In this document: positions 1 through 64,000 of the stretch, piece by piece
How positions within the stretch are numbered: the first letter of the stretch is position 1
How the letters are laid out: the number at the start of each line of letters is the position of its first letter
Source of the DNA: Acidobacteriota bacterium
Lineage (GTDB): Bacteria > Acidobacteriota > Terriglobia > Terriglobales > Acidobacteriaceae
DNA length: 64,000 nucleotides
Assembly (NCBI GenBank): GCA_021846275.1
Contig: JAJZBZ010000007.1
Span: 62,001-126,000, forward strand
Direction: 5' to 3'
Program-made: the position numbers and the translations under genes
Notes under the pieces: generated by a model
What the model was told of the DNA's origin: nothing
What the model saw: the letters and a program-made list of their open reading frames with translations, nothing else
Databases searched by the model: none

Positions 1-380
1 ATGCTGAGGGCGGATTTTTTCTGGAGCCGACGGTGATTGCCGATATTGCGCCGGATGCGGTGATTGCGCAGGAGGAGATTTTCGGGCCGGTGCTGGCGCT
101 GATTCGAGTGGCGGATTTTGAGCAGGGGATGGCGGTGGCGAACAACACCGAATATGGACTGACGGGCGCGATTTATACGCGGGATCGCGCGCGGCTGGAT
201 CGGGCGACGCGCGACTTTCATGTGGGCAATCTGTATCTGAACCGCAAGTGCACGGGCGCGATGGTGGGCGCGCATCCCTTCGGCGGATTCAATATGAGCG
301 GGACGGACTCGAAGGCCGGCGGGCCGGATTATCTGCTGCTGTTTACGCAGGCGAAGTCGATTGCGGAGCGGCTGGGCTGA
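1..380 (+). CDS. pruA: L-glutamate gamma-semialdehyde (P5C) dehydrogenase, C-terminal part
   Basis: The gene runs in from the left edge; its frame is open from base 3, so only about the last 125 residues are present. The protein would oxidise glutamate semialdehyde/pyrroline-5-carboxylate to glutamate with NAD+, the second step of proline catabolism. Visible aldehyde dehydrogenase landmarks are EEIFGPVL, the YGLTGAIYT strand, the [14 protein letters not shown] stretch and [20 protein letters not shown] near the C-terminus. The last two are typical of the P5C dehydrogenase branch rather than general aldehyde dehydrogenases. It stops at 378-380. The catalytic Cys and most of the NAD fold lie outside the window, so integrity cannot be judged. 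Confidence 0.85.
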
Positions 381-485
381 GGCTTCAGGGCTGACGTTTT
401 GGAGGGTTCCGACGCTGACGGGTGACAGCTTGTCGGCACTTGCCGTGCGGATTGCACGGCGTTGCATGACAGGGCTGAGATTGGC

Positions 486-827
486 TCAGGCTTCGCCCAA
501 GGCGGGGCGTTCGGCATCACTGGCGCGCGCGGCGGAACGCTTTTCGATGTAGACGACGCTGAAGACCAGGCCGACCAGAAAACAACCCAGAGCGCCGTAC
601 TCGACGCCGGAGAGCGTTCGATCTTCCTGTTCGGTTTCAAAAACGGTGACGCCGTGGATCTGGCGCGGGGTCATGCGAAGTGTCTGCGGGTCGGGGACGC
701 GCGGCAGATTGGCCAGATAGCTGGTGGAGAGAATGGTGCTGACGACGAGACCGAAGATGCCGGGAACGAGGAAGAGCATCGAGAAGAACTGAAGCAGCGG
801 AAGCGGATTCTGTTTGTCGGATTTCAT
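486..827 (-). CDS. small two-helix membrane protein, function unknown
   Basis: About 113 residues. The frame is open further upstream, but the Met at 827 starts a sensible protein (MKSDKQNPLPLLQFF) with GGAA about 10 nt before it. Two hydrophobic segments lie near residues 12-35 (FFSMLFLVPGIFGLVVSTIL) and 78-95 (YGALGCFLVGLVFSVVYI). They flank a roughly 40-residue polar loop that probably faces the periplasm. The tail is charged and Ala-rich. No catalytic motif is seen and I do not recognise the family. It stands alone, with a 3'-to-3' arrangement to the P5C dehydrogenase gene. Confidence 0.6.
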   Translation of the reverse strand: MKSDKQNPLPLLQFFSMLFLVPGIFGLVVSTILSTSYLANLPRVPDPQTLRMTPRQIHGVTVFETEQEDRTLSGVEYGALGCFLVGLVFSVVYIEKRSAARASDAERPALGEA

Positions 828-1155
828 GCTGATTCCATTTTCTGGCGGCATCGACCTTGTTCCTGGATAGGAAGCTGCGTCATCGAGAAACTTTGCCCTG
901 ATCGAGACACGCAAGTAAGATCAGGTTTGTTTTTGGGAACGAGTTTCGTGATTTCCGCTGGAAGCTGTTTTGCTGTTCAGCGGGTATCCGTGTCCTGTGT
1001 CCACCGAATTCAGCGCGGTTTCCGGTGATCAGTCGCGCGTGACAGCATTCCATCCCCGGACTGATGCGGCGCGACTGCCAGACTTAAGGGTGGCGTTCCA
1101 GCATCTTATTCGTCAAGACTAACTTGGGTAATTTCCGGAAGAACATGAAGTAACT
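828..1155. other. intergenic stretch, no gene seen
   Basis: About 330 bases between two minus-strand genes, so it should contain the promoter of the small membrane protein gene. A TTGACG hexamer lies on the minus strand near 1114-1119. No convincing -10, repeat or hairpin was seen. The open frame across it on the plus strand lacks coding character. Confidence 0.4.
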
Positions 1156-1707
1156 CTAATTTGCACTTTTAATAGCTAAAGGTAATCGGGCGTGGTTACT
1201 TCTTGCGGTCACCGGACTGGCTTCAAAGCTGGCGATGGTCCAGCGTCCGCTTGTGTCGCGGACGTAGACGTGGGTGTAGCGGTAGCGGCCGTCGAGCGAG
1301 GTCTGACCGTCGGAGCCGTGAAGCTCGGCGACGGAGGTGACGACGGCGGTCTGGGGAAAGAGTCTGATCTTCTGGTCAGAGAGTGTCAACTGGGTGATGC
1401 GAAACGCGCCGGATTGGATCTCGGCGAGCGTGTCGCTGCGGCTTTTGATGGTGCCGTTGGCGCTGATGCCGATGTAATCGGAATTGAGCAGATTTGCCAG
1501 GCTTTGCGTGTCCTGTCGCAGGAGCGCGACGCGCCATTGCTGTTCGATGAGCCGGATCTGGTGGCGAAATTCGTGGCGCTGGCTGCGCGGCGCGGGAGCC
1601 GCTGCCGACAAGCCGACGGCGCTGAAGGCGAGGGACGGGCAGAGAAGAATCGCGGCAAGCGCGAGAGGGAATCGACGAACGGACGAGCGTGAGCGGTGGC
1701 TTCGCAT
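1156..1707 (-). CDS. secreted SnoaL/DUF4440-like NTF2-fold protein
   Basis: 183 residues from the Met at 1707, chosen because it begins a classic signal peptide: MRSHRSRSSVRRF followed by a hydrophobic LALAAILLCPSLAFSA. The mature part (IRLIEQQWRVALLRQDTQSL, then LNSDYIGISANG and DGRYRYTHVYVRDTSGRW) has the helix-plus-curved-sheet pattern of DUF4440/SnoaL-like NTF2-fold proteins. Such domains bind small ligands or act as minor enzymes; the substrate cannot be told from sequence. The signal peptide points to the periplasm. No operon partner is evident. Confidence 0.7.
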   Translation of the reverse strand: MRSHRSRSSVRRFPLALAAILLCPSLAFSAVGLSAAAPAPRSQRHEFRHQIRLIEQQWRVALLRQDTQSLANLLNSDYIGISANGTIKSRSDTLAEIQSGAFRITQLTLSDQKIRLFPQTAVVTSVAELHGSDGQTSLDGRYRYTHVYVRDTSGRWTIASFEASPVTARSNHARLPLAIKSAN

Positions 1708-1824
1708 CGTATCGCCATCGTAGCCCCGGAGCGCTGGGGTCGTAAAGGAAATTCCCATGAATTTCCCGTCAGGGTGCGGGAGCGGGAACGGTGGCGCGGT
1801 AGGGGTGCGAGGAGGAAATTGGCG

Positions 1825-2112
1825 CTACTCGATGGAGCGCAGGTTTTCGACGGAGCGATCTTTCATGCGCTGGTAGAGGCCGCCGATGGCGTGGCGCTCA
1901 AAGTGTGCTGAGGCGCGATGCGCGTCGAGCGCCGAGGGATCGACGTACTGCTCGAAGATGAGCAGGGTGTCGGGATCTTCTTCGAGCGTGAGCGGGATGT
2001 AGGAGATGCAGCCTTGCTCCTGGCGGGAGGCGTCGGCGAGCAGGCGCACGGTTTCGGCCATGTCAGCGCGGTCTTCGGGTGCGAATCTGAGCCGGACGAT
2101 GAAGCTGACCAT
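1825..2112 (-). CDS. antibiotic biosynthesis monooxygenase (ABM) family protein
   Basis: 95 residues, starting at the Met at 2112 with AAGGAGA about 9 nt upstream. The frame extends further upstream but without a better start. The sequence MVSFIVRLRFAPEDRADM, then QEQGCISYIPLTLEEDP and LLIFEQYVDPSALDAHRAS, then HFE, follows the ABM ferredoxin-like fold. This is a dimeric cofactor-less barrel of the YgiN/quinol monooxygenase type. Members oxidise quinols or similar aromatics or act in redox stress. It precedes nothing co-directional except the secreted NTF2 protein about 118 nt downstream. The substrate is unknown. Confidence 0.8.
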   Translation of the reverse strand: MVSFIVRLRFAPEDRADMAETVRLLADASRQEQGCISYIPLTLEEDPDTLLIFEQYVDPSALDAHRASAHFERHAIGGLYQRMKDRSVENLRSIE

Positions 2113-2199
2113 GGTTGTTCTCCTTCGCTGCGGATGCGTCTGGCGATGATGGATTCGGTGTCGGTTCGCGTTGCGTTCGGCTGACCGTTCAGGGCACAC

Positions 2200-3531
2200 T
2201 CAGGCTGATTGCAGCGTAGCATGCAAGCGCTTGAGTTCTTCGGCAAACTCGGGCAGGATCATGGTCTGGTCGCGCTCCGGGCCGGTGGAGACCATGCCGA
2301 TGCGGGCCTGGCTTTCGCGCTCCTGGAAGCGGAGATACTCCTGAGCGGCGCGCGGGAGCTGGCCGAAGTCGCGGATGCCCTCGGTGGATTGTCGCCAGCC
2401 CTTGAGGCGCGTGTACTGCGGCTCGATGGACTCGATGCCGCTGACGTCGGCGGGTACGGAGTCGGTGAGTTTGCCGTCGATTTTGTAGCCGATGCAGACG
2501 GGAATCTCGTCGAGTTCGTCGAGCACATCCATTTTGGTGACGACGAGCCACTCGGTGCCGTTGATCTGGTTGGAGTAGCGGAGGAGCGGAATGTCAAGCC
2601 AGCCGCAGCGGCGCGGGCGGCCGGTGACTGCGCCGTACTCGTTGCCGCGCGCGCGCAGAGCGTCGGCGGAGGGATCGTGGATTTCCGTGGGGAACGGACC
2701 TTCGCCGACGCGGGTGACGTAGGCCTTGGTGACGCCGATGACGGTGCCGATGGCCGTGGGTCCGACGCCGGTTCCGGTGGCTGCGCCGCCGGCTGTGGCC
2801 GACGACGAGGTGACGAAGGGATAGGTTCCGTGGTCGATGTCGAGCATGGTGCCCTGAGCGCCCTCAAACATGACGCTGCCGCCGGAGGAGATGATTTCGT
2901 GGAGCATGCGTCCGGTGTCGGCGACGAAGGGACGGACACGCTCGGCTGCGGCGGCGTACTCGTCGAACATTTTTGCGGGATCGATGGGAGCGCTGCCGAA
3001 GAGCGCGTGGGCGATGGCGTTCTTTTCCTGGCAGGCGTTTTCGATGTGGGCCTTGAGGATTTTTGGGTTGAGCAGATCGACGACGCGGAGGCCGCTGCGC
3101 GCCATCTTGTCCTCGTAGGCGGGGCCGATGCCGCGGCTGGTGGTGCCGATCTTCTGGCGTCCGGGTGCGCTTTCGGCGGCCAGCTCGATCATGCGGTGAT
3201 AGGGCAGGATGACGTGGGCGCGCGTGGAGACGCGGAGCTGGCCATCGACATCGATTCCGAGCGCGCGGAGCTTGTCGACTTCGCGCAGGAAGGCGATGGG
3301 ATCGAGGACGACGCCGTTGCCGATGATGGCCTGGCAGCCGGGGCGAAGAACGCCGCAGGGAATGAGCTGGAGGACGAATTTCTGGTCGTGAATGATGACG
3401 GTGTGGCCGGCGTTGTGGCCCCCGGCGTAGCGCGCGACGGCGGAGAAACCACCGCTGAGTACATCGACGATCTTGCCTTTACCCTCATCGCCCCACTGGG
3501 CGCCCAGAATGACCGCTGTCTTGGCTCGCAT
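2200..3531 (-). CDS. purA: adenylosuccinate synthetase
   Basis: 443 residues. It catalyses GTP-dependent condensation of IMP with aspartate, the first committed step to AMP. The N-terminal GAQWGDEGKGKIVD loop, the IMP/GTP segments GGHNAGHT and GTTSRGIGPAYEDK, and the C-terminal TKMDVLD guanine-specificity motif are all present; length is normal. A TTG at 3540 is open, but AGGGGAAG lies about 9 nt before the ATG at 3531, so that is the chosen start. It is divergent from mutM, with about 160 nt between them. Other purine genes of the window, purL and purF, are 27 kb away. Confidence 0.97.
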   Translation of the reverse strand: MRAKTAVILGAQWGDEGKGKIVDVLSGGFSAVARYAGGHNAGHTVIIHDQKFVLQLIPCGVLRPGCQAIIGNGVVLDPIAFLREVDKLRALGIDVDGQLRVSTRAHVILPYHRMIELAAESAPGRQKIGTTSRGIGPAYEDKMARSGLRVVDLLNPKILKAHIENACQEKNAIAHALFGSAPIDPAKMFDEYAAAAERVRPFVADTGRMLHEIISSGGSVMFEGAQGTMLDIDHGTYPFVTSSSATAGGAATGTGVGPTAIGTVIGVTKAYVTRVGEGPFPTEIHDPSADALRARGNEYGAVTGRPRRCGWLDIPLLRYSNQINGTEWLVVTKMDVLDELDEIPVCIGYKIDGKLTDSVPADVSGIESIEPQYTRLKGWRQSTEGIRDFGQLPRAAQEYLRFQERESQARIGMVSTGPERDQTMILPEFAEELKRLHATLQSA

Positions 3532-3681
3532 CGCTACCAACTTCCCCTGTTTTGCTTCCCGTTTTTTGACTTCCGGTGATTGAACTTTTCGTCATCGGGC
3601 GCGTGGTGATTCCAAGCGCGCCATGCTCATCATATACCGACGTGCGGATGCGCGCGCGGCGCTGCGAATGCGAGTGGGCGC

Positions 3682-3687
3682 TAGAAT
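3682..3687 (+). promoter_or_regulatory. candidate -10 element of mutM, close to its start codon
   Basis: TAGAAT lies 6 nt before the mutM GTG start. A transcript begun about 7 nt downstream of it would start at or next to the GTG, giving a leaderless or nearly leaderless message. No good -35 is seen 17 nt upstream and no Shine-Dalgarno precedes the GTG, which fits a leaderless start but does not prove it. Confidence 0.4.
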
Positions 3688-3693
3688 CGGATT

Positions 3694-4554
3694 GTGCCAG
3701 AACTGCCGGAAGTGGAGACGATTGCGCGCGGTGTGGATGAGCGTGTGCGCGGCGCGAGGATTGCAGCCGCGTGGTTTGGAAGCCATCGCGAGCCGATGAA
3801 GACGCCGGCGGCGAAGCAGGAGCGCGTGCTGACGGGTGCGAAGTTTCTGAGCGTGCGTCGCGTGGGCAAGCACATTGTCTGCGACCTGACTTTGGCGGGA
3901 GTGGATGCTGTTTCTGGGGAAATGAAGGCGGACGGCGGCGGGGTGAGCGCGCAGTGGATTGTGCATCTGGGCATGACCGGGCGACTGCTGGTGACGGAGG
4001 CCGACGCGGAGGTGGTCGAGCATACGCATGCGCGGCTGACGCTCGTGGATGGGCGCGAGATTCGATTTGTGGATGCGCGGAGGTTTGGTCGGCTGGAGGT
4101 TCGCGATCTGCGCCGAGATGAGGCGTTTATGGGTCCGGGCAGCGAGCCGATGACGATCGGGAGCGCGGAGTTTTATGCGCTTTTTCATTCGCGAAAGACG
4201 AGCATCAAGGCGGCGCTGCTGAACCAGAGCCTGTTGCATGGGGTGGGAAATATCTATGCGGATGAAAGTTTGTTTCGCGCCGGGATTCGGCCACGGACCG
4301 GCGCGAATCGGCTGACGCGGGCGCGACTGGAGCAGCTGAGGGTGGAGCTGCGCGGGGTGCTGGAGCAGGCGATTGCGCTGGGCGGGTCGTCGGTATCGGA
4401 CTATGTGGATGCCAATGGCGTGAAGGGATTTTTTCAGCTTGAGCACAGGGTGTATGGGCGCGCGGGCGAGCCGTGCAGGGTGTGCGGGACGGAGGTTCGG
4501 CGCGTGGTGTTGGGCGGACGCGGGACGCATTACTGTCCGCAGTGTCAGAAGTGA
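3694..4554 (+). CDS. mutM: formamidopyrimidine-DNA glycosylase (Fpg/MutM)
   Basis: 286 residues from a GTG start. It excises 8-oxoguanine and ring-opened purines and cleaves abasic sites by beta/delta elimination. Processing would expose the catalytic N-terminal proline of PELPEVETIARG, with the adjacent Glu. The helix-two-turn-helix signature (LLHGVGNIYADESLFRAGI) and the C-terminal zinc finger (CRVCGTEV ... HYCPQCQK) are intact. It is slightly longer than E. coli Fpg because of an insertion near residues 72-84 (SGEMKADGGGVSA). With mutY at 12.6 kb the window carries two of the three 8-oxoguanine defence activities. Confidence 0.97.
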   Translation: MPELPEVETIARGVDERVRGARIAAAWFGSHREPMKTPAAKQERVLTGAKFLSVRRVGKHIVCDLTLAGVDAVSGEMKADGGGVSAQWIVHLGMTGRLLVTEADAEVVEHTHARLTLVDGREIRFVDARRFGRLEVRDLRRDEAFMGPGSEPMTIGSAEFYALFHSRKTSIKAALLNQSLLHGVGNIYADESLFRAGIRPRTGANRLTRARLEQLRVELRGVLEQAIALGGSSVSDYVDANGVKGFFQLEHRVYGRAGEPCRVCGTEVRRVVLGGRGTHYCPQCQK

Positions 4555-5116
4555 ACCGTGGAGCGGCGGAAATGTCGGGAGGATAGGGCAGTGGATTTTT
4601 TGTTGAGGAAGTGTTGTCAGTCCCTCGTGTTCCCTGTACTATCAAAACTGGCAGTTGGCCACGCCCTTCTGATGCGAGATTTGACGCCAGAGTTGGGCGA
4701 TGCAGACGATGCGGCGAGAGTTGCTGGTATCTGTAACCGCTTCCGCTTACACATCGGGAATATGCAGCGCGAAGCAGGCGAGGAATGGGCCAACGGAGCT
4801 GAAGGGATGGAATCTGCGCTGACTGGCATGCGAGGGATGCGCGCCGGAAAGTGATTGCAGAGCGGCTTGGAAGGCCGCAGCGCTGGCAGATGAGCTTCAA
4901 TCTGTGGGCGTTCTGGGATGGATGCGAAGGCACGGAAGAATGGTTGCGGACGCGCCCGGTCCCCAGCGAAGCAGATGACGATGGAATCCTCGGTTTGCCT
5001 GTGCGGAGTCAGGGGTCGCAGGCGGGACGGGAATCTCGAAAAAATACAGGCAGGCAGCACCTGTTTCGTGCAACGCTGCGCTATTTGATCAAAAGAATGC
5101 AACAGGAAGTGCAAGC
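4555..5116. other. gene-poor 560-base stretch between mutM and the receiver-like gene
   Basis: Two plus-strand open frames (4558-4854 and 4851-5120, the second overlapping the next gene by ATGA) fill this stretch end to end. Their products (98 and 89 residues) show no recognisable fold, signal or motif, and the composition is less biased than in neighbouring genes. I therefore do not call them genes. The promoter and leader of the 5117 gene should lie here; its ribosome binding site AGGAAG is at about 5104-5109. Confidence 0.4.
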
Positions 5117-6079
5117 ATGACGACTGAACCGATCCAGCCCGCCTTTGAGGCGGGGGAATCGTCCGCCGTGGCATCCGGTGCGACCCAGGCCAATAGTGTT
5201 TCGCAGGGACATCGCCGCCGCCGACGGCGCAGGAAGAACAAGAGCGCGGCGATGGCAAACGGCGGCGCGGCAACGCCGGGAACAGCGACGCAGGGAACAT
5301 TCGGCGGCGGCGAGCCACAGGCGGCGCAGGAGCAGCCGGTTCCAACGATTGCGGCCTCGCAGCAGCAGCGCGTGAACATTGAAGGCGGATCGTACAAGAG
5401 CCGCAGGAAGAAGCGTCGCGCGAAGCAGCAGCAGAATGGGTTTCGCCCCGAGCCGGGCAACAGCATTCTGCCGCAGGGCGGAAGCAAGAAGCGATCATCG
5501 CGCCAGAGGGGACCGCGCGAGTTTGTGGGGCCGATGGATCACAGCTATCGCGCAGTGAATGGAAATGTGGCCGATGGTCCTCCGGCGACGATCATGCAGG
5601 CGGCGAATGGCAATTTCTATTCCGATGCAACGTCCTGGGGTGGGCCGAAGGCGACGGTTGTCTCAGCCGATGCTCCGACGCGGATTTTCCTGGTGATTGA
5701 GGATCTGTTTTTTGTGGCGAAGATTCAGGAGGTCAGCCGCAAGCTGGGCGTGAAGGTCGAGTTTGTGAAGGGCGACAAGGACATCGTGAGCCATCTGGCG
5801 GAGACGGCCGATGCGGAGCATCCTTCGCTGGTGGTCTTTGACCTGAACAATGCGGCGGTGAAGTCGCTGACGCTGATTCCGAAGCTGAAGAGCAAGCTGA
5901 AGAAGGCGGTCTCGGTGATCGGATTCCTGTCGCACATCCAGGGCGACCTGAAGATCAAGGCGATCGAGGCGGGATGCGACACGGTGATGCCGCGCTCGGC
6001 GTTTTCGCAGAGCCTGCCGAACCTGCTGCGCCGCTACGGAATTGACGACGAGGACGAGCACTATCCGCAGCCGGTGTGA
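5117..6079 (+). CDS. receiver-like protein with long Arg/Lys-rich N-terminal region
   Basis: 320 residues, start supported by AGGAAG 7 nt upstream. Residues 1-180 look disordered. They contain three basic clusters: HRRRRRRRKNKSA near 32-44, KSRRKKRRAKQQQ near 94-106 and KKRSSRQRGPR near 123-133. Residues 188-310 have the alternating hydrophobic pattern of a response-regulator receiver: IFLVIEDLFF, a central LVVFDLNN Asp, VIGFLSH and CDTVMPRSAF. The acidic pair is reduced to ED, and the conserved Lys after the last strand is replaced by Arg. Phosphorylation may therefore be lost or altered. No output domain or cognate kinase is adjacent. The basic tail could bind nucleic acid; that is inference. 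Confidence 0.65.
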   Translation: MTTEPIQPAFEAGESSAVASGATQANSVSQGHRRRRRRRKNKSAAMANGGAATPGTATQGTFGGGEPQAAQEQPVPTIAASQQQRVNIEGGSYKSRRKKRRAKQQQNGFRPEPGNSILPQGGSKKRSSRQRGPREFVGPMDHSYRAVNGNVADGPPATIMQAANGNFYSDATSWGGPKATVVSADAPTRIFLVIEDLFFVAKIQEVSRKLGVKVEFVKGDKDIVSHLAETADAEHPSLVVFDLNNAAVKSLTLIPKLKSKLKKAVSVIGFLSHIQGDLKIKAIEAGCDTVMPRSAFSQSLPNLLRRYGIDDEDEHYPQPV

Positions 6080-6099
6080 CGTACGCTGGTGGAACTGCT

Positions 6100-6438
6100 T
6101 TAGCCCGGAGGCCAGTGCATGGCGCGTCCGCCGAGCAGGTGGAGATGGAGATGCTCGACGGTCTGTCCGCCGTTCTCTCCTGTGTTCACGACGACTCGAT
6201 AACCGCCGCTGAGATTTTGCTGACGCGCAATCTCGGCGGCTTTTGTCATGAGGTGGCCGAGCAGGCTCGCGTCTTCGGCGGAGGTTTCAGCGAGCGAGCG
6301 AATGTGACGGCGCGGTATGAGGAGCAGGTGAGTGGGTGCCTGCGGCTGAATGTCGGCGAAGCCGTAGCAGAGATCGTCGCTGTAGACGGGCTGCGAGGGA
6401 ATCTCGCCCTGAAGAATGCGGCAGAAGAGGCAGTTCAT
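6100..6438 (-). CDS. HIT (histidine triad) family nucleotide-binding protein
   Basis: 112 residues from the Met at 6438 (MNCLFCRILQGEIPS). HIT proteins hydrolyse nucleoside phosphoramidates or related phosphoanhydrides. The family signature HLHLHLLGG is present near the C-terminus (about 96-104) and the CLFC pair at the N-terminus is a common HinT-type feature. It begins 26 nt after the M48 peptidase gene stops, so the two probably share a transcript. Length is normal for the HinT branch. Confidence 0.93.
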   Translation of the reverse strand: MNCLFCRILQGEIPSQPVYSDDLCYGFADIQPQAPTHLLLIPRRHIRSLAETSAEDASLLGHLMTKAAEIARQQNLSGGYRVVVNTGENGGQTVEHLHLHLLGGRAMHWPPG

Positions 6439-6464
6439 GGCAACCCCAGTGTAGCTGGTACGGT

Positions 6465-7700
6465 TCATTTCTGGTCGGGCGGGAAGTAACGCGGATGGCC
6501 GCTGGCTGTCGAGGGGATGGACCAGGGATTGTAGTGCGCGGCAAACTCGGCGCGGCTCTGGATTGCGGGGTGGTCGTAGGTCCAGAAGACAACGAATGCG
6601 CTGGGGTGCGGGTCTTCGAGCCAGGCCTGGCCGAGATGCTGGAATGCGGCGACGGCGGTCTGCTGCGGGTCGGCGACGATGCCGTGGATCGCTTCCTGGC
6701 CGTAGACATCGGCCTGATGTTCGATGGCGCGGCTGATGGAGTTGCCGATGGGTTCGGAGACGATTTCAAGCAGGACGAGCGCGAGCAGTACGACGACCAT
6801 GCCGGGCAGCGACGCGAGAGATTCGATGCGCCAACGGCGGCCGCGCCAGCGCAGCAGAGACGCCGCAAGCCGCATCGTGAGCCAGAGCAGGGCGAGCGTT
6901 CCGGCGATGCCCAGGGCGATGCCCCAGGCGAGGTGATGGAGGACGTAGTGGCCGCTCTCGTGGGCAAGGATAAAGAGGATTTCGTCCTGCGGCATGCGGT
7001 TGGCGGTGGTGTCCCAGACGACGATGCGCTTGGTGGGTCCGATGCCGCTGACGTAGGCGTTGAGGCCGTTGCCTTTGACGCTGGCCTGCATGAGGAACAT
7101 GCGCTCTGGCGGGATTTGGGTGCCGGTGCGCGCGACGACGCGCTCGAACTGAGCGACAAGCTCGGGGTGAGTGGCGGCGAGTGGCGAGAAGTGATCGAAG
7201 AGCGGCTCGACGATCTGGGGCAGGACAAGCGCTGCGGCAAGGATGACGGGGATGGAGGCGAGCCAGAACCAGAGCCAGGCGCGCCGCGGAGAGCGCGCGA
7301 GCAGCCAGCGTGCGAAAACGAGAATCGGCACGCCGACGACGAGCAGCAGCAGCGTGGCGATGGACTGGTCGCGCAGCCAGCCGGGCCAGCTTTGAATGCT
7401 GATGCCGACGCGGAGCAGAGCGTGTTGCAGCAGCGCGTCAGCGGGCAGCAGGACGCAGCAGTCGAGCAGCAGCAGGAGCGCGGCGGCGAAGAGCGCGGTC
7501 TGCGCCCACGGTCTGCGCGATTCGACGCGGCGGGCGAGGCGCTGGACGAGTCCACTTTCCAGCAGCAGGACGAGCAGGAGGACGACGCCAAGCTCGACGC
7601 CGAAGTGGAGCGCGAGGCGCAGCAGGGCGAGATGATGAGCCAGCGCGGCCTGCGGCGGGGCAAGCGTGTACACAGGCGCGGCTGACTGAATCTTCGGCAC
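6465..7700 (-). CDS. M48 family membrane metallopeptidase (Ste24/CAAX protease 1-like)
   Basis: 411 residues from a GTG start at 7700. Hydrophobic segments lie near residues 32-50, 69-88, 114-135, 142-162, 255-275 and 300-320. The zinc site HESGH is at 247-251, followed by a hydrophobic helix, and EHQADVYG further on supplies the third ligand. This multi-pass Ste24-like layout means an integral membrane zinc endopeptidase acting on membrane-associated peptides or in protein quality control. It is upstream of the HIT gene and divergent from the fluoride riboswitch/fluC unit. Confidence 0.9.
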   Translation of the reverse strand: MPKIQSAAPVYTLAPPQAALAHHLALLRLALHFGVELGVVLLLVLLLESGLVQRLARRVESRRPWAQTALFAAALLLLLDCCVLLPADALLQHALLRVGISIQSWPGWLRDQSIATLLLLVVGVPILVFARWLLARSPRRAWLWFWLASIPVILAAALVLPQIVEPLFDHFSPLAATHPELVAQFERVVARTGTQIPPERMFLMQASVKGNGLNAYVSGIGPTKRIVVWDTTANRMPQDEILFILAHESGHYVLHHLAWGIALGIAGTLALLWLTMRLAASLLRWRGRRWRIESLASLPGMVVVLLALVLLEIVSEPIGNSISRAIEHQADVYGQEAIHGIVADPQQTAVAAFQHLGQAWLEDPHPSAFVVFWTYDHPAIQSRAEFAAHYNPWSIPSTASGHPRYFPPDQK

Positions 7701-7715
7701 GATGCTAGGATAACG

Positions 7716-7782
7716 TCAACGGGAATGAAGTCTCCCGAAACCGTCGGCGCGATTCGGTGCGCAGGCTGATGACTTCTGCCAC
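7716..7782 (+). promoter_or_regulatory. fluoride riboswitch (crcB motif) upstream of fluC
   Basis: GGGAATGAAGTCTCCC (7721-7736) forms a short stem with loop, then GAAACCG, a GC-rich hairpin (GCGC 7747-7750 with 7759-7762), and GGCTGATGACTTCTGCC (7764-7780). The loop GAAGT (7727-7731) can pair with ACTTC (7772-7776). That pseudoknot, the AACCG-like linker and the CTGATGAC element are the hallmarks of the crcB/fluoride riboswitch. The downstream gene encodes a fluoride channel, the expected partner. No clear terminator follows, so control may be at translation initiation, about 25 nt downstream. Confidence 0.85.
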
Positions 7783-7806
7783 AACTCCAGCACCGTGAGG
7801 GTATTC

Positions 7807-8229
7807 ATGGCGTATCTTTGGGTTTTGATTGGCAGCGCCATTGGCGGACTTCTGCGTTATCTGGTCGGCCTGTGGACGATTCCGGTGAGCGGCGGGTTTC
7901 CGACCGGTACGCTGATTATCAACGTGGTCGGCTCGTTTGTGATCGGCTTCTTTGGCACGTATACGCTGCACGGGGGACGGCACCCGGCCTCGGACAATCT
8001 GCGGCTGTTTGTGATGGTGGGGCTGTGCGGCGGGTTCACGACCTTCTCGTCGTTCAGTTTGCAGACCTTTGACCTGTTGCGCTCCGGACACTGGGGCCGC
8101 GCGCTGGCGTATGTGGTGGTCTCTTCCGCGCTGGGGCTTGCGGCAGTGGCGGCGGGCCACTACGCGGCGTTGCAGCCGGTGGAGCAGGTGGCTGTGGCGC
8201 AGACGGCGGAAGAAGAGTTGACGAGCTGA
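7807..8229 (+). CDS. fluC: fluoride ion channel FluC/CrcB
   Basis: 140 residues. It exports fluoride passively as a dual-topology dimer. Four hydrophobic helices are visible. The family motifs are GGLLRYLVG near the start, PTGTLIINVVGSFVIGF, and GLCGGFTTFSSFSLQTFDLL with the phenylalanines lining the pore. A GTG at 7795 is in frame, but the ATG at 7807 sits 7 nt after GAGGG and opens directly into the first helix. It lies 24 nt after the fluoride riboswitch, so it should be induced by fluoride. The tail after residue 125 is polar. Confidence 0.95.
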   Translation: MAYLWVLIGSAIGGLLRYLVGLWTIPVSGGFPTGTLIINVVGSFVIGFFGTYTLHGGRHPASDNLRLFVMVGLCGGFTTFSSFSLQTFDLLRSGHWGRALAYVVVSSALGLAAVAAGHYAALQPVEQVAVAQTAEEELTS

Positions 8230-8231
8230 GT

Positions 8232-9047
8232 TCAGTTCAGGCGAACGAGGTAGGCGTTGCCTTCGGCGGGGTGGGTGTGGCGCAGGATGGATTCGGCGGT
8301 CTTGCGCTCTTCGCCTGCGGGGCGGATGCGCACCCAGTGGCCGGTGGGTCCGGCGAAGTCGATGACCTGGGCGTCGGGGTACTGGCGCAGGAGTGAGCGT
8401 TTGAGTTTGAGTGCTTTGCCGGCGTGGGCGAATGCGCCAATCTGGACGCACCAGTGGCCGCCCTCGGTGAGCGATTCGGGCGCGCGGTAGACATCGACGC
8501 GGACGGGCGCGACGCCGACGAGGTAGACGCCGGTGGCCTTGGCCGCGCCGCGTGAGAGATCGAGGATGCGGCCAGGGACGAATGGGCCGCGATCGGTGAT
8601 GTAAAGGAGCGCGGACTGGCCGGTACGCTCGTTGGTGACGCGGACGAGTGAGTTCATGGGCAGGGTGCGGTTGGCGGCGGTGATGGCGTTCTGGTCATAG
8701 ACCTGACCGTTGGCGGCGCGACGATGCTGGAACTGCGGGCCGTACCAGCTTGCCAGCCCGTGCAGGGTTTCGATGGGTTCGTGATCGCGGACGTAGCGTT
8801 CATCCGCTTTGCTGACGGTGCCGGTGGGCTGCTCAGGCTGGCTGGCGGCGGGAGCGGTGGCAGCGGGCGACGGCGCGTGGTGGTGGGAGCATCCGCTGAG
8901 GGCGACGCAGGCGAGCACTGCAAACAGGAGACCGCGCCGTATGTTTCGGCGGGCGGCGTTGCTTCCGGGCGCAAAGTCCAGCGGGATTTGGGCCCTCGGG
9001 ATTTGGGCCGGGATTGGATCTTGCTGGCGGAGGATTTCAGCGCGCAT
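8232..9047 (-). CDS. rlpA: RlpA-like lipoprotein (double-psi beta-barrel plus SPOR domain)
   Basis: About 271 residues from the Met at 9047; the frame is open to 9128 and the true start is uncertain. A hydrophobic segment ending in the lipobox ALSGC places the lipidated Cys about 53 residues from this start, which is long for a signal peptide. The RlpA barrel follows (GLASWYGPQFQHRRAANG, NSLVRVTNERTGQS, ITDRGPF, ILDLSRGAAK). The C-terminus is a SPOR domain (CVQIGAF ... GHWVRIRP) that would bind denuded septal peptidoglycan. RlpA proteins are septal lytic transglycosylases or scaffolds. It ends 2 nt from the fluC stop, convergently. Confidence 0.88.
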   Translation of the reverse strand: MRAEILRQQDPIPAQIPRAQIPLDFAPGSNAARRNIRRGLLFAVLACVALSGCSHHHAPSPAATAPAASQPEQPTGTVSKADERYVRDHEPIETLHGLASWYGPQFQHRRAANGQVYDQNAITAANRTLPMNSLVRVTNERTGQSALLYITDRGPFVPGRILDLSRGAAKATGVYLVGVAPVRVDVYRAPESLTEGGHWCVQIGAFAHAGKALKLKRSLLRQYPDAQVIDFAGPTGHWVRIRPAGEERKTAESILRHTHPAEGNAYLVRLN

Positions 9048-9255
9048 CTCTTCCAGTGTGGGTTGCGTCGCGCGCGCGGCGCAATCGGTTTCGCGCGCGA
9101 ATCGACAGGTCGGAGTCAGAATCGTCAACGAGTGCGCGCCGTGGACCCTGCGCTGTCGCGCGATTTCTCGGTGCCGTTCCGCCGCTGATCTGCGCCGTTC
9201 AACGGGCGGAATGACCGTTCGCTGAGGAGATTTTGGTTTGCGCTTGCGAACAAGG

Positions 9256-9270
9256 TACTCTTAAAGAGTA
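9256..9270. promoter_or_regulatory. palindrome TACTCT-TAA-AGAGTA upstream of the radical SAM gene
   Basis: Perfect 6-bp arms with a 3-nt centre, 102 nt before the radical SAM start codon. It could be an operator or hairpin. Its TACTCT half could also be a -10, with TTGGTT 17 nt upstream at 9233-9238. Nearly the same 15-mer occurs before ahcY (39995-40009). Confidence 0.4.
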
Positions 9271-9371
9271 GGTTAAGAATCATTTTCGCGTCCAGGAGCA
9301 TCCTGTACATGCAGGACTCCATTACGAGCAGCCAGAGCAGAACACCCCCATCCTCAGGAGAGATACGCGGC

Positions 9372-11465
<2,094 letters not shown>

Positions 11466-11483
11466 TCCGCGAGCGAACGAACG

Positions 11484-11521
11484 AAACAGAAGCGGCTGCC
11501 CGCAGGCAGCCGCTTCTGTTT
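11484..11521. terminator. bidirectional intrinsic terminator
   Basis: A perfect 17-bp inverted repeat: AAACAGAAGCGGCTGCC at 11484-11500, loop CGCA, and its complement at 11505-11521 ending in CTGTTT. It lies between the converging radical SAM gene and the beta-barrel gene at 11560, so it can serve both. Confidence 0.85.
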
Positions 11522-11559
11522 GCGCCCAAGTGCGATGGCAGTGGAAATTCCGTGCGTTC

Positions 11560-12417
11560 TCAGTGGCGGATGTGGAAGTTGTAGGCGACGCCGAAGGAGA
11601 CGATCGGATAGGTGTGGAGCGGCTGGACATCGCTCTGGTAGCTGGACACCTGCGCAGCGAGGTTCGATTGTACGTTCGGGTCGGTGGCGACGTTGACGCA
11701 GTTCTGGCCCTGCTGGTTGCAGACCTCGCCGGTGAGGTTGATGCCAACGGTCGGGTTCTGAATGAAGGCGACGCCGATCTCGGTGGGGAAGGTCCAGTGA
11801 CGGCCGGAAGCGGGGAAGAGATTGCCGAAGCCGGCGGTGATGGTGGGCGCTGCGGAACCGTTGCCGAGGCCGAAGGTGCCGAGGCCGGTGACGGCGTTGG
11901 TGCCGGAGCCGGAGTAGTAGGTGATGTTGTTCAGCGAGAAGCTGGTGCCAGGGGCGGCGACGAAGACGGCGTTGGCCTGGTTCTGGTTATAGAAGAGCAC
12001 GCCGGGGCTGATGCGGAACCAGTTGTGGAAGGGATAAATGTCGACGGCCATGCCGGCGGAGGCGAGGTTGAGATTGGCGTTGACGTTGAAGCCGTTGGTG
12101 TTGATGTTGTTGATCGAGTAGTTGAGGAAGTTGCCGGTGCCGCGCACGTCCAGATAGCGATTGATGTTGGTGGCGAGCAGGAAGCCGATGCCAAGCGGCG
12201 AGACGCCCACGCCAAGGGAGACGCGCGAAAAAGGCGCGGATTGGTTGGTCTTCAGTTTGGGCTGGGCTGTGGTTCCATTCGCCGTGCTGAGCGTGTTCGG
12301 GCGGGCCGCAGTGGTCGAGTACGGCGATGGGTAGGTCATGGTTTGCGCAGATGTGACTGTGGCCAGGCACACGGCAAGCAGAGGTAACAAAAATCGGACA
12401 TATCGTGCTGAAGTCAA
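11560..12417 (-). CDS. outer-membrane beta-barrel protein, function unknown
   Basis: 285 residues from a TTG at 12417, chosen because GGGAG lies 7-8 nt upstream and it opens directly into a signal peptide (TSARYVRFLLPLLAVCLATVTSAQ). The mature protein alternates hydrophobic and polar residues and is rich in Asn, Gly, Ser and Thr (NINRYLDVRGTGNFLNYSIN, AVDIYPFHNWFRISPGVLF). It has short turns typical of a small beta-barrel and one Cys pair (CNQQGQNC). The final strand IVSFGVAYNFHIRH ends near an aromatic. No close family is recognised. It is divergent from mutY, with about 170 nt between. Confidence 0.7.
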   Translation of the reverse strand: MTSARYVRFLLPLLAVCLATVTSAQTMTYPSPYSTTAARPNTLSTANGTTAQPKLKTNQSAPFSRVSLGVGVSPLGIGFLLATNINRYLDVRGTGNFLNYSINNINTNGFNVNANLNLASAGMAVDIYPFHNWFRISPGVLFYNQNQANAVFVAAPGTSFSLNNITYYSGSGTNAVTGLGTFGLGNGSAAPTITAGFGNLFPASGRHWTFPTEIGVAFIQNPTVGINLTGEVCNQQGQNCVNVATDPNVQSNLAAQVSSYQSDVQPLHTYPIVSFGVAYNFHIRH

Positions 12418-12589
12418 GGTGGTTCTCCCGAGTATCGGAATTCGTTTGCACCCGTTACGATGGGGTTGAGCGACGGATGCTGAGCGGATGCTGGAACTTA
12501 CGGTAACACCGGATTTGTCCGATTCTGAGACATATGAGAGAAAATCGGCGGTTGGAATCGATTCGGATACGGGAGACGCGGTGGTGACC

Positions 12590-13660
12590 ATGGTGGGAAA
12601 GGCAGAAAGAAAAATGAAGCCGGATTTGGCGGGATTACGGCGCGGGTTGCGGGAGTGGTTTGCGCGGGAGCGTCGCGAGCTGCCGTGGCGCGCGACGACC
12701 GATCCTTACGCGATCTGGATTTCGGAGATCATGCTGCAACAGACGCGCGTGGCTGCGGTGATTGAGCGGTACGAGGGGTTTCTGCGCCGGTTTCCGACCG
12801 TGGAGTCGCTGGCTGCGGCGGGCGAGGCGGAGGTGCTGGCGGAGTGGAGCGGGTTGGGGTACTATCGTCGGGCGCGGATGCTGCACGGGGCGGCACGGAT
12901 GGTTTGCGCGGAGCGCGGCGGGCGGGTTCCGGACGGCTTTGCCGCGCTGGTGGAGCTTCCGGGCGTGGGGCGATATACGGCGGCGGCGATTGCCAGCATT
13001 GCCTTTGGCGAGCCGGTGGCGGCGGTGGATGGGAATGTGGAGCGGGTGGTTCTGCGGCTGATGGGCTGGGGCAGCGAGGACGCGGCGACGCATCGCGCGC
13101 ATCTGCGGCAGGCGGTGGAGATGGCCGACGAGCTGCTCGACCGGGCTGCGCCGGGCGACTGGAACCAGGCGATGATGGAACTGGGTGCGACGGTTTGCCT
13201 GCCGCGCGGGCCGCGCTGCGAGGTGTGTCCGTGGCTGGCGGACTGTGCGACGCGCGGCGAGCATCCGGCGGTGAAGCGGGCGGCGATGCGGACGGTGGAG
13301 ATGGCTAGGGCGTGGATGACACGCGGGAGCAGGCGCGGCGAGGAAGTGATGCTGGTGGAGCGCGGTGCGGCGGAGACGGTGATGCCGGGAATGTGGGAGT
13401 TGCCGGAAGCGCCGACCCAGCAGGATGGCGAGCCGCTGCTGCGCGTGCGGCACGCGATTATGCAGGTGAACTATCGCGTGGCGGTTTACGCGACCGACCG
13501 CGCGCCAGCGAGCGGCTGCGCGAGCCGGTGGGTGACCTTGGACGAGGCGGAGCGTCTGCCGCTGACGGGGCTGACGCGGAAGGTGATGCGCGGGATGGGA
13601 TGGCTGGCGAGTGAGAAGCCGCAAGCGGGCAGGAGCGTGAGCAGAATCCAGGCTCAGTAG
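12590..13660 (+). CDS. mutY: A/G-specific adenine DNA glycosylase MutY
   Basis: 356 residues from the ATG at 12590 (GGAG about 12 nt upstream); an ATG at 12614 is an equal alternative, while the open frame back to 12488 probably is not translated. MutY removes adenine opposite 8-oxoguanine. The catalytic Glu helix (SEIMLQQTRV), the helix-hairpin-helix LPGVGRYTAAAI, the catalytic Asp in VDGNVERV and the 4Fe-4S ligands in CLPRGPRCEVCPWLADC are intact. The C-terminal NUDIX-like 8-oxoG recognition domain is present (MWELPEAP). It ends overlapping the opposing zinc-ribbon gene by 7 nt. Confidence 0.96.
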   Translation: MVGKAERKMKPDLAGLRRGLREWFARERRELPWRATTDPYAIWISEIMLQQTRVAAVIERYEGFLRRFPTVESLAAAGEAEVLAEWSGLGYYRRARMLHGAARMVCAERGGRVPDGFAALVELPGVGRYTAAAIASIAFGEPVAAVDGNVERVVLRLMGWGSEDAATHRAHLRQAVEMADELLDRAAPGDWNQAMMELGATVCLPRGPRCEVCPWLADCATRGEHPAVKRAAMRTVEMARAWMTRGSRRGEEVMLVERGAAETVMPGMWELPEAPTQQDGEPLLRVRHAIMQVNYRVAVYATDRAPASGCASRWVTLDEAERLPLTGLTRKVMRGMGWLASEKPQAGRSVSRIQAQ

Positions 13661-13863
13661 AAATCGGAGCAGCTCAGGTAATAGCCGCAGCCGGTGCAGA
13701 TGAGCTTGCAGTGGTGTCCGCTGAGGGTTTCGCCGCAGTTGGGGCAGATTTGCTGGACGTGGATGGAGGATTCGGCTGGCGAGTGCGCTGTGTTGGCGGA
13801 GTTTGTCGGCGGGATTTCCGGCGCAAAATCGGGATCGAGCGCGGACGGGCGGACAGGAAGCAT
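13654..13863 (-). CDS. small zinc-ribbon protein, function unknown
   Basis: 69 residues. The first 38 are low in structure; the last 31 form a compact metal-binding unit with CPNCGETLSGHHCKLICTGC followed by GYYLSCSDFY. Six Cys and two adjacent His could hold one or two zinc ions. I recall very similar C-terminal units in unrelated phyla, always short and ending in SCSDFY, which supports a real conserved gene rather than a chance frame. Its stop overlaps the mutY 3' end by 7 nt on the other strand. Confidence 0.65.
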   Translation of the reverse strand: MLPVRPSALDPDFAPEIPPTNSANTAHSPAESSIHVQQICPNCGETLSGHHCKLICTGCGYYLSCSDFY

Positions 13864-14030
13864 GCCGAGAGATTAGCATGGAAGCAGGTGCTCGATTCCG
13901 GGCACGCACAGGTTCCCTATCCGCCGCTGGTCGGCCTGGCACGGACGCAAGCAAGCGCCGTCTTCCCCGCCGGGCCAGCGAAAATCTCACGAGAGCAAAA
14001 ATCGCCCGCGAGGGCAAGGAGCAGACGACG

Positions 14031-14462
14031 ATGGCAAGCAAAGCAAGCGCAGTGTGGACAGGTTCGCTGAAAGAAGGCAAGGGCACGATTTCGACGGCGA
14101 CTGGGGTTCTGTCGAACGCGAACTATTCGTTTCAGACGCGGTTTGAAGGCGCGGAGACGGGCACGACTCCCGAAGAGATGATTGCGGCGGCGCACGCGAG
14201 CTGCTTTTCGATGGCGCTGGGCGCGCAGCTGGGCGGCGCGGGACTGACGCCGACGAAGATCGAGACGCATGCGGCGGTGACGCTGGCGAAGGTGGATGGC
14301 GGATTCGCGATTACGCGCATCACGCTGACGACGACGGCCGAGGTTCCGGGCGCGACGAAAGAGGTCTTTGATACGGCGGCGGGCAATGCCAAGACGGGCT
14401 GCCCGATCTCGAAGCTCTTTGCCAACAACACGGAGATCGTGCTGGACGCGAAGCTGGTGTAA
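14031..14462 (+). CDS. OsmC family peroxiredoxin
   Basis: 143 residues, starting at MASKASAVWTG with AAGGAG about 10 nt upstream. OsmC/Ohr proteins reduce organic hydroperoxides with two cysteines. The first Cys is in AHASCFSMALG and the second in AKTGCPISKLF, at the usual spacing across a long central helix. The N-terminal GTISTATGVLSN strand pattern and total length fit the OsmC branch (osmotically inducible) better than Ohr. It stands alone upstream of tRNA-Leu. Confidence 0.93.
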   Translation: MASKASAVWTGSLKEGKGTISTATGVLSNANYSFQTRFEGAETGTTPEEMIAAAHASCFSMALGAQLGGAGLTPTKIETHAAVTLAKVDGGFAITRITLTTTAEVPGATKEVFDTAAGNAKTGCPISKLFANNTEIVLDAKLV

Positions 14463-14558
14463 GCGCGGAGTGCGGCGCGCAGGCATTTGACACTGCGCGC
14501 CGCATTTGCGAAACTCGTAATTGCTGCCAGACTGAAAAATCTTCAGTTTCAAGCACGT

Positions 14559-14645
14559 GCCGAAGTGGCGGAATTGGCAGACGCGCATGGTTCAGGTCCA
14601 TGTACTCGCAAGGGTGTGGAGGTTCAAGTCCTCTCTTCGGCACCA
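14559..14645 (+). tRNA. tRNA-Leu (anticodon CAG)
   Basis: 87 nt including an encoded CCA end. The acceptor GCCGAAG pairs with CTTCGGC. The anticodon stem CATGG/CCATG encloses TTCAGGT, giving anticodon CAG. A variable arm and the T-loop GGTTCAAGTCC are present, as expected for a class II tRNA. Confidence 0.97.
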
Positions 14646-15114
14646 AAGTTTGATCCCCTCCTGAAATATCCCTTACCACAAAAAAGATTGCATGCGGCAG
14701 GCACTGCATCCAGCGGCCGCGAGTTTCGGTTGCCTTGAGCGCGTGTTGCCGCTTCCGTTGGTCGCGGGTTGGGTTTTGGCGGAGGATTTCCGGATGGAAC
14801 GCTTATGTTACTGCAAGATTATATAAATCAATGCTTTGAGTGGATTTCTCCTGGGTTACTGATTTGCTATTAACGCGGTTACCCCCCAGGGGGGGTGGTA
14901 TTAATTTTCCTGCCAACGAAAATTGAGCGAAATGATTACTGGTTAGTAAACCATTCGCCTGCGCTGACGACTGCGCCGGAGCGCAGGCCGGGGGATGAAA
15001 TGGCAGTATGGCACAAACAGGAATAATTGCATGCGAGATTTCGGAAATAATTTCCGGTGGCAGTGCTGGAGGATATTTCCTTGGGCAACAAATACCTTGG
15101 CTAACCCATAGGGG
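14646..15114. other. AT-richer non-coding stretch downstream of tRNA-Leu(CAG)
   Basis: About 470 bases with no credible gene. It contains a dispersed repeat copy (14753-14768) and a C6/G7 palindrome ACCCCCCAGGGGGGGT (14881-14896). It also has a perfect 9-bp hairpin GCCTGCGCT (14957-14965) with AGCGCAGGC (14980-14988). Short GGTTAC-type words recur at 14854, 14878 and 15112. The composition differs from the flanking GC-rich genes, which suggests acquired DNA next to the tRNA 3' end. Confidence 0.5.
14753..14768 (+). repeat. dispersed repeat, copy 1 (CCGTTGGTCGCGGG core)
   Basis: The 16-mer TTCCGTTGGTCGCGGG recurs almost exactly at 34811-34826 (TCCCGTTGGTCGCGGG). Both copies are intergenic and both lie a short way after GCGGCCGC. 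The core has CCCG/CGGG-type complementary ends, so it may form a tiny hairpin. Confidence 0.5.
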
Positions 15115-15627
15115 TTACTGGATAGATGAAGAGGAGATGGATTCGGAAAAGAGATCAAGTTTGGTCGGCATCGGGCGAAGGAAGTCAATGCCAGACAGGT
15201 CAATGTGTTGCTTGCGTTTGATCATCTTCTCGTCGAGCGTATACACAGCCGTGCAGTCCAAATCCAGTGCCGTCGCAATATGAAAGCAGTCCCACTTTCT
15301 CCGGCGATTTAGGCCAATTCGCTCTTCTTCGCTCAGATCGGACGGGTGCATCTTCTGGATTATGCACGACTCAAGCTTCGCAGCCTTCAGTGCGATTTCG
15401 CGAGTGATGCTGTGGATTCTTGCGAGTTTCCCTATTTGAGCGTACAAATCATCGGCTCTTCCACCAGCCCGCAATGCCTCAACTGAAGCCTCTTGGGCGG
15501 TGATAATTGAGGTGTACACGCGGGCTTTGTCGCTCTTCAGCTCCCGCAGAAGAGCCCTAATACTCGGCCCGTTGGACTCCCCGTTGAATATGGCCAGAAA
15601 GACGGACGTATCGAAATAGACGTTCAA
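15115..15627 (-). CDS. PIN-domain protein (VapC-like toxin candidate)
   Basis: 170 residues. PIN domains are Mg2+-dependent ribonucleases. The first acidic residue is Asp6 in NVYFDTSVFLAIF. A conserved Glu is in TSIITAQEASVEA, and the KWDCFHIATALDLDC segment carries the later Asp. TLDEKM near 150 resembles the final acidic region. The start is 7 nt after the stop of the 294-residue gene, so the two form a co-transcribed pair in toxin-antitoxin style, with the putative antitoxin first. The tail after 155 is Ser-rich. Base composition is lower in GC than in neighbouring genes, which suggests transfer. Confidence 0.85.
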   Translation of the reverse strand: MNVYFDTSVFLAIFNGESNGPSIRALLRELKSDKARVYTSIITAQEASVEALRAGGRADDLYAQIGKLARIHSITREIALKAAKLESCIIQKMHPSDLSEEERIGLNRRRKWDCFHIATALDLDCTAVYTLDEKMIKRKQHIDLSGIDFLRPMPTKLDLFSESISSSSIQ

Positions 15628-15634
15628 GGCCCGA

Positions 15635-16519
15635 TCAGTCCTCCTGCCTCATTTGCTTGATTAGTGTGGAAAGGTCAGACTTGAGTACGTTTTTGTAGCA
15701 ACCGAACATTTCATCGAAGGCGCTTTCGTAGTCGCGTTCCGCGTCCAATTCGATCTTTTGAACGATGATCTTCGGGGTAGCTACTCTGTAGTACACAGCG
15801 GTGCCTGTAATCTGCACCTGCTGCCGGAACATTTTTGCAATTTCGGCATCTTCGCCAGATGGGAACTGAACCCGCCAGCAATGTCCGTCACCACGGATCA
15901 ACTCTCCCCAAAACCCTTTACCGATTTCTTCACTTACATCATGGTCAGTCAACTGGATGAGCTTTCCAAAAATGCGGACGCCCTCAATGCGAGATGTTGG
16001 GACCTCAAGTGCCCGCAGCGTGTCCATGCCAGCACGTCCGAAAGTTGCCTTTTGAATTTTGTCAGCACCTGCACCGGGACGCTGAATCTTAAGTTCCAAC
16101 TCCATCCGATCGCGCCTTTGAATACGCGCAACTCTGGAGATACGGCGTAGGACAAGACGATCCATCCCTCGTTCCGGCTCTGGGACCCCATTCTCGGTTT
16201 CCAGGGCGTCCATCGTGTTCAATACCTCTTGAATGGCGAGCACGCCGATCTCAGAATTCATTGTTACGGCGATAGGAGCCTGCACGCTGCCCTTCTGAAA
16301 CACGGTGTGATCTTCCCCGGCCAGAATCTCTAAGCCAAAATCGCCGGAAGGGTTGACTACGCCCCTCAGGCGCTGAATCCGGCGTCCCACCTCTGCGATC
16401 ATCAGGCGCAGTTCATCAAGCACACTGATGAGATCAGCGAGCGGGACACGGTTGCGCTCGGCTAGTCCTTTCTTTAGCCGGACTATGAGGACCGGATCTT
16501 CCTGCAATTCGTCGACCAT
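15635..16519 (-). CDS. unrecognised 294-residue partner of the PIN-domain gene
   Basis: I do not recognise the family. The N-terminus (VDELQEDPVLIVRLKKGL then LADLISVLDELRLMIAEVGRRI) is helical and could dimerise or bind DNA. The middle (GSVQAPIAVTMNSEIGVLAIQEVLNTMDALE) and the C-terminal half (mixed strand/helix, IVQKIELDAERDYESAFDEMF) show no catalytic motif. It is much larger than ordinary VapB antitoxins (about 75-90 residues). It precedes the PIN gene by 7 nt and has an inverted repeat inside its promoter, consistent with autorepression. It could be an unusual antitoxin or a targeting subunit. Base composition matches the PIN gene. Confidence 0.7.
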   Translation of the reverse strand: MVDELQEDPVLIVRLKKGLAERNRVPLADLISVLDELRLMIAEVGRRIQRLRGVVNPSGDFGLEILAGEDHTVFQKGSVQAPIAVTMNSEIGVLAIQEVLNTMDALETENGVPEPERGMDRLVLRRISRVARIQRRDRMELELKIQRPGAGADKIQKATFGRAGMDTLRALEVPTSRIEGVRIFGKLIQLTDHDVSEEIGKGFWGELIRGDGHCWRVQFPSGEDAEIAKMFRQQVQITGTAVYYRVATPKIIVQKIELDAERDYESAFDEMFGCYKNVLKSDLSTLIKQMRQED

Positions 16520-16555
16520 GATAACCTCAGGATGCTACCTTCGTTGCCCTAACGT

Positions 16556-16584
16556 TGTAAATACCCTGACGGTAAAGCCGTCAA
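16556..16584 (-). promoter_or_regulatory. promoter with internal palindromic operator for the PIN pair
   Basis: On the minus strand TTGACG (16584-16579) could be a -35, with TTTACA (16561-16556) 17 nt on or TATTTA at a tighter 15 nt. Between them lies the perfect inverted repeat TGACGG-TAAAG-CCGTCA (16567-16583). A protein bound there would block the promoter, a common layout for self-repressed toxin-antitoxin operons. Confidence 0.5.
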
Positions 16585-16604
16585 AATGGTGTTAAAGTGG
16601 GTCA

Positions 16605-16781
16605 ATGAAGCGTGATTCCTCACATCCGCACCCACTATCAGAAGCTCTTAAACACCTAGTTTCCGTTCCTCGGGCTGAGATGCAGAAGCGGGCGTTGTGG
16701 CCGGGATTCTGGCGGGAGTTGCGTGGGTGGTGGCGGGTATCGGGATCGAACCGATATGAGATTGCTCTCGGAGGTTTTTGA
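16605..16781 (+). pseudogene. micro-ORF resembling a truncated small antitoxin, running into tRNA-Leu
   Basis: The frame encodes MKRDSSHPHPLSEALKHLVS followed by VPRAEMQKR, then a tail that is simply the antisense of tRNA-Leu(CAA). The ALKHLVSVPRAEMQ stretch resembles very small acidobacterial and cyanobacterial proteins often found beside PIN toxins. Because the natural end is missing and the frame enters the tRNA, it looks like a fragment cut by an integration or deletion. It is divergent from the PIN pair and shares its upstream region. The assignment is tentative. Confidence 0.35.
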
Positions 16782-16814
16782 GACCTCTGCGTCTGCCAGT
16801 TCCGCCAACCCGCC
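16728..16814 (-). tRNA. tRNA-Leu (anticodon CAA)
   Basis: 87 nt on the minus strand including encoded CCA. The acceptor GGCGGGT pairs with ACCCGCC, and the D-arm is TGGCGGAACTGGCAGACGC. The anticodon stem GAGGT/ACCTC encloses CTCAAAA, giving CAA. A long variable arm and the T-loop CGGTTCGATCCCG follow. Its 3' end faces the 3' end of tRNA-Leu(CAG) across the islet. Confidence 0.97.
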
Positions 16815-16848
16815 AATAAATCTATTAGAGCATACGCGATGTTTGGGG

Positions 16849-17319
16849 CTAAAGGAGTTTGCGCATTTCGCCGCTTTCTGTCCAGTCGAGGGCGGTGTAG
16901 ACGGGTCTGCCCATGGCGCTGGCGTGGAGGGTTGCGACGCGGATGCCGTGTTCGCGGCAGACGTTTTCGGCGGCGCGGACGAGCTGCTTTGCCAGGCCCT
17001 GGCCGCGCATTGCGGGGGCGACGTAGAAGTTGAGCAGGTAGCCGCGCTTCGGTTCGAGGTGCAGATAGTGTGGCGGCCACTCCATCTGCCAGATGCCGGC
17101 TCCGCCAACGATTGCGCCGGTCTCGTCCTGGAGAAGCAGGCCGATGTATTCGCCGCTTTGCAGTTTTTCCGTCAGCCAGAGTTGGCTGAGGCGTTCGAGT
17201 TCGTCCCATGTGCCGACGCAGGGGAGTTGGTTGTCCTGAAACATCTGTACGCGCTGGCGGGCGATGAGGGACGCGTCGGTGACGGTTGCCTTGCGGATTG
17301 TGATCATGATGATTTCCAT
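16849..17319 (-). CDS. GNAT family N-acetyltransferase
   Basis: 156 residues from the Met at 17319 (MEIIMITIRKATVTDASLIA); an in-frame Met at 17307 with GGAA before it is an alternative. The open frame extends far upstream only because of GC bias. The GNAT core is visible: IGLLLQDETGAIVGGAGIW, then YLLNFYVAPAMRGQGLAKQLV with the acetyl-CoA pyrophosphate loop RGQGLA, then ATLHASAMGRPVYTALDW. The acceptor is unknown. It is divergent from the efflux operon, and the 180-nt gap holds that operon's regulatory sites. Confidence 0.92.
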   Translation of the reverse strand: MEIIMITIRKATVTDASLIARQRVQMFQDNQLPCVGTWDELERLSQLWLTEKLQSGEYIGLLLQDETGAIVGGAGIWQMEWPPHYLHLEPKRGYLLNFYVAPAMRGQGLAKQLVRAAENVCREHGIRVATLHASAMGRPVYTALDWTESGEMRKLL

Positions 17320-17357
17320 GGTAATGGGCGCACGGCGGCGCGAGGTTTGCTGGTTCG

Positions 17358-17397
17358 CGAGTGTTCGGAATCGGACACTCGAATGCGAAAGCGGACA
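17358..17397. promoter_or_regulatory. paired upstream activator-like sites for an NtrC-type regulator
   Basis: Site 1 is the inverted repeat CGAGTGTTCG-GAAT-CGGACACTCG (17358-17381), with one mismatch between arms. Site 2 (AATGCG-AAAG-CGGACA, 17382-17397) repeats its right half in the same phase. They lie about 100-135 nt before the predicted sigma-54 start site, the usual distance for enhancer-binding proteins. The likely binder is the regulator encoded at 27527 in the same operon. Confidence 0.6.
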
Positions 17398-17468
17398 GTT
17401 GGACGGGTTTGGGTTTGGGCGGTGGTGGCTGAAGCCCTGTGTTTTCAATGGCGCGGGTTTGGAACATC

Positions 17469-17484
17469 TGGCACGTCGATTGCG
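17469..17484 (+). promoter_or_regulatory. sigma-54 (-24/-12) promoter of the efflux operon
   Basis: TGGCACGTCGATTGCG matches the sigma-54 consensus TGGCAC-N5-TTGC with correct GG-to-GC spacing. Transcription would begin near 17495, just 4 nt before the ATG at 17499. The operon encodes a sigma-54 activator with a GAFTDA loop, so promoter and activator fit. Confidence 0.75.
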
Positions 17485-17498
17485 TAAGCCATTGCGTG

Positions 17499-18767
17499 AT
17501 GGATATTGCACGCCCAGACCTGAAGCAGAAGAAGAGGCGCCGGATGATTTGGTTCGGCGTGGGAGCCGCGGCGGTGTTTGCCGTTGCGGCGGCAGCAGTG
17601 GCACGGCTGAAGCCGGCGGCGCCGACCGTGGATCGCGCGACGATCTGGACGGATACGGTGAAGCGCGGGCCGATGATCCGGCAGGTGCGGGCTTCGACGG
17701 GAAGCCTGGTGCCGCGCGAGGATTCGATTGAGCTGATTCCGGCGCAGACGGAGGCGACGGTGGTGCGGATTCGCGTGTTGCCGGGGGCGCAGGTGACGCC
17801 GCAGACGGTGCTGATGGATCTGGCCGATCCGCAGTTGCAGCAGGAGCTGCTGAGCGCGCAGCTTGGGCTGAAGGCGGCGGAGGCGGACTACAAGAGCCTG
17901 CAGGCGACGCTGGAGAGCACGCTGATGGACAAGAAGACGGCGGCGGCGCAGGTGAATGCGGATTTTGCGCAGGACAAGCTGCAGGCGCAGACGGATCAGG
18001 CGCTGTATAAGCTGGGCGTGATTTCGGGGCTGGCGTATGACAAGTCGAAGAGCACGGCGGACCAGTTGGCGACGCAGCGCCAGTTGAGCCAGGAGCAGAT
18101 TGCCGTGAATCAGAAGGCAATTGAGGTGCAACTGGCGTCATCCGAGGCGAAGGTGGACCAGGCGCGGGCGCTGCTGGATTTGTATCAGAAGCAGGCGGCG
18201 TCTCTGGAGGTGCATTCGACGATCTCCGGTACGCTGGCTCCGCTGGCCGCGCCGTTGCAGGTGGGGCAGCATGTGAGCGTGGGCACGTCGCTGGCCGAGG
18301 TGATCCAGAATGACAAGCTGAAGGCGGCGCTGCAGATTGCCGAGACGCAGGCGCGGGATATTCAGATCGGCCAGCCGGCGTCGGTGGACACGCACAACGG
18401 AGTGATTCCGGGGCATGTGGTGCGGATTGATCCGGCGGTGGTGAATGGGACGCGGACGGTGGATGTGGCGCTGGATGGTCCGCTGCCGCCGGGCGCTGTG
18501 CCGCAGTTGAGCGTGGATGGAACGATTGACCTGGAGCGGATGAAGGATGTGCTGTATGTGGGGCGTCCGGCGCTGGGCAATGAGAACTCGACGCTGAGTT
18601 TGTTTCGCGTGGATGCGGATGGCAAGGGCGCGGAGCGGGTTTCGGTGAAGGTGGGGCGAGCGTCGGTGAACGATATACAGGTGCTGAGCGGGTTGAACGA
18701 GGGCGACACGGTGATTCTGTCGGATATGTCGCGGTATGACAATGTGGATCGCGTTCGGCTGAACTGA
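17499..18767 (+). CDS. HlyD/MacA-type periplasmic adaptor protein of an ABC efflux system
   Basis: 422 residues. A basic N-terminus (DLKQKKRRR) is followed by a membrane anchor at about 16-37 (MIWFGVGAAAVFAVAAAAVA). Next come a half-lipoyl segment (IRQVRASTGSLVPRED, ATVVRIRVLPGAQVTPQTVL), a long coiled coil (about 115-225), the second lipoyl half (STISGTLAPLAAPLQVGQHV) and beta-barrel and membrane-proximal domains. It would bridge the inner-membrane permease to TolC. The start at 17499 fits the family (MDI plus basic stretch) but leaves almost no leader from the sigma-54 promoter. An ATG at 17544 has AGAGG 6 nt before it and is the alternative. Confidence 0.92.
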   Translation: MDIARPDLKQKKRRRMIWFGVGAAAVFAVAAAAVARLKPAAPTVDRATIWTDTVKRGPMIRQVRASTGSLVPREDSIELIPAQTEATVVRIRVLPGAQVTPQTVLMDLADPQLQQELLSAQLGLKAAEADYKSLQATLESTLMDKKTAAAQVNADFAQDKLQAQTDQALYKLGVISGLAYDKSKSTADQLATQRQLSQEQIAVNQKAIEVQLASSEAKVDQARALLDLYQKQAASLEVHSTISGTLAPLAAPLQVGQHVSVGTSLAEVIQNDKLKAALQIAETQARDIQIGQPASVDTHNGVIPGHVVRIDPAVVNGTRTVDVALDGPLPPGAVPQLSVDGTIDLERMKDVLYVGRPALGNENSTLSLFRVDADGKGAERVSVKVGRASVNDIQVLSGLNEGDTVILSDMSRYDNVDRVRLN

Positions 18768-18860
18768 AGGCGGAACGGGACACGGGAACGGGACACGAAA
18801 CGCAACGGGGCAGTGCTGAAGGACGTAGACAAATTTGCGCGGGACGCAGAGGAGAGAACG

Positions 18861-19577
18861 ATGAGCGAGACACTGATTGAGATTGACGATCTGAAGAAGG
18901 TTTTCTATACGGACGAGGTGGAGACGCATGCGCTGGCAGGCGTGCATCTGACGATCCGGCGCGGGGAGTATGTGGCGATGTCGGGACCGTCGGGCTGCGG
19001 GAAATCGACGCTGCTGTCGATTCTGGGGCTGCTGGATACGCCGACGGGCGGGCGGTACTTGTTGAACGAGAAGCCGGTCGAAAACCTGAGCTTTGGCGAG
19101 CGGTCGCGGATTCGGAATCAGGAGATTGGGTTCATCTTTCAGAGCTTCAATCTGATTGGCGACCTGTCGGTGGAGGAGAATGTGGAGCTGCCGCTGACGT
19201 ATCGCGCGGGGATGCCTTCGGCGGAGCGAAAGAAGCGCGTGAAGGAGGCTCTGGAGCGGGTGAATATGGGGCATCGGATGCGGCATTATCCGGCGCAGCT
19301 TTCGGGCGGCCAGCAGCAGCGCGTGGCGGTGGCGCGCGCACTGGCGGGGTCGCCGTCGATTCTGCTGGCGGATGAGCCGACGGGGAATCTGGACTCAAAG
19401 AATGGCGAGGCGGTGATGCATCTGCTGGCGGACCTGCACAAGGAAGGCTCGACGATCTGCATGGTGACGCATGATTCGCGGTTTGCCAGGCAGGCGCAGC
19501 GCGAGGTTCACCTGTTTGACGGCAAGGTGGTCTCCGAGACGGAGCTGAAGAAGCTGACCGAAGAGCAGGAGGGATGA
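18861..19577 (+). CDS. ABC transporter ATP-binding protein (MacB/LolD-like), first copy
   Basis: 238 residues, with GGAGAG 4 nt before the ATG. Walker A is GPSGCGKST, the signature is LSGGQQQRVAVARAL, Walker B plus D-loop is ILLADEPTGNLDSKN and the H-loop is MVTHD. All are canonical. The family energises MacB-type permeases that move substrates from periplasm to TolC rather than across the inner membrane. It is 93 nt after the adaptor gene and overlaps the permease start by ATGATG. Confidence 0.97.
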   Translation: MSETLIEIDDLKKVFYTDEVETHALAGVHLTIRRGEYVAMSGPSGCGKSTLLSILGLLDTPTGGRYLLNEKPVENLSFGERSRIRNQEIGFIFQSFNLIGDLSVEENVELPLTYRAGMPSAERKKRVKEALERVNMGHRMRHYPAQLSGGQQQRVAVARALAGSPSILLADEPTGNLDSKNGEAVMHLLADLHKEGSTICMVTHDSRFARQAQREVHLFDGKVVSETELKKLTEEQEG

Positions 19578-22126
19578 TGCTGAAGGATCTTCGCTACGCG
19601 GTGAGGCAGTTGCGGAAGTCGCCGGGGTTCACGCTGACGGTGATCCTGACGCTGGCGCTGGGGATTGGGGCGAATACGGCGATCTTTACGCTGGTGCAGA
19701 GCATCCTGCTGCGTTCGCTTCCGGTGGTCAATCCAGCGCAGTTGTATCGCATTGGCGACAACGACGATTGCTGCGTGAACGGGGGATTTCCGGGCGGCGC
19801 AACGGACACAGGCGACATGACAATTTTTTCCTATGATCTCTACAAGCATCTGCGCGCGAGCGCGCCGGAGTTTGAGCCGATGGCGGCTGTGCAGGCGGGG
19901 ATATGGGACTGGAGCCTGCGGCGCGGCAACGAGCAGGCGAAGTCGGTCAAGGGCGAGTTTGTTTCGGGAAATCTGTTTCAGGCGCTGGGGATCCGGCCCT
20001 TTGCCGGGCGGCTTTTTACGGACAGCGATGACAGGACGGGCGCTGCTCCGGCGCTGGTGATGAGCTACAAGACGTGGCAGGGCGAGTATGCGTCGGACCC
20101 GTCGATTGTGGGATCGACGATCTACCTGCAGACGAAGCCGTTCACGGTGATCGGAGTTACGCCGCCGGGATTTTTCGGGGATCGCGTGACGGATAGTCCG
20201 CCGGATGTGTGGATGCCGCTGCATACGGAGCCGTATGTGCGCGGGGATATTTCGATTCTGCATCAGCACAACTTGCACTGGCTTTATCTGCTGGGGCGCG
20301 TGCGTCCGGGGACGAGCATTCCGGCGCTGCAGGCGCGGGTTTCGGCGGCGATGAGGCAGTGGATGATGACGGAGCCGACGCTGACAGCCAATGGCGGCGC
20401 GGGGCTGATTCCGAAGATGCATGTGGTGCTGACGCCGGCCGGCGGGGGGATTCAGAACCTGCAACAGCAGACGGGCAAGGGGCTGAAGCTGCTGATGATG
20501 CTTTCGCTGCTGGTGCTGCTGATTACCTGCGCGAACATTGCCAACCTGATGCTGGTGAGGACGACGACGCGGCGCGCGGAGATTGCCGTGCGCGTGGCGC
20601 TGGGCGCGGGGCGCAGGTGGATTATCCGGCAAATTCTGACGGAGAGCGTGCTGCTGAGCCTGGTGGGCGGAGCGATGGGACTGGTGGTGGCGTTTGCGGG
20701 GAGCCAGATGATTCTGGCGCTTGCGTTTCCGGATGCGCGGAATCTGCCGATCAGCGCGAGTCCTTCGCTGCCTGTGCTGGGATTTGCGTTTCTGGTATCG
20801 CTGCTGACGGGGGTTTTGTTTGGGCTGGGACCGGCGTGGCTGTCGTCGCATGCGCAGCCGGCGGAGGCGCTGCGCGGGGTGAATCGCGCGACGCATGATC
20901 GCTCGGCGCTGCCGCAGAAGGTGCTGGTGGTGTTGCAGGCGGCGCTTTCGGTGGTGCTGCTGGCGGGGGCGGTGATGACGACGCGGTCGCTGATGAATCT
21001 GGAGAAGCAGAACTTTGGCGTGGTGACGGCGGATCGCTATGTGCTGCACTTTGATCCGGCGGGCGCGGGCTATACGCAGGAGAATTTCCAGTCGCTGTAT
21101 CGGGAGATTGAGCAGCGGTTTTCCGCGCTGCCGGGAATGGAGCATGTGGGGCTGGCGACCTACAGCCCGCTGGAAGGCGACAACTGGGGCGAATGCGTGA
21201 TCCAGCAGGGACATCCGGCGCCGAGGCCGGGAGACGACTGCTTCTCGACGTGGGATCGCGTGAGCACGGGCTTTCTCGATTCGATTGGCGTGCCGATCGT
21301 GCAGGGACGCAACTTCAACGAGCAGGATGTGACGGGCGCGCCGCAGGTGGTGGTGGTGAACCAGGCGTTTGTGAAGAGATTTTTTCCGAAGGGGAATCCG
21401 ATTGGGCAGCACTTTGGCATTGATGACGTGAAGTATTCAGGGGCGTTCGAGATTGTCGGAGTCTTCCGGGATTTCAAGATGAACGACCTGCGCGGCGAGG
21501 TGCATCCGGTGTATCTGCGACCGCTCAGACAAATGTTCACGGGATATACCGATGCGAACGACATCTCTGCGGAGAGTAGTTCGATGAATGTCAATGCGAT
21601 CCTCCTGGAGTTCAACCGTCCGCAGGCGAATGTGGATACGTTGGCGCGTCGTACGCTGCAGGGGATCAATCCGAATTTGACGGTGAGGGATCTGCGCTCG
21701 TTTGGGAGTCAGGTGGCGGGGAATTTTGATCAGGAGCGGCTGATTGCGCGGTTGTCGGCGCTGTTTGGAGTGCTGGCGCTGCTGCTGGCTTCGGTGGGGC
21801 TGTATGGCGTGATGTCGTATCTGGTGGCGCAGCGGACGAGCGAGATCGGGATTCGCATGGCGCTGGGCGCGACGCGGACGAATGTGGTGAGGCTGGTGAT
21901 GGCGGGCGCGCTGGCGCAACTGGCGGTGGGGCTGGCGATCGGCATTCCGGCGGCGTGGCTGGCGGGGCGATTGATGGCGGAACAGCTTTACAACGTGAGC
22001 GCGGCGGATCCGGTGGCGCTGGTGAGCGCGACGGCGGCGCTGACGCTGTGCGCGGCGCTGGCGGGATTTCTTCCGGCGCGGCGAGCGGCTTCGGTGGACC
22101 CGATGCAGGCGCTGCGGACGGAGTAA
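19574..22126 (+). CDS. ADOP-type MacB-like permease, first copy
   Basis: 850 residues; ATG at 19574 or 19577 after AGGAGGG. The opening MLKDLRYAVRQLRKSPGFTL is the hallmark of acidobacterial duplicated orphan permeases. A first helix (about 18-42) is followed by a large periplasmic MacB-core domain (about 45-280). Three helices with the FtsX fold follow (LLMMLSLLVLLITCANIANLM, then near 375 and 405). A second periplasmic domain (about 455-700) precedes a final FtsX block (ALFGVLALLLASVGLYGVM) and EPARRAASVDPMQALR-like ending ARRAASVDPMQALRTE. The internal duplication is visible. Translationally coupled to the ATPase upstream. Confidence 0.95.
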   Translation: MMLKDLRYAVRQLRKSPGFTLTVILTLALGIGANTAIFTLVQSILLRSLPVVNPAQLYRIGDNDDCCVNGGFPGGATDTGDMTIFSYDLYKHLRASAPEFEPMAAVQAGIWDWSLRRGNEQAKSVKGEFVSGNLFQALGIRPFAGRLFTDSDDRTGAAPALVMSYKTWQGEYASDPSIVGSTIYLQTKPFTVIGVTPPGFFGDRVTDSPPDVWMPLHTEPYVRGDISILHQHNLHWLYLLGRVRPGTSIPALQARVSAAMRQWMMTEPTLTANGGAGLIPKMHVVLTPAGGGIQNLQQQTGKGLKLLMMLSLLVLLITCANIANLMLVRTTTRRAEIAVRVALGAGRRWIIRQILTESVLLSLVGGAMGLVVAFAGSQMILALAFPDARNLPISASPSLPVLGFAFLVSLLTGVLFGLGPAWLSSHAQPAEALRGVNRATHDRSALPQKVLVVLQAALSVVLLAGAVMTTRSLMNLEKQNFGVVTADRYVLHFDPAGAGYTQENFQSLYREIEQRFSALPGMEHVGLATYSPLEGDNWGECVIQQGHPAPRPGDDCFSTWDRVSTGFLDSIGVPIVQGRNFNEQDVTGAPQVVVVNQAFVKRFFPKGNPIGQHFGIDDVKYSGAFEIVGVFRDFKMNDLRGEVHPVYLRPLRQMFTGYTDANDISAESSSMNVNAILLEFNRPQANVDTLARRTLQGINPNLTVRDLRSFGSQVAGNFDQERLIARLSALFGVLALLLASVGLYGVMSYLVAQRTSEIGIRMALGATRTNVVRLVMAGALAQLAVGLAIGIPAAWLAGRLMAEQLYNVSAADPVALVSATAALTLCAALAGFLPARRAASVDPMQALRTE

Positions 22127-22158
22127 ATGGGCGCTGGGCGATGAGGGAGGGACGCGGG

Positions 22159-24663
22159 ATGAATTCGCTGATGCAGGATTTGCGTTTTGCGGCGAGGCAG
22201 TTGCGGAAGTCGCCGGGGTTTGCGGTGACGGTGATTCTGACGCTGGGTCTTGGGATTGGAGTGACTACGGCTGTTTACAGCGTGATTCAGGCGGTGCTAC
22301 TGGAGCCGCTGCCGTATCCGGAGCCGGGTCGTTTGGTGGGCGTCGCGTACAGCTTTCCGCATGAAGTGCCGAATGCCGAGCAGACTGGCGTTGCCGCGGA
22401 TTTTGTGGAGGCGCATGCGCGGGCTTTCTCTTCGGTTGCGGTGATGGATGATTCCGGGGCGCAGGTGAATGTCTCTGTCGCAGGCGGGCATGCGGAGGTG
22501 ATGTCGGCGCTGCATGTTTCGGAGGGATATTTCCGCACGTTTGGCGTTGCGCCGGAGCTTGGGCGAGGTTTTCTGCCGCAGGAGGATCGTCCGGGCGGCG
22601 GGAAGGTTGTGGTGCTGAGCGATGGTCTGTGGAAGCGGCTGTTCAGGAGCGATCCGTCCGTTCTGGGGCGAGTGGTGCGGATCAATCAGGAGAACTTTAC
22701 GGTTGTCGGGGTGATGCCGGCGAGCTTCCGTGCCATCGCGGAAACAGCGCCGGGAGTGCTGGGTACGCCGGATGTGTGGGAGCCTTTGCAGCTTGGTCCG
22801 GAGTATCCGGGATATGACGGCGATAACTTTGAGATGATTGCGCGTCTGCGTCCGGGCGTGACGCTGGAGCAGGCGCAGCAGGAGCTGGGTGCGCTGACGG
22901 ATCCCTTTTATCAGCTCAATCCGAGGGCCAGGCAATGGGTGAGCAGCGGTCACGAGGTGCATGAGTTTCGCGCATGGCCGTTGCAGGATGTGGTTGTCGG
23001 CGATGTGCGGCGCAGCATGATGACCATGATGGGCGCGGTGATTGCGGTGCTGCTGCTGGCTTGCCTGAATATTGCCGGGCTGATGATGTCGCGCGCGATG
23101 CGCCGCTCGCGGGAGATGGCGCTGCGGCAGGCGATTGGCGCGACGCGGGTGAGGATGTTGCGGCTGCTGGCGAGCGAGGGATTGTTGCTGGCGCTTGGTG
23201 GCGGACTGCTTGCTGTGTTTGTTGCCCGTGTGGGCGCGTGGATTCTGCTGCATGCCGCTCCGCTGGCGATTCCGGCGCTGAGGGGCGAGCCGGGAATTGG
23301 GTTGGTGAGCGCGGTTGTGCTGCTGATTGCACTGGCGACGATGGGAATCTTTTCCGTGCTGCCGGGCTGGTGGATGTTGCGCAGGCAGGCAGGCGAAATG
23401 AGGCTTGGCGGACCGTCGCTGGGCGAGACGATCTCGCATGCCCGACTTTCTCGCGTGCTGATTGTGGCGCAGGTGGCGCTGGCGATGGTTCTGGTCTCGA
23501 CGGCTTCGATCCTGCTGGGAACACTTGTGAAACTGCGCGCAACACCGACGGGAATTGTCCCGAAGCGGCTGACTGTGTTTCAAGTGGCGCTGAGAGGAGA
23601 ACGGTACGCGAGTACGCGCCAGACGACTCAGTTCGTGGCCACTGTGCTGGATGGGCTGCGAGATGAGCCGGGTGTGGACAGCGTTGCGGCAGTGAATGGA
23701 CTGCCGCTGGACCGGGGATTGAATGATGGCGGAAGCCCGCAGGATCGACCGGATCTCGAGCGTACGGTCGAGTTTCGCGCGGTGACTCCGGGATACTTTC
23801 GGACGATGGGGATTCCCCTGCTTGCGGGCAGGGATTTTGCGACGAGTGATGATGCGGGTAGCGTTCCGGTGGTGCTGATCAGCGCGACGACGGCGAAAAA
23901 ATGGTGGCCGGATCGATCCCCGATTGGCGAGTTGATCCGCGTTGGTCGCGATCAAAACCGCCGCGTTATCGGCGTGGTTGCCGATGTACGGATGAGTTCG
24001 CTTACGGAGAGCAGCCCGATTGTGATTTATGGAGCGATGGCGCAGCTTACGGATGCGTTCACGGGGATGATGAATGGCTGGTTCCGCACGAGTTTTGCCG
24101 TGCGCACGGCGGCTGATGTGAGCCTGGCCGGGGCAGTGCAGCAGGCGGTGGCGAAGGCTGATCCTGAAATTCCGGTCACGAGGCTTTCGTCGATGCAGGC
24201 GGTGATCGACGATACGATCCAGGAGCCGGAGTTTTTCTCAGTGGTGGCAGCGGGCTTCTCGGCGTTTGCCGTGCTGCTGATGGCGATTGGCCTCTTCGGG
24301 ATGCAGAGTTATCAGGTGTCGCAGCGTACGCGGGAGATTGGCGTTCGCATGGCGCTGGGCGCGGATCGAAGCCGCATCCTAGGTGTATTCCTCAGACGCG
24401 GGGTCGTCGTTGCGCTGGTGGGCATCGTGGTGGGTTTGGCGGCATGCTGGTGGATACAGCCGGTGGTGATGCATCTGTTGTCAGACTCGGGCGTGGATAT
24501 TCCTGTCGATGCGGCTCGCGGGGCTGCAACGGTGGTGATGAATGCGACGGAAGCTGCGATGCTGGCAGCGGTTGCCATGTTGATCGCTGCGTTCCTTGCC
24601 AGCCTGCTTCCGGCGCGGCGGGCGGCGGCGGTGGAACCGATGCAGGCGCTGCGTAACGAGTAG
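22159..24663 (+). CDS. ADOP-type MacB-like permease, second copy
   Basis: 834 residues from the ATG at 22159, which has GGAGG upstream; the longer frame is not coding. It has the same architecture and N-terminus (LMQDLRFAARQLRKSPGFAV) as the gene before it, but the periplasmic domains differ strongly. It is a diverged paralogue, not a recent duplicate. Helices lie near 20-45, 285-310 (MMGAVIAVLLLACLNIAGLM), 335-360, 385-405 and in the last 130 residues. It ends ARRAAAVEPMQALRNE. The gap from the first permease is 32 nt. Two permeases might form a heterodimer or serve two substrates. Confidence 0.95.
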   Translation: MNSLMQDLRFAARQLRKSPGFAVTVILTLGLGIGVTTAVYSVIQAVLLEPLPYPEPGRLVGVAYSFPHEVPNAEQTGVAADFVEAHARAFSSVAVMDDSGAQVNVSVAGGHAEVMSALHVSEGYFRTFGVAPELGRGFLPQEDRPGGGKVVVLSDGLWKRLFRSDPSVLGRVVRINQENFTVVGVMPASFRAIAETAPGVLGTPDVWEPLQLGPEYPGYDGDNFEMIARLRPGVTLEQAQQELGALTDPFYQLNPRARQWVSSGHEVHEFRAWPLQDVVVGDVRRSMMTMMGAVIAVLLLACLNIAGLMMSRAMRRSREMALRQAIGATRVRMLRLLASEGLLLALGGGLLAVFVARVGAWILLHAAPLAIPALRGEPGIGLVSAVVLLIALATMGIFSVLPGWWMLRRQAGEMRLGGPSLGETISHARLSRVLIVAQVALAMVLVSTASILLGTLVKLRATPTGIVPKRLTVFQVALRGERYASTRQTTQFVATVLDGLRDEPGVDSVAAVNGLPLDRGLNDGGSPQDRPDLERTVEFRAVTPGYFRTMGIPLLAGRDFATSDDAGSVPVVLISATTAKKWWPDRSPIGELIRVGRDQNRRVIGVVADVRMSSLTESSPIVIYGAMAQLTDAFTGMMNGWFRTSFAVRTAADVSLAGAVQQAVAKADPEIPVTRLSSMQAVIDDTIQEPEFFSVVAAGFSAFAVLLMAIGLFGMQSYQVSQRTREIGVRMALGADRSRILGVFLRRGVVVALVGIVVGLAACWWIQPVVMHLLSDSGVDIPVDAARGAATVVMNATEAAMLAAVAMLIAAFLASLLPARRAAAVEPMQALRNE

Positions 24664-24695
24664 TCGGGCGACGATTTTCTAAACCGAAGCGGGAG

Positions 24696-25412
24696 ATGGG
24701 GACGATTGTGATTGAGCTGAAGAATGTGGAACGAAGTTACAAGGCCGGGCACACGGAGACGTGGGTGTTGCGGCGAATCTCGCTCACGATTCGCGAGGGC
24801 GAGTTTGTGACGGTGATGGGGCCTTCGGGAGCGGGGAAGTCGTCGCTGCTGAATGTGCTGGCGCTGCTGGATGATGGGTGGCGCGGGGAGTATTTTCTGG
24901 GCGGGACGGCGGCACATCCGCTGGGGCGGAAGCAGCGCGCGGACCTGGCGCGGCAGCGGACGGGGATGGTGTTTCAGAGCTATCACCTGCTGGATGATCT
25001 GACGGTCGAGGAGAATATCGAACTGCCGCTGACGTACAAGAATCTGCCGGCGAACGATCGCAAGGGGATGGTGGCCGAGATACTGGATCGCTTTCAGATG
25101 GTGGCGAAGAAGGATTTGTTTCCGAACCAGCTATCGGGCGGGCAGCAGCAGCTTGTGGGGATTGCGCGCGCGGTGGTGCATGCGCCGGCGCTGCTGCTGG
25201 CCGACGAGCCGACGGGGAATCTGCACTCGGCGCAGGCGCGGGAGATCATGGAGCTTTTTTGTCGGCTGAATGCGGAGGGAACGACGGTGGTGCAGGTGAC
25301 GCATTCGGAGGAGAACGCGCGGTATGGCTCGCGGATTCTGGAATTGCGCGATGGTTGGCTGACGCGGGACGAGGCTGTGGCGGGACGGAACGGGAAGGCG
25401 GAGACGCGATGA
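24696..25412 (+). CDS. ABC transporter ATP-binding protein, second copy with atypical motifs
   Basis: 238 residues. Walker A GPSGAGKSS and Walker B LLLADEPTGNL are intact, with H-loop VTHSEE. Two positions depart from the family. The signature reads LSGGQQQLVGIARAV, with Leu where Arg usually follows QQQ. The D-loop reads LHS rather than LDS. The D-loop Asp normally contacts the partner Walker A, so this subunit may have reduced or asymmetric ATPase activity, perhaps in a heterodimer with the first ATPase. It overlaps the TolC gene by ATGA. Confidence 0.95.
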   Translation: MGTIVIELKNVERSYKAGHTETWVLRRISLTIREGEFVTVMGPSGAGKSSLLNVLALLDDGWRGEYFLGGTAAHPLGRKQRADLARQRTGMVFQSYHLLDDLTVEENIELPLTYKNLPANDRKGMVAEILDRFQMVAKKDLFPNQLSGGQQQLVGIARAVVHAPALLLADEPTGNLHSAQAREIMELFCRLNAEGTTVVQVTHSEENARYGSRILELRDGWLTRDEAVAGRNGKAETR

Positions 25413-27505
25413 GGGCAGACAGGAAACGAGGCGCGGGAAAGCGAAGTTTGAGGACGGGAATGAGCGGAATTGGCGGCGCGATGGCGATGGTGATTCTGGC
25501 GGCTTGCGGAGCGGATGTGCGGACTGCGGCTGCGCAGGCAGCGGCTGCAACGACTGCAACGACTGCGCCGGCTGCGCCGGTCGCGCAGGCCGCTGCATCG
25601 CCGGAGGCACCGCGTCCTGCTCAGGGGCCTGCGTCGGGGCAGGCTGCTGCGCCGACTTCGCTGGCCGAGACGATGCAGCAGACGCTGAGCGCGAATGTGG
25701 CTTCGCCGCGGGTATTTTTTGTTCCGCTGCCGCACTCGCATAATCCGATTTCGCCGTACATGCCGAGCATGCCGCCGCCGCTGGACCTGAATAATTCGCC
25801 GCGACTGATGGACCTGACGAACAGCGGGAAGCTGTATCTTTCGTTGCACGACGCGATTGCGCTGGCGATTGAGAACAATCTGGACCTTGCGTATTTTCGC
25901 TACAACTTTCCCATTGGCGAGACGGACCTGAACCGCACGAAGGCGGGCGGCGCGGCGAATGGAATTAACACGGCGATTCAGCAGAGTTCGACGCAGGGTG
26001 GGTTTGGCGCGGCGAGCAGCGGGTCGGCTGGAACGGCAGTCGGCGGCGCGGCGGCGGGCGCGGGCGGTATTGTCAGTTCGACGCTGGGACAGGGAGCGGC
26101 GGTTCCGTCGTTTGATCCGTTTCTGAATTTCAACGGGCATGCGGATCACACGAAGCTGGTGGAAGAGAATCCGTTTCAGTATGGAGTGCCGGTGCTGGAG
26201 CAGAATACGATTCAGGCGCAGGCGAACTATACGCAGAACTTCGCGCTGGGAACGGGTGTGCAACTGAATTATCTGGGCCAGCGGCTGGCGAACAACATTC
26301 CGTATGACACGATCAATCCGGCGCTGAACTCGTATCTGCAGGTGATTGTGACGCAGCAGTTGCTGGCGGGGTTTGGACTGGCGAGCAACGAGCGCTTCAT
26401 CCACATTGCGAAGAAGAACATGCAGATTAATGAGCTGGCGTTTCGCGCGCAGGTGATTGCGACGGTGACGCAGGTGGAGAACATTTACTGGGATCTGGTG
26501 AACGCGTATGAGGACGAGCAGGTGAAGGAGCGGTCGCTCGAGTTTGCGCGGCAGACGCTGGAGGATGACCAGAAGCAGTTGCAACTCAATGCGATTCCGG
26601 CGTTGCAGGTGATGAAGGATGAATCGACGATGGCGCAGAGCGAGGGCGACCTGACGATTTCGCGTGCGACGCTGCGGTTGAACGAGTTGCAGATGAAGAA
26701 TGCGATTACCAAGACGGACGACGCGCTGATTGACGAGATGCCGGTGATTCCGATTGACCATCACGGACCGTCGAATCCGGATGCGGCGAAGTCGATTGAC
26801 GAACTGATTGCGGAGGCGGAAAAGAATCGTCCGGATGTGGCCGAGGATGCGCTGGCGATGGAGGTGGAAGTGGCGAATATCAAGGGGATTCGCAGCGAAC
26901 TGTTGCCGACGCTGAACGTGTATGGGTTTTATCAGGGAGCAGGCGTGGCGGGGCCGAAGAATCCGACGTGTGCGCAGAATCTGACGGCGGCGGAGTGCGC
27001 GTCGAATGTGCCGGTGGGTTTTACGGGAATGCTGGGGAATACGTTCAACTATTCGTCGCCGGAGTATCAGTTTGGGATGAATCTGCAGATCAATCTGCGG
27101 AACCGCGTCGCGAAGGCGGATCAGTTCCGCGCGGGACTGGAGTACCGGCAGAAGCAGATTACGTATGAGGAGCAGAAGAAGAATATCCGCTTCGATGTGC
27201 GGAATTCGCTGTTTGCCCTGCAACAGGCGCAGGCGCGCGTGGACGCGGCGAAGAAGGCGAGCGACCTGGCGGAGCGAACGTTTGAGATTACGCGCGAGGA
27301 GCAGAAGCTGGGAGCGAAGTCGAGCAGCGACACGCTGGCGGCGCAGCATGATTCGGCGATTGCGCAGTCGGCGCTGGTGGCGGCGCAGATTGCGTATGAA
27401 AAGGCGAAGGTGGATATGGATCGCGCGACCGGGGACACGCTGGCGCGGATGGGCGTTTCGATTGACGACGCGAAGGCGGGCGTGGCGACGCACGAGCAGC
27501 CATGA
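25409..27505 (+). CDS. TolC family outer-membrane efflux protein
   Basis: 698 residues, coupled by ATGA to the ATPase gene. A signal-like segment (GAMAMVILAACGADV) is followed by an Ala/Pro/Thr-rich linker to about residue 85. The OEP core starts at LYLSLHDAIALAIENNLDLAYFRYN. A Gly/Ala-rich insertion lies near 195-235 and long coiled-coil helices follow, with NIYWDLVNAYEDEQV in the first repeat and IRFDVRNSLFALQQAQARVDAA in the second. The LAACG could be a lipobox. Compared with typical TolC proteins (about 450-500 residues) it has a large N-terminal extension and inserts. It completes the tripartite exporter. Confidence 0.93.
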   Translation: MRADRKRGAGKRSLRTGMSGIGGAMAMVILAACGADVRTAAAQAAAATTATTAPAAPVAQAAASPEAPRPAQGPASGQAAAPTSLAETMQQTLSANVASPRVFFVPLPHSHNPISPYMPSMPPPLDLNNSPRLMDLTNSGKLYLSLHDAIALAIENNLDLAYFRYNFPIGETDLNRTKAGGAANGINTAIQQSSTQGGFGAASSGSAGTAVGGAAAGAGGIVSSTLGQGAAVPSFDPFLNFNGHADHTKLVEENPFQYGVPVLEQNTIQAQANYTQNFALGTGVQLNYLGQRLANNIPYDTINPALNSYLQVIVTQQLLAGFGLASNERFIHIAKKNMQINELAFRAQVIATVTQVENIYWDLVNAYEDEQVKERSLEFARQTLEDDQKQLQLNAIPALQVMKDESTMAQSEGDLTISRATLRLNELQMKNAITKTDDALIDEMPVIPIDHHGPSNPDAAKSIDELIAEAEKNRPDVAEDALAMEVEVANIKGIRSELLPTLNVYGFYQGAGVAGPKNPTCAQNLTAAECASNVPVGFTGMLGNTFNYSSPEYQFGMNLQINLRNRVAKADQFRAGLEYRQKQITYEEQKKNIRFDVRNSLFALQQAQARVDAAKKASDLAERTFEITREEQKLGAKSSSDTLAAQHDSAIAQSALVAAQIAYEKAKVDMDRATGDTLARMGVSIDDAKAGVATHEQP

Positions 27506-27526
27506 GCCGGGACGCGCCGTTTGGAT

Positions 27527-28927
27527 ATGATGGTCAGGAATCGCGAAAAGGGGATTGCCATCGCCGGGCCGGAAGCAAACTGCCGCGTGCTTGTAGCCGA
27601 TGACCAGCCGCATATTCTGGCGGCGGTGGAGCTGCTGCTGCGTCCGGAGGGGATGGAGGTGGAGTGTGTGCGCTCGCCGCAGATGCTGCTGGAGGCGCTG
27701 GGCGACGGGGAATTCGATGTGCTGCTGATGGACCTGAACTATGCGCGGGATACGACGTCGGGCCGCGAGGGGCTGGACCTGCTGGAGCGGATCCGGGAGA
27801 TCGATGCGCAGTTGCCTGTGATTGTGATGACGGCGTGGGCGAATATCGATCTGGCGGTGGAGTCGATCAAGCGCGGGGCGCGGGATTTTATCCAGAAGCC
27901 GTGGGACAACGAGCGCATGGTGGCCGTGGTGAAGGTGTATGCCGAACTGCGGCGGGCGCTGCGGCGGGCGCGGCAACTGGAGATGGAGAATCGGATGCTG
28001 CGCGGCGAGGGGATGCCGGATTTCATTGCGGGCGCGCCGAGTATGCAGCCTGTGCTGGAGCTGATTGCGCAGGTGGGGCCGTCGGATGCGAATGTGCTGA
28101 TTACCGGCGAGCACGGGACGGGCAAGGAGATTGTGGCGAAGCTGCTGCATGCCTCGTCGCCGCGCGCGCGGATGCCGCTGGTGGCGGTGAATGCGGGCGG
28201 GCTGCCGGAGGGTACGTTTGAGAGCGAGATATTTGGCCATGTGAAGGGCGCGTTCACGGATGCGCGTGCGGATCGCGTGGGGCGGTTTGAACTGGCGCAT
28301 GGCGGGACGATGTTTCTGGACGAGATTGCCAACGTGCCGCTGCGGCAGCAGGCGAAGCTGCTGCGCGTGCTGGAGACGGGCGAACTGGAGCGCGTGGGCA
28401 GTTCGCACACGCGCAGCGTGGATGTGCGCGTGCTGTGCGCGACGAATGCGGATTTGCACGCCGAGGCGAAGTCGGGCGGGTTTCGCGAAGACCTGCTCTT
28501 TCGCATCAACACGATTGAGATTCATCTGCCGCCGTTGCGGGAGCGGCGCGAGGATATTCCGGCGCTGGCGATGCACTTTCTGAATCGCAATCGGGCGCGG
28601 TATCGCAGGCAGGTGAGCGGGTTTTCGACCGCTGCGATGGAACAGATGCTGCAATACGGGTGGCCGGGGAATGTGCGCGAGCTGGAGCATGCGGTGGAGC
28701 GCGCGCTGCTGCTGTGTCGCGACGAGGAGATTCAGTCGGCGCACCTGTCTGTGGGCGCGCAGCGTGGTTCCGCGACCTCGTTTGAAAGCATGAGCATCGA
28801 GGATGTGGAGGCGGTGCTGATTCGCAAGGTGATGCGGCGCTGCGAGGGGAACGTGACGCGGGCGGCGGAGTCGCTGGGGATCAGCCGGGCGGCGCTGTAT
28901 CGACGCATCGAAAAATATGGACTCTGA
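27527..28927 (+). CDS. sigma-54-dependent response regulator, NtrC family
   Basis: 466 residues. The receiver domain has DD at 25-26, the phosphoacceptor Asp69 in VLLMDLNYA, the switch Thr in VIVMTAWA and the Lys in FIQKPW. The AAA+ domain (about 145-385) has Walker A GEHGTGKE and Walker B GGTMFLDEI. The sigma-54 contact loop is GAFTDA instead of the usual GAFTGA. The C-terminal Fis-type HTH is intact (GNVTRAAESLGISRAALYRR). A TTG at 27521 is also possible. It overlaps the kinase gene by 11 nt and probably activates its own operon through the sites at 17358-17484. Confidence 0.95.
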   Translation: MMVRNREKGIAIAGPEANCRVLVADDQPHILAAVELLLRPEGMEVECVRSPQMLLEALGDGEFDVLLMDLNYARDTTSGREGLDLLERIREIDAQLPVIVMTAWANIDLAVESIKRGARDFIQKPWDNERMVAVVKVYAELRRALRRARQLEMENRMLRGEGMPDFIAGAPSMQPVLELIAQVGPSDANVLITGEHGTGKEIVAKLLHASSPRARMPLVAVNAGGLPEGTFESEIFGHVKGAFTDARADRVGRFELAHGGTMFLDEIANVPLRQQAKLLRVLETGELERVGSSHTRSVDVRVLCATNADLHAEAKSGGFREDLLFRINTIEIHLPPLRERREDIPALAMHFLNRNRARYRRQVSGFSTAAMEQMLQYGWPGNVRELEHAVERALLLCRDEEIQSAHLSVGAQRGSATSFESMSIEDVEAVLIRKVMRRCEGNVTRAAESLGISRAALYRRIEKYGL

Positions 28928-30257
28928 GAAGCGACAGCACGCGCGCAGGCGATCAGTGACGCAACGGGTGATGGCGCATGGACTGTTGCTGGCGCTGCCG
29001 GGGATTGCGGCGGGAGTGGCTTACGCGGTGCGGAGGCATCCGCCGGTGGTTCCGGCGCTGGTGGTGGCGACGTTGCTTGCGGTCTATTTTTTGTTGGTAG
29101 CGGTGTCGCTGACGGAGACGATGGCGCGACCGCTGCAGACGCTGGCGAATGTGATGGCGGCGCTGCGCGAGGGGGATTATTCGTTTCGAGCGCGCGGGGC
29201 GGGCGCGACGGATGCCTTTGGCGAGCTGGCGCGGGAGATCAATTCGCTTGCCGGTCTGCTGCAGAAGCAGCGGGTGCATTCGCTGGAGTCGGCGGCGCTG
29301 TTGTCGCAGATTCTGGCGGTGATGCATGCGCCGCTGTTCACGTTTGACCGCGAGCGGAGGCTGCGCCTGGTGAACGATGCGGGATCGCAGTTGCTGGGGA
29401 TGGCTGCGGTGCGCTGCCATGGGCGGACGGCCGAGGAACTGCATCTGGATGCGCTGCTGGATGCGGCGGACAGGAGCATTCATTCCTTCGGGTCGAGCGC
29501 GAATCGATGGCTGCTGCGCAGGACGCAGTTTCGGCAGGACGGCAGGCCGCATACGCTGCTGCTGATGGCGGATGTGAGTCAGCCGTTGCAGGAAGAAGAG
29601 AAGCATGCGTGGCGGCGGATGGTGCGCGTGCTGGGGCATGAGATTTCCAATTCGCTGGCGCCGATCAAGTCGATTGCTGGAAGCCTGAGGCGGCGGCTGG
29701 AGCGAATGGGCGGTGACGAAGCCGCGCAGCAGGATTTTTTGCGCGGACTGGGCGTGATTGAAGGCCGCGCGGAGTCGCTGCATCGGTTTATACAGGCGTA
29801 TCGCGTGCTGGCGCAGTTGCCGGCTCCGCGGCGGGGGACGGTGGCGGTGGCGGAACTGGTGGAGCGAGCGGCGCTGCTGGAGCAGCGCGTGCCAGTGAGC
29901 GTGGCGGCAGGACCGGAGGTGATGGTGGAGGCCGATCCGGATCAACTGGAGCAGATGCTCATCAATCTGCTGGCGAATGCGGCGGAGGCTTCACTGGGCA
30001 ACGGCGAGCAGGCGGTGACGGCGCAGTGGCGCGTGGAGGGTGAAGCGGTCGTGATTGCGATTCGCGATGAGGGCTGCGGGATTGCGAATCCGGGGAATCT
30101 GTTTGTGCCGTTTTATACGACGAAGCCGGAGGGGAGCGGGATTGGGCTTGCGCTGGCGCAGCAGATTGCGCGGGCGCATGGGGGCGAGGTGACGCTGGAG
30201 AATCGTGAGGATGGTGCGGGAGCGGTGGCGACGGTGCGGCTGCCGCTGCGTGCCTAG
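28917..30257 (+). CDS. sensor histidine kinase, NtrY/NtrB-like, partner of the sigma-54 regulator
   Basis: 446 residues. Two closely spaced membrane helices (about 22-38 and 45-67) leave almost no periplasmic loop, so sensing is probably of the membrane or cytoplasm. A HAMP-like region (about 68-122) and a PAS-like region (about 128-222) follow. The phosphoacceptor is His241 in LGHEISNSLAP. The ATPase part has NLLANAAEAS, DEGCGI and GSGIGLALAQQIARAHGG. It overlaps the regulator by 11 nt and ends the export operon. Confidence 0.93.
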   Translation: MDSEKRQHARRRSVTQRVMAHGLLLALPGIAAGVAYAVRRHPPVVPALVVATLLAVYFLLVAVSLTETMARPLQTLANVMAALREGDYSFRARGAGATDAFGELAREINSLAGLLQKQRVHSLESAALLSQILAVMHAPLFTFDRERRLRLVNDAGSQLLGMAAVRCHGRTAEELHLDALLDAADRSIHSFGSSANRWLLRRTQFRQDGRPHTLLLMADVSQPLQEEEKHAWRRMVRVLGHEISNSLAPIKSIAGSLRRRLERMGGDEAAQQDFLRGLGVIEGRAESLHRFIQAYRVLAQLPAPRRGTVAVAELVERAALLEQRVPVSVAAGPEVMVEADPDQLEQMLINLLANAAEASLGNGEQAVTAQWRVEGEAVVIAIRDEGCGIANPGNLFVPFYTTKPEGSGIGLALAQQIARAHGGEVTLENREDGAGAVATVRLPLRA

Positions 30258-30652
30258 CGCTGCATGGTGTATGTGCGGATGTTCGTGAGTGCAACGTTCG
30301 GTCGGGATGAGCCATTGAGGCTGTCGTCCGGGTTGTTGGAGCAGGCGAGGACGACTGAGGATGGTGGAATCGGCCGACTGCATGGGGGAATGACAACGAG
30401 AAAAGCAAAGGCTGGGACAAGGGCAACGGCAAAAGCAGATTCCCTTCGGGAATGACAACCAAAAGGCGAAGGCAAGAGCAACGGCAACGGCAGAAGCAGA
30501 TTCCCTTTGGGAATGACAACCAAAAAGCGAAGGCAAGGGCAACGGCAACGGCGGCGGTGGATTTTCTGTGGGGGTGGGTGGGGAGTGGGGTCGTGCGAGA
30601 ATGAAAGTGGGTGATTCATGGAAAATTCACGCGGGAAATGGGGCTGGGAGCG
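30258..30652. other. intergenic region with tandem palindromic repeats before purL
   Basis: About 395 bases. The centre is occupied by the repeats listed separately (30434-30557), with a degenerate part-copy GGGGGAATGACAACGAG at about 30386-30402. The rest carries no gene. The purL ribosome binding site GGGAG lies at about 30646-30650. Confidence 0.6.
30434..30557 (+). repeat. two tandem 61-bp units with the ATTCCC-TTC-GGGAAT palindrome
   Basis: Each unit begins AGCAGATTCCCTTCGGGAAT (second copy with TTT in the loop) and continues GACAACCAAAAGGCGAAGGC, then a GCAACGGC-rich run. Starts are at 30434 and 30495. The core forms a 6-bp hairpin with a 3-nt loop. The same core occurs twice inside the FAD oxidoreductase gene at 36711 and 36756. 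Confidence 0.85.
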
Positions 30653-33166
30653 ATGAGCGAAGCGGCGCGGGGTGGGGTGTTGGCGAGCGGGCAGGCGGGC
30701 GTGTCGTCGGGTGTGCCGGAGGCGACCGTGGTGACGGCTGAGGTGCTGGCGCGGCATGGGATTACGGGCGGGGAGTATGAGCGGATTCTGGCGGCGCTGG
30801 GGCGCGTGCCTTCGCTGACGGAGCTGGGGATTTATTCGGTGATGTGGAGCGAGCACTGCTCGTACAAGTCGTCGCGGGTGCATCTGAAGCGGCTGCCGAC
30901 GAAGAGCGAGCGCGTGGTGCAGGGGCCGGGCGAGAATGCCGGGATTATTGACGTGGGGGATGGGTGGGCGTGCGCGTTCAAGATTGAGAGCCATAATCAT
31001 CCGAGCTATATTGAGCCGCACCAGGGCGCGGCGACGGGTGTGGGCGGGATTCTGCGGGATATTTTCACGATGGGCGCGCGGCCGCTGGCGGTGATGGATT
31101 CGTTGCGGTTTGGACCGCTGGACGCGCAGGCGATCGAGGGCGCTGGCGCGGGTTCCGGTGCGGCTGCCGAGCGGGCGGCTGTGGTGCGGAAGAACCACGC
31201 GATTGTGGAGGGCGTGGTGAGCGGGATTGCCGGGTATGGGAACTGTTTCGGGGTGCCGAATCTGGGTGGGGAGACGAAGTTTGAGCCGTGCTACAGCGGG
31301 AATCCGCTGGTGAATGCGTTTGCGCTGGGCCTCGTGAGGCGGGACGAGATTTTCTATGGCAAGGCGGCGGGAGTGGGGAATCCGGTGATCTACGTGGGCG
31401 CGAAGACGGGCCGGGACGGGATTCACGGGGCGACGATGGCTTCCGAGGAGTTTCACGAAGGGACGGAGGAAAAACGGCCGAATGTGCAGGTGGGCGACCC
31501 GTTCCTGGAAAAGCTGCTGATGGAGGCTTGCCTGGAGGCGATGCGGACGGGCGCGATTGTGGGGATACAGGACATGGGCGCGGCGGGGCTGACGTGTTCG
31601 ACGTGCGAGATGGGCGCGCGGGGCGGCGTGGGCGTGGAGATTGAACTGGACGAGGTGCCGCAGCGGGAGACGGGCATGACGAGCTACGAGATCATGCTGT
31701 CAGAGAGCCAGGAGCGGATGTTGCTGGTGGCCGAGCGCGGGCGCGAGGATGAGGTGTTGCGCGTCTTTGCCAAGTGGGGGCTGGATGCGGTGGCGATTGG
31801 GCGGGTGATTGCCGAGCCGCGGATGCGCGTGAGGCACCACGGGGTGATGATGGCGGATATTCCGAACCAGTCGCTGACCGACGATGCGCCGCTGTACAGG
31901 AGGCCGGTGGGCGAGTGGCGCGCGCCGGTGAGCGGGGAGATTCCGGCGGAGGCCCTCGATCGGCTCACGATGCAGCGGGACTATACGGCGGACCTGCGGC
32001 TGCTGCTGCGGAGCGGGAATGCGTGCTCGAAGCGGTGGGTGCATGAGCAGTACGACACGATGGTGCAGACGAATACGGTGCTGGGACCGGGGGTGGGCGA
32101 AGCGGGCGTGATGCGGATCAAGGGGACGGGCGAGGCTGGACGCGAGCGCGGGCTGGCGATGGCCGTGGATGGGAATGGGCGATGGTGCTGGCTGGACCCG
32201 AAGCTGGGCGCGATGCACGCGGTGGCCGAGGCGGCGCGAAAGGTGGCGGCTGTGGGCGCGGAGCCGGTGGCGGCGACCAATTGCCTGAACTTCGGGAATC
32301 CGGAAAAGCCGGAGATCATGGCGCAGTTTTCGGCGGCGATTGATGGGCTGGCGGAGGCGTGTGTGGCGCTGGGAACGCCGATTACGGGCGGAAATGTTTC
32401 GCTGTATAACGAGACGCGGGGAGTGGGGATTTATCCGACGCCGGTGGTGGGGGTGGTCGGTGTGATGGAGGATGTTTCGCGGGCGGTGGGGTCGAGTTTC
32501 CGGCGGGTGGGCGAGGCGGTGATGGTGCTGTGGCCGATGGCGGAGCCGGGCAGGCCGGAGCCGAAGCTGGCGGTGCCGTTTGAGCCGGTGGGAATCAATC
32601 CGTACATTGTGTATTCGCTGGTGCCGGTGGATGAGGCGGAACTGGTGCCGGAGGGTGAACAGAGCGAGGCCCTGCGGCGGTTCGGATCGTCGGAGTATGC
32701 GCAGGTGGTGCTGGGCCGGGTGTGGGGCGCGCCGCCGGAGTTGAATCTGGAGGCTGAGGCGAGGCTGCACCGGCTGCTGAGGACGTTGGCCGGGCGCGGG
32801 CTGACGACGATGGCGCGGGATGTGGCCGATGGCGGGCTGGCGGTGGCGCTGGCGCAGGCGGCGATGGCGCAGGGAGTGGGCGCGGTGGTGGAGCAGAGGC
32901 CGGAGCTTGCGGCGGCACCGCTGTTTGGGATTTTTGCCGAGCCTGCTTCGACGATGGTGATTGCGGCGGCGGCGAAGCATGTGGGCGAGATCGAGCGGCT
33001 GGCCGCCGAGCACGGCTTCTGCGCGGCGCGCGTGGGCACGACGGGCGGCGAGCGGCTGGAGATTTCAATCTATGGTCAGAAGGTGATCGGGGCGCGGGTG
33101 AGCGACCTGAGCGGCGAGTGGGGCGAGGCGCTGGAAGCGGCGCTCGACGAAGAGGTGATGGCATGA
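30653..33166 (+). CDS. purL: phosphoribosylformylglycinamidine synthase subunit II (small-type PurL)
   Basis: 837 residues from the ATG at 30653, after GGGAG. It makes FGAM from FGAR, glutamine-derived ammonia and ATP. Family segments include [43 protein letters not shown] with the catalytic His, [17 protein letters not shown], and the C-terminal [16 protein letters not shown]. It is the bacterial small form and therefore needs PurS and PurQ, which are not in this window. It is slightly longer than usual because of a roughly 30-residue N-terminal tail. It overlaps purF by ATGA. Confidence 0.97.
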
Positions 33167-34758
33167 GCGCAGTTCGGGATGTGGCTCGCGGTGGGACTCG
33201 GAGTGTGGCTCGGCTGTATGAGAGTGTGGCGGGGATGGGCGAGCGGGCGATGGATGGCTCGCTGAGCGAAGCGGAGATGAGGACTGCGGCGCGGCGCGAG
33301 CGAGAGGACGATGCGCTGGCCGACACGCTGCGGGAGGAGTGCGGCGTGATGGCCGTGCATGGACACGCGGAGGCGGCGCGGCAGGTGTATCTGGGGCTGT
33401 ATGCGTTGCAGCATCGCGGGCAGGAGTCGGCGGGGATTGCGACGGCGAATGGGCAGACGCTGAGCAACATCAAGGGGATGGGGCTGGTGTCGGAGATTTT
33501 TACCGAGGAAGTGCTGGCGAAGCTGCCGGGAACGCTGAGCATCGGGCATACCCGGTACTCGACGACGGGAGATTCGGCGCTGCTGAATGCGCAGCCGATT
33601 CGAGTGGAATCGACGAAGGGGCTGATTGCGATTGCGCACAATGGGAACCTGGTGAATCTGGGGAATCTGAGGACGAGGCTGGAGCGCGCGGGCGCGTATT
33701 TTCAGACGACTTCGGACTCGGAGATTATTGTGCAGTTGATTGCGCACTCGACCGAGGGGACGCTGGTGGATGCGATTGCGGATTCGCTGAAGCAGGTGGA
33801 GGGCGCGTTTTCGATTGTGATGATGACGCGGGACAGGGTCTTTGCGGCGCGGGATCCGCGCGGGTTTCGTCCGCTGTCGATGGGGCGGATTCGCAATGCG
33901 GACGGGCCGGATACGATTGTGTTTGCTTCGGAGACCTGCGCGTTTGACCTGTTGCGGGCCGAGTATGAGCGCGACGTGGAGCCGGGCGAACTGGTGATGG
34001 TGACCGAGGATGGAGTGACGAGCCGGTACTTTGCGCAGGGTGTGGAGCAGGCGAGCTGCATCTTTGAGCATGTGTACTTTGCGCGGCCGGACAGTCGGAT
34101 TTATGGGCGATGGGTGCAGGCGAGCCGCGAGGAGATGGGACGGCAACTGGCGCGGGAGTCGCATGTGGACGCGGATCTGATTGTGCCGGTGCCGGACTCG
34201 GGCGTGACGGCAGCAATTGGCTACGCGGCGGAGGCGGGAATTCCCTTTCGGCTGGGGCTGATTCGCAATCACTACGTGGGCAGGACGTTTATTGAGCCGG
34301 AGCAGAGGGTGAGGGATTTTGGCGTGAAGCTGAAGCTGAATCCGGTGAGGAATCTGCTGGAAGGCAAGCGGATCATCCTGATCGATGACTCGATTATTCG
34401 CGGGACGACGAGCCGGAAGATTGTGCGGATGGTGCGCGGCGCGGGCGCAAAGGAAGTGCATCTGCGGATCAGTTGTCCGCCGACGATCTCGCCGTGTTTT
34501 TATGGGGTGGACACGCCGAGCAAGAAGGATCTGATTGCGGCGAATCAGTCGGTGGAGGAGATTCGACAGTTCATTGAAGCCGATTCGCTGGCGTACCTCT
34601 CACTCGACGGGCTGGTGCGCTGCTGCGACGAGACGGGCAGGACGGGGTTCTGCACGGCCTGCTACACCGGAAGGTATCCGACGCAGTGGGTGGATGTGGA
34701 CGAGATTCTGCCGGCGAAGGTGCCGATGGAGATGCAGATGAGCTTCCCCGACCGCTAA
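33163..34758 (+). CDS. purF: amidophosphoribosyltransferase
   Basis: 531 residues. It makes phosphoribosylamine from PRPP and glutamine, the first purine step. The glutaminase nucleophile is Cys60 in [12 protein letters not shown]. In relatives this Cys becomes residue 1 after processing, so a 59-residue propeptide would be needed, longer than I expect. The ATGA overlap with purL supports this start, but a later ATG (33280, [11 protein letters not shown]) is possible. The PRPP loop [17 protein letters not shown] is intact. Cys at SCPPTISPC and [15 protein letters not shown] suggest the Fe-S form as in Bacillus. Confidence 0.96.
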
Positions 34759-34810
34759 CCACTGCGTGGGGCAGCCGCGCGCTTTGCGCGCCACGGCCTT
34801 TTGCGGCCGC

Positions 34811-34826
34811 TCCCGTTGGTCGCGGG
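34811..34826 (+). repeat. dispersed repeat, copy 2 (CCGTTGGTCGCGGG core)
   Basis: TCCCGTTGGTCGCGGG, matching copy 1 at 14753-14768 in 15 of 16 positions. It is preceded here by the self-complementary GCGCGC-TTT-GCGCGC (about 34778-34792) and GCGGCCGC. It lies between the purF stop and the converging beta-barrel gene, so it could double as a transcription stop. Confidence 0.5.
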
Positions 34827-34861
34827 CGGGCAGCGGATGAAAATGAGCAGAAGAGCATTCC

Positions 34862-36109
34862 TTAAAAGCGCCAGCCCGCACCGATGAGCAGCAAAGGGGA
34901 ATAGGTGGCTGTTGCCGATTGAGTTTGTGAGTTGATCGGTGGCGGTTCGCTGACCTGTACGGAGTGATAGGAGGTGGCCTGTTCGTCGGCGTCGATTCGG
35001 AGGAGCCAGTGTGGGCCGCGCGGGTAAAGCTCGATGATGGCGCCGGCGTCCTGAGCGAAATCCCAGGCGCGGACGGGTGGCGGAGAGGCAACGTTCTGGT
35101 TGATCGTCGAGGCAAAGGTCACCGCTCCGAAACGGTATTTGGCAAAGGCGGCGTAGTGTTTGCGCTGAAGGCCGATTCTAGGGCCGGCGTAGAACTCGGA
35201 TTCCGTGCCGCCATCCTGATAGTTTGGCTGGTCGCCACCAGGCAGGAGGATGGCGGAAGTGTCGATGCCGATCCATGAGCGGAAGTCGTGGGCGGCACTG
35301 ACGGCGAGACCGGAATCCGGGCTGAGGTAAATGCCGTTGAAGTTGAGGTGAGGCTGCACCTGAAGAGCGTAGGCGAGGGTGACTTCGTTGGCTGTGCGGG
35401 AGGAAAATGTTCCTGGATTTGGGTCTTCGGGAAGCGGCTTTCCGAATGCGTGCGCAAGGCCGAGCGAGAAGGTCGGGTGGTTTTCGACGGTTCCCGGAAG
35501 GGTGTAGGCAAACCCGCCGACTGCGTCGCCGTTGCTGCCTTTTTCAACGAAGTAGATGGAGCTGAATTCCATGCGGATGGCGTCGTGTTTGTCGGCTTGG
35601 ACTTCCATGCCGATGCCCTGATCGAGAGCGAAGTCGGTGGATCGCGCGGTCTGCCATCCGGATTGGGTGATAGCTTCTCCGGCCTGGCTGAAGCTGACGA
35701 ATCCAGGAGCAATGCGATCGTAAAATCGGATGCGTTTTCCGTCGGTGGCGGTGCGCAGTCCTGCGCTGACGAGCAGTACGTTGCCGCCGCTGAGGGATTG
35801 GATGGGCTGCTTTCCGAAGAGGTAAGCGGCGCGGCTCTCCAGCATGAGATGGCGGGAGATGCCCCAGGTGTAGTCGATCATGGGTCCGGCAAAGATCTGC
35901 TCATGGTTTGTGCCAAGAAGGCTGATGGAACTCGGTCCGGTGGTGACGTGATAGGGGCCGGTGACCTGATTGTCGGTGGTTTGGCCGAGAGCGCCGATCT
36001 CGATGGTCTGGCGCTGCTGGGCGGCTACGGTTGGCGTGATGAGCAGTGGGAGACAGGCAGGGAACGCACTGGCGACGGCAAGGACAAAGCGCGGAGAAAG
36101 GTTTCGCAT
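34862..36109 (-). CDS. outer-membrane beta-barrel protein, function unknown
   Basis: 415 residues from the Met at 36109, which opens a signal peptide (MRNLSPRFVLAVASAFPACL, cleavage after TVAA). The rest alternates polar and hydrophobic residues in many 9-12 residue strands (HLMLESRAAYLF, HDAIRMEFSSIYFV, NEVTLAYALQVQPHLNF, HYAAFAKYRFGAVTF). It ends in LLLIGAGWRF, with the C-terminal Phe typical of BAM-inserted barrels. No ligand-binding motif is recognised. It resembles acidobacterial proteins annotated only as outer-membrane beta-barrel. It converges with purF and is divergent from the FAD gene. Confidence 0.75.
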   Translation of the reverse strand: MRNLSPRFVLAVASAFPACLPLLITPTVAAQQRQTIEIGALGQTTDNQVTGPYHVTTGPSSISLLGTNHEQIFAGPMIDYTWGISRHLMLESRAAYLFGKQPIQSLSGGNVLLVSAGLRTATDGKRIRFYDRIAPGFVSFSQAGEAITQSGWQTARSTDFALDQGIGMEVQADKHDAIRMEFSSIYFVEKGSNGDAVGGFAYTLPGTVENHPTFSLGLAHAFGKPLPEDPNPGTFSSRTANEVTLAYALQVQPHLNFNGIYLSPDSGLAVSAAHDFRSWIGIDTSAILLPGGDQPNYQDGGTESEFYAGPRIGLQRKHYAAFAKYRFGAVTFASTINQNVASPPPVRAWDFAQDAGAIIELYPRGPHWLLRIDADEQATSYHSVQVSEPPPINSQTQSATATYSPLLLIGAGWRF

Positions 36110-36364
36110 CATTGGCAGCATCCAGCTTCGCGAACAAATGCTCAGGTTGACTTTGTGATGGGACCGCGTGGTGCGCAGAAGACGAGATGAGCATAGCGGA
36201 GTTTTCGGCGCGCAGCAAGGAGTTTGTTTCCAGTGGGAGACAGGGCTGCGGCGGCGGATGGGCGAGTGAGCCGGGGCTGGGCAGCGATGGAGCGTGTGAA
36301 AGAAGAGGTGCCGGGATGGCGGGATGGTCGGGGCTTCGGCATAATCGGAAGCAGGGAACTCCGA

Positions 36365-38077
36365 ATGCTGGATGAGACGAAGCAGGCTGCGCGGAGCGGC
36401 GTGGCGGTGATTATTGGCGCGGGACCGGCGGGGTTGACGGCGGCGCTGGAACTGCTGCGGCAGACGGGCGTGAAGCCGATTGTGATCGAAGCGGGCGAGG
36501 CGATGGGTGGATTGTCACGGACGGTTCGCTACAAGGGGAACCGCCTGGATATTGGCGGGCATCGGTTTTTTTCGAAGTCCGACCGGGTGATGGACTGGTG
36601 GCTGGAGATGCTGCCGCTGGAGCGCGGCGCGGACTCTGGCGCGGGCGAGATGCGGTATCAGAATCGGAGCCGGGCGATGCCGGTTGCGGTTCCGCGCGAG
36701 GAAGAACAAAAGCAGATTCCCTTCGGGAATGACAACAAGAAAAACCAAGAACAAAAGCAGATTCCCTTCGGGAATGACAGCCAAAAAGTTAAGAGCAGTG
36801 ACGATGAGTCGAATGGTCCTGGTACGGATGCGGATCGCGTGATGTTGGTGAGGGAGCGCAAGAGCCGAATTTATTTTTTGCGGCAGTTGTTTGCGTATCC
36901 GATTCGCATGAGCGGGGACACGATGCGGAAGCTGGGAGTGGGGCGCGTTTTGCGCTACGGGGCGAGCTATCTGCGGGCGGCAATGTTTCGGCGCGGGGAG
37001 GAACGGACGCTGGAGGATTTTCTGATTCGGCGGTTTGGGCGCGCGCTGTATGCGGCGTTTTTTCAGTCGTACACGGAGAAGGTGTGGGGAGTGCCGTGCA
37101 GCGAAATCAGCGCGGAGTGGGGCGCGCAGCGGATCAAGGGATTGTCGCTGCGGGCGGTGGCGCGGGATTTGCTGCGCAGGCGATTCGGGCGTGTGCGGAC
37201 GGGGATTGCGCAGAAGGAGACGGAGACTTCGCTGATTGAGCGGTTTTTGTATCCGAAGTTTGGGCCGGGGCAACTGTGGGAGCTGGTGGCGGAGCGGGTG
37301 TGCGGGATGGGCGGCGCGATCGAGACGGGGCTGACGGTGGATCGCGTGGAGACGCGGGGCGGGCGCGTGGTGGCGGTGGAGGCGCGGAATGCGACAGGCG
37401 GGCGGCGGCGGTTTGAGGGCGAGTATTTCTTCTCGACGATGCCGGTGAAGGAGTTGGTGCGGGCGCTGGAGCCGACTGCTCCGGCAGCCGTGCGCGAGGT
37501 GAGCGAAGGGCTGGTGTACAGGGATTTCATCACGGTGGGGCTGCTGGTGTCACGGCTGAAGGTGAAGGAAGCGGATGGGAGCAGGCTGAAGGACAACTGG
37601 ATTTATATTCAGGAGCCGGATGTGCGCGTGGGTCGGGTGCAGATTTTCAACAACTGGAGTCCGTGGATGGTGAGCGATGCGGAGAAGGTCTGGATGGGAC
37701 TGGAGTATTTCTGCAACGAGACGGACGAGATATGGAAGCTGAGCGATGAGGCGATGGCGCGGCTGGCTGTGGACGAAATGGCGCGGATCGGAATGTTGGA
37801 GACGGCAGATGCCGAGGACTGGCATGTGGTGCGCGTGCCGAAGACGTATCCGGCGTACTTTGGGACGTATGAGCGGTTTGGAGTGGTGCGGGAGTTTCTG
37901 GACGGGATGGAGAATCTGTTTCTGATTGGGCGGAACGGGATGCACAAGTACAACAATCAGGACCACTCCATGCTGACGGCGATGGCGGCGGTCGAAAATA
38001 TCGTGCGCGGGGTGACGACGAAGGAAAATCTATGGGCGATCAATACGGAGATGGAGTATCACGAGGAGAAAGCGTGA
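36365..38077 (+). CDS. FAD-dependent oxidoreductase (amine oxidase/PPOX-like) with an in-frame repeat insertion
   Basis: 570 residues. The N-terminal Rossmann motif [17 protein letters not shown] and [20 protein letters not shown] identify the protoporphyrinogen-oxidase/amine-oxidase-like FAD family; the C-terminal FAD contact is [19 protein letters not shown]. Members desaturate or oxidise lipid-like substrates or act with glycosyltransferases; the substrate here is unknown. Residues about 105-160 form an insertion not expected from the family. It contains two 15-residue units, [15 protein letters not shown] and [15 protein letters not shown], followed by a Ser/Asp-rich linker before the conserved [11 protein letters not shown]. 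The reading frame is preserved through the insertion, so the enzyme may be functional. Confidence 0.85.
36711..36800 (+). repeat. two in-frame copies of the ATTCCC-TTC-GGGAAT repeat inside a coding region
   Basis: Copies begin AGCAGATTCCCTTCGGGAAT at 36711 and 36756, 45 bases apart, so each adds exactly 15 codons. The core is identical to the intergenic copies at 30434 and 30495. Both translate as KQIPFGND. Confidence 0.9.
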
Positions 38078-38141
38078 GGCGGCTATGCGCGTGAGCGGGG
38101 CCAGGGCAGACACGCGCTGAGTGCGGGTTGCGCGGCGGCGT

Positions 38142-38489
38142 TCAGCTTGCGGTGCTGGTTGGGCTGGGACTGGAGGCGCTGACTGCGGGCGCAGCGGGCG
38201 CGGATGCCGGTGATGGCGTTGCAGCGGGTGCGGCTGTCGATTCGGCTGGTTTGGATTCGGCGGAGTTCGACTCTGCGGGTTTCGCTTCGGTGGAGTCAGG
38301 CGCGGTGCCTTTGCTGGAGTAGTCGTTGATGTACCAGCCTGCGCCTTTGAACTGGAGCGCGGGCGCGGAGAGCGGGCGGATGAGTTCGCCGGAGCACTTG
38401 GGGCAGGTGCGCTCCGGTGTGGCGGAGAAGCTCTGGATTTTTTCGAAGGAGAAGCCGCAGGCGGTGCAACGATATTCGTAGAGTGGCAC
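38142..38489 (-). CDS. FmdB-type zinc-ribbon protein with Ala/Pro/Ser tail
   Basis: 115 residues. The N-terminal 45 form the FmdB regulatory-type zinc ribbon (PLYEYRCTACGFSFEKIQSF ... RTCPKCSGELIRPLSAP), which ends in the typical QFKGAGWYINDY. From about residue 58 on the protein is a low-complexity chain with repeats of PAES and many Ala, Ser and Pro, probably disordered. FmdB-like proteins are widespread but their role is unclear. It starts 18 nt after ahcY stops, so the two are probably co-transcribed. Confidence 0.9.
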   Translation of the reverse strand: MPLYEYRCTACGFSFEKIQSFSATPERTCPKCSGELIRPLSAPALQFKGAGWYINDYSSKGTAPDSTEAKPAESNSAESKPAESTAAPAATPSPASAPAAPAVSASSPSPTSTAS

Positions 38490-38507
38490 GGTGGGCGACC
38501 TCAGAAG

Positions 38508-39953
38508 TTAGTAGCGGTAGGTTTCCGGCTTGAACGGGCCGGAGACGGGGACGCCGATGTAGTCGGCCTGGCGCGGAGTGAGCGTGGTGAGCCGGACGCC
38601 GATTTTCTCCAGATGCAGCCGGGCGACCTCTTCGTCGAGACGCTTGGGCAGGGTGTAGACGCCGATTTTGTAGGAGTCGCGGTTGGCCCAGAGGTCGAGC
38701 TGAGCCAGCGTCTGGTTAGAGAAGCTGTTGCTCATGACGAAGCTGGGATGGCCGGTGGCGCAGCCGAGGTTGACGAGGCGGCCCTCGGCGAGGACGAAGA
38801 TGCTGTGTCCGTCGGCGAAGGTGTACTGATCGACCTGGGGCTTGATGTTGATGCGTGTGGCGTCGGGCGCGGCGTTGAGGCGGTCGATCTGGATTTCGTT
38901 GTCGAAGTGGCCGATGTTGCAGATGATGGCCTGGTCCTTCATCCGGCGCATGTGTTCGAGGGTGAGGATGTCGACGTTGCCGGTGCAGGTGACGTAGATG
39001 TCGCCGCGACCGAGGGTGTCTTCGACGGTGGTGACCTCGAAGCCCTCCATGGCGGCCTGGAGCGCGTTGATGGGGTCGATTTCGGTGACGATGACGCGGG
39101 CACCCATGCCGCGCAGGGAGTGGGCGGAGCCTTTGCCGACATCGCCGTAGCCACAGATGACGGCGACTTTGCCGGCGACCATGACGTCGGTGGCGCGCTT
39201 GATGCCGTCGGCGAGGGATTCACGGCAGCCGTAGAGGTTGTCGAATTTGGATTTGGTGACGGAATCGTTGACGTTGATGGCGGGGACGAGAAGCTTGCCC
39301 TGCTCCATCATTTTGTGGAGGCGATGGACGCCGGTGGTGGTTTCTTCAGAGACGCCGCGCCAGTGGGCGACGACGCGATGCCAGTGGCCGGGGTCTTCGG
39401 CGTGGACGCGGCGGAGGAGATCCTTGATGACCTGCTCTTCGTGGCTCTCGGAGGGTGAGTCGATCCAGCGGTCGCCGTTTTCCAGTTCGTAGCCTTTGTG
39501 GATGAGCAGGGTGACGTCGCCGCCGTCATCGACGACGAGCTGAGGACCGAGGCCGTCGCGGTGGGCGAGCGCCTGGTAGGTACACCACCAGTACTCTTCG
39601 AGGGATTCGCCCTTCCAGGCGAAGACGGGGACGCCGGCGGCGGCGATGGCGGCGGCGGCGTGGTCCTGTGTGGAGAAGATGTTGCAACTGGCCCAGCGGA
39701 CGTCGGCACCGAGCGCGGTGAGGGTCTCGATGAGGACGGCGGTCTGGATGGTCATGTGAAGGGAGCCGGTGATGCGGACGCCGGCGAGCGGGCGCGCGGG
39801 CGCGTATTTGGCGCGGATGGACATGAGTCCGGGCATTTCGTGCTCGGCGACGGCGATCTCCTTGCGGCCCCAGTCGGCGAGGGTGAGGTCGGCGACCTTG
39901 TGAGGCAGTGCGGAGTGCTGGAGCGCGGGTACTTCGAGCGAGGTTGCGGTCAT
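38508..39953 (-). CDS. ahcY: adenosylhomocysteinase (SAH hydrolase)
   Basis: 481 residues; ATG at 39953 with AGGAGAG 3-4 nt upstream. It cleaves S-adenosylhomocysteine to adenosine and homocysteine, relieving product inhibition of methyltransferases. The substrate region has [13 protein letters not shown] and the NAD+ site is [22 protein letters not shown]. The catalytic Lys/Asp segment is in [20 protein letters not shown], and the C-terminus ends in KPETYRY as in the family. In this window it is the main methyl-cycle gene and sits downstream of two leader hairpins. Confidence 0.98.
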
Positions 39954-39969
39954 GATCTCTCCTGTTTCC

Positions 39970-40009
39970 GGTCCGGCGCGCGAAGGCTCGGACCCACTCT
40001 TTCAGAGTA
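39970..40009 (-). promoter_or_regulatory. two hairpins in the ahcY upstream region
   Basis: On the minus strand TACTCT-GAA-AGAGTG (40009-39995) is followed at once by GGTCCG ... CGGACC (39994-39970, 13-nt loop), ending about 17 nt before the ATG. The pieces do not match the SAH riboswitch core I remember. TACTCT may be a -10, so the first hairpin might not be transcribed. Confidence 0.4.
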
Positions 40010-40128
40010 TCATCTGAGGATTTTTGCGTGGTGGCGGATGGCTGGGATGGGAGCCGGATTTGCGTGAGGCGAAAACGCGGCGGGGGCGAGCGGGAGAGCA
40101 GAACGGAAATGGTGTGGAGTCGGGCGGT

Positions 40129-41013
40129 TCAGGAGCCGGAGCGGAAACGGTTGGCCTGGTCGAATTCGTCGCGGAGGGCGGGTGTGCGGAGGTTTTCGCG
40201 GATGTGGGCGAGGCGCTGTTCGAGGGCGTGGAGCGCGGCGGCGATGGCCTCGGAGTTGGTGGAGGCGATGTCGCGCCACATGGAGAATGGGCTTGCTCCG
40301 AGCCGGGTCATATCGCGCAGGGCGCGGCCGCCGATCTGGCGGTGAGCGGAGTCGGGAGCGCCGAGTCTGGATTGCAGCTCGGCGGCGAGAGCTGTCGAGA
40401 GAAGCTGCGGCAGGTGGCTGGTCCAGGCGAGAAGCTGGTCGTGCTCGGCAGCGTCGATCTCGATGGGAGTGGCGCCGAAGCGCTGGACCCAGCCTTGCCA
40501 GAGGGCGGCGCGCGAGGCTGCGCCGGGCGCGAGAAGCAGAGCGGGCGTGGCGGTGAAGAGCCAGGCGGCGTTGCGGAAGAGATCGGGGTCGGCGAAGGCT
40601 GCGCCGCTGAGTTCGCGGCCGGCCATGGGATGGCCGGGCAGGAATGTGGCGCGGTCGGGTGAGGCAAAAAGCTCTTCGGCGGCGGCGGTGATGCGGAGTT
40701 TGGTGCTGCCGACGTCGGTGATGAGCTGGCCAGGCTGGAGCGTGGGTGCGAGCGTCTGCATCCAGTCGAGGATGGAGTGGACGGGGCCGCAGAGCAGGAT
40801 GAGATCGGCGGCGCGGGCGAGCTGGATGGCCTCGGCGGCGTCAGCGGCGGCGGTGTGGAGCGCGCCGCGATCGAGGGCGGTCTGGAGCTGGGCGCTGTCC
40901 TTGTCCCAGCCGGCGATGGAGCCGGGGAAACCGGCGGCTCGCAGCGCGAGTCCCGCCGAGGCACCGAGCAGGCCGGTGCCGAGGACGAGAACGCGCTGGA
41001 ACGGAGGCTCCAT
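40129..41013 (-). CDS. tyrA: prephenate dehydrogenase
   Basis: 294 residues. It oxidatively decarboxylates prephenate to 4-hydroxyphenylpyruvate for tyrosine synthesis. The NAD(P) loop is VLVLGTGLLGASAGLALRAAG, followed by DVGSTK and the substrate segment FLPGHPMAGRELSG with its conserved His. The helical C-terminal domain carries HDQLLAWTSHLPQLL and RDMTRLGAS. There is no fused chorismate mutase or ACT domain. The ATG directly follows the DAHP synthase stop (TGAATG), so translation is coupled. Confidence 0.93.
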   Translation of the reverse strand: MEPPFQRVLVLGTGLLGASAGLALRAAGFPGSIAGWDKDSAQLQTALDRGALHTAAADAAEAIQLARAADLILLCGPVHSILDWMQTLAPTLQPGQLITDVGSTKLRITAAAEELFASPDRATFLPGHPMAGRELSGAAFADPDLFRNAAWLFTATPALLLAPGAASRAALWQGWVQRFGATPIEIDAAEHDQLLAWTSHLPQLLSTALAAELQSRLGAPDSAHRQIGGRALRDMTRLGASPFSMWRDIASTNSEAIAAALHALEQRLAHIRENLRTPALRDEFDQANRFRSGS

Positions 41014-42030
41014 TCAGAGGGTGCGCCCGACGGCGGCAGCGATGAGCCGAAGCTGGCCGACGAGTTCGGTGAATGTCTCCGGGAACAGCGTCTGCGCGCC
41101 ATCGGAGACGGCTTTTTCGGGGTTGGGGTGGACCTCGACGATGATGCCGTCGGCTCCGGCGGCGACGGAGGCGCGAGCCATGGCGGGAACCATGTCGCGA
41201 CGGCCGGTGCCGTGGGAGGGATCGCCGATGATGGGCAGGTGGGAGAGTTTTTTGATGACGGGAATGGCGGAGACATCCATGGTGTTGCGGGTGTAGGTTT
41301 CGTAGGTGCGGATGCCGCGCTCGCAGAGGATGAGGTCGTAGTTGCCGCCGGCGAGGATGTATTCGCTGGCGAGCAGGAGTTCTTCGATGGTGGCGGCGAT
41401 GCCGCGCTTGAGCATGACGGGTTTGCGGACCTTGCCGAGTTCGCGCAGGAGGTTGAAGTTCTGCATGTTGCGCGCGCCGACCTGGAAGCAATCGACGTAG
41501 GGGAGCATCGGCTCGATCTGGGAGATTTCCATGACCTCGCTGATGGTGAGCAGGTCGTGCTGGTCGGCGGCGTCGCGCATGAGCCTGAGGCCGTCGATGC
41601 CGAGACCCTGGAAGGCGTAGGGCGAGCTGCGCGGCTTGAAGGCTCCGCCGCGCAGGAAGCTGGCGCCGGCGGCGCGGACCTGGCGGGCGACCTCGTGGAT
41701 CTGTTCGGGGTTTTCGATGGAGCATGGGCCGGCCATGATGGCGACCCGATCGCCGCCGACCTGGACGCCGTTGCGAAAGGTGACGATGGTGCCTTCGGGA
41801 CGGAAGGCGCGGCCGGCGAGCTTGTAGGGCGAGCTGATGCGGTGGACGTAAAGGACGCCGGACATGACTTTGAATTCTTCAATGTCAACGCTGGCGGTGG
41901 GGCCGACACCGGCGAGGATGGTTTGCGAGGTTCCGGTGGTGCGGTGGACGTTGACGCCGCGCTCCATCATTTTTTCGATGACGCTGTCGATCTGTTCTTC
42001 GGTGGCAAGTTCCTGCATGGCTACGATCAT
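41014..42030 (-). CDS. aroF: 3-deoxy-7-phosphoheptulonate (DAHP) synthase, type I-beta with N-terminal regulatory domain
   Basis: 338 residues. It condenses phosphoenolpyruvate and erythrose 4-phosphate to start the shikimate pathway. Residues 1-70 are the ferredoxin-like regulatory domain of the Thermotoga type (MIVAMQELATEEQIDSVIEK ... VMSGVLYVHR), usually the site of Tyr/Phe feedback. The barrel has MAGPCSIEN, GGAFKPRSSPYAFQG, the metal Cys in MAGPCS, LKRG, and DPSHGTGRRDMV. Encoded between chorismate mutase (4-nt overlap) and tyrA (abutting). Confidence 0.95.
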   Translation of the reverse strand: MIVAMQELATEEQIDSVIEKMMERGVNVHRTTGTSQTILAGVGPTASVDIEEFKVMSGVLYVHRISSPYKLAGRAFRPEGTIVTFRNGVQVGGDRVAIMAGPCSIENPEQIHEVARQVRAAGASFLRGGAFKPRSSPYAFQGLGIDGLRLMRDAADQHDLLTISEVMEISQIEPMLPYVDCFQVGARNMQNFNLLRELGKVRKPVMLKRGIAATIEELLLASEYILAGGNYDLILCERGIRTYETYTRNTMDVSAIPVIKKLSHLPIIGDPSHGTGRRDMVPAMARASVAAGADGIIVEVHPNPEKAVSDGAQTLFPETFTELVGQLRLIAAAVGRTL

Positions 42031-42368
42031 TTGCTGTTCCCCGTCTCAGGCGTCGAAGCGCCTCCATCGTGGCCCTCGCCTGCGGCTTGGGCGGTTCTTG
42101 TGCTGGCCAGTTCGTTTTTCTGCAGGGTCCGCATCACGTCGATGATGCGCTCGTAGATGTGCGTGAGTTCGATGTCGGGGAGCGGTCCACGATTGGCGGC
42201 GCGAATGTTCTGGTAGATTTTCTTTTCGCGCGCCGGTTCGTAGATGGGCAGTTCAGTGGCGACTTTGAGCCGTCCCGCGTTCAGAGCCGCTTCTGCGCGG
42301 CGGCTGAGCAGGTCCACCAACTGGCGGTCCAGGTCATCGATCTGTTGTCGCAGTTCTTCGAGCGTCAT
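42027..42368 (-). CDS. chorismate mutase, AroQ class
   Basis: 113 residues. It converts chorismate to prephenate. The N-terminal helix LEELRQQIDDLDRQLVDLLSRRAE has the active-site Arg and hydrophobic spacing of the AroQ fold, with GRLKVATELPIYEPAREKKI carrying the second Lys/Arg set. The last 25 residues are a polar tail. It is free-standing, not fused to TyrA or PheA, and overlaps the DAHP synthase start by ATGA. In some bacteria such pairs form a complex with mutual feedback; that is possible here. Confidence 0.9.
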   Translation of the reverse strand: MTLEELRQQIDDLDRQLVDLLSRRAEAALNAGRLKVATELPIYEPAREKKIYQNIRAANRGPLPDIELTHIYERIIDVMRTLQKNELASTRTAQAAGEGHDGGASTPETGNSK

Positions 42369-42542
42369 GGATTCCCTCGTGTGTGGGTTGCGGTTCTGCG
42401 AGCATTCCCGCCGGTTGGGACCCGCGGAGTTGATCCGAAGGCGGTTTGGGCGGGAGATCGCCGGGCCATGGATGGCGGCATGGAAGAACGTATGCCGCGT
42501 TGCAAGGGTTTGTGAGCGACGGGGCTGGCGGCTCCGCTGCTG

Positions 42543-43403
42543 CTAGAGGGTCTGCGCCAGCGCGGGCTGCCGCAGACCCTTGATAAATCGAGAGACATTT
42601 GCGGCGGCCTGACCGGGGCCAGAACGCTCAATCAATTCCACAATTGCGCTGCCGATTACCGCCGCATCCGCGAATTGCCCGACCTGGGCGAAGTGATCCG
42701 CGCTGGAGATGCCGAACCCGACGGCGACCGGCAGCCGGGTCCATCGTCGAATGCGTTCGACGAGCGCGGCTGCGTCGCTGGCGAGCTGCTTCTGCTTGCC
42801 GGTGACGCCGGTGCGGGAGATGGCGTAGATGAATCCGGCGGAGTGAGCGGCGATGGCCTGAAGACGCGCGTCGGGACTGGTGGGCGCGGCGAGGAAGATG
42901 GGGCTGAGGCCGGTGCGGCGCATGTGGGCCAGGTAGTCGGCGGCCTCTTCGACGATCATGTCGGTGAGCAGGACGCCGTCAGCCCCGGCGGCGGCGGCTT
43001 CGTCGGCGAAGCGGGCCATGCCGAAGCGGAGGATGGGATTGAGGTAGGAAAAGAGCACGATGCCGGCCTGGGGACGCGCGCGGTGCAGATCAGCGGCGAG
43101 ACGGAGGACATCGGCGAGGCGCGTGCCGCGGCGCAGGGCGCGTTCGCTGGCGCGCTGGATGACGGGGCCGTCGGCCATGGGATCGCTGAAGGGGACTCCG
43201 AGTTCGAGGACGTCGGCACCGGCGTCAATGGCGGCCAGGGCAATGTCGCGGGTGAGCGAGAGATCGCCGGGCTGGGCCGCATTGCCGCGCGGGGCCGGAT
43301 TACCCGGCTGGGCCGGATGGGCCTGAGGGTCGGTGTGGAGGCCGTTGTCACCGGCGGTCAGATACACCACAAGGCCGGGGTGATTTGGGAAATGTATCGG
43401 CAT
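42543..43403 (-). CDS. trpA: tryptophan synthase alpha chain
   Basis: 286 residues. It splits indole-3-glycerol phosphate to indole. The catalytic Glu is in VLELGVPFSDPMADGPVIQ and the catalytic Asp in the same segment. The phosphate loops LAAPTSPDARL, ISRTGVTG and VAVGFGISS are present. An insertion near residues 20-42 (DPQAHPAQPGNPAPRGNAAQ) between the first strand and GDLSLTRD is Pro/Ala-rich and unusual for the family. It follows trpB by 24 nt. Confidence 0.96.
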   Translation of the reverse strand: MPIHFPNHPGLVVYLTAGDNGLHTDPQAHPAQPGNPAPRGNAAQPGDLSLTRDIALAAIDAGADVLELGVPFSDPMADGPVIQRASERALRRGTRLADVLRLAADLHRARPQAGIVLFSYLNPILRFGMARFADEAAAAGADGVLLTDMIVEEAADYLAHMRRTGLSPIFLAAPTSPDARLQAIAAHSAGFIYAISRTGVTGKQKQLASDAAALVERIRRWTRLPVAVGFGISSADHFAQVGQFADAAVIGSAIVELIERSGPGQAAANVSRFIKGLRQPALAQTL

Positions 43404-43427
43404 GAACCCTGATGTGCTGGAGGTTTT

Positions 43428-44669
43428 TCAGGCCTGATCCAGCGCTTCTGCTCCTGCTATTTTCAGCTCGCGGGCAAGAATACCCATATCTTTATCGCCA
43501 CGGCCCGAGAGGTTGACTACCAGTATGGCATGGCGGGGCATCCGGGGCGCAATGCGGAGGCACTCGGCGACGGCGTGAGCGCTTTCGAGAGCGGGCAGAA
43601 TGCCTTCGGCGCGCGAGAGACGAACGACGGCGTCGAGGACGTGGGCATCGTCGGCGGAGACGTAGGTGGCGCGGCCGCTGTCATGGAGCGCGGCGTGCTC
43701 GGGGCCGACGGTGGCGTAGTCGAGACCGGCGGAGACGGAGTGAGTGAGCGCGACCTGACCGTTTTCGTCCTGGAGGACGTAGGAGTAGGTGCCTTGCAGG
43801 ACGCCGGGAACGCCGCCCTCGAAGCGGGCGGCGTGGTCGCCGAGGGATTTGCCGCGACCGCCGGCCTCGACGCCGATGAGGCGGACGGCGGGATCGTCGA
43901 GGAATGCGTGGAAGGCTCCGATGGCGTTGGAGCCGCCGCCGACGCAGGCGACGATGGCATCGGGCAGGCGGCCTTCGCGCTCCAGAATCTGCTGGCGGAG
44001 TTCGATGCCGATGACGCGGTGGAAGTCGCGGACCATGGTCGGGTAGGGGTGCGGCCCGAGCGCGGAGCCGAGGATGTAGTAGGTGTCGCGGACGTTGGTG
44101 ACCCAGTCGCGGAGGGCTTCGTTGACGGCATCCTTGAGCGTGCGCGAGCCGGAGGTGACGGGACGAACCTCGGCACCGAGCAGGCGCATGCGCAGGACGT
44201 TCAGCTCCTGGCGGCGAATGTCGTCCTCGCCCATGTAGACGATGCAGTCCATGCCGAGCAGAGCGCAGACGGTGGCGGTGGCGACGCCGTGCTGGCCTGC
44301 TCCGGTTTCGGCGATGATGCGGCGCTTGCCCATGCGGCGGGCGAGCAGGCCCTGGCCGAGCGCGTTGTTGATTTTGTGAGCGCCGGTGTGGAGCAGGTCT
44401 TCGCGCTTGAGGTAAATCTTCGCGCCGCCAAGCTGTTCGGTGAGGCGCGCGGCGAAGGTGAGCGCGGTGGGGCGTCCGGCGAAGTTGCGCAGCAGATCGT
44501 CGAGTTCGGACTGGAAGACGGGATCGGTGCTGGCCTCGGCGTATGCGGCTTCCAGTTCGGCGAGCGCGGCCATGAGGGTTTCCGGGACGTAGCGGCCGCC
44601 GTAGGGGCCGAAGCGGCCGGGGGCGGTGGCGCTTGCGGGATTTGCGGATTCCGTGATTGCGGCAGTCAT
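43428..44669 (-). CDS. trpB: tryptophan synthase beta chain
   Basis: 413 residues. It joins indole with serine through pyridoxal phosphate. The cofactor Lys is in [15 protein letters not shown] and the Glu and Gly-rich PLP phosphate site in [13 protein letters not shown]. The tunnel/COMM segment around [13 protein letters not shown] is intact. It is a TrpB1-type protein, as expected beside trpA. It is the first gene of the trp/aromatic block and lies just downstream of a strong hairpin. Confidence 0.97.
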
Positions 44670-44677
44670 GATGGACC

Positions 44678-44721
44678 TACTCTGGAAGCATGTCCGATGG
44701 GATGGACGTGCTTCCAGAGTA
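44678..44721 (-). promoter_or_regulatory. long near-perfect hairpin between coxI and trpB
   Basis: TACTCTGGAAGCA (44678-44690) pairs perfectly with TGCTTCCAGAGTA (44709-44721). TGTCC/GGACG inside extends the stem with one wobble, leaving an 8-nt loop. It ends 9 nt before the trpB start. No U-run follows on either strand, so a plain terminator is unlikely. Control of trpB leader translation or a protein site is possible. Confidence 0.5.
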
Positions 44722-44769
44722 TCGAAAATCGCCGGGTTTTACGATGTTCTGTTTTCGGGTGCTGAATTT

Positions 44770-46428
44770 TCAGACGGTTTGCATCGCTCCGGCCTGTTTT
44801 CGTTCCAGCCATGCGTAGTCGTAGGCTTCGTGATCCATGAGCGGAATGCTGGCGAAGTTTTCGGTGAGCGGTGGAGATTGGGTCTGCCATTCGAGGCCGG
44901 TGGCCTGCCAGGGATTTTCACCAGCGATCTTTCCGTACTTCAGGGACCAGATGAAGTAGAGCAGCGGGAGGACGTATCCGACGCCGAGAATGGTGGCGCC
45001 GGCGGTGGACAGGACGTTGAGAACCTGAAACTCCGGCGGGTACATGTGATAGCGGCGCGGCATGCCGAGATAGCCGAGCAGGAACTGCGGGAAGAAGGTG
45101 ATGTTGAAGCCGAGGAAGGTGATGACGGCGGCGAGTTTGGAAAGCGCCTCCGGGTACATGCGTCCGGTGATTTTGGGCCACCAGAAATGGAGTCCTGAGA
45201 GGTAGGCCATGAGCATGCCGCCGACCATGATGTAGTGGAAGTGAGCAACGACGAAGTAGGTTTCGGTGAGATGGATGTCAGCACCGAGCGCGGCGAGAAA
45301 GACGCCGGTCATGCCGCCGATGGTGAAGAGTCCGATGAAGCCGAAGGCGTAAAGCATGGGCGTCTCAAAGGTGATGGAGCCTTTGTACATGGTGGCGACC
45401 CAGTTGAAGACCTTGATGGCTGAGGGGACGGCGACGAGCATGGTCATGAGCGAGAAGATGAGCGCGGAGTAGCTGGAGACGCCCATGATGAACATGTGGT
45501 GCTCCCAGACGAAGAAGCCGAAGGCGGAGATGGAGATGGAGGAAAGCGCGACGGCCGAGTAACCGAAGACGCGCTTGCGGGAGAATGTGCTGATGACCTC
45601 GGACATGACACCCATGCCGGGCAGGATCATGATGTAGATGCCGGGGTGGGAGTAGAACCAGAAGAGATGTTCAAAGAGGAGCGGATCGCCGCCGCGCGCG
45701 GGGTCAAAGATGGCGATTCCGGTGGCGCGCTCGAGGATGACGAGCACCAGCGAGATGGCGAGTACCGGCGTGGCAAGGACCATGATGATGCCGGCGGCGT
45801 AGTTGGCCCAGACGAAGAGCGGAAGCCGGAACCAGGTCATGCCAGGGCAGCGCATGCGATGGACGGTGACGATGAAGTTGAGGCCGGTGAAGATGGAGGC
45901 GAAGCCGGCGATGAAGATGCCGGAGGCGGTGGCGATGACGTGGGTGTTGAGGTAGTTGGTGCTGAGGGGCGTGGTGAAGGTCCAGCCGGTATCGACGCCG
46001 CCGGTGATGAGCGCGTAGAGCGTGAAGGTGCCTCCGGCGAGATAGAGATACCAACTGAGGAGATTGATCTTCGGGAAGGCCAGGTCTTTGGCTCCGATCA
46101 TCATGGGAAGGACGAAGTTTCCGATGGTGGCTGGCACGGAGGGAATCAGAAACAGGAAGATCATGATGATGCCGTGCATGGTGAAGAGTTTGTTATAGGT
46201 GTCAGACGAGACCAGGTCGGGCATCGGGGTGAGCAGCTCAAGACGGATGAGCAGGGCGAAGATGCCGCCGATGAGGAAGAAGAAGGTGATCGAGATCATG
46301 TAGAGGATGCCGATGCGCTTGTGGTCGCCGGTGAGCAGCCAGCTTTTGAGGCCAAGCTCGCTGTTGAGATAGGAGCGTTTCGGCAGGGATGCCGTCGATG
46401 GGTCGGGTAGCGACACGATTGTGCTCAT
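44770..46428 (-). CDS. ctaD: haem-copper oxidase subunit I (cytochrome c oxidase type, A2 family)
   Basis: 552 residues, about 12 membrane helices. It reduces O2 at a haem-copper centre and pumps protons. Haem/Cu ligands are His85 (MHG), His261 and Tyr265 (cross-link pair in HPGIY), His310-311 (WEHH), and His396/398 (AHFHY). The segment reads YSHPGIY rather than HPEVY. It lacks the Glu of A1 enzymes and has the Tyr-Ser pair that defines the A2 proton path. Subunits II and III are not adjacent: the neighbours are trpB and bactofilin, so this is an orphan copy. Confidence 0.95.
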
Positions 46429-46740
46429 GGATGAGACCTCGCTGGTGTGGCGATCCGGTTGGGCGAACAGGATTCGCCAGCACCTTCACCGTAGTTGGAA
46501 GCGAAGCTGAGTGTCTTGCATGAAATTGCGGTTTGCTTTTGTCGGCTGGTCGCTGCCGTGCGCGTTCCGGAATGGGCCATGCGATTTGCCAGAAGCGGAT
46601 ATTGCCCACAGGACGCTACGCGCGAATTGCAGACGTGGAAAACATAGGCAGCGACGAGCGGCTACAATGCGGTAGTAGACACTGCGAAGGAATCAGTTTC
46701 GGGGCCTCGACGCAGAACAATCCCCCCAGGAGTGAATGAG
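46429..46740. other. divergent intergenic region, coxI / bactofilin
   Basis: About 310 bases. A good -10-like TACAAT lies at 46663-46668, 72 nt before the bactofilin start, but with no clear -35 at 17 nt. The bactofilin ribosome site AGGAG is at 46728-46732. No gene or repeat was seen. Confidence 0.45.
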
Positions 46741-47250
46741 ATGATGTGGAAACCGAATCAATCGAGCAGTTCTCCCGTTCCACCCGCGCCGGAGCCGGTT
46801 CGTCCGGCGGCGCCTGCGTTTGAGGCACCTGTATCGCGACCTGTTGCGCCGCCCGCTGCAGCGGCTAGCGGAGATCAGGCGACGATTGGCAAAGGGCTGA
46901 TGGTGAAGGGCGAGATCACTGGCTCGGAGTCGCTGTTTATCGACGGCAAGGTGGAGGGCGCGATCAACCTGCCGGGCAACCGCGTGACGGTGGGCCGGAA
47001 TGGGCAGGTGGCGGCCAGCATCTCTGCGCGCGAGATCGTGGTGCTGGGCAAGATTCGCGGCAACGTGACGGCGACGGATCGCGTGGATATTCGCAGCGAG
47101 GGCGCGCTGACGGGCGATGTGTCGGCGGCGCGGATCAGCATTGAGGACGGCGCGTTCTTCAAGGGCGGGATCGATATTCGCAAGCCGGAGGCCAAGGCTG
47201 CGCAGCCTGCGGCGGGAACGAGCGCGGCGGCGACGGGCGAACAGGGCTGA
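46741..47250 (+). CDS. bactofilin (polymer-forming cytoskeletal protein)
   Basis: 169 residues from the ATG at 46741, 8 nt after AGGAG. Residues 1-45 are Pro/Ala-rich and flexible. The bactofilin core (about 48-145) has the repeating beta-helix pattern: TIGKGLMVKGEITGSESLFI, DGKVEGAINLPGNRVTVG, GQVAASISAREIVVLGKIRG, RVDIRSEGALTGDVSAARIS, then IEDGAFFKGGIDI. The C-terminus is again Ala-rich. Bactofilins polymerise without nucleotide and organise cell shape or peptidoglycan enzymes. The next locus on the other strand is for peptidoglycan recycling, a plausible link. Confidence 0.95.
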   Translation: MMWKPNQSSSSPVPPAPEPVRPAAPAFEAPVSRPVAPPAAAASGDQATIGKGLMVKGEITGSESLFIDGKVEGAINLPGNRVTVGRNGQVAASISAREIVVLGKIRGNVTATDRVDIRSEGALTGDVSAARISIEDGAFFKGGIDIRKPEAKAAQPAAGTSAAATGEQG

Positions 47251-47264
47251 AGGCAAAAAACGAG

Positions 47265-47310
47265 CAAGCGCGCAGGCCCTCGGAACGGTGGTTCCGAGGG
47301 CTTGCGTGTT
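47265..47310. terminator. bidirectional terminator hairpin
   Basis: GCAGGCCCTCGGAAC (47272-47286), loop GGTG, GTTCCGAGGGCTTGC (47291-47305): about 15 bp with one G-T pair. TGTTT follows on the plus strand; on the minus strand TTTTTT (the run of A at 47255-47260) follows. It separates the converging bactofilin and AmiE-NamZ genes. Confidence 0.75.
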
Positions 47311-47319
47311 TGGCGCGCG

Positions 47320-49821
47320 TCAGTAGAGCAGGTAGGGTTGGCGCTGGGTGAGGAATCGGGTGATTGCGTCCTGCCAGGATTCGGCGATGCGGCGCGGGTC
47401 TTCGCCATCTTTGATGGCCTGAAGCGTGGAGCGCGAGCGCAGGAGCGGGGCGATCGCGTCGAGCTTGTATTGCGTGGGGTAAAGCTGGTGGAGTGCGGCG
47501 GCGATTTCGATGCCGAGTTCGGGTGAGTCCAGGCTGGCGCGGTCGGTGACGAGAAGCTGGACGCCGCCGCAGAGCTGGCCCTGGTATCTGGCGCTGGTGG
47601 GCGTGAAGCGTGTGGGCAGGAAACGGATGCCGTCGAGGGAGCGGGCGTTGAGCGTCTGTGCGAGCTGGATGGGGTCGATCCAGGGCGCGCCGAGGAGTTC
47701 AAAGGGCGTGTCGGTGCCGCGACCGACGGAGATGTTGGAGCCTTCGATGAGGCCGATGGCGGGGTAGAGCGCGGCTTCGTTGAGGGAGCGTAGATTGGGC
47801 GAGGGGTTGGTCCAGAGCAGGCTGGTCGAGTCGTACCAGTCGCCGCGCAGCCAGCCCCGCATGGGGATGACGGTGAGCGGGGCGTGGAGCGAGCGGGTGG
47901 CGTTGTCGAAGCGGGCGAGTTCGCCGATGGTCATGCCGTGGCGGACGGGGAGCGACGTGTAGTTGACGAAGGATTCGGAGCCGGGGTCGGAGATCGGACC
48001 CTGGACGAGCGAGCCGGTGATGGGGTTGGGTCGGTCGAGGACGAAGATGGGCTTGTGCGTCTGCGCGGCGGCTTCAAGGAAGTAGCCGAGGGTGGTTTCG
48101 TAGGTGTAGTAGCGGACGCCGGCGTCCTGAATGTCGTAGACGAGCGCGTCGATGGAGGCGAGTTCGGCGGGGGTGGGACGACGGGCGGCGTCGGTGGCTC
48201 CGTAGACGCTGAAGATGGGCGCGCCGGTGGCCGGGTCGGTGGAGTTGCCGATGCTGGTGGTGTCGAGGCGGCCCGCGAAGCCGTGTTCCGGGCTGAAGAT
48301 GGCGGCGAGCTTGAGGCCGGGCGTGTGCGCGAGCAGGTCGGCGGTGCGATGGCCGGCGGCGTCGAGCGCGGTCTGGTTGGTGATGAGGCCGATGCGGACC
48401 GGGTGAGCGGGGTTGGGATGGAGCGGCGCGAAGTGGTCGGCTTCGAGCACGTCGATGCCGGTGAGGACGTCTCCGTTGCGGTTGGCGATGCGGCGGGCGG
48501 CGGTGAGGGTGTCGTTGTAGCCGGTGATGCGGGCCAGAGCGAGCGCCTGCTGCTGAGTGGCCGTGAGCGCGAGGGAGTGGACGACGGCGGTGGCGAGGCG
48601 CGTGCGCAGGGAGACGATGGAAGTGGCGGCGTGTTCGGGATGGCCGTCGGGGTGGACGGCGCTGGCGAGCAGGATGATGGCGGTGTCGGTGACGGGATCG
48701 ATCCAGAGCGAGGTGCCGGTGAAGCCGGTGTGGCCGAAGGAGCCGATGGGCAGGAAGTCGCCGCGATTGCTGGCGAAGGGCGAGTCGATGTCCCAGCCGA
48801 GGCCGCGCAGGCTGGCGGCGTTGGCGGGCTGCTGCGGGGTGGACATTTTGGCGATGGCCGAGGCGCTGAGGACGCGGTGCGCGTGGAGGATGTCGTTGGC
48901 GAAGCGGGCGAGATCGTCGGCGGTGGAGAAGACGCCGGCGTGGCCGGCGACGCCACCCATGCGGCGCGCGGTGGGATCGTGGACGATGCCGCGCAGCATG
49001 GTTCCTTCGGTCGGCTCCGCGGCGACGGTGTCGGTGTCCCACTGCGTGGGGGCGATCTGCGCGCGCCAGTCGGCGGGCGGCAGGAAGCGCGTGTGGCGCA
49101 TGCCGAGCGGAGCGAAGATGTGAGCCTGGGCGTAGGCGTCGAGCGATTGGCCGGTGACGGATTCGACGAGGAAGCCGAGGGTGAGGAAGTTGATGTCGCT
49201 GTAAAGGAAGCTGCTGCCGGGGGGATGGATGGGCGTGGTGCTCATGACGAGGTTCCATGCGGCCTGGCGACCGCTCCAGGAGTGGGTGAGGTCGAGGTCG
49301 GGCGGCAGGCCGGAGTAGTGGGTCATGAGTTCGCGGATGGTGATCTGGCTTTTGCCGTTCTGGGCGAACTGGGGCAGGTAGGCGGCGACGGGATCGTTGA
49401 GCTTGACGCGGCCGGAGTCGATGAGCTGCATCATGGCGGTGGTGGTGGCGATGCACTTGGTGAGCGAGGCCATGTCGAAGATGGTGTCGGTGGTCATGGG
49501 TTCGCGGTCGGCGACGGGGTGGGACTGAGTGCCGGAGACGAGCGAGCGCGAGCCGAAGGCGCGGCGATAGACGATGCGGCCGTTGTGTTCGATGAGGACG
49601 ACGGCTCCGGGAATGGCGTGGTCGGCGATGGCCTGCTGGACGAGCGGGGCGATGTTGGCGAATGCGTCGGGCTGGGATGAGCGCGGTGCGGCTGCGTGCG
49701 GTGCGGCTGCGTGCGGTGCGGCTGCGTGCGGCGCAGGCGTTTGCGGGATGGTTTGCGCGGGAAGCGGAGCGAGCAGTGCGGCGGGAACGATTGCGGACAG
49801 GAGCAGGAATGCGGGACGCAT
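47320..49821 (-). CDS. fusion of class C beta-lactamase-like amidase (AmiE-type) and DUF1343 exo-muramidase (NamZ-type)
   Basis: 833 residues from the Met at 49821, which starts a signal peptide (MRPAFLLLSAIVPAALLAPL). Residues about 50-430 are a serine hydrolase: SLTK at 119-122, YSD at 207-209 and HTG at 364-366, as in penicillin-binding/beta-lactamase folds. Residues about 450-833 are DUF1343: DVLTGIDVLE, RIGLITNQTALD, FSPEHGFAG, VLDRPNPITG and GRGTDTPFELLGAPW. In Bacillus the equivalent separate proteins YbbE/AmiE and YbbC/NamZ release lactyl-peptides and terminal MurNAc. Export predicts that both act outside the inner membrane. NagZ is nearby, completing the set. Confidence 0.85.
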   Translation of the reverse strand: MRPAFLLLSAIVPAALLAPLPAQTIPQTPAPHAAAPHAAAPHAAAPRSSQPDAFANIAPLVQQAIADHAIPGAVVLIEHNGRIVYRRAFGSRSLVSGTQSHPVADREPMTTDTIFDMASLTKCIATTTAMMQLIDSGRVKLNDPVAAYLPQFAQNGKSQITIRELMTHYSGLPPDLDLTHSWSGRQAAWNLVMSTTPIHPPGSSFLYSDINFLTLGFLVESVTGQSLDAYAQAHIFAPLGMRHTRFLPPADWRAQIAPTQWDTDTVAAEPTEGTMLRGIVHDPTARRMGGVAGHAGVFSTADDLARFANDILHAHRVLSASAIAKMSTPQQPANAASLRGLGWDIDSPFASNRGDFLPIGSFGHTGFTGTSLWIDPVTDTAIILLASAVHPDGHPEHAATSIVSLRTRLATAVVHSLALTATQQQALALARITGYNDTLTAARRIANRNGDVLTGIDVLEADHFAPLHPNPAHPVRIGLITNQTALDAAGHRTADLLAHTPGLKLAAIFSPEHGFAGRLDTTSIGNSTDPATGAPIFSVYGATDAARRPTPAELASIDALVYDIQDAGVRYYTYETTLGYFLEAAAQTHKPIFVLDRPNPITGSLVQGPISDPGSESFVNYTSLPVRHGMTIGELARFDNATRSLHAPLTVIPMRGWLRGDWYDSTSLLWTNPSPNLRSLNEAALYPAIGLIEGSNISVGRGTDTPFELLGAPWIDPIQLAQTLNARSLDGIRFLPTRFTPTSARYQGQLCGGVQLLVTDRASLDSPELGIEIAAALHQLYPTQYKLDAIAPLLRSRSTLQAIKDGEDPRRIAESWQDAITRFLTQRQPYLLY
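49685..49729 (-). repeat. three perfect 15-bp tandem repeats within the fusion gene
   Basis: GGTGCGGCTGCGTGC occurs three times without change, encoding HAAAP units just after the signal peptide. Exact identity suggests recent slippage. Any gain or loss stays in frame and only alters linker length. Confidence 0.85.
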
Positions 49822-50026
49822 GCGGACCTCGGATGGAGAGTGCTCGGAGTGACGGCGCGAGCGGAAAATCGGGACGGTTGCAGTATTCCATATCCGGAAG
49901 GGAATCGGGATGGGATGCGGATGCGGGATGGGGATGAGGGATGGGCGTGGCGGGTACAATCGAGCCAGCCGGTGAGTGGCGCTGCGCCGTGAGAAGAAGT
50001 GGATTTGTCGGCGAAAAAGGTGGTGT

Positions 50027-50830
50027 ATGTCGCAGAGTTTGTTTTCGCATCCGGTACATGTTGCGATTCCGGAGCCGCTCAGCCCGGATTATGGGAGTGA
50101 TGCGCCGGGGTATAACCAGCGGGCGCTGCCGCAGTATCTGGCGGCGCTGCATGGGGCGGGTGTGGTGCCGATTGTGATTCCGCTGCATGAGTCGCAGCAG
50201 AGGGTGGCGAAGATATTGGCGACGACGCATGGGGTGCTGTTGCCGGGCAGCCGCGCGGATGTGGACCCGGCGCGGTATGGAGCGGTGAGGCATCCGCTGT
50301 GCGCGCCGTCGGATGCGCAGCGCGCGGCGGTCGATGAGCTGCTGATCCAGGATGCGTTTCAGATGAGGAAGCCGGTGCTGGGCATCTGCCAGGGTGTGCA
50401 GATGCTGAATGTGTGGCTGGGCGGGACGCTGGTGCAGGATATTGCCGAGGAGATGGGCGAGCAGGTGAATCACGCGCCGGGACGCGCGATTGCGGGAGCG
50501 CATGGGCTGCGCGTGAGCGAAGGTTCGATGCTGGCGGGAATCGTGGGCGAAGCAGAGCGGCATGGCGAGCCGATGCCGCTGATGGTGAATTCGAGCCATC
50601 ATCAGGCGGTGGCGCGGGTGGGCGATCGGCTGCGGGTGGTGGCGGTGAGTCCGGTGGATGGGGTGGTGGAGGCGGTGGAACTGCGCGAAGAACTGGCGAG
50701 CCAGCAGTGGCTGCTGGGTGTGCAGTGGCATCCGGAGCGGACGGTGACGACGAGCGCGCTGTCACGGGAGATTTTTCATCGGTTTGCGCTGGCGGCCGAG
50801 GCGTGGCGGGCGAAGTCGGCGGGCGCGTAG
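50027..50830 (+). CDS. class I glutamine amidotransferase-like gamma-glutamyl hydrolase (peptidase C26)
   Basis: 267 residues from the ATG at 50027. The nucleophile Cys is in PVLGICQGVQMLNVWLGGTL. The His and Glu of the triad are in GVQWHPER near 235-240. NHAPGR and VNSSHHQAVARVG match the PuuD/gamma-glutamyl-GABA hydrolase branch. There is no signal peptide, so it is cytoplasmic. It is encoded between the AmiE-NamZ and NagZ genes but on the opposite strand. Peptide stems contain a gamma-linked Glu, so it could trim recovered stem peptides; that link is inference. Confidence 0.9.
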   Translation: MSQSLFSHPVHVAIPEPLSPDYGSDAPGYNQRALPQYLAALHGAGVVPIVIPLHESQQRVAKILATTHGVLLPGSRADVDPARYGAVRHPLCAPSDAQRAAVDELLIQDAFQMRKPVLGICQGVQMLNVWLGGTLVQDIAEEMGEQVNHAPGRAIAGAHGLRVSEGSMLAGIVGEAERHGEPMPLMVNSSHHQAVARVGDRLRVVAVSPVDGVVEAVELREELASQQWLLGVQWHPERTVTTSALSREIFHRFALAAEAWRAKSAGA

Positions 50831-50849
50831 AGGCAGGGATGGCGTTGGG

Positions 50850-52661
50850 TCAGTGTGTTGCGGCTGGCAGCGAGATTCCTGCTCCGCGCGCGGCGAGAGC
50901 GGGCAGCGAGACGGGAAGATGGCCGGTGATGGGGATTTCTCCGAGGAGCGCGCGTGCGGCGGCGATGCCGGACTCCGGCGTGTTCGAGAAGGTGCAGAGA
51001 TAGGTGGCAAGCTGCGGGAAGCTGGAGCCGATGTAGGGGTTGCCGAAGGCGACGACGACGGTGCGCGCGGCGGCTTTTTGCAGGATGCCGGAGAGTAGCT
51101 GCATGGATTGCGGATCGAGGCCGGCGGAGCCGGTGGATTGCCCGGCGACGGTGCGTCCGGCGCTGGGGAAGGATTCGGCGAGGACGACGATGCGCGGTGC
51201 GGCGGCGACGGCTGTGAGAATGGCGGGCGTGAGCGCGGCGGCGTTGGTGGAATCGACGAGGAAAGCCTGGTTGGCGGCGAGGCGCGGGCGCAGGGCGTGG
51301 AGGAATGCCTGGCCGCCGTCGGTGTGGTGCGCGTCATCGGTGAGGACGAGGGTGACGGTGGGTGCTGTGGGCGAGAGCGGAAGCTGATGGGAGCTGTCGC
51401 GGACGAGGGTGATGGCGCGTTCGGCGACCTGTTGGGCGAGCGCGAGATGGTCGGGCTGGGCGACGAGATCGGGGACGCGGTTGAGATCGACGAAGCGGTT
51501 GCGGTTGAGGCCGAGCGCGGCTTTGAGGCGGAGGATTTTGAGGACGCTGCGATCGATGCGCTGCTGGGAAATCTGACCTGACTGAACGGCGTGGAGCAGT
51601 CCGTTGTAAGCGCCAGGCAGGTCGGCGGGGATGATGACCATGTCGTTGCCGGCCTGGACGGCGGCGACGGCTTCGGCGGCGGAGATTTCGGCGGGTGTGC
51701 CGGGGAAGGCCTGCATGAGCGCGCCCATGTCGAGGGCGTCGGTGACGACGAGGCCGTGGAAGCCGAGTTCGCGCTGGAGCAGGTCGGTGGTGATGCGGTG
51801 CGAGACGCTGGCGGGACGGTTGGGGTCGAGCGCGGGGACGGTGAGATGGCCGATCATGACGGCGTCGACTCCGGCGGCGATGGCGGCGCGGAAGGGAACC
51901 AACTCAAGCGCGTCAAGCTGCTGGCGCGAGGCGGTGACGCGGGCGAGCGAGAGATGGGAGTCGGTATCGGTGTCGCCGTGGCCGGGGAAATGCTTGGCGG
52001 TGACGACGAGGCCGGCGGAGTGAGCGCCGGCGATGTAGGCGGTGACCATGCGGCTGACGAGTTGCGGGTCGGCGCCGAAGGAGCGGGTGTTGATGATGGG
52101 GTTGGCGGGGTTGGAGTTGATGTCGGCGACGGGAAACCAGTTCCACTGGATGCCTATGGCTCGGGATTCGATGGCGGCGATGCGTCCGAACTGGCGGGCG
52201 AGGTCGGGATCGTTGGCGGCACCGAAGGCCATGGCGGCGGGAAATCCGGTGGCGGAGTCGATGCGCATGGTGAGGCCGCGCTCGAAGTCGGCGGCGAAGA
52301 GCAGCGGCAGAGGCGAGTCATGCTGGAGCTGGTTGGTGAGCGCGGCGGCTTCGAGCGGCTGGCTTTTGACGAGGTGGCCGTAACGGGTGGGGATGGTGAG
52401 TCCGAAGCTGCCGATGTGGTAGTCGCGCATTTCGGCGAGCAGGCGCTGGTAGTCGGCGCTGGCGGGGTTGGTGAATTGCATGTGCGCCCAGACGAGCATC
52501 ATCTGGCCGATTTTTTCCTGGAGGGTCATGTGGCGCAGGGTTTTGGCGGCCCAGCGGTTGGCCTGGCGCTGGGAGCCGGTGAGCGCGGCGGCGGGCAAGG
52601 TGTGAAGCGAGACGAGAGCGCAGAGCAGCAGGGTGCGGACGGATGCGGGAGCGCGTTTCAA
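50850..52661 (-). CDS. nagZ: exported GH3 beta-N-acetylhexosaminidase, NagZ-like
   Basis: 603 residues from a TTG at 52661, chosen because GAGG lies about 9 nt upstream and it begins a signal peptide (KRAPASVRTLLLCALVSLHT). The open frame continues to 52868 without a better start. The GH3 domain has the NagZ-specific loop KHFPGHGDTDTDSHLSL, giving the His/Asp acid-base pair, and the nucleophile Asp in VVTDALDMGAL. A GH3 C-terminal domain follows (about 420-600). It removes GlcNAc from MurNAc-containing fragments. The two-domain, exported form resembles Bacillus YbbD, which works with AmiE and NamZ. Confidence 0.92.
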   Translation of the reverse strand: MKRAPASVRTLLLCALVSLHTLPAAALTGSQRQANRWAAKTLRHMTLQEKIGQMMLVWAHMQFTNPASADYQRLLAEMRDYHIGSFGLTIPTRYGHLVKSQPLEAAALTNQLQHDSPLPLLFAADFERGLTMRIDSATGFPAAMAFGAANDPDLARQFGRIAAIESRAIGIQWNWFPVADINSNPANPIINTRSFGADPQLVSRMVTAYIAGAHSAGLVVTAKHFPGHGDTDTDSHLSLARVTASRQQLDALELVPFRAAIAAGVDAVMIGHLTVPALDPNRPASVSHRITTDLLQRELGFHGLVVTDALDMGALMQAFPGTPAEISAAEAVAAVQAGNDMVIIPADLPGAYNGLLHAVQSGQISQQRIDRSVLKILRLKAALGLNRNRFVDLNRVPDLVAQPDHLALAQQVAERAITLVRDSSHQLPLSPTAPTVTLVLTDDAHHTDGGQAFLHALRPRLAANQAFLVDSTNAAALTPAILTAVAAAPRIVVLAESFPSAGRTVAGQSTGSAGLDPQSMQLLSGILQKAAARTVVVAFGNPYIGSSFPQLATYLCTFSNTPESGIAAARALLGEIPITGHLPVSLPALAARGAGISLPAATH

Positions 52662-53096
52662 ACGGAGAGCCTCGCTGGGATGGGGATCGATGCCGACCTG
52701 CGGCTTTGATTCATTATGCTCCGGCGCGGCCGGATGGACGCGAAGGGATTTCCCCGGGTGTACGCGCGAGGTGATTGCCAGGGAAGCGCTTCGCAAAAAT
52801 TTGCAAAAGGCATATTGACGGCGAAGGAGCGGCAGGGTACTCTCTTGCCAGATACGGGATTTGGCCACTCACGCCAATTCGATCTGTTTCGCCGGTCAGC
52901 TGGCCGGTCTGGGGCGCAGAGCAGCGCGCACGGGGTGGCAGCAGGGGACGCGGCAGCGCCGGGAAACAGTTCGTTGTCCTCGCCGACAGCCGCAAGAATG
53001 CAAACCTGAATTCAGGCCAGAACTCCTTACAGAAAGCCAACCAGAACTTCAACCAGGCGGCTGCGCGAGCAGTGGCCACGGAGGTTTGTCAGCCCA
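52662..53096. other. divergent intergenic region, nagZ / phoH
   Basis: About 435 bases with no credible gene. A candidate promoter for phoH is present (listed separately), which would leave a leader of roughly 250 nt. CGCAAAAATTTGCAAAAGGC at about 52792-52811 is the most AT-rich part. No strong hairpin was seen. Confidence 0.45.
52815..52843 (+). promoter_or_regulatory. candidate sigma-70-type promoter of the phoH cluster
   Basis: TTGACG (52815-52820), 17-nt spacer, TACTCT (52838-52843). The -35 is good and the -10 modest. TACTCT also occurs before ahcY, trpB and the radical SAM gene, so it may be an accepted -10 in this genome. Confidence 0.4.
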
Positions 53097-54152
53097 TTGA
53101 AGACCGCACTGGAGATTACGCCGAATCTTGAGCCCCTGTTCGGGACCCGCGACGAAAACCTGAAACTGATGGAAGACTCACTCGGCGTGCGCATCGATCT
53201 GCGGTCGGATGCGGTGCATGTGCAGGGCGCGGAAGAAGCCGTGCAGCGCGTGGAGCGGATATTTGCGGATTTTGAGGCGCTGCGGCGGGCAGGGGTGCAT
53301 CCGCATAACGGCGAGCTGCACGCGATGTTGAAGGTGGTGCTGGCGGATCCGAAGATGACGCTGAAGGCGGTGGCGGACGGGACGCGGCAGCGCTCGACGG
53401 GGATCAAGCGCGGAGTGCAGGCGCGGAGCGCGAATCAGCAGCGGTATCTGGAGGCGATTGAGCGGGACGACATGGTATTTGGCATCGGTCCGGCGGGCAC
53501 GGGGAAGACGTATCTGGCGGTGGCGATGGCGGTGGCGGCGATGAATGCCAAGAAGGCGAGCCGGATCATACTGGTGAGGCCGGCAGTCGAAGCGGGCGAG
53601 CGGCTGGGATTCCTGCCGGGGAGTTTGCAGGAGAAAGTGGACCCGTATCTGAGGCCGCTCTATGACGCGCTGTATGACCTGTGTGAGCCGGAGCGCGTGG
53701 ACAAGATGCTGGAGAAAAATGTGATCGAAGTGGCACCGCTGGCGTTCATGCGCGGGCGGACGCTGAATGATGCGTTCATCATCATGGACGAGGCGCAGAA
53801 CACGACGAGCGAGCAGATGAAGATGTTTCTGACGCGGCTGGGGAATAATTCCAAGGCGGTGATTACGGGAGACATTACGCAGATCGATCTGCCGAATCCG
53901 AAGAAGAGCGGACTGGTGGAGGCGATCAATCTGCTGGACGGGGTGGAGGGAATCAGTTTTTGCCACTTCGAGGATGTGGATATTGTGCGGCATACGCTGG
54001 TGCAGCGGATTATTCGCGCGTATGAGCAGAAGAATCTGCAACAGGAGTTGCCGCTGGAGATGCACGAGCCGGTGGAACGCGCGACGACGACGAGCGTGCA
54101 TGCGGTGAGCGGAATGAGCGTAGCGGCGCGGCGACACGGCAAGCCGCAGTGA
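53097..54152 (+). CDS. phoH: PhoH-like ATPase
   Basis: 351 residues from a TTG at 53097; GGAGG lies about 13 nt upstream, rather far, so the start is not certain. An N-terminal KH-like region (LEPLFGTRDENLKLMEDSLG) precedes the ATPase with Walker A GIGPAGTGKTYLAVAMAV, Walker B AFIIMDEAQN and the sensor segment VITGDITQIDLP. PhoH/YbeZ proteins act with YbeY in ribosome maturation and RNA metabolism; ybeY is the next gene. Length is normal. Confidence 0.95.
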   Translation: MKTALEITPNLEPLFGTRDENLKLMEDSLGVRIDLRSDAVHVQGAEEAVQRVERIFADFEALRRAGVHPHNGELHAMLKVVLADPKMTLKAVADGTRQRSTGIKRGVQARSANQQRYLEAIERDDMVFGIGPAGTGKTYLAVAMAVAAMNAKKASRIILVRPAVEAGERLGFLPGSLQEKVDPYLRPLYDALYDLCEPERVDKMLEKNVIEVAPLAFMRGRTLNDAFIIMDEAQNTTSEQMKMFLTRLGNNSKAVITGDITQIDLPNPKKSGLVEAINLLDGVEGISFCHFEDVDIVRHTLVQRIIRAYEQKNLQQELPLEMHEPVERATTTSVHAVSGMSVAARRHGKPQ

Positions 54153-54274
54153 AAATGCGAATTGCCGTATGATCGAAGCATGGCTTCCGGGCAAGAGCTG
54201 ACAGCAAAATGCGGGGCAATGTGTCGTGCATTGAGGCGCTGTGCGTTGAGCGGCGCGGCGGGTGGTCGTACGCG

Positions 54275-54787
54275 ATGATTGTGCTCGATCCGGATGCGGA
54301 GCCGATGGCGGCGCTGCCGACGATGGCCACGCTGCGACGAGCGGCACAGGCGGCGCAGACGGCGGTGAGGCTGGATGGTGAAGTGACCGTGCTGCTGACC
54401 GATGATGCCGGAATCCGACGGCTGAACCGGAGATTTCGCGGGAAAAACAAGGCGACGGATGTTCTGTCGTTTCCGGCGGCGCAGCCTGAGTTTGGGCCGG
54501 GTTTTGGCGTGGCTGGAGACCTGGCGATCTCCGTGGAGACGGCGGCGCGACAGGCTGCGGCGGAGGGTCACGGGCTGAGCACGGAGCTGCGCGTGCTGAT
54601 GCTGCATGGGATGCTGCATCTGGCGGGAATGGATCACGAGACGGACGCGGGTGAGATGGCGGCGCACGAGGCGGAGCTGCGGCGGAAGCTGCGGCTGCCG
54701 CTGGGGTTGATTGAGCGCGTCTGTGCGCAGCCGCATGAGCGCGGACGCGCGATCCGTGGCCGCGCAGCGAGGAAAGCAAAACGATGA
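54275..54787 (+). CDS. ybeY: endoribonuclease YbeY (16S rRNA maturation)
   Basis: 170 residues from the ATG at 54275 (MIVLDPDAEPM), the usual family N-terminus; an ATG at 54209 would add 22 residues and neither has a clear ribosome site. The zinc site LMLHGMLHLAGMDHETDAGEM is the defining motif. VTVLLTDDAGIRRLNRRFRG followed by KATDVLSFPA is the conserved upstream part. A basic tail (RGRAIRGRAARKAKR) is added. YbeY trims the 16S 3' end and takes part in 70S quality control. It overlaps the next gene by ATGA. Confidence 0.95.
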   Translation: MIVLDPDAEPMAALPTMATLRRAAQAAQTAVRLDGEVTVLLTDDAGIRRLNRRFRGKNKATDVLSFPAAQPEFGPGFGVAGDLAISVETAARQAAAEGHGLSTELRVLMLHGMLHLAGMDHETDAGEMAAHEAELRRKLRLPLGLIERVCAQPHERGRAIRGRAARKAKR

Positions 54788-56181
54788 CGCCGGAGTGGGA
54801 TGCAGCGGCGATTGCGCTGGCGGTGATTCTGTGCGTGATGCGCTATCTGGTGCGCGTGGAGGATGCGGCTGGACGAATTCTGGCGCGGGATGTGCAGGAG
54901 CATCTGGAGGCGTGGGAGCGCGCGGTGGTGCCGCGGCTGGGGATGAGTCGCGAGCGCGCGGCGCAGGCGGCAGAGACGTGGGCGATGGTGGCTGTGGCGC
55001 TGGAGGCGCTGGTGCTGGCGCGGCTGGTGCTGACGCGTGTGGGCGCGTGGAGCGGAGCGGGGAGCGGATGGTGGCGCGTGGATGCGGCTGGCGAGTGGCT
55101 GGTAGGGCTGCTGCTGACGGTGGTGATCTGCGGCGAGGTGATTCCGTTTCTGATGATGCAGCGGCTGCGCGGGGACTGGCTGGCTCCGGTGGCGTGGCTG
55201 GTGCGCGGGATGCTGGTGGTGATGGCGCCGGTGACGGTGGTGATTCAATTTCTGCTTTCGATTGCGAGCCTGACGGAACCGGAGAGCGCGAGCGAGGATG
55301 AGTCGGGCGATGTGGAAGCGCTGCTGGAAGCGGGTGAGGAAGAGGGAATTCTGGAGGAGCAGGACAGGCAACTGGTGCGGTCGGCGCTGGAGTTTGGCGA
55401 CAAGCTGGTGAAGGAGGTGATGACGCCGCGGTCGGCGGTTTTTGCGGTGCCGGAGGATATGCTGCTGCGGGATTTTGTGGCGGCGCTGGCAAGGCAGAAT
55501 TATTCGCGCGTGCCGGTCTATCGCGGCACGCTGGACGAGGTGACGGGGATTGCGTTTGCGCGCGACCTGCTGCATGTGTCGGATGAGGAAAAGGCGGTGC
55601 GCACGGTGGGCAGCATGGCGCGGCTGGCGGCGCTGGTGCCGGAGACCAAGCGCGGGTATGATCTGCTGCGGGAGATGCAGCGCGAGAAGCAGCACATGCG
55701 CGTGGTGATTGATGAGTACGGCGACGTGGCGGGCGTGGTGACGATTGAAGACCTGCTGGAAGAGATTGTGGGCGCGATTCGCGATGAGCATGAGGATGAT
55801 GCCGAGGCGGCGAGTGAGGAAGCTGCGAGTGAGGAAGATGGGGCATGGCGCGTGCCGGGAGGTTTTCCTGCGGATCGGCTGGTGGAGTTGGTGGGCGGGG
55901 AGTGGGTGCCGGATGGCGAGAGTTACGAGTCACAGACGGTGGGCGGGCTGGTGACGGAGATTGCGGACAGGATTCCGCTGGCCGGAGAAGTGGTGGAGGC
56001 GGGAGGGTTGCGGATGGAGATTGTGAAGGCGAGCGAGCGGCGCGTGGAGGTGGTGCGCGTGCGGCGGGTGGAGCATGCCGTGGAGCGGATGAGCGCGGCA
56101 GCCGAGAGCGCGGATGCAGATGCGGAACCGCACACCGAAGCGGATGCGATTCCGGACGGGAATGAGAGCGAGGCGAGATGA
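54784..56181 (+). CDS. CNNM/CorC-HlyC family membrane protein with CBS pair
   Basis: 465 residues. Membrane segments lie near 7-24, 62-85, 104-127 and 136-160. A CBS pair covers about 205-325 (VKEVMTPRSAVFAV ... NYSRVPVYRGTLDEVTGI, then HMRVVIDEYGDVAGVVTIED). The CorC-HlyC domain occupies about 350-425 (GGFPADRLVELVGG, TVGGLVTEIADRIPLAGE). Members are linked to magnesium or cobalt efflux and were once called haemolysins. It has an acidic Glu/Ala/Ser insertion near 335-350 and an acidic tail. It sits between ybeY and era, a classic position, with ATGA overlaps on both sides. Confidence 0.93.
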   Translation: MTPEWDAAAIALAVILCVMRYLVRVEDAAGRILARDVQEHLEAWERAVVPRLGMSRERAAQAAETWAMVAVALEALVLARLVLTRVGAWSGAGSGWWRVDAAGEWLVGLLLTVVICGEVIPFLMMQRLRGDWLAPVAWLVRGMLVVMAPVTVVIQFLLSIASLTEPESASEDESGDVEALLEAGEEEGILEEQDRQLVRSALEFGDKLVKEVMTPRSAVFAVPEDMLLRDFVAALARQNYSRVPVYRGTLDEVTGIAFARDLLHVSDEEKAVRTVGSMARLAALVPETKRGYDLLREMQREKQHMRVVIDEYGDVAGVVTIEDLLEEIVGAIRDEHEDDAEAASEEAASEEDGAWRVPGGFPADRLVELVGGEWVPDGESYESQTVGGLVTEIADRIPLAGEVVEAGGLRMEIVKASERRVEVVRVRRVEHAVERMSAAAESADADAEPHTEADAIPDGNESEAR

Positions 56182-57290
56182 GATCGGGATTTGTGGCGTT
56201 GATCGGGCGACCGAATGCGGGCAAGAGCACGCTGCTGAATGCGCTGGTGGGCGAGCGGGTGGCGATTGTGACGAGCAAGCCGCAGACGACGCGGAATCGC
56301 ATTCTGGGGGTGGTGGAAACGAAGACGCGAGCGAGAGGCGCGGATGTGCCGGGTGAGGACGCGCAGATTGTGCTGATCGATACGCCGGGCGTGCATGAGC
56401 CGGAGACGCAACTGGATCGGCGGCTGATGCAGGAGGTGCATGAGGCGCTGGAGTCCTGTGACGTGGTGGCTCTGCTGGTGGACGTGACGCGGCGGCTGCG
56501 GATGGCGGACGAGGCGCAGGAGGGTCGGGAAAAGCGTGGCGGATGGCGCAGCGAGGATGAGCAGTTGCTGCGTTTGTTGAAGGCGACGAAGAGGCCGGTG
56601 GTGCTGGTGCTGAACAAGATTGACGCGGTGCGGCGGCAGGAGCTGCTGCCGTTGATTGAGGATCTGCGCGGGGTGCACGAGTTTGCGGCGGTGTATCCGA
56701 TCAGCGCGCGGAAGCGGGATGGGATCGAGCGGCTGGTGGAGGGATTGGCGGCGATGTTGCCGGAGGGCGAGCGGTATTTTCCGGAGGAGCAGTATACGGA
56801 TCAGCCGGTGCGTTTTCTGGTGGCGGAGATTATTCGCGAGCGGATTCTGATGGAGACGGGCGAAGAGGTTCCGTATGCGTCGGCGGTGGTGATTGAGCGA
56901 TTTGAAGAGCCAGAGGAGCCGGTGCGCAAGGTGAAGAAGCCGAGGATGCTGAAGGGTGGAGTTCCAGCGCCGGAGCGGCGGCGGCTGACGCGGATTGCGG
57001 CGGCGATCTATTGCGAGCGCGAAGGGCAGCGGGCGATTCTGGTTGGCGCGGGCGGGAGCAGGCTGAAGTCGATGGGGGCGAGCGCGCGGGAGCAGATCGA
57101 GAAGCTGCTGGGGACGGCGGTGTATCTGGAACTGCGGGTGATTGTGGAAGAGGGTTGGCGCGAGTCGCAGAGCTTTGTGGAGCGACTGGACTGGCGGCGG
57201 CAACTGGAAGAAATGGCCGCGCGACAGGCGGGCGATGGCGCGCGGGAACAGAAAAAATCTGAGCGGAAACAGGCGGAACGGAAACGCTGA
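56178..57290 (+). CDS. era: GTPase Era
   Basis: 370 residues. Era binds 16S rRNA and helps 30S assembly. G1 is GRPNAGKST, G2 lies in SKPQTTRNRI, G3 is DTPG, G4 is NKID, and the KH domain has ILVGAGGSRLKSMGASAREQI. It is longer than usual (about 300). Short insertions lie at 54-62 (RARGADVPG), at 113-127 (RRLRMADEAQEGREKRGGW) and in the linker before the KH domain (EEPEEPVRKVKKPRMLKGGV). A basic C-terminal tail (KKSERKQAERKR) is also added. It ends 1 nt from the converging GGDEF gene stop. Confidence 0.97.
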   Translation: MRSGFVALIGRPNAGKSTLLNALVGERVAIVTSKPQTTRNRILGVVETKTRARGADVPGEDAQIVLIDTPGVHEPETQLDRRLMQEVHEALESCDVVALLVDVTRRLRMADEAQEGREKRGGWRSEDEQLLRLLKATKRPVVLVLNKIDAVRRQELLPLIEDLRGVHEFAAVYPISARKRDGIERLVEGLAAMLPEGERYFPEEQYTDQPVRFLVAEIIRERILMETGEEVPYASAVVIERFEEPEEPVRKVKKPRMLKGGVPAPERRRLTRIAAAIYCEREGQRAILVGAGGSRLKSMGASAREQIEKLLGTAVYLELRVIVEEGWRESQSFVERLDWRRQLEEMAARQAGDGAREQKKSERKQAERKR

Positions 57291-57291
57291 G

Positions 57292-58308
57292 CTATTCGCT
57301 GACGCGTCCGCGCCCGGTGGATTTGACGGCGTACATGCGCTTGTCGGCGATGCCGAGGATCGCGTGGACGCTGTCGCCGTCGGTGGGGCAACTGGCGAGG
57401 CCGACGCTGGAGCCGATGGAGATTTCGAGGCCATTGCGCATGTGGAAGACAGACTCGGTCATGATCGAGTGAAGTCGCATAGAGGCTGCGATGGCCTCCG
57501 GTGGCGTGGTGGCGGGCATGAGGACGACGAACTCGTCGCCGCCGTAGCGGAAGCAGAGATCAGAGGCGCGCGCCGTGGCGCGGAGACGACGGCCGAAAGC
57601 TCCGAGCAGTTCGCTGCCGACGAGATGGCCGTGGACATCGTTGACCTGCTTGAAGCGGTCGAGATCGAGGAAGAGCAGGCTGAATGGGCGGGCGCTGGAG
57701 CGGTAGTGAGCGATCTCGCGCTCGAGCAAGGCGTAGAGATGGCGCGCGTTGAAGAGGCCGGTGACGTCGTCGGTGATGGTGAGTTGCTGCGCGCGCGAGA
57801 CATCCTGAGCGTTTTCGATGGCAATGGCGGTGTAGTCGGCGAGGATGTGAAGGAAGGCGATGGTGTAGTCGGAGTTCTGGCTGAGATCGGGGTTGAAGAT
57901 TTCGAGGACTCCGTGGGTGCCGCGACGTCCGCGGATGGGGATGGCGACGGCGGACTGAAAGCGGAAGCCGTGGTGCTGGAGCATAGTCTTTGCGGCGGGA
58001 TCGTCCTGGGCTTCGGGCAGGATGAGCGTCTGGCCGTGCTCGGCGACCCAGCCTGCGAGTCCTTCGCCGACCTTGACGCGGAGGTCTTTGAGCGGGGAGC
58101 CGTCGCCGAAGCCGGTGAGCGCGTAGTACAGCTCCTGGCGCGGCTCGTCGAGCATGAGCAAGGCCCAGAGTTCGGCGGTGATGAAGCGGTTCATCTGCTC
58201 GAGGATGGCGCGCAGGATGCTCTCCAGCTCAAGGCTGGAGGTGAGCGAGCGGGCCAGCTTGTGGAAGACCATGAGGTCTTCGAGCGGCATGCGATGATCC
58301 TGGGTCAT
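57292..58308 (-). CDS. diguanylate cyclase, GAF-GGDEF
   Basis: 338 residues from the Met at 58308; a Met at 58290 has AGGA closer and is an alternative. The GAF domain (about 15-170: LELESILRAILEQMNRFITA, VGEGLAGWVAEHGQTLIL) would sense a small ligand or redox signal. The GGDEF domain (about 180-335) has the active site RYGGDEFVVLMPA. The inhibitory RASD lies exactly five residues before it, so c-di-GMP product inhibition should operate. There is no membrane segment. It probably makes c-di-GMP in the cytoplasm; targets are not nearby. Confidence 0.95.
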   Translation of the reverse strand: MTQDHRMPLEDLMVFHKLARSLTSSLELESILRAILEQMNRFITAELWALLMLDEPRQELYYALTGFGDGSPLKDLRVKVGEGLAGWVAEHGQTLILPEAQDDPAAKTMLQHHGFRFQSAVAIPIRGRRGTHGVLEIFNPDLSQNSDYTIAFLHILADYTAIAIENAQDVSRAQQLTITDDVTGLFNARHLYALLEREIAHYRSSARPFSLLFLDLDRFKQVNDVHGHLVGSELLGAFGRRLRATARASDLCFRYGGDEFVVLMPATTPPEAIAASMRLHSIMTESVFHMRNGLEISIGSSVGLASCPTDGDSVHAILGIADKRMYAVKSTGRGRVSE

Positions 58309-58424
58309 GGCGGGACGGACAACGAGACGATTGTAAACGCTGCGGCAAGACTGGTATGTGGAAGGCGGGTAAGGGATGCGAGCGCGCATCGTGCCAGATG
58401 TGGGATGCGAACGAGTGGCGCGGG

Positions 58425-59468
58425 TTATCCGCCGATGTGGACCATGGAGCGCGAGGGCTTGAGGAAGCCCGGTTCGCCGATGTGGTGGCGCGCTTCCTTG
58501 GACTGGATGACCTGAAGCAGGTAGGCGCGCAGGTCGTCGTCGGTGGCACCGTTGCGGGCAAGCGCGGCGAGGTCATGTTCGCGATGGGAGAACAGGCAGG
58601 TGCGGATTTTGCCGTCGGAGGTGAGGCGGACGCGGCTGCACGCTCCGCAGAAGGCCTGGGTGACGGGCGCGATGATGCCGATCTCGCCATTGCCGTCGGC
58701 GAACCCGTAGCGCCGCGCAGTTTCGCCGGAGGTGGTGGGCGGAAGCGGCGTGAGCGGGTGGATGCGGTGGATGCGCTCGACGATCTCGGTGAGCGGGACG
58801 ACCATCTGAGGCGACCAGAGACGGTCTTCCTCAAGCGGCATGAACTCGATGAAGCGGACGACGACCTCGTGCTCGCGCGCAAATCGGGCGAAGGCTTCGA
58901 CCTGATCGTCGTTGAAGCCGCGCAGGAGGACGCAGTTGATTTTGACGGGGTGGAGTCCGGCGCGCTGCGCGGCCTGGATGCCGCGGACGACGGCTTGAAA
59001 GCTGCCGCTGACGCGGGTGATGCGCTCGAAGGTGGCAGGATCGACGGCGTCCATGCTGATGGTGACGCGGCTGAGGCCGGAGTCGCGCAGAGGCTGGGCG
59101 AGATCGTCGAGCAGGTGGCCGTTGGTGGTGACGGCGATCTCCGGCGCGCGGTCGGAAATTGTGCGCAGGGAGCGAATGCCGGAGACGATGTGGGGAAGGT
59201 CGCGGCGCAGGAGCGGTTCGCCGCCGGTGAGACGGACTTTTTCGATGCCAAGGCTGAGGAAGACGCGGATGAAGCGAAGATAGTCTTCGGCGCTCAGTTC
59301 GGCGTATTGCGCGCCGTGCTGGCCGGTGCGGCAGTAGACGCATTTGTAGTTGCAGCGGTCGGTGATGGAGACGCGCAGGTCGGTGATGGAGCGACCGTGG
59401 CTATCGCGCAGGAGAGGTGGGCCGGTGGAAGAATGCGCGTGAGCGTCGAGATGGAGATTGGCTGCCAT
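58425..59468 (-). CDS. moaA: GTP 3',8-cyclase MoaA
   Basis: 347 residues from the Met at 59468. It starts molybdenum cofactor synthesis by rearranging GTP with SAM radical chemistry. The SAM cluster is DRCNYKCVYC (Cys39, 43, 46) and LTGGEPLLRRDL is the SAM strand. The second 4Fe-4S is bound by FCGACSRVRLTSDGKIRTC. The essential C-terminal Gly-Gly is present (MVHIGG). Other moa/moe genes are not in the window. The longer frame upstream is not used, because it lacks conservation-type sequence. Confidence 0.96.
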   Translation of the reverse strand: MAANLHLDAHAHSSTGPPLLRDSHGRSITDLRVSITDRCNYKCVYCRTGQHGAQYAELSAEDYLRFIRVFLSLGIEKVRLTGGEPLLRRDLPHIVSGIRSLRTISDRAPEIAVTTNGHLLDDLAQPLRDSGLSRVTISMDAVDPATFERITRVSGSFQAVVRGIQAAQRAGLHPVKINCVLLRGFNDDQVEAFARFAREHEVVVRFIEFMPLEEDRLWSPQMVVPLTEIVERIHRIHPLTPLPPTTSGETARRYGFADGNGEIGIIAPVTQAFCGACSRVRLTSDGKIRTCLFSHREHDLAALARNGATDDDLRAYLLQVIQSKEARHHIGEPGFLKPSRSMVHIGG

Positions 59469-59511
59469 ACGTGGGTCTGGCTGCTGGCGGGAAGGTATGG
59501 CAGCCGGAAAA

Positions 59512-59790
59512 TCAGTCGATGCGAACGGTTCCGCGACGGAGCCAGGTGCCGACGCTGCCGGCGACAAGGACGATGGTGAGCGCGATGCCCATGTAGTAGG
59601 CCATCGGGTGCGCCCAGCCTGGGGAGTAGGTGAGATCCTGTCCGGCCCAGAGGGAAAGAATGGTGGCGATGACGGCGAACTGGCCGGCGATGACCTGGAG
59701 TGTCAGTCCCCAGTCGCGTCGGCGATCCAGAGCTTCGACCTGGTGGGGTGTCAGATTGCGTTCTTCAGGGGGCAGCATCATGTTTGGCAT
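59512..59790 (-). CDS. small two-helix membrane protein, function unknown
   Basis: 92 residues from the Met at 59790, with GGGAGA 9 nt upstream. The N-terminus is polar (MPNMMLPPEERNLTPHQVEA). Helix 1 is about 29-49 (LTLQVIAGQFAVIATILSLW) and helix 2 about 63-83 (MAYYMGIALTIVLVAGSVGTW), with a short loop GQDLTYSPGWAHP. No motif identifies a role. It is 43 nt downstream of nothing co-directional except the zinc-ribbon gene and precedes moaA by the same strand, so it may be in one transcript. Confidence 0.65.
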   Translation of the reverse strand: MPNMMLPPEERNLTPHQVEALDRRRDWGLTLQVIAGQFAVIATILSLWAGQDLTYSPGWAHPMAYYMGIALTIVLVAGSVGTWLRRGTVRID

Positions 59791-59974
59791 GGAAGCGGAA
59801 TCTCCCGGAGAGATTGTTCCGGAGGACCGGAAACTGGATTTATTGTAACTGCAAGGCGGCGGGGAAGGACAATTTCCGCTGAGCGCGCCCGGAGCGGATG
59901 GTTCAGTTTGTGGGACCGGGTTCCTGAAATTGGACGCTGCGCGCGCGGGGTGGAAGTGGTTGCTCCTGTGCGCG

Positions 59975-60250
59975 TCAATCGAGAAAGGCGATTGACTGGA
60001 GCGCGGTGATCTCGAAGCGTTTGCGGCAGCGAGCGTTCTGGCAGCCGAGCTGGTCGTCGCGGCGGACCATGTAGGACTGGGCCTTGGCGAAGCGGGCGCG
60101 GTCGCGTTCGTCGGCGTGGCGCGGAAGCTGATTGCGTTTGCGGCGGACGACCCAGGTGACGGCGTACTCGGCGTTTTGGCCGCAGTGGGGGCATCGGAGA
60201 TCGTGTTTCCGGGCTTCGGTGGACTCGGTGAAAAAATCGCGTTCTTCCAT
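59975..60250 (-). CDS. small zinc-ribbon protein, function unknown
   Basis: 91 residues from the Met at 60250 (MEERDFFTESTEARKHDLRC). CPHC at 20-23 and GCQNARCRKRF near 70-80 make a four-Cys zinc ribbon separated by a basic helix (RRKRNQLPRHADERDRARFA). The pattern suggests nucleic acid or protein binding. I have no name for it. It is divergent from the small basic protein at 60294, with 43 nt between start codons, so the promoters overlap. Confidence 0.65.
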   Translation of the reverse strand: MEERDFFTESTEARKHDLRCPHCGQNAEYAVTWVVRRKRNQLPRHADERDRARFAKAQSYMVRRDDQLGCQNARCRKRFEITALQSIAFLD

Positions 60251-60293
60251 GAGAGTGCTTCCTGTCTGAGGGAAAGTATTCCATACTCGGTGC

Positions 60294-60476
60294 ATGGCGA
60301 GGAAACGCAAGCCGGGAGTGTTTGACGTGGTGAGCGCGGTGAAGTCGGCGGCGCGGACGCATGTGGGACAGCCGCCACCGGCGCGCGTGGAGCAGCCGGT
60401 GGACGCCGGACGAGTGCGCGGGGCGAAGCACAAGAAGCCGCTGGAAGAGCTGCTGCGCGAGCGGGAAGAGCAGTGA
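60294..60476 (+). CDS. small basic protein, function unknown
   Basis: 60 residues: MARKRKPGVFDVVSAVKSAA then RTHVGQPPPARVEQPV and an ending rich in Lys/Glu (KKPLEELLREREEQ). Charge is strongly positive at the N-terminus and the tail looks helical. No Shine-Dalgarno is obvious. The codon choice and tidy start and stop between two genes support it, but it could be a chance frame. Confidence 0.45.
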   Translation: MARKRKPGVFDVVSAVKSAARTHVGQPPPARVEQPVDAGRVRGAKHKKPLEELLREREEQ

Positions 60477-60507
60477 GCGCGGCACCGGGGCGCGCTCGAC
60501 GGAAAAA

Positions 60508-61686
60508 TTATTGTTTCACGCTGTAGGGTCCGGGCAGGGATGGGCGAGGCGCGGCGGTGGTCTTGTCGGAAGCGGCTTTGCTGGAAGCGTCAGTCAGTTT
60601 GGAATAAATGCGGAACATGACGCCGAGGTCGAGCGCTTCGGCAACGGGCTGGCCGGATTTGAGGGCAGGCGCGAAACTGGCGGACTGAATGGCGGCGACG
60701 GCGCTCTCATCGAGGCCAAAGCCGATGGGGCGCAGGATGGCGATGCGTACGGGCCTGCCGCTGGCGCTGACGACGACGCGGTAGAGCGCGCGACCGGCGA
60801 TGCCGTTGGCCTGGGCGTAGCTGTTGGATGGCGGATCGATGATCTTGAGCAGGCGCGCGGAGTGATCGACAGCGCTTGAGGGCAGCACATCGTCGCCAGG
60901 AACGAATTCGTGGCCGGATCGCTGCGCGGCGTAGTAGAGCTGCCAGTCGTCGGGCAGCGAGGCAAGCATGGCCGCGTCAAGCGAGGGCGCGAGGATGCGC
61001 TGAAGCGCGTGGTTCAGCGTTTGCGCGGCAACGGCTGGGGAGTCGGCGGCGTGGTCTGCGTCCTGAGCGGCTGACGATGAGGGTGCCGATGACGCCGGTG
61101 CGGCGTTCGGCGGAGGCTTCTGAGAAGGATGCTTTTTGTCGGCGTGTGACTTTTTCGGTTTCACGACTGGCTGCCGCTCGATGGTGATGCGCAGCAGCTT
61201 CTTTTTGGGCGTGATGCGAATCTCTTCGACGGATTTCTGCGGGTCTTCGTAGGGCAGCGCGCCGAGGAAGTGAAGCGCGTAGCGAGCGCCTTCCAGCTCC
61301 AGTCGCTTGTGGGTGAGCTGCACCTTGTCGATGCGCACCAGGCAGAGCGTGTAGGAGCCGGTGTCGGCGTGGTCGAGCAGTTCGCCGCGTATGGAGAAGC
61401 GGAGCGAGTCGCCGAGCTGCATGCCGCGCAGATACCAGGTCTTGCCGGTGAGCTGGCGACGCAGATCGTCTTCAGTCGGAATGGGTGCGGCGGTCGCTTG
61501 CGATTGCGTCAGCGAGGCTGTTTTCGCTGGCACGGCCTGGGCTGGCACGGCTTGGGTTTGCATCGGCTGTGGAGATGCCTGTTGCGCGGACAGCGCGGGA
61601 CCATAGACAAGCAGGCCGAAGAGCAGCAGGCCGTGTGGAACGCAGGCGACGGGCAGAGCGTGGCGGCGCTGGTTGAGGGCAATCAT
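60508..61686 (-). CDS. exported protein with TonB C-terminal-type domain
   Basis: 392 residues. A signal peptide (LPVACVPHGLLLFGLLVYGPALSA) is followed by a Gln/Ala/Pro linker. A domain of unknown type (about 70-170: DDLRRQLTGKTWYLRGMQLG, DSLRFSIRGELLDHADTGSY) comes next, then a Lys/Pro/Ala linker (about 180-225). The C-terminal 100 residues have the TonB fold (IAGRALYRVVVSASGRPVRI, IGFGLDESAVAAIQSASFAPA). The N-terminal anchor looks cleavable, unlike classic TonB, so it may be a periplasmic TonB-like protein. No ExbB/ExbD genes are adjacent. Confidence 0.8.
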   Translation of the reverse strand: MIALNQRRHALPVACVPHGLLLFGLLVYGPALSAQQASPQPMQTQAVPAQAVPAKTASLTQSQATAAPIPTEDDLRRQLTGKTWYLRGMQLGDSLRFSIRGELLDHADTGSYTLCLVRIDKVQLTHKRLELEGARYALHFLGALPYEDPQKSVEEIRITPKKKLLRITIERQPVVKPKKSHADKKHPSQKPPPNAAPASSAPSSSAAQDADHAADSPAVAAQTLNHALQRILAPSLDAAMLASLPDDWQLYYAAQRSGHEFVPGDDVLPSSAVDHSARLLKIIDPPSNSYAQANGIAGRALYRVVVSASGRPVRIAILRPIGFGLDESAVAAIQSASFAPALKSGQPVAEALDLGVMFRIYSKLTDASSKAASDKTTAAPRPSLPGPYSVKQ

Positions 61687-61795
61687 TGGGGGAACCTGTC
61701 GAGGCCAATGTAACAGGGATTTCGATGGGTCGGATGAAAAATTGGCTGATGCGGAAATTTGCTTCGGAAATTCAGAGGAAGCAAAGCAATGGAAA

Positions 61796-62584
61796 CTATT
61801 GCGGATGACGCAGCCGCCAGAGGATGCGGCGAAACAGGCCCATGATGCGGCGCAGGTCAGCGTCGGTGGGCAGCAGGCGGCGCAGGAGGATGCGAAGCGC
61901 TTCGCCGTTGGCCGAACGCAGGCCGCGCGTGAGGTAGTTGGCCTGCTCCATGGTCTCTTCGATGAGGGCGGCGAGGCGGTCGAGCTGCTCGGAGCTGGGC
62001 AGCGCAGCGGGAGCGAGCGGTGGAGTGGGCCGCGCGGGACTGGAGTCGATTGCGCGTGTCAGTTCGTAAAGAGCGACGGCGACGGCCTGGCCGAGATTCA
62101 TTGAGGGCTGTTCGTGGGCAGTGTCGATGACGGCGATGGCGTGACACCAGGTGAGGTCGTCGGAGGTGAGGCCGTGCTTTTCCGAGCCGAAGACGAGCGC
62201 GACGCGAGATGGCGAATTTTCTGCGGCCGGTTTGGCTGGCTGGGTTGGCTCGGCGGCGAGAACGGCGCGCAGGAGGGCGGCAGCTTCCGGCATGGAGACG
62301 ATGCGCTGCTCCGGCCGACGGCGGTCGAGCGAGCCGGTGCCGATGACCAGAGAGCAGTCAGCGACAGCCTCGGCAAGCGTGTCGCAGACGCGGGCGCGGC
62401 GCAGGAGATCGGGCGCTCCGACGGCGGATTTTGCCTCGGTCCAGTTGACGGCAAAGGGCGCGACGATGGTCAGGTGGGAAAGGTCGAAGTTGGCCATGGC
62501 GCGCGCTGCGGCACCGATGTTGAGCGGATTGCGCGGCGAAACAAGGATGATACGGACGCGGTCGGACTGGTCAGCGGGTAGCAA
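61796..62584 (-). CDS. trmJ: tRNA 2'-O-methyltransferase TrmJ (SpoU family)
   Basis: 262 residues from a TTG at 62584, the only start near the conserved N-terminus (DRVRIILVSPRNPLNIGAAA). The SPOUT knot motifs are present: RIILVSPRNPLNIGAAARAM, VALVFGSEKHGLTSDDL and PSMNLGQAVAVALYEL. The C-terminal helical domain (about 195-262) is typical of TrmJ, which methylates position 32 of tRNAs. An insertion AEPTQPAKPAAENSP lies near 111-125. Upstream in-frame sequence is open but lacks a family match. Confidence 0.92.
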   Translation of the reverse strand: MLPADQSDRVRIILVSPRNPLNIGAAARAMANFDLSHLTIVAPFAVNWTEAKSAVGAPDLLRRARVCDTLAEAVADCSLVIGTGSLDRRRPEQRIVSMPEAAALLRAVLAAEPTQPAKPAAENSPSRVALVFGSEKHGLTSDDLTWCHAIAVIDTAHEQPSMNLGQAVAVALYELTRAIDSSPARPTPPLAPAALPSSEQLDRLAALIEETMEQANYLTRGLRSANGEALRILLRRLLPTDADLRRIMGLFRRILWRLRHPQ

Positions 62585-62707
62585 GGCTTCATTGTAAAAG
62601 CTGGATCGAGGTCTCCCGGATTTCACCGGAAACAGATGGGGAGCGGAGTGCGCTATGCTGGGGCCAATGTTTTGGGGCGAGAAAATCTGGGATCGGGAGC
62701 GTGGCGT

Positions 62708-63091
62708 ATGGCGAGTGTGAAGGGGAATTTTCAGGTGCAGATGAAGAAGGAAACTGTGGGGCCGATGCCTGGAGTGCAGCGCTACACGATGGACAAGGTC
62801 TGGACCGGCGGCTTCGTGGGCGTGAGCCATGGCGAGATGCTCGCAGCCGGCGACCCCGCGAAGGGCGAGGCTGGCTATGTGGCGATGGAGCGAGTAGAGG
62901 GTGTGCTGGAGGGTCGCAACGGCAGCTTCGCGTTGCAGCATATGGCGACGATGGATCGAGGCGGGCCGAAGATGCGTGTCGAGATTGTTCCCGGTTCGGG
63001 GACGGAGCTGCTGGTTGGAATTGCCGGGGCGCTGGAGATTTTGGTGGAAGGCGGAAATCACTCCTATGTTCTGAGCTACACGCTGGCGTGA
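62708..63091 (+). CDS. DUF3224 family protein
   Basis: 127 residues from the ATG at 62708 (MASVKGNFQVQMKKETVGPM). The alternating strands and phrases GVQRYTMDKVWTGGFVGVSH, GYVAMERVEGVLEGRNGSFA and LQHMATMDRG fit DUF3224, a small beta-barrel family of unknown role related to allene-oxide-cyclase-like folds. There is no signal peptide. It is divergent from trmJ and is the last gene before the rRNA region. Confidence 0.85.
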   Translation: MASVKGNFQVQMKKETVGPMPGVQRYTMDKVWTGGFVGVSHGEMLAAGDPAKGEAGYVAMERVEGVLEGRNGSFALQHMATMDRGGPKMRVEIVPGSGTELLVGIAGALEILVEGGNHSYVLSYTLA

Positions 63092-63252
63092 GACGACGCA
63101 CGGGAAATCGACGCGGGAATGAAGAAAATATTAATCTCTTATTTTCAGTAACATCCGTTGAATTGCGGGGTGCTTTCCACATCGATCCACAGAAAAACTC
63201 CGGCAAAAGATTGCAAACCCGTGAATCTCTTGCTATTCTCAGAAAGTCGCAA

Positions 63253-63427
63253 GTGACCGTGGGTCACGCGAGTGCAGGTTTCGGCCTGCAGGGTCAGCGA
63301 AAAAAAATAGTGCTGACGAAGCGGTGGTAATCCCCCATAGAAGTGGGATTTAGTTCTGGGCTTGCGAAAGCGAGCCACGCAGGGTGACCCTGAAGAACAA
63401 CCATTGCAAGACCCGGGATTCATCCCG
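63253..63427 (+). ncRNA. candidate structured RNA, hairpin-rich, unidentified
   Basis: Eight elements follow one another. GTGACC-GTG-GGTCAC starts at 63253, TGCAGG/CCTGCA at 63273 and GTCAGC/GCTGAC at 63293 (A-rich 13-nt loop). AATCCC/GGGATT starts at 63329. GTTCT (63353-63357) pairs with AGAAC (63394-63398), closing a junction around GGCTTGC-GAAA-GCGAGCC (63359-63376) and CAGGG-TGA-CCCTG (63380-63392). CGGGA-TTCA-TCCCG begins at 63414. The GNRA tetraloop inside a closed three-way junction argues for RNA function. I cannot match it to a known class; strand is assumed from the GAAA loop. Confidence 0.4.
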
Positions 63428-63530
63428 TAGGCCCAGATGAGGGCCAAGACGCCATGTCGGTCATTCTTTGAGATTTGCGCTGCGCCGCCGCCTGAGTACT
63501 CGGCAGCCAAACAGAAAGAAAACTTTCCGC

Positions 63531-63559
63531 TTGACAGCGAAGTGAAGTTTTGAGATTCT
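63531..63559 (+). promoter_or_regulatory. candidate rRNA operon promoter
   Basis: TTGACA (63531-63536), 17-nt spacer, GATTCT (63554-63559). The -35 is perfect and the -10 weak. It lies about 255 nt before the 16S 5' end and 110 nt before boxA, a normal layout for rrn operons. Confidence 0.6.
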
Positions 63560-63668
63560 GGTTGAGGCGCAAAAAACGCTGCGGAATGTTTCGCAGCAGC
63601 GCACAAGTTCGAGGACAACCCGCAAGGGCCTCGATCCAAACGGCCTCGCTCAGGCGACAAGTCGAACG

Positions 63669-63680
63669 GATCTTTGACAA
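63669..63680 (+). promoter_or_regulatory. boxA antitermination site in the rRNA leader
   Basis: GATCTTTGACAA resembles the boxA consensus TGCTCTTTAACA bound by NusB/S10. It is followed about 135 nt later by the 16S gene. Confidence 0.6.
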
Positions 63681-63816
63681 TAGGTTGAACATGCCAGTCG
63701 TGAAGAAGCAAGCATCTCAGCTTGATCTTCTCACAAAATAAGTCGTTGTCTGATGTGAATCAGGCGACGCGGTTGGCCCCGCAGACCTCCGTCGGCGCGG
63801 CCAATGTCGAACAGTT

Positions 63817-64000
<184 letters not shown>

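Follow-up and report, generated by a model that had tools for sequence, protein, structure and literature searches.

REPs that carry a CGTC tag include dRS3 of Neisseria and RPE-6 and RPE-4 of Rickettsia conorii, and the sections of the account used here report that the tag is altered to TGTC in many repeats and that intragenic copies occur in several species (Di Nocera et al., 2013, PMC3733652). REPs are also described in frame inside tnpAREP genes of subclass 2.4, in the relevant part of a second paper (PMC6006769), and a generic survey of REPs, with Granulicella aggregans among those covered, gives, in the part drawn on, palindrome counts only (PMC12306157). The kind of event considered below, a REP-like repeat read inside a protein, is already in print; for the repeat family itself we found no description in the open-licence literature, and the sequence-only reading of this DNA had likewise known of none.

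The window (the whole stretch of DNA that was analysed, 64,000 nucleotides) holds two pairs of such palindromes, one upstream of purL and the other inside the gene for an FAD-dependent oxidoreductase. We propose that a REP-like mosaic repeat was very probably copied into a length-tolerant loop of the FAD gene, was doubled, and is read through in frame. The features concerned are as follows.

30386..30552, plus strand: intergenic tandem array of the same family, upstream of purL (TRF; cores at 30439, exact, and 30500, one mismatch)
36365..38077, plus strand: host gene, encoding a 570-aa FAD-dependent oxidoreductase of the PRK07208 type with a fold like that of UDP-galactopyranose mutases (NF005546; Pfam; fold matches)
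36699..36798, plus strand: repeat-derived block of roughly 33 codons with approximate limits, made up of A/G-rich linker plus two palindromic cores (similar by blastn to repeat stretches at other places in the genome; low-confidence segment 111-151)
36716..36730, plus strand: palindromic core copy 1, 6-bp stem and 3-nt loop, read I-P-F-G-N (exact match; DNA fold)
36761..36775, plus strand: palindromic core copy 2, 45 bp past copy 1 (exact match; DNA fold)

When folded as DNA, the core ATTCCCTTCGGGAAT forms a hairpin with the 6-bp stem ATTCCC/GGGAAT and a 3-nt loop. A search of the window places it exactly at 30439, 36716 and 36761, while the core at 30500 has one mismatch, its loop being TTT instead of TTC; the sequence-only reading had counted four occurrences of a 20-mer, of which three are exact and the fourth is not. 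Its two periods are both correct, the cores being 45 bp apart in the FAD gene and 61 bp apart in the intergenic array, where TRF finds a 61-bp unit in 2.7 copies between a histidine-kinase-like frame (end 30257; named by eye) and purL. With up to two mismatches allowed, five matches occur in the window, whereas 100 shuffled versions average 0.03 and never exceed 1; the fifth match, at 56149 on the minus strand with two mismatches, appears unrelated.

The genome (G000), of an Acidobacteriaceae soil bacterium, is a draft of 3,336,519 bases in 13 contigs, 98.64% complete. It contains 147 copies of GATTCCCTTCGGGAATGAC at up to three mismatches, against 0 in the reversed control, so the family that had been supposed from two pairs of copies is real. 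A chance origin of the repeat is ruled out by the window shuffles and the reversed-genome control taken together. The context of 136 of the 147 copies was examined, in 47 stretches that total 278,820 bases. Among these the loop of the exact core is TTC in 62 and TGC in 56, the reverse strand beside the stem reads TGTC in 117, CGTC in 4 and something else in 15, the tail CTGC is present in 124, and many copies have A/G-rich linkers on their flanks, built of aagcaa-like steps. Spacings in the arrays, which are mosaic, start at 33 bp. Tandem spacings below 200 bp are multiples of three in 30 of 70 instances, and none of the 38 multi-copy clusters is of mixed orientation, both counts being made with clusters split by a gene model of one codon class, which affected the splitting only. 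As a short palindrome in many copies that are mostly extragenic, the repeat has the general properties of a REP.

Two of the mosaic arrays are long (C8:111115-111781 and C5:174915-175640; L167, L012, L018), and in them the palindrome is mixed with other repeats. A CTGACGR repeat occurs in both, with one 18-mer at 72 exact places in the genome, overlapping in tandem, and the C5 array also holds a GCATTGCATGCAG module that has 78 exact places. Neisserial intergenic mosaic elements likewise combine palindromes with other repeat modules in intergenic arrays, a likeness that we draw from general knowledge of those elements and that depends on the two further modules near the palindrome.

Exact ATTCCCTKCGGGAAT was found in 14 of 150 genomes sampled from the same bacterial family, and across the phylum the exact 19-mer was found in 7 of 199 genomes, all of them among the 20 from the same family and none among the 179 others. 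The repeat family has so far been seen in this bacterial family only. In G127, from another genus (L224-L241), the core is mostly single-copy with a shared 5' flank, which is gattcgagcaaaacgca in many instances; because the core stands in a different context there, the linker seems to vary by genus.

In behaviour the repeat resembles CGTC REPs. Its reverse strand reads TGTC-ATTCCC-GAA-GGGAAT, with a stem that opens with A-T pairs, and its copies are numerous, mainly intergenic with some in genes, and come without a dedicated transposase, as in the sections of the account used (PMC3733652). However, in families 1-4 of that account, as those sections give them, the stem is 8-9 bp rather than 6 bp, the loop 4-5 nt rather than 3 nt, the unpaired tail mostly CCA rather than CTGC, and the copies form mostly head-to-head dimers rather than head-to-tail arrays, and because of these features we place the repeat outside families 1-4. 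The sequence-only reading had been reminded of the Rickettsia palindromic elements, an apt analogy since RPE-4 and RPE-6 are themselves among the CGTC-tagged REPs (PMC3733652, sections used). As in Rickettsia, a palindromic repeat lies in frame in a conserved enzyme whose orthologues are without it, but in the same sections many genes are hit in R. conorii, compared with one of 60 loci here, and the RPE-1 elements are longer than this repeat (PMC3733652). In tnpAREP subclass 2.4 the REP insertion also leaves the reading frame unbroken, although there, in the part of the paper used, the host is the REP transposase itself and the REPs are of the GT[AG]G type (PMC6006769), whereas here the host is an FAD enzyme. 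The Acidobacteriota would thereby join the bacteria in which an enzyme that looks functional includes a translated palindromic repeat, and repeat-free orthologues are at hand for comparison.

The host gene runs from an ATG at 36365 to a stop at 38077 as a single open frame of 570 codons' worth of protein (570 aa), which scores 778.9 bits against NCBIfam NF005546 (cut-off 418) and contains the Pfam domains NAD_binding_8 and Amino_oxidase; fold comparison of its model gives UDP-galactopyranose mutases as the best matches. Repeat-like DNA extends over approximately 36699-36798, with a few weaker matches reaching 36672 and 36819, and when the block is compared by blastn with the repeat stretches of the genome the best 25 of 179 matches have 75-94% identity over 45-122 columns. 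The frame is open throughout, with coding scores of 46 before the block and 191 after it. Each 45-bp unit adds 15 residues, as had been read, namely a ten-residue stretch followed by NKKNQ. Of the three sense frames through the 45-bp unit, one is open in 131 of the 136 copies, another in 129 and the last in 1; with two of them free of stops, the unit could be read through. These results support the earlier claim that a genome-wide palindromic family has in-frame copies in an FAD enzyme that otherwise looks intact.

An AlphaFold2 model built with 43 sequences has a mean pLDDT of 79.8 and a pTM of 0.82. Strands 101-104 and 160-164 enclose residues 111-151, whose pLDDT is below 50, and further low stretches are found at 258-262, at 275-288 and at both ends. 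The block, for which a surface loop had been named as something to check, thus lies where model confidence is very low and predicted strands stand on either side, and it is probably translated as a floppy, disordered loop of the enzyme, with the proviso that low pLDDT may partly reflect the absence of aligned sequence there.

We compared the segment from GGHRFF to MLxRxRxSRI across orthologues. It has 89 residues here against 45-63 in 14 of 15 relatives at genus, family and class level (L115 was not measurable), an excess of 26-44 residues over the measured relatives, of which about 33 are repeat-derived. In the 80 public orthologues the segment is 42-68 residues long in 56 and 75-103 in 21, with 3 unmeasured. 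The loop is thus not always short, as the earlier statement had it for the family: in these 21 of the 77 measured the enlarged segments are of other sequence and, by eye, rich in acidic residues. Since 21 of 77 carry 75-103 unrelated residues at this place, the loop appears to tolerate growth; and because other genera have long loops, length by itself proves nothing and it is the sequence match that carries the case. By title, 14 of the 21 long-segment orthologues are from Edaphobacter or Granulicella (examples are L043, L045, L051 and L057).

The alignment with orthologues that the sequence-only reading had proposed finds the repeat block in the loop segment of none of the 95, among them those of the repeat-bearing genomes G011 and G013 of the same genus (L118, L122). 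A pattern scan picks up PEGN in L035 and L094, in both outside the loop segment. With the block missing in 95 of 95 orthologues, a conserved or ancestral origin is ruled out. The sequences compared point to the repeat as one of at least two independent enlargements of the loop. The closest orthologue found is 72% identical and no empty site from a close strain was found, and because the best orthologue is only that similar we infer the insertion across a variable loop with uncertain borders.

One possibility is that the repeat peptide is a selected and useful addition to the enzyme, for example a new binding or regulatory loop, rather than a tolerated accident. This may be consistent with both units keeping the frame, and with the length of the segment in 21 of 77 public orthologues, so that length may be useful. 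However, its residues derive from a repeat whose other examined loci are intergenic, model confidence is very low at the block, a multiple of three is in any case seen in 30 of the 70 tandem spacings below 200 bp, and the long loops elsewhere are, by eye, unrelated in sequence; we consider selection for such a loop improbable. Under the explanation that we prefer, in which a copied repeat is tolerated, the peptide most likely serves no purpose of its own and has stayed because it is nearly harmless. The source would be a TGTC-tagged hairpin core with its A/G-rich linker, from the REP-like mosaic family, a copy of which entered the FAD gene at a length-tolerant loop. Doubling at the 45-bp spacing may have taken place before or after arrival in the FAD gene, and the gene would have retained its frame, with the repeat translated within the lengthened segment. 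Membership of the family, the open frame, the absence from orthologues, the loop position and the rarity in genes are observations, whereas the copying, the time at which it happened and a functional protein product are what we infer.

How often the repeat lies in genes was assessed with our own gene caller, which assigns locus classes from a two-class codon model. The 136 copies form 60 loci, of which 27 are intergenic between genes of the same direction, 19 convergent, 7 divergent, 6 undecided and 1 intragenic, this sole intragenic locus in the genome being the FAD gene. In five relatives, 109 copies yield one marginal in-gene case only, the C-terminal 17 codons of a 147-aa frame with a low score (L210); the stretches analysed cover 21 of 21 exact-core places in G013, 20 of 20 in G127, 26 of 28 in G011, 26 of 44 in G006 and 7 of 8 in G093. 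Core matches also occur in G017, G020, G046, G081, G087, G094, G111 and G116, which lie outside the context analysis. The repeat is extragenic by habit and the FAD gene is a rare exception, so the suggestion that it resembles an element invading proteins generally is not supported.

It could be argued that the repeat is in fact frequent in this lineage's proteins, like the RPEs in those of Rickettsia, and that our caller misses most such cases. The caller marks just 57-77% of the stretches as coding, depending on the genome, 6 of 60 loci have no called gene on one side, and the 17 C-terminal codons in L210 are a marginal case, but the FAD case is readily detected and at 53 of 60 loci the repeat is outside any gene and flanked on either side by a called one, although some of those calls are low-scoring; this account appears less probable still than a selected loop. 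Least probable of all is an artefact, either mis-assembly at the repeat or a dead gene, which a draft of 13 contigs and the proneness of repeats to assembly errors might suggest, but against which stand the single open frame with its coding scores on either side, a protein far above the NF005546 cut-off, and a block of merely about 100 bp.

No PF01797 protein was detected in G000, which excludes a RAYT or an IS200/IS605-type element with its own transposase, as recognised by that domain, in this genome. Y1 matches are present in 5 of 9 repeat-bearing genomes, with 16 matches in the relatives, and no repeat copy at up to four mismatches was found at 8 of 8 loci inspected out of these 16; G013, G046 (81% complete) and G116 (73% complete) gave no Y1 match. 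The Y1 gene flanked by the repeat that marks a RAYT-associated REP (REPtron) was not seen in G000 or at these 8 loci.

The orientation of the repeat is nearly fixed. In six genomes of three genera, 243 of 245 copies read on the locally G-rich strand, independently of gene direction. The account of CGTC REPs, in the sections used, does not mention orientation relative to the G-rich strand (PMC3733652), and our literature search on REP orientation with GC skew, as far as its sources were seen, gave nothing useful. Y1 enzymes require single-stranded DNA, and IS200/IS605 transposases insert into the lagging-strand template, according to the part of the paper used (PMC6006769). Copies confined to one strand would be the trace left by a mechanism of that sort. 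Because the family keeps almost one orientation relative to the G-rich strand, a single-stranded-DNA route at replication forks is suggested, by which the family may spread or survive nearly one-way; strand-specific loss is an equal alternative to a strand-specific route. We offer, tentatively, a wider picture in which Acidobacteriaceae carry a REP-like mosaic element that has no recognised transposase and is strand-locked with respect to replication in its copying or its survival; its T-poor reading on the G-rich strand, open in two of three frames, would be translatable in genes there, and the FAD enzyme would be caught in the act of gaining a loop. The orientation rule makes the spread of transposase-less CGTC-like REPs testable, as strand-specific insertion against strand-specific loss.

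The GC skew of the window, in 4-kb steps, is 0.18-0.34, where a typical value is about 2.5% in the part of SkewDB used (PMC8941118). On contig C5 the sign of the skew alternates in blocks. Genes run on both strands and fall into two codon classes, G-ending on the G-rich strand and C-ending on the other, the main classes having 98 and 117 genes. In G000 the genes beside the repeat have the codon class that matches in 113 of 114 counts, flanking genes being counted per locus so that a gene between two loci gives two counts. The G-rich strand is generally the leading strand; if it is so here, such frequent sign changes would need inversions or assembly joins. None of the 47 repeat stretches of G000 has an absolute skew below 0.1 (minimum 0.139), compared with 7 of 20 samples from C5 (Fisher p 9e-5), a comparison that is only indicative, since the stretches are of unequal length and all the samples were drawn from a single contig.

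One-strandedness is also shown by many G-rich coding k-mers of this genome. As a control we took coding k-mers, 7-10 bases long and present 20 or more times, and asked which reach 98% strand bias: 0-3.8% do so where G minus C is 0 or 1, 4-11% where it is 2 and 12-42% where it is 3. In the 19-base repeat this difference is 0, and for that reason the balanced k-mers (0 or 1) are a fair, if inexact, control. The two exceptions to the orientation are one copy in G011 and one in G127. The first lies at L222 2066-2622, where both orientations occur at one locus, the only mixed locus among the relatives.
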